Below are positions 1 through 10,891 of a stretch of DNA of 10,891 nucleotides, in pieces. The first letter of the stretch is position 1. Every line of letters starts with the position of its first letter. Source of the DNA: an uncultured Eubacteriales bacterium (lineage in GTDB: Bacteria; Bacillota_A; Clostridia; Christensenellales; Aristaeellaceae); the NCBI GenBank assembly GCA_902775835.1, contig CACYNZ010000101.1, forward strand, positions 1-10,891, read 5' to 3'. A program made the position numbers and the translations under genes. A model generated the notes under the pieces. That model ran no database searches. It was not told the DNA's origin and saw nothing but the letters and a program-made list of their open reading frames with translations.

Positions 1-31
1 AAGATATCAGGAATTGAGAATAGTAGAAAGA

Positions 32-74
32 GCGAAAGCACCTCGATTTTCATGACCCCATCGGTGCCTTTCGC
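32..74 (+). promoter_or_regulatory. Strong 5' hairpin upstream of the lipoprotein gene
   Basis: GCGAAAG (32-38) pairs perfectly with CTTTCGC (68-74), and CACC (39-42) pairs with GGTG (63-66), leaving one bulged C at 67. This gives an 11-bp stem that ends 20 nt before the lipoprotein start. No T-run follows, so it is not a standard intrinsic terminator. It is more likely a leader-RNA structure, or the end of an upstream transcript. Its 3' arm overlaps a second possible hairpin, TTTCGCC (70-76) with GGCGGAAA (81-88), which would cover the weak Shine-Dalgarno sequence at 80-85. A regulatory role is inference. Confidence 0.5.
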
Positions 75-94
75 CAGAAAGGCGGAAAATAGAT

Positions 95-1351
95 ATGAAA
101 TATAACAGTTTAAAAAAAATCTTCGTACTGTCAGCGGCAATCGTTTCGGCTATGACACTTAACGCATGCGGGAATGCGTCTTTAACGACTCAGGAATATA
201 ACAGGAAATCATCTGCCGGGTCATATGATCATTCACATGACGCAGCTGCCGGATATAATAACACCACTGAATATAACCAAACGACCGTGAATAATGACAC
301 CTCTGAAGATAACCAAACGACCGTGTATAATGACATCACTGAATATAATGAAACGACCATGAATAATGACACCACTGAATATGATGAAGCGACCGTGAAT
401 AATGACACCACTGAATATGATGAAGCGACCGTAAACAATGACACCACTGAGTATGATGAAGCGATCGGTTATGACGGCGCAATGGAATACGATGACTCCC
501 CCGTATATTCAGACTCAGAAGGATACAACCGTTCTTCTGAATATGAAGATTTTGACGGCAATGAGGATACGGACGGACCCGTAGATCCTGCCGAATATAA
601 AGATATGGCTGGATATGATGCATACGAGGATTGCGCAGAATATAACCCGAATCAGGATCTGCTTTTCAATATCAGGGATATCAGCAGCCGTTCGGATCCG
701 GAGCATCCACAACAGGTGATTCAGTTCGATGTGACCAATAATGGCTCCAATGTATTATCTTTCCGGCCGACCGTGACGGGGTATAAACAGTACCGGGATG
801 ATTATGGAGATGTCTACACGGAACCGGAATCCGATTGTATTGAATACAGACAGACCTATGAAGACATGATGGCAGGCTGCGCCTTCGCCAATAAATTTAC
901 CAATGATGAACGTGTGGCTTTTCTCCAGCCCGGAGAAACGAGAACCTATCAGATCCGCTTCGGATTAAAGGAAGCAGGGCTTCCCTATACGGGCATTCTG
1001 ATTTCCGCATCGGATCCGGGATGGAAAACAACGGCGGAAGAAGCGGAAACGTCAGGAGATATGTATGTAGCGTATGGAAGCAATTGCTCCTCCGTTCTTC
1101 TGGATGATCATACAATTGCCTTTACCAACAACACGGGACGATATCTGGAAACTGCCAGAATATTCTATTCATATCCGGACGGACCAGATGAGACCGATTT
1201 CCATTTTATAGAAATCCATAATATTGCTCCCGGAGAAACCATAACTGCTACGAGTGAAGGGGACTATGAATTCTATGGATATAACAGAAGTCTGATGAAT
1301 ATTGAAGCTTATGCCGTGGATACGGAAAAAGAAAGCATGGTGACCGGATAA
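95..1351 (+). CDS. Repeat-containing surface lipoprotein of unknown function
   Basis: A secreted lipoprotein of 418 aa. The N-terminus has a charged start (K2, K7, K8), a hydrophobic stretch and a lipobox LNAC with the modified cysteine at C25 followed by Gly, so signal peptidase II processing and membrane anchoring are expected. Residues 54-137 form seven tandem 12-residue repeats of the type NNDTTEYDEATV. Together with the acidic, Tyr-rich stretch up to about 185, they look like a flexible cell-wall-spanning stalk. Residues about 188-410 look like two beta-sandwich modules. Each has a 'FDVTNN' or 'IAFTNN' strand and later a 'PGET' turn (near 282-286 and 383-387), as in extracellular Ig-like folds. 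The start codon has only a weak upstream AGGCGG at 80-85, but the signal peptide supports it. The next gene starts 52 bp downstream and is probably co-transcribed. I do not recognise the family; adhesion, ligand binding or sensing are all possible. Confidence 0.85.
   Translation: MKYNSLKKIFVLSAAIVSAMTLNACGNASLTTQEYNRKSSAGSYDHSHDAAAGYNNTTEYNQTTVNNDTSEDNQTTVYNDITEYNETTMNNDTTEYDEATVNNDTTEYDEATVNNDTTEYDEAIGYDGAMEYDDSPVYSDSEGYNRSSEYEDFDGNEDTDGPVDPAEYKDMAGYDAYEDCAEYNPNQDLLFNIRDISSRSDPEHPQQVIQFDVTNNGSNVLSFRPTVTGYKQYRDDYGDVYTEPESDCIEYRQTYEDMMAGCAFANKFTNDERVAFLQPGETRTYQIRFGLKEAGLPYTGILISASDPGWKTTAEEAETSGDMYVAYGSNCSSVLLDDHTIAFTNNTGRYLETARIFYSYPDGPDETDFHFIEIHNIAPGETITATSEGDYEFYGYNRSLMNIEAYAVDTEKESMVTG
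254..505 (+). repeat. 36-bp tandem coding repeat, seven units
   Basis: Seven in-frame 36-bp units encode 12-residue repeats (residues 54-65, 66-77, 78-89, 90-101, 102-113, 114-125, 126-137). Units four to six (362-469) are almost identical at the DNA level, and the outer units are diverged. This points to recent expansion by slippage or recombination in the middle of the array. The reading frame is kept throughout, so length can vary without breaking the protein. Confidence 0.85.
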
Positions 1352-1403
1352 GGAACCAGAAGCGGGCAGCTGAGCCTTGGTGTCACGGGAAGGAAGTGTC
1401 CAT

Positions 1404-1955
1404 ATGCTTGTGACAGCCATCAGACATTTTACAAGGAAAGCATTTCTTCTGGGAACGGAACATCCGGTTCTGTCGGAACTGAAAGCAAGCGGAATTCTAT
1501 CGGAATGTGGAAACGGCAGGTACCGGATCCGTACACGGGAAGCGCCGAATTCAGGAGAAACAGCAGAAAAGGGTGATTTCCTTCTGTTTGACCAGAAAGG
1601 CAGCCCTTATCCGGTGAAACGGGAATATTTCAGAAACCATTACCGGCCTGTACGGGAAGGACCTCCGGATCTGTATAAAACGATTCCCGAAACGATCCGG
1701 GCATGGACCGACAGGGAACCTGTCACAGAAGAAATCCGCTGGCTTCTGGATCACGGAAAACTGGAAATTCAGAAAGACCTTTTTTCCTGTCGGTATACTG
1801 CCTGCTTGTGGGGAACAATAGAAACCGCTCCGGAAAATGCAGTGATCCTGCTCTATTCCATAGATCGAAAACATGACGGAACCATCCGGGACATCGATTT
1901 TAATTTCATCGATGCCCCGGAATTCAGGGCTAAATATCAGATCGATGAACCATGA
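1404..1955 (+). CDS. Uncharacterised protein with a PGDYG-like motif
   Basis: A soluble protein of 183 aa if started at ATG 1404, which has GGAAGG at 1388-1393 about 10 nt upstream. In-frame TTG (1377) and GTG (1380) starts are possible but lack a good ribosome site. There is no signal peptide or membrane helix. The middle reads KGDFLLFDQKGSPYPV and continues KREYFRNHYRPV. This resembles PGDYG-type small proteins, which carry a GD-Y/F-x-x-x-x-x-G-x-x-YP-V/C-x-x-x-x-F-x-x-x-Y pattern. The C-terminal part (about 95-183) has Trp, Glu and Asp-rich segments of unknown type. It lies 52 bp after the lipoprotein gene on the same strand. Its last 19 bp overlap the end of the opposing RyR-domain gene. 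The function is unknown, and the PGDYG resemblance is by eye only. Confidence 0.65.
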   Translation: MLVTAIRHFTRKAFLLGTEHPVLSELKASGILSECGNGRYRIRTREAPNSGETAEKGDFLLFDQKGSPYPVKREYFRNHYRPVREGPPDLYKTIPETIRAWTDREPVTEEIRWLLDHGKLEIQKDLFSCRYTACLWGTIETAPENAVILLYSIDRKHDGTIRDIDFNFIDAPEFRAKYQIDEP

Positions 1956-4900
1956 GTGTCAGAAGTTCTGGAAAACCATGCCAGATTCAGAATGGAAGCA
2001 GTCTGCCGGATCACATCCGCATCCAAAGACTGGAAGAAGCGGAAGCCATCTTCCGTTTTCTGATAGGCCGCGAATCGATGATCAGGCCGGAAGGATTCCC
2101 CGTTCTGATCCTGCGAATAGGCATTCACACGGTACTCATAATCCAGCCGGCGCTGAAGCTCTGTCAGATCATCCCATGAACAGATGCAGGGATGAATTTT
2201 TGCAATCTGCAGTACATGACCGGGTGCACCGTTCCGGATATACTGAACTGCCTGCTCAAAATCCATCGCTCCGTTCCGGTCGACCGTTCCTGACCAGCCC
2301 CGGCTGATCATATAACGGCGCCAGCGCAGATGCTCAAATTTTTCCAGCTCCTCCAGTACGAACGAATTTTCTTCTCCCGGTTTTTCCGGGTCAGGATACA
2401 GACAATGCAGAAACTGCTGCCCCAGGTTCCGGCGCTGATCGGAATTCCACCAGGCATCGGCATCCTGAATAAACCAGGCATCCGGAAAGATATTTTCCAC
2501 AAACAGACGATAGGGAAGGCTGGCTGCTCCGGAGAGAGAACTGTCCCGCAGATAGAGCCTGTTAAAATAGTGCGCCAGAGCGGCATAGATCTGTGCAGTA
2601 TCGGAAACTGATGCATGGCTGTAGGCCAGATGAATGCATTCGGCTGCCTGTTCCGCCGCTGTTCTGCCCAGACTGTCCCAGCTGTACCGTTCTGACAAAG
2701 AACCGAACATCACAAATCCGTAATTGTTAAACCATTGATTCGAGTGATGCTCTCCCTTTGGAACAAGCAGTTTTTCTGCCAGCCCGGAAAAAGAAGGATC
2801 CTGGCAGTGCACGGCGATCACAGGGCGTACGGAAGAAAGATTCTGAAGCCGCCGTGTCCGGACACGCATGCGGATCCCCTCCTCCCGGATCTGAGAAGCC
2901 AATGCAAGATTTTCCAGATCATTTCCGGTATCAACGATGTAGTAGAGCAGATCTCCGGAGATCTCCATCCTGTCGATGGCATCCCGTAAGGAAGAAGATT
3001 GGAAGTCATAGGTCTGATATTCCAGGGATACCGGTGACACGGCATCATCTGAAAAAACGATGAGATCGTTCTCTTCCTTCCGGAATCGCCTCACTTCCGA
3101 TGAAGAGTGGAAAGAAGGCCATGCGGAATCATCCGAGAATGTTTTTCTGTCCGGGATGACATAGTCTTCCATGCCTGGACTGGCAGCTGCCATTTTGCGG
3201 CGGATATCGGTGGCATACGGAGACAGGAGGGTGATTCTGGTCCGGAGATTTTCTTTCTGCACAGGAAGAGAAAAGATCTCCTGCAAAAGACGGATGGCCA
3301 TGGTGTTGTCCGGATTTGAGCTCAGAATCACAGGATGCAGGATCCAGTCTCGTACGCTCTCCCGTATATTCCTCCCGGTGGCGCGATAGAAATAAGGGTG
3401 CCGGGTCAGCAGCATGCGCGCAGAATCCAGAACATCATCAATCAGAAAGACACAGACAGGGACCGGATCCCATGGTCTTGCCTTTTTTAACAAATTCAGC
3501 GCCGTATCGATCAGCGGCTCCGATTTTTCTCTGCAGCACCGGATAAAAAGCTCCGCCCGTGGGATGAATGGAGTTTCTGATAACATGGCAGAGGTTCCGG
3601 AGGCATGCTGATATGCATGCAGAATCAGCAGAGCATCCCGGAGATTCTTATCTTCTTTCTCACTCAGCAAGACGTAACGGATCTGACGATCATCCTGCAG
3701 GAAAGACAGGGCATCGGATATATCCGTGCAGCAGGTCAGTGTCCAGGAGACAGGCATGGTCTGCTCCAGAATATGCGCCGGTTCATTTTCCTCATTTATG
3801 ATACAGAGACCGGGAGTTCCCCCCGCGGCCCGTACGGGCATCTTTAGAATATCCGGACCGGAAATATTGCGCCTTGCTTTTTCACATCCGAAAAAATAAG
3901 CTTCCCGAAAGATATCATCTACAGAAAGAAAGGATTCCGGGATCGGACAAGCTCCGGTATCCGATTCACAGCAGCAGGCCAGAAGATACAGAGCGTCTCC
4001 TCTTGTGGAATTCTGTGCAAAGTAGCAGCGTTCCAGAACATCTGTCACCAGAGCATAAGCCTCTGCATAGCGGCAGTCATGAATGAATTCTTCTGCTTTT
4101 AAGACGGCTTCTTCCGCTTCCAGATCTTCATTTCTTTTTTTAGTGGTCAGAAAGTCCCCGGTAATTTCCGTAAAAAGCTCCTCAGATGCAGAAAAAGTTA
4201 CGTCTGCAGTTTCCACATCCGGAGACACTGTACGGGAAGAAAAATCCAGTATGCTTGCGCAGGGATTTTTCAGGATATAGTGAACCGCTTCAGCCAGCCG
4301 GTCTGCCGGGAACAGAAGCCCGGCCAGATGGTCTGTCATCATCCTGTATTTTACAGCTTCCTCTCTGTGGTTCCACAGATAGTAAGTGGAAGCAACAAGG
4401 GAAAGAACAGCCAGGACGACTGCAAGAGAAAAACCTGAAGGAATCTGTATTTCTCCGGATTCGGTCCGGCACCCGAGTGCTGTCGGGAGATCGAAAGCGG
4501 AAAAGGAAAAGTCGGTCCTGTAGTCCCAGAGATGAGCGCCGGTATTTCGCTTTTTGTCACAGGAAATGTCCGGTCCGGATGTGGGTGCATCACTGCTGAG
4601 CAGGATCCTGAGATGCCGGGAGAAAGTTTCCCGCTGCGTGTCATCCTGATTCTGCAGAAGGAGATCCCAAGCCTGTGCGAGTTTTTCTGTGAAAGGATAT
4701 TTTTCCGGAGAGTAGGGTTTGCCGGTGACCGGATCCGAAGTGCTGCGCAGAAGCAGTCCCGCTATCTGCAGGCAGCTTTTTCGTCCGGACGCACTGCCTC
4801 CGAAAAAACGTGTTCTTGTTGCGCCCCTGGAGATCCGTGCAAGCGTGTCTCTTCCGACATCCGTAAGATTTTCATCGGAAAACGCTTCTTTGATGAGGCG

Positions 4901-4960
4901 AACACCGTCATCCTGACTGCAGCCTGGCGGGATCAGATTATTCCAGCAGATTGTTCTCAT
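1937..4960 (-). CDS. Membrane-anchored Rossmann/RyR-domain protein
   Basis: A 1007-aa protein, second in the TIR operon, starting 27 bp after the TIR gene stop with AGGGGAG (4965-4971) just upstream. Residues 1-176 are an unrecognised domain without a signal peptide. One transmembrane helix lies at about 177-196. Residues about 285-362 look like TPR or Sel1-type helices. Segments near 384-475, 574-602 and 671-722 have Rossmann-like strand-helix character; 'YYIVDTGNDLENLALASQIR' resembles TrkA-N/RCK-like nucleotide-binding folds. The C-terminus carries the bacterial RyR-type signature: FEHLRW (875-880), RGW (887-889) and KIHP (921-924) followed by a W-D-D-L segment. Net charge beside the helix is slightly more positive on its C-terminal side, favouring a cytosolic RyR end. 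In the RyR family such domains are thought to bind small ligands. I infer a receiver or effector for a signal made by the TIR partner. The N-terminal domain and exact ligand remain unknown. Confidence 0.8.
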   Translation of the reverse strand: MRTICWNNLIPPGCSQDDGVRLIKEAFSDENLTDVGRDTLARISRGATRTRFFGGSASGRKSCLQIAGLLLRSTSDPVTGKPYSPEKYPFTEKLAQAWDLLLQNQDDTQRETFSRHLRILLSSDAPTSGPDISCDKKRNTGAHLWDYRTDFSFSAFDLPTALGCRTESGEIQIPSGFSLAVVLAVLSLVASTYYLWNHREEAVKYRMMTDHLAGLLFPADRLAEAVHYILKNPCASILDFSSRTVSPDVETADVTFSASEELFTEITGDFLTTKKRNEDLEAEEAVLKAEEFIHDCRYAEAYALVTDVLERCYFAQNSTRGDALYLLACCCESDTGACPIPESFLSVDDIFREAYFFGCEKARRNISGPDILKMPVRAAGGTPGLCIINEENEPAHILEQTMPVSWTLTCCTDISDALSFLQDDRQIRYVLLSEKEDKNLRDALLILHAYQHASGTSAMLSETPFIPRAELFIRCCREKSEPLIDTALNLLKKARPWDPVPVCVFLIDDVLDSARMLLTRHPYFYRATGRNIRESVRDWILHPVILSSNPDNTMAIRLLQEIFSLPVQKENLRTRITLLSPYATDIRRKMAAASPGMEDYVIPDRKTFSDDSAWPSFHSSSEVRRFRKEENDLIVFSDDAVSPVSLEYQTYDFQSSSLRDAIDRMEISGDLLYYIVDTGNDLENLALASQIREEGIRMRVRTRRLQNLSSVRPVIAVHCQDPSFSGLAEKLLVPKGEHHSNQWFNNYGFVMFGSLSERYSWDSLGRTAAEQAAECIHLAYSHASVSDTAQIYAALAHYFNRLYLRDSSLSGAASLPYRLFVENIFPDAWFIQDADAWWNSDQRRNLGQQFLHCLYPDPEKPGEENSFVLEELEKFEHLRWRRYMISRGWSGTVDRNGAMDFEQAVQYIRNGAPGHVLQIAKIHPCICSWDDLTELQRRLDYEYRVNAYSQDQNGESFRPDHRFAAYQKTEDGFRFFQSLDADVIRQTASILNLAWFSRTSDTHGSSI

Positions 4961-4964
4961 AAGA

Positions 4965-4971
4965 CTCCCCT
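4965..4971 (-). promoter_or_regulatory. Ribosome binding site of the RyR-domain gene
   Basis: AGGGGAG on the minus strand lies 4 nt before the ATG at 4960, inside the 27-bp gap after the TIR gene. It fixes the start. The short gap, with no room for a promoter or terminator, supports a two-gene operon. Confidence 0.6.
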
Positions 4972-4987
4972 CTTTCTGTATGTCCCA

Positions 4988-7900
4988 CTAACCTGATATG
5001 TCATGGCCATCCGCCGGGCTCCGATCGGCAAATTCTCCGGCCTTCCGCATCAGTTCTTCTTTTGAATAGATCGGATACTGGTACAGCGCATACGTTCTTC
5101 CCTTATAGCCTTTACATAACAATCTGGCAGGATTTTCCTGAAAGTCCAAAACTTCATTGACCTCTGTTGAAATTCCCAGCGTATCTGTATCAAGCACCAG
5201 GAAAAGACCGGATCCTTCTCCTGCCTTACGCAGGAACAGATAGATCTGGTGGTTCGCCGCATTTTGTGCGGTCTTCATAAGGTAAGTCCCGTTGCCGCCG
5301 GAAGGAATCAGGGCAGCCGGAAAATCATATTCATCCGTAGCTGCAATGATCTTGGAAGAAAGATCAAAAACTGTAAGAGAATCCTTCGTAAAAAGCAGAA
5401 GATACCGATCGTCATTGGTGTAGGAAGCGGCAAAAACAGCGGATGACATATGCGGATATTTCATGCTGCCTATTGCTTTGCCCGTCATGATGGAATACCG
5501 GATCACACAATAATCATCTGTCACAACAGAAAATTCGTCAGCGGATTCTGCGACGGCCAGTCCCCTGGAACGGCTGATGTCTTCTTCAGCATGTATGGTA
5601 CGGCTTTCCGACGTCCGATAGTCCCACGCCAGAAAAGAGGAAATCCTGGTACTTTCATCATCCGGGTACAGTCCGGTGATCAGCCATCCGTTCTGTCCCG
5701 CTGCACACATTCCTCTCCTCTGAGATCCGGAGGGAAACGGGTAACCTTTCAGACCTTCCGTAGTTGAAACCGGCTGTCCGTTTTCATACAGGGCAATGGA
5801 AAAAGAGCCTGTTTCCTCTGTATGAACCGTAAAGTGCCGGAAGATTCCGTCTTGTCCTGCAAGACAGGCTGAGTAGGAACAGAAAGGTGATCCTTCCGAT
5901 GACAGTTCTCCAGACCGCACATTGTCATAGAATTTGAATGAAGAAGAACCGGTGTTCAGGAAGGAACCGCTTTTATCCGGAAGAAACCAGAGAAAATTCG
6001 GAACAAACGTTTTGTCTGCCACAGAGAAGGTATCTTTTTTCTGAAAAGTCTCTCCGTCCAGAAAAAAAATGTTCCCACCCGAATCCGCTGCTGCAACCGT
6101 ATTCGTCCCGGAAATCCAGGAGGCTGCGGAAATATCTTTATCGGATGTCAGCACCGTCTGTCCTTCCGGATCATGGAAAGGAACGATCCGGTAAACGGAT
6201 CTGTGATCGTTTTCCCGGATATAAAAAAGCTGATATCCATCCTTAAACGCGGAGACATACGGCCATGGAAAACGGTCCGGAGAGCAGGCTTTATATGCCG
6301 GCGTCTTGTCAACCGTCATCATGGAGTATTCCAGTCCCCCGAGGGGAAATTCGGAAGAATCAATGCCTGAATTTTCTGTAACAGCCAGACCGTATATACG
6401 GTTCTCCTCAGTATAGAGAAAGAGAGCGTTTTCCGATGCGGATACCGCCAGAATGTTCCCGTTGCGGTATACGTCAGAAGGAACGAGTTCGTCTGTAAGC
6501 AGCGAGGTCGTATTCCCTGTGATAACCGCATAGGCATCCATGGTAAAATGATCATTCCGAATCGCAAGAGGAACGATGCGGACCAGTATGTCTTCATTGG
6601 CAGATAAGCCGGATCCGGCAATCAGTTTCTGTTCAGCTTCCGTCTCTCCGCTTCTGTCAAGCATGGTCAGGACCCCGCCTCCATGCAGATCCTGATGAAG
6701 AACCAGAACCGATGTCCCGCTGTCGGAAAACGTCATATGGTAAATGGCATCGTCACCGGGTAACTCAGCTTTTTTCATACGGGTGCAAATCCCGTTTTCA
6801 TTTCCGCGAAGAAAATACCAGACCGGTTCATCCGCGCCGACAGAGTCATTCCTGAAGGCCAGGATGAAATTTTTGTGCGCCTTATCCCATACCATACAGC
6901 AGCTGGAATCATTTCGATTGTATCTCAACGGTCCGTCATCGGCTGGTATTCCCGTAGATATCGTGTGAAGGATTTCTCCGGTTTTCGAATTGCGCAGGTA
7001 GAGCGTCAGCGTGGAAGCGGAATCGTCTGCCGCGGCAAAAAGAAAGGTGTCGGAGACTGCGGAATCACATCCTTCATCACTGTACTGCCAGCTCAGCGGA
7101 TGAAAACAATCCGTCGCCCAGACGGTTTTACCTGTCTTTATCTGAATGCCTGCAGTCCATTCCGCAGCACCGGAGCAGGTCAGGATAACCACGGAGTCAT
7201 CACTGGTCCGGTATAACTGATAATAAGAAGAATCCGGATCTGTTTCTGAGGTATGCGAGATCAGATCATGGTTTTCCCAGACTGTTTCCCCGGAAGAAAG
7301 ATCGATGCAGCGAAGGTTGTTCTCTGCATCCAGCAGAATCAGAGACTTCCGGTCAGCGGTGGGGAGCATTTGCCGGATGTCGGCAGAAAGCGTACACAGT
7401 AACTGAGAACCGTACCCGTTGACATATGCGCCGGAAGCATTCACCAGGACCTGCTGTGCCCTTGCATTTTTCGGGCCGTTCGGATCGGAGGAAAGCGAGT
7501 TCAGGGCAAAGGCCATCGCCTCTGCATCATCGCCGCTATCCAGCTGAAATTCTGCGTTGTCTGCGGAAGCAAGTGCATTTTGCCGTCGTATGGAAGCATC
7601 TCTCTGAGAAATATTGATGGAATAGCGGACAGACAGCGCGGCGATGATTAGTAGAAAAGCGGCAGCGATTCCGAAAAAGACGGCATGCCGTCTGGCGCGG
7701 TATCTGCGTTCCCGCTGCCAGAGCGTATCGAAGCTGACAGAGGATAATGCAGCAAGGATCCGGACCGATTCCCTCTTAAAACCGGATGCTTTATAGTTCC
7801 CGTTTTCGTCCGTCAGATTCGCGGAGAGCGGATTGTTTTTCCGGATTACTGTGCCGTTCTCTCTTTTCACTTCCAGCAGGGGCTCCGGACAGACCTCTGC

Positions 7901-8239
7901 GGCATTGCCGGATACAAGAACAGTCAGAATATGATCGTAATCATGCGTGATAAGAAAGTACTCAATTTCTTCAAGGACCCATGCCGACTTCCGCGTCTCT
8001 TCTGAACAGATAACGATAAGAAATTCACTCTGATCCAGCGCTTCCTTCAGGCTGGTGTTCAGATCGCTGGAAAGAGAAAGCTCCGTCTCATCCCGAAAAA
8101 CAGAATAATGGTTTTTCGCAGCATCAGTTCCGGCAGTTCCCGGAAGTCGAAAATGCTCTATCACATTCTGAATTCTGGAAGCAATCTTTTTATCCTGTCG
8201 GCTGTGATGGTAGCTGATGAAAGCTTTATACCTGTACAT
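4988..8239 (-). CDS. TIR-domain membrane protein with beta-propeller ectodomain
   Basis: A 1083-aa protein using ATG 8239, which has AAGGAG 6 nt upstream. An open frame runs 32 codons further to 8335, but that stretch contains the likely promoter. Residues 1 to about 115 are a TIR domain: YKAFISYHH (4-12), FRDETELS (48-55) and LIVICSEE (74-81), then W87 with E91 four residues on. In SARM1-type NADase TIRs the catalytic Glu sits at W+4, so NAD+ cleavage is plausible. A basic stretch (R176-R184) precedes a transmembrane helix at about 186-208, favouring a cytosolic TIR and an external remainder. Residues about 219-250 are an Ala/Leu-rich helical linker of the kind that often precedes WD40 or nSTAND repeats. 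Residues about 270-1083 are beta-rich, with repeated 'D/T-G-E-T/I-x-W/H' blade turns, consistent with one or two WD40- or PQQ-like propellers. It is co-transcribed with the RyR-domain gene. I infer a sensor-enzyme; the trigger is unknown. Confidence 0.88.
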   Translation of the reverse strand: MYRYKAFISYHHSRQDKKIASRIQNVIEHFRLPGTAGTDAAKNHYSVFRDETELSLSSDLNTSLKEALDQSEFLIVICSEETRKSAWVLEEIEYFLITHDYDHILTVLVSGNAAEVCPEPLLEVKRENGTVIRKNNPLSANLTDENGNYKASGFKRESVRILAALSSVSFDTLWQRERRYRARRHAVFFGIAAAFLLIIAALSVRYSINISQRDASIRRQNALASADNAEFQLDSGDDAEAMAFALNSLSSDPNGPKNARAQQVLVNASGAYVNGYGSQLLCTLSADIRQMLPTADRKSLILLDAENNLRCIDLSSGETVWENHDLISHTSETDPDSSYYQLYRTSDDSVVILTCSGAAEWTAGIQIKTGKTVWATDCFHPLSWQYSDEGCDSAVSDTFLFAAADDSASTLTLYLRNSKTGEILHTISTGIPADDGPLRYNRNDSSCCMVWDKAHKNFILAFRNDSVGADEPVWYFLRGNENGICTRMKKAELPGDDAIYHMTFSDSGTSVLVLHQDLHGGGVLTMLDRSGETEAEQKLIAGSGLSANEDILVRIVPLAIRNDHFTMDAYAVITGNTTSLLTDELVPSDVYRNGNILAVSASENALFLYTEENRIYGLAVTENSGIDSSEFPLGGLEYSMMTVDKTPAYKACSPDRFPWPYVSAFKDGYQLFYIRENDHRSVYRIVPFHDPEGQTVLTSDKDISAASWISGTNTVAAADSGGNIFFLDGETFQKKDTFSVADKTFVPNFLWFLPDKSGSFLNTGSSSFKFYDNVRSGELSSEGSPFCSYSACLAGQDGIFRHFTVHTEETGSFSIALYENGQPVSTTEGLKGYPFPSGSQRRGMCAAGQNGWLITGLYPDDESTRISSFLAWDYRTSESRTIHAEEDISRSRGLAVAESADEFSVVTDDYCVIRYSIMTGKAIGSMKYPHMSSAVFAASYTNDDRYLLLFTKDSLTVFDLSSKIIAATDEYDFPAALIPSGGNGTYLMKTAQNAANHQIYLFLRKAGEGSGLFLVLDTDTLGISTEVNEVLDFQENPARLLCKGYKGRTYALYQYPIYSKEELMRKAGEFADRSPADGHDISG

Positions 8240-8245
8240 ATGAAA

Positions 8246-8251
8246 CTCCTT
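8246..8251 (-). promoter_or_regulatory. Ribosome binding site deciding the TIR gene start
   Basis: AAGGAG on the minus strand is 6 nt before the ATG at 8239. The upstream in-frame ATGs at 8335 and 8290 have no comparable site. The 8239 start also places the TIR signature directly at the N-terminus, as is usual for this family. Confidence 0.75.
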
Positions 8252-8291
8252 CACGGATGGCGTTTTCACAGGGTTAGCATCTTCTGCCATC

Positions 8292-8300
8292 AGTATAACA
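8292..8300 (-). promoter_or_regulatory. Putative extended -10 promoter of the TIR operon
   Basis: The minus strand reads TGTTATACT, an extended -10 (TG-n-TATACT), about 53 bp before the TIR start. No good -35 is visible at 17-18 bp, which is typical for extended -10 promoters. It would let the TIR operon be transcribed separately from the upstream ada gene. Assigned by eye only. Confidence 0.4.
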
Positions 8301-8399
8301 GAGAAGCAGCATGTTTTGATATACAGGCCAGCCAAAAGAGCAGGTCCAGATTCATCAGGCTTCCTTATTCATTTGCGATTTCATGCCGGTATCCCTCTC

Positions 8400-9455
8400 T
8401 CATACCGCATACCTTTTTTCCATCGTAAGAAGGAACTTCTTTGCCTCGATACCGGCAGCGTATCCCGTGAGACTCCCGTTGGCGCCAATGACACGATGGC
8501 AGGGAATCACGATCAGAATCGGATTGCAGTGATTTGCCATTCCTACTGCCCGGGAGGCTTTTTGATTCCCCGCCATCGCAGCCAGCTCGCCGTAGGTCCT
8601 CGTCTCGCCATAAGGAATTTCCCGCAGATGTGACCAGACATTTTTCTGAAAATCCGTTCCTTCCGGGCTCACCGGCAGATCAAAGTCTCGTCTCTCTCCG
8701 GAAAAATATTCAGTGAGCTGCGCCTCGCATTCCTTCACCAGTTCCCCTGGAGAATCGTCAGATATGACCCTGTCAACAGGAATCTGATCAGCCTGTGCAC
8801 CTGCATCTGAGTTTTCCCGTCCTGCCTGCTCCACACAGAGAACAGCATCCTGCGATGCGATGATTCTTAAGGGACCGATCGGTGTGTCCAGAACATTCCG
8901 GCTGATGTCGTCCGCAAAAATCTGCCGATATCTGGCCGGCGTCATTCCGGTCTGCCGGCGGAAATGATCATAAAATTCCGACAGATTTTCATATCCTGCC
9001 ATGCCGGCTGCGTCCGGAATTTCAGAGCCGTCCTGCAGCAGCTGTCTCGCTGCAGCGATTCTTACCCGGATCAGATATTCTGACGGCGTGAGATCATATT
9101 TCTGCTTAAAGACCTGCGTCAGATGCTTTCTGCTCACACCCATCCCTTTCATATCTCTGCCAAGCCGCAGCCGGTCGCTGAAATGCTGATCCAGCAATTC
9201 CTTTGTTCTCTCCGAAAGTTCCAGAGCCGGATCGTACTGCAGCAGATCCGGGCGGCAGCGTTTGCACGGGCGGAAGCCTGCCGTCTCCGCCTCTTCTCTT
9301 GTTCTGAAAAAGACAACATTCTCTCTCCTGGCAAGTTTTGATTTACAGGACGGACGGCAGTAAATGCCTGTTGTCTTCACCCCGTAGAAAAACTTTCCGT
9401 CGCAGGAGGCATCACAGTCTCTGACTGCCTCCCACATCTCATCATCGTTCATCAT
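8400..9455 (-). CDS. ada: Ada: methylphosphotriester/O6-methylguanine-DNA methyltransferase and regulator
   Basis: A 351-aa bifunctional alkylation-repair protein of full Ada length. The N-terminal Ada domain has the four zinc cysteines C33, C37, C64 and C67 (YCRPSC and RPCKRC); in this family one of them accepts the methyl group from a phosphotriester. An AraC-type helix-turn-helix domain spans about 83-178. The C-terminal methyltransferase domain (about 188-347) has the PCHRV acceptor motif with C319, followed by a GYAAG segment. The protein demethylates O6-methylguanine in DNA and, once methylated on its N-domain, activates transcription of repair genes. ATG 9455 is followed at once by ATG 9452. 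AAGGAG (9460-9465) lies 4 nt and 7 nt from them, so 9452 may be the true start. A weak promoter-like TATATT sits just upstream, near 9480. No strong terminator is visible before the TIR gene, so some read-through is possible. Confidence 0.95.
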   Translation of the reverse strand: MMNDDEMWEAVRDCDASCDGKFFYGVKTTGIYCRPSCKSKLARRENVVFFRTREEAETAGFRPCKRCRPDLLQYDPALELSERTKELLDQHFSDRLRLGRDMKGMGVSRKHLTQVFKQKYDLTPSEYLIRVRIAAARQLLQDGSEIPDAAGMAGYENLSEFYDHFRRQTGMTPARYRQIFADDISRNVLDTPIGPLRIIASQDAVLCVEQAGRENSDAGAQADQIPVDRVISDDSPGELVKECEAQLTEYFSGERRDFDLPVSPEGTDFQKNVWSHLREIPYGETRTYGELAAMAGNQKASRAVGMANHCNPILIVIPCHRVIGANGSLTGYAAGIEAKKFLLTMEKRYAV

Positions 9456-9750
9456 CTGACTCCTTTATCCGTTTACAATATAGGTAGTTATGATGCACTT
9501 CCGGCAAGTGAATGCCAGATATGTCCTCCGGCAGCTTCACAGCCTCTCTTCGCTTTTCACAGGCAACTCTAACATACCAGCCGGTTATTTTCTTCCAAGA
9601 AAGACGGATTCAATTTTTTAAGAACAGATTTTTTCCCGCAAACAACTCTTCCCCTATAATGCTTTTCAAATTTCATCAGCCAGAGACAGACCATCACAAT
9701 ATACAGTAAGCAACAGGATCCGCTTCAGGGTGCTTTTTATGCCATTGTTT
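9456..9750. other. Non-coding gap between ada and the malic enzyme remnant
   Basis: This stretch contains the ada ribosome site and probably its promoter near 9470-9510. The rest is AT-richer and holds only short open frames without recognisable homology. I see no RNA gene, repeat or terminator in it. Confidence 0.5.
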
Positions 9751-10139
9751 TCAGACAGGCGTCCATTTCTGTGCATCTACTGCATTAGCAGCATTGTCGA
9801 CTGCCCTGCGGTTCAGTCCTTCCTTCACAGCCTCACCGGCAACGGCAATTGCGACCGTTCTGGAGAACTCTGTAAGTGTCGATACCGGAGGAAGAACAGC
9901 AGCACCTGCTTTGGATGCATCGACAATTCCGCCAATCGAATGTGCCGCAACAGAAATCATCTGATCTGTGACAAGCTTCGCATCCGCACTGATTACTTCA
10001 AGACCAAGGCCCAGATAAATCAGAACATTGCTTCATTCGCGTCCATTCCCTGATCCATCATTTCCTGATAGATTCTCTTGACAATACCGCAGCCGGCCGT
10101 TCCGGCTCCGAAGCACATACCAAAAAGGCATACCTCATT
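9751..10139 (-). pseudogene. Malic enzyme remnant, internally deleted and frameshifted
   Basis: Two pieces of a malic enzyme (malate to pyruvate plus CO2, NAD(P)-dependent) are joined here. The first piece (about 10139-10022) encodes FGAGTAGCGIVKRI, the Rossmann nucleotide-binding motif, and runs to '...MDANEAMF' before a TGA. The second piece (about 10020-9754) is in another frame. It encodes [19 protein letters not shown], then [20 protein letters not shown] and a C-terminal end with KWTPV, typical of the enzyme's last segment. The middle of the NAD domain and the whole N-terminal catalytic half (tyrosine, lysine and metal ligands) are missing. The junction near 10020 is a deletion of well over 100 codons. 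It is surely non-functional. It lies just downstream of the truncated amidase in the same orientation. Confidence 0.75.
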
Positions 10140-10215
10140 CCGCGGAACGGTTTTTGTGCACAAATGATTGCCAATGCAGTGCTGCTTTTGCACGCATCCG
10201 AGATTTAACCGGTCA

Positions 10216-10620
10216 TTACAGACATGTCCTGCGGAGCTCATACATGTCTGTTCTTCTTGCTGACATCAGCGGAAGCTGCTGCCGGATCCGGCTGACATCC
10301 TCCAGATCAATGTCCGTAATGGTCATATTTTCTTTTTCATCCATCTCAGAAACGATACTGCCCCACGGTGAGACGATCATGGAATGCCCCCAGGAAACAT
10401 ATCCGGATGTTTCATCCCTGGCATCGGACGTAGCCACGATAAAACACTGATTATCCATTCCGCGGCTTCGCAGCATAATCTCCCAGTGCGCCGGTCCTGT
10501 GGTCATATTAAATGCAGCCGGAACCAGAATCACTTTCGCTCCTTCCAGTGCCATCAGACGCACATATTCAGGGAAACGGCAGTCAAAGCAGATACAGATT
10601 CCCATCTTCCCGAATTCCGT
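10216..10620 (-). pseudogene. N-terminally truncated omega-amidase (nitrilase superfamily)
   Basis: The reading frame encodes the C-terminal half of a carbon-nitrogen hydrolase close to NIT2-type omega-amidase, which deamidates 2-oxoglutaramate or 2-oxosuccinamate. Visible are TEFGKMGICICFDCRFPE with the nucleophile cysteine, AAFNMTTGPAHWE, a W-G-H-S segment with S-P-W-G, and an 'IDLEDV...IRQQLPL...RRTDMYEL' ending that matches the family's normal C-terminus. The catalytic Glu and Lys, encoded in the first roughly 145 residues, are absent. Homology stops at about 10620-10623, exactly where the inverted-repeat element begins, and an in-frame stop lies a few codons further upstream. An ATG at 10605 could give a 129-aa product, but this would not be an active enzyme. 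Insertion or deletion at the repeat element probably removed the 5' half. Confidence 0.85.
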
Positions 10621-10622
10621 GT

Positions 10623-10743
10623 CATTATCGGCGAAAAAGTGTTATCGGCAATCTCAGCCTGAAGTCCGATGTTCACGGCAGATTTCAGGCTGAGCAGCTA
10701 TAAAACTTGCCGATAATGTTTCTTATCAGAAATTACCGATAAG
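10623..10743. repeat. Nested inverted-repeat element (MITE-like or multi-operator)
   Basis: About 120 bp with mirror symmetry in three layers. The inner layer is TCAGCCTGAA (10654-10663) against TTCAGGCTGA (10684-10693), a perfect 10-bp pair with a 20-nt loop. The middle layer is TTATCGGCAA (10642-10651) against TTGCCGATAA (10707-10716), a perfect 10-bp pair. The outer layer is TTATCGG (10625-10631) against CCGATAA (10736-10742). The motif TTATCGG thus occurs twice forward on the left and twice inverted on the right. There is no coding capacity. It abuts the broken amidase on one side and the azlD leader on the other. It could be a miniature transposable element with its transposase sites, a remnant of an insertion sequence, or a cluster of repressor operators. 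I see no clear target duplication. Confidence 0.6.
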
Positions 10744-10762
10744 AAGCAAAAATCTTATGCAG

Positions 10763-10768
10763 AAGGAG
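10763..10768 (+). promoter_or_regulatory. Ribosome binding site of azlD
   Basis: AAGGAG lies 10 nt before the ATG at 10779. Another in-frame ATG at 10788 is farther from it, so 10779 is the preferred start. Confidence 0.55.
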
Positions 10769-10778
10769 AAGATCAAAT

Positions 10779-10891
10779 ATGCGCCCTATGACCATCCCTG
10801 AGCAAATCATCACGATCGTGATCTGCGTTCTCGGCACCATGCTGACACGCTTTCTGCCGTTTCTCGTCTTTTCCTCAAAGAAACCGACGCC
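10779..10891 (+). CDS. azlD: AzlD-family branched-chain amino acid exporter subunit (5' part only)
   Basis: The first 37 codons of a gene that runs off the window edge. The peptide begins [20 protein letters not shown] and continues with the '[11 protein letters not shown]' segment. AzlD proteins start with one hydrophobic helix followed by a T-R-x-x-P-F motif, and the trailing 'SSKKPT' also fits clostridial members. AzlD is the small membrane partner of AzlC in a two-component branched-chain amino acid exporter. The partner gene azlC is usually immediately upstream, but here the 5' side holds only the inverted-repeat element and a broken amidase. So azlC is either elsewhere or lost. Its leader has overlapping short inverted repeats (CTTATC/GATAAG and ATAAGA/TCTTAT) that could form alternative hairpins. 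Confidence 0.75.

Follow-up and report, generated by a model that had tools for sequence, protein, structure and literature searches.

Adjoining TIR and RyR-domain genes in bacteria point to a little-known nucleotide signalling system

Two minus-strand genes and their domains

A bacterial TIR gene followed closely by a gene for a protein with a ryanodine-receptor-type (RyR) domain raises the question of whether the two products make and receive a common nucleotide signal. The window, meaning the whole stretch of 10,891 nucleotides that was analysed, comes from contig CACYNZ010000101.1 of an uncultured Eubacteriales bacterium; its DNA is carried by genome G001, on a contig of 18.4 kb, with 100% of the sampled window words common to both. 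The two open frames on the minus strand described in the initial annotation are present at 1937..8239 (Table 1), with 27 bases between the stop of the TIR gene and the ATG of gene 2 and a purine-rich, ribosome-binding-like site before that ATG. The motif AAGGAG lies 5′ of the P0001 ATG at 8239, and a longer, TTG-started P0001 frame is therefore unlikely. On the other side, the end of the convergent P0003 gene overlaps the end of the P0002 gene by 19 bases.

Table 1. Features of the locus; residue numbers refer to the encoded proteins.
Feature	Positions	Strand	Basis
P0001 (gene 1), 1083 aa: TIR, one membrane helix, propeller-type ectodomain	4988..8239	-	
P0001 TIR domain, residues 7-112, with W87 and putative catalytic E91	7904..8221	-	Pfam, Roq1 alignment
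P0001 membrane helix, residues 186-204	7628..7684	-	KD 2.7; same place in P0027, P0028, P0029
P0001 PQQ/WD40-type propeller region, about residues 285-1073, borders approximate	5021..7387	-	via relatives
P0002 (gene 2), 1007 aa: helical N-terminus, TPR-like part, tandem RCK-like ring, RyR domain	1937..4960	-	
P0002 TPR-like helices, residues 277-367	3860..4132	-	
P0002 predicted tandem RCK (KTN) gating-ring-like Rossmann pair, residues 383-826	2483..3814	-	fold comparison
P0002 divergent RyR domain, modelled from residue 835, core about 862-991; H877, W880, H923, D980	1988..2458	-	family-profile/PF02026 overlap, structure ranking, alignments
P0003, 192 aa: convergent neighbour, candidate accessory component	1377..1955	+	family members near related loci
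ada-type gene, upstream, on the strand of P0001	8400-9455	-	Pfam

The TIR domain of P0001 exceeded the cut-offs of three Pfam models (ThsB_TIR, E 2.4e-10; TIR_2, 1.8e-8; TIR, 6.4e-6), while its matches to the PADLOC ThsB models were weak (5.7e-4 at best). P0001 aligns with plant Roq1 (E 8.9e-4) so that E91 stands opposite Roq1 E86, which we take to be the catalytic residue, and W87 and E91 (W+4) are invariant in all four aligned proteins. These features agree with the intact putative NADase glutamate noted initially; P0001 is a likely signal-making TIR enzyme. The strongly hydrophobic helix, found in all three relatives checked, is preceded by an arginine-rich stretch, because of which the TIR domain likely lies inside and the propeller outside the cell. 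The combination of TIR domain, transmembrane helix and PQQ/WD40 repeats is present in P0001, with the propeller shown through relatives: PQQ_2 reached only E 0.0056 in P0001, below the Pfam cut-off, and passed the cut-off in the relatives P0027 and L105. P0001-like (A5) matches occurred in 20/196 class genomes, many of them partial and some covering the TIR part only.

P0002 matched no model of Pfam (TrkA_N included), PADLOC or NCBIfam with E ≤ 1, and neither direct sequence searches (Pfam, NCBIfam, PADLOC, PDB) nor searches of its family against Pfam and PDB returned an RyR or RCK match. According to fold comparison, the best match was RCK, with a tandem RCK ring in the middle of the protein, and plain Foldseek with the whole P0002 model placed the DMI1 ring at the top (E 0.046); as modelled, P0002 carries a tandem RCK-like fold. 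Its RyR domain has diverged, carries insertions and escapes PF02026, this model giving no hit in P0002 or in any of the 20 rows of alignment A1 at E ≤ 5. The C-terminus is identified as a divergent RyR domain by homology through intermediates, with P0002-family profile hits overlapping PF02026 places in three genomes (G245, G273, G324), and by predicted fold. When 317 chains were re-aligned with the RyR model by a second-look aligner, RyR structures ranked 1-3 and 5, with low absolute Z; plain Foldseek with this model matched nothing, and among its fold comparisons only the second-look aligner ranked RyR structures first. The Rossmann-like folds and RyR domain originally proposed for gene 2 were thus right in substance.

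A membrane helix had also been assigned to P0002, which has a hydrophobic stretch at residues 171-189 (KD 2.08). A TM-like segment at or next to this place was found in 12 of the 32 family rows, including L036 and L037, which have another layout, and 16 rows lacked such a segment anywhere, so that a membrane helix was rejected as a common feature of the family; the P0002 type has no conserved TM, and its shorter relatives had 2-4 TM calls. A single helix in both proteins was therefore confirmed for P0001 and not for P0002, whose membrane anchoring is unsupported. Of the earlier description, the genes, the TIR domain, the P0001 helix and the Rossmann-like and RyR parts stood, with the propeller weak in P0001 itself.

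Linkage of TIR and RyR genes

TIR_2 matches were located in genomes with an RyR or P0002-family match, keeping G001 outside the counts. A TIR domain lay within 3 kb of such a match in 14 of 43 distinct genomes, where random placement predicts 0.22; G207, whose profile match is weak (E 6.4e-4), was left outside this count, and the 3-kb rule excluded G604 (TIR domain 5 kb from the match) and G434 (3,036 bases). By sample, adjacency was observed in 4/14 genomes of the PF02026 class draw, 2/16 of the family-profile draw, 3/11 taken from genome contigs and 5/7 new genomes of the phylum draw. As a control, HsdR (PF04313) had 41 places in 22/44 genomes, none of them near a TIR gene, and the two that shared a contig with one were 25 and 32 kb away. 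In 11 genomes the adjacent TIR_2 match was the only one (G001, G599, G606, G608, G472, G393, G319, G387, G894, G909, G974). TIR and RyR genes thus adjoin more often than chance allows. The picture is mixed as regards the possibility that homologues rarely occur together, since the association is far above chance, yet 29/43 genomes had no TIR within 3 kb, five of these lacking any TIR match and some contigs being short (L004, L012).

Co-occurrence at the genome level pointed the same way. Of 196 class genomes, those with an RyR match over the Pfam cut-off also had a TIR in 13/14 cases, compared with 52/182 of the others; a P0001-like match, in some cases of the TIR part only, was present in 9/14 and 11/182, respectively, and, counted by genus, in 7/11 and 6/121.

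The partners vary in order and architecture. The order is TIR-RyR in the window and RyR-TIR at L002; P0002-type genes also lie beside a TIR gene at L009 and L011 (convergent), and at L007 with one gene between. A shorter multi-TM RyR protein adjoins the TIR at L037, while at L036, L107 and L108 a multi-TM RyR protein is followed by a stand-alone RyR protein and then the TIR; family-profile matches suggest an RCK part in L036 and L037. Stand-alone RyR proteins were found near TIR genes at L041, L043 and L112, and other RyR proteins at L116, L117 and L120. Next to or within 3 kb of the P0002-type gene, 4/11 other loci (L003, L005, L008, L012) carry a second RyR-bearing protein, whose tail was nuclease-like in the three tested: PADLOC CARF_PDDEXK matched at L003 (3.9e-13) and L005 (4.1e-6), and Card1_endonuc fell just below the cut-off at L012. 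Judged by eye, these second RyR proteins have a Rossmann-like start.

The pair first described as a two-gene system is present but may be incomplete. A profile search of the fetched flanks found P0003-family genes at 5/12 P0002-type loci (window, L003, L005, L007, L009), as direct neighbours at three (window, L007, L009), with L007 showing an overlapping run of TIR, P0003-family and P0002-like genes. The P0003 family is rare (2/196 class genomes, one of them G001; 1/16 genomes of the genus, G001), as is P0002 in the family draw (1/200, G001). P0003 is regarded only as a candidate component, because its family also occurs in G285, where the fetched flanks contain no RyR gene. Among the named records with relatives of P0002, 10/11 were Bacillota by name and the other was an uncultured Olsenella. 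Widening the protein search with the P0002-family profile returned two proteins; no P0002 relative was among 155 pattern matches in viral contigs, and no P0002 match was found in the plasmids searched. An empty-site comparison used G595, the closest relative identified (84% DNA identity in ada); nothing beyond ada aligned, and no clean empty site was seen.

Reader, eraser or sensor

Thoeris systems consist of a ThsB TIR and a ThsA effector (SIR2-SLOG or Macro-TM), in which a cADPR-type signal made by the TIR activates the partner. As in Thoeris, a TIR enzyme matching the ThsB_TIR Pfam model, with its putative catalytic glutamate E91, adjoins here a protein with a candidate ADPR-signal-binding domain. 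In contrast to Thoeris, the receptor would be RCK-like plus RyR instead of SIR2-SLOG or Macro-TM, the TIR carries a membrane helix and a propeller, and no ThsA effector was found, P0002 matching none of the PADLOC, Pfam and NCBIfam models at E ≤ 1 and having RCK as its best fold match; a layout other than standard Thoeris had indeed been recognized at the outset. Compared with RCK/KTN gating rings (TrkA, GsuK, DMI1/CASTOR), P0002 shares the predicted tandem Rossmann ring but lacks a conserved transmembrane part and a Pfam TrkA_N hit and has an added RyR domain. This domain belongs to the family of the animal RyR (R12) domains and the Bacteroides RyR protein 3nrt, although the P0002 copy is the divergent one; the stand-alone RyR protein L040, with no TIR on its contig, matched animal RyR with E 5.4e-64 summed over four repeats. 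The second RyR proteins at L003 and L005 (and, just below the cut-off, L012) have tails like those of Card1/Can2-type CARF-PD-(D/E)xK nucleases, whereas the window has no such nuclease.

According to a preprint on phage RyR domains (PMC13232231), RyDEP is a 138-aa phage anti-Thoeris protein that acts as a glycosidase for 2′/3′cADPR; phage RyR domains bind or cleave these molecules, and animal RyR R12 domains have the same site. None of eight other homologues in that study cleaved them despite conservation, and 6/8 bound (PMC13232231). In a MAFFT alignment, H877, W880, H923 and D980 of P0002 stand opposite H75, W78, H100 and D117 of RyDEP gp78, although in P0002 they belong to the end of a 1007-aa bacterial protein encoded beside a TIR; hhalign agrees on the HxxW part but places D940 at the aspartate. 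Residues 877 and 980 are H+D in 21 of the 32 family rows, some of which are nearly identical, Q+N in nine, H+N in one, Q+T in one and Q+D in none. The tree needs four changes at each position, with about three joint switches and two independent pairs on well-supported branches, events too few for a sign test to reach significance. Such a co-change would be expected of two residues that face one another, as they do in RyDEP, and favours D980 over D940. The multi-TM proteins L107 (26.9 bits) and L108 (25.5), just below the PF02026 cut-off of 27.4, keep H with N at the second place, so the H/Q-D/N rule is not general.

Because phage RyR domains bind or cleave 2′/3′cADPR (PMC13232231), TIR-linked bacterial RyR domains would most simply be readers, or erasers, of the TIR product. 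The initially suggested producer-receiver pair is in this respect well founded, given also the linkage counts (14/43 against 0.22; 13/14 against 52/182).

From the genes, domains, residues and conserved linkage observed directly, we infer a TIR product, its binding by P0002, an order of events and a role that is possibly defence against viruses. The membrane TIR protein P0001 would sense a trigger via its propeller ectodomain and turn NAD+ into an ADP-ribose-type signal (a cADPR isomer or relative), to which the RyR domain of P0002 would bind. Binding would alter the RCK-like ring and thereby activate either an interacting effector or the helical/TPR region at the N-terminus. An altered ring is proposed because the RyR domain is attached to a tandem RCK-like ring, and in channels and transporters this fold converts ligand binding into a change of shape. 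Elsewhere, RyR modules are found on proteins with nuclease-like tails and on multi-TM proteins, the latter being possible channel-type effectors. Such a two-protein, perhaps three-protein, module, working in a Thoeris-like manner with a different receptor, is in our judgement an evenly balanced proposition.

An unlikely alternative is an off-switch, in which P0002 and the stand-alone RyR proteins of similar operons hydrolyse or soak up the TIR signal and so spare the host an accidental activation, by analogy with ring nucleases and cyclic oligoadenylates; in that case either the TIR NADase or an unlinked protein would act as the effector. In the MAFFT alignment P0002 keeps both members of the RyDEP catalytic dyad (H877, D980), as do the H+D rows of its family, and the glycosidase activity described for RyDEP fits this idea. 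Hydrolysis is no family-wide need, however, judging by the Q+N rows, hhalign does not place D980 in the dyad, the ring and 1007-aa body exceed the needs of an enzyme, and of the eight other homologues in the phage study six bound and none cleaved. A reader is preferred to an eraser because of the RCK-like ring, multi-TM bodies and nuclease-like tails, together with the nine rows without the dyad.

It is also improbable that P0002 acts as sensor or scaffold with the TIR protein as effector, the RCK, RyR and TPR parts sensing a metabolite (NAD, ATP, ADPR) or an invader and unleashing NAD+ depletion (abortive infection), with an RyR ligand different from the TIR product. The partners do vary, a TIR being next or next but one at L002, L007, L009 and L011 and a second RyR protein at L003, L005, L008 and L012, as though the killer were the exchangeable partner and P0002 the fixed element, and the titles of GsuK entries describe RCK rings binding NAD and ADP. 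Against this, the linkage spans RyR domains of many architectures, not the P0002 type alone, which suggests that what they have in common is the RyR ligand. That two independent defence or stress genes merely share an island is largely excluded: although the L005 and L008 contigs carry several TIR genes, the excess adjacency, absent for HsdR, the 27-base gap and the sole, adjacent TIR match of 11 genomes argue against it.

Meaning of the pairing

TIR signalling and RyR-cADPR binding were already known; in the literature searched, we found no description of a host RyR/RCK protein conserved beside a TIR and no paper on bacterial TIR-RyR operons, although an earlier mention is possible. The passages of the RyDEP preprint examined do not discuss such operons; they note that cADPR is implicated in RyR modulation and ask for study of the RyR domain (PMC13232231).

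The conserved pairing points to a little-known nucleotide signalling system. That it extends to a TIR-RyR class of bacterial immunity, with host RyR domains carried by RCK gating rings, channel-like multi-TM proteins or nucleases serving as readers of cADPR-type messengers from TIR enzymes, is a tentative proposal that we place slightly short of an even call. The direct action of cADPR on ryanodine receptors is a long-standing dispute, for which operons of a bacterial TIR enzyme and RyR proteins offer small, testable systems. If the proposal is true, the link between cADPR and ryanodine-receptor domains would predate animals, and the phage RyDEP proteins would be captured or mimicked receptors and gain a host counterpart; TIR immunity would gain a receptor class beside SLOG and Macro.

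Genes at the P0002-type loci and at L106

The 192-aa product P0003, whose plus-strand gene converges on that of P0002 (the RCK-like ring and RyR protein), is a member of a rare protein family encoded within the flanks of 5 of the 12 P0002-type loci, the window included, versus 2 of the 196 sampled genomes of the class. For the putative lipoprotein of the window, the family search gave no matches above the cut-off. The gene run at L005 and its counterparts at L006 and L008 adjoin P0002-type genes, the counterparts being assigned from similar start sequences only, with the Pfam basis coming from L005. In the L106 cluster, the 1507-aa protein gave weak kinase and Card1-like matches. The frame change in the TIR-propeller gene of L002 reflects either an assembly error or decay, and the sequence was left unaltered.

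Features of the window and of the compared loci
Feature	Locus	Position	Strand	Remarks
Putative lipoprotein	Window	95-1351	+	Degenerate repeats within the N-terminal half
P0003	Window	1377-1955	+	192 aa
Reading-frame change	L002	about 15930-15960		Close to the end of the TIR-propeller gene
Second RyR-bearing protein	L003	12547-15744
Second RyR-bearing protein	L005	15772-18642
Second RyR-bearing protein	L008	11979-15221
Second RyR-bearing protein	L012	609-3746
Gene run	L005	1812-9447		TraG-like ATPase, ClpP-like protease, OmpA-type protein, Card1-like nuclease (Pfam)
TIR domain fused to tubulin/FtsZ-like part	L008	2847-3932		Tubulin/FtsZ match weak
Gene cluster	L106 (G312)	989-17001		PP2C phosphatase, 1507-aa protein, RyR, several TIR genes, tubulin-like protein

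Stand-alone and putative membrane RyR proteins

At the position of the ligand residue H100 of RyDEP, the phage RyR-domain anti-Thoeris protein (PMC13232231), all six TIR-adjoining stand-alone RyR proteins (L016, L041, L043, L044, L045, and L112) carry T or S, a raw count that ignores kinship. In contrast, H is retained in all four with no TIR seen nearby (L040, L042, L109, and L110), the TIR check at L109 and L110 covering the P0001-type profile only. L041 and L112 were examined once this pattern was known from the other eight, and both agreed with it. Shorter RyR proteins with 3-4 TM-like helices at the N-terminus (L032, L033, L107, L108, and L036) are possible ligand-gated channels; in some genomes, proteins of this group are encoded apart from TIR genes.

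Second RyR-bearing proteins

A CARF/PD-(D/E)xK nuclease-like tail was found in all three of the second RyR-bearing proteins tested (L003, L005, and L012). The second RyR-bearing proteins are possible effectors responding to the same ligand.
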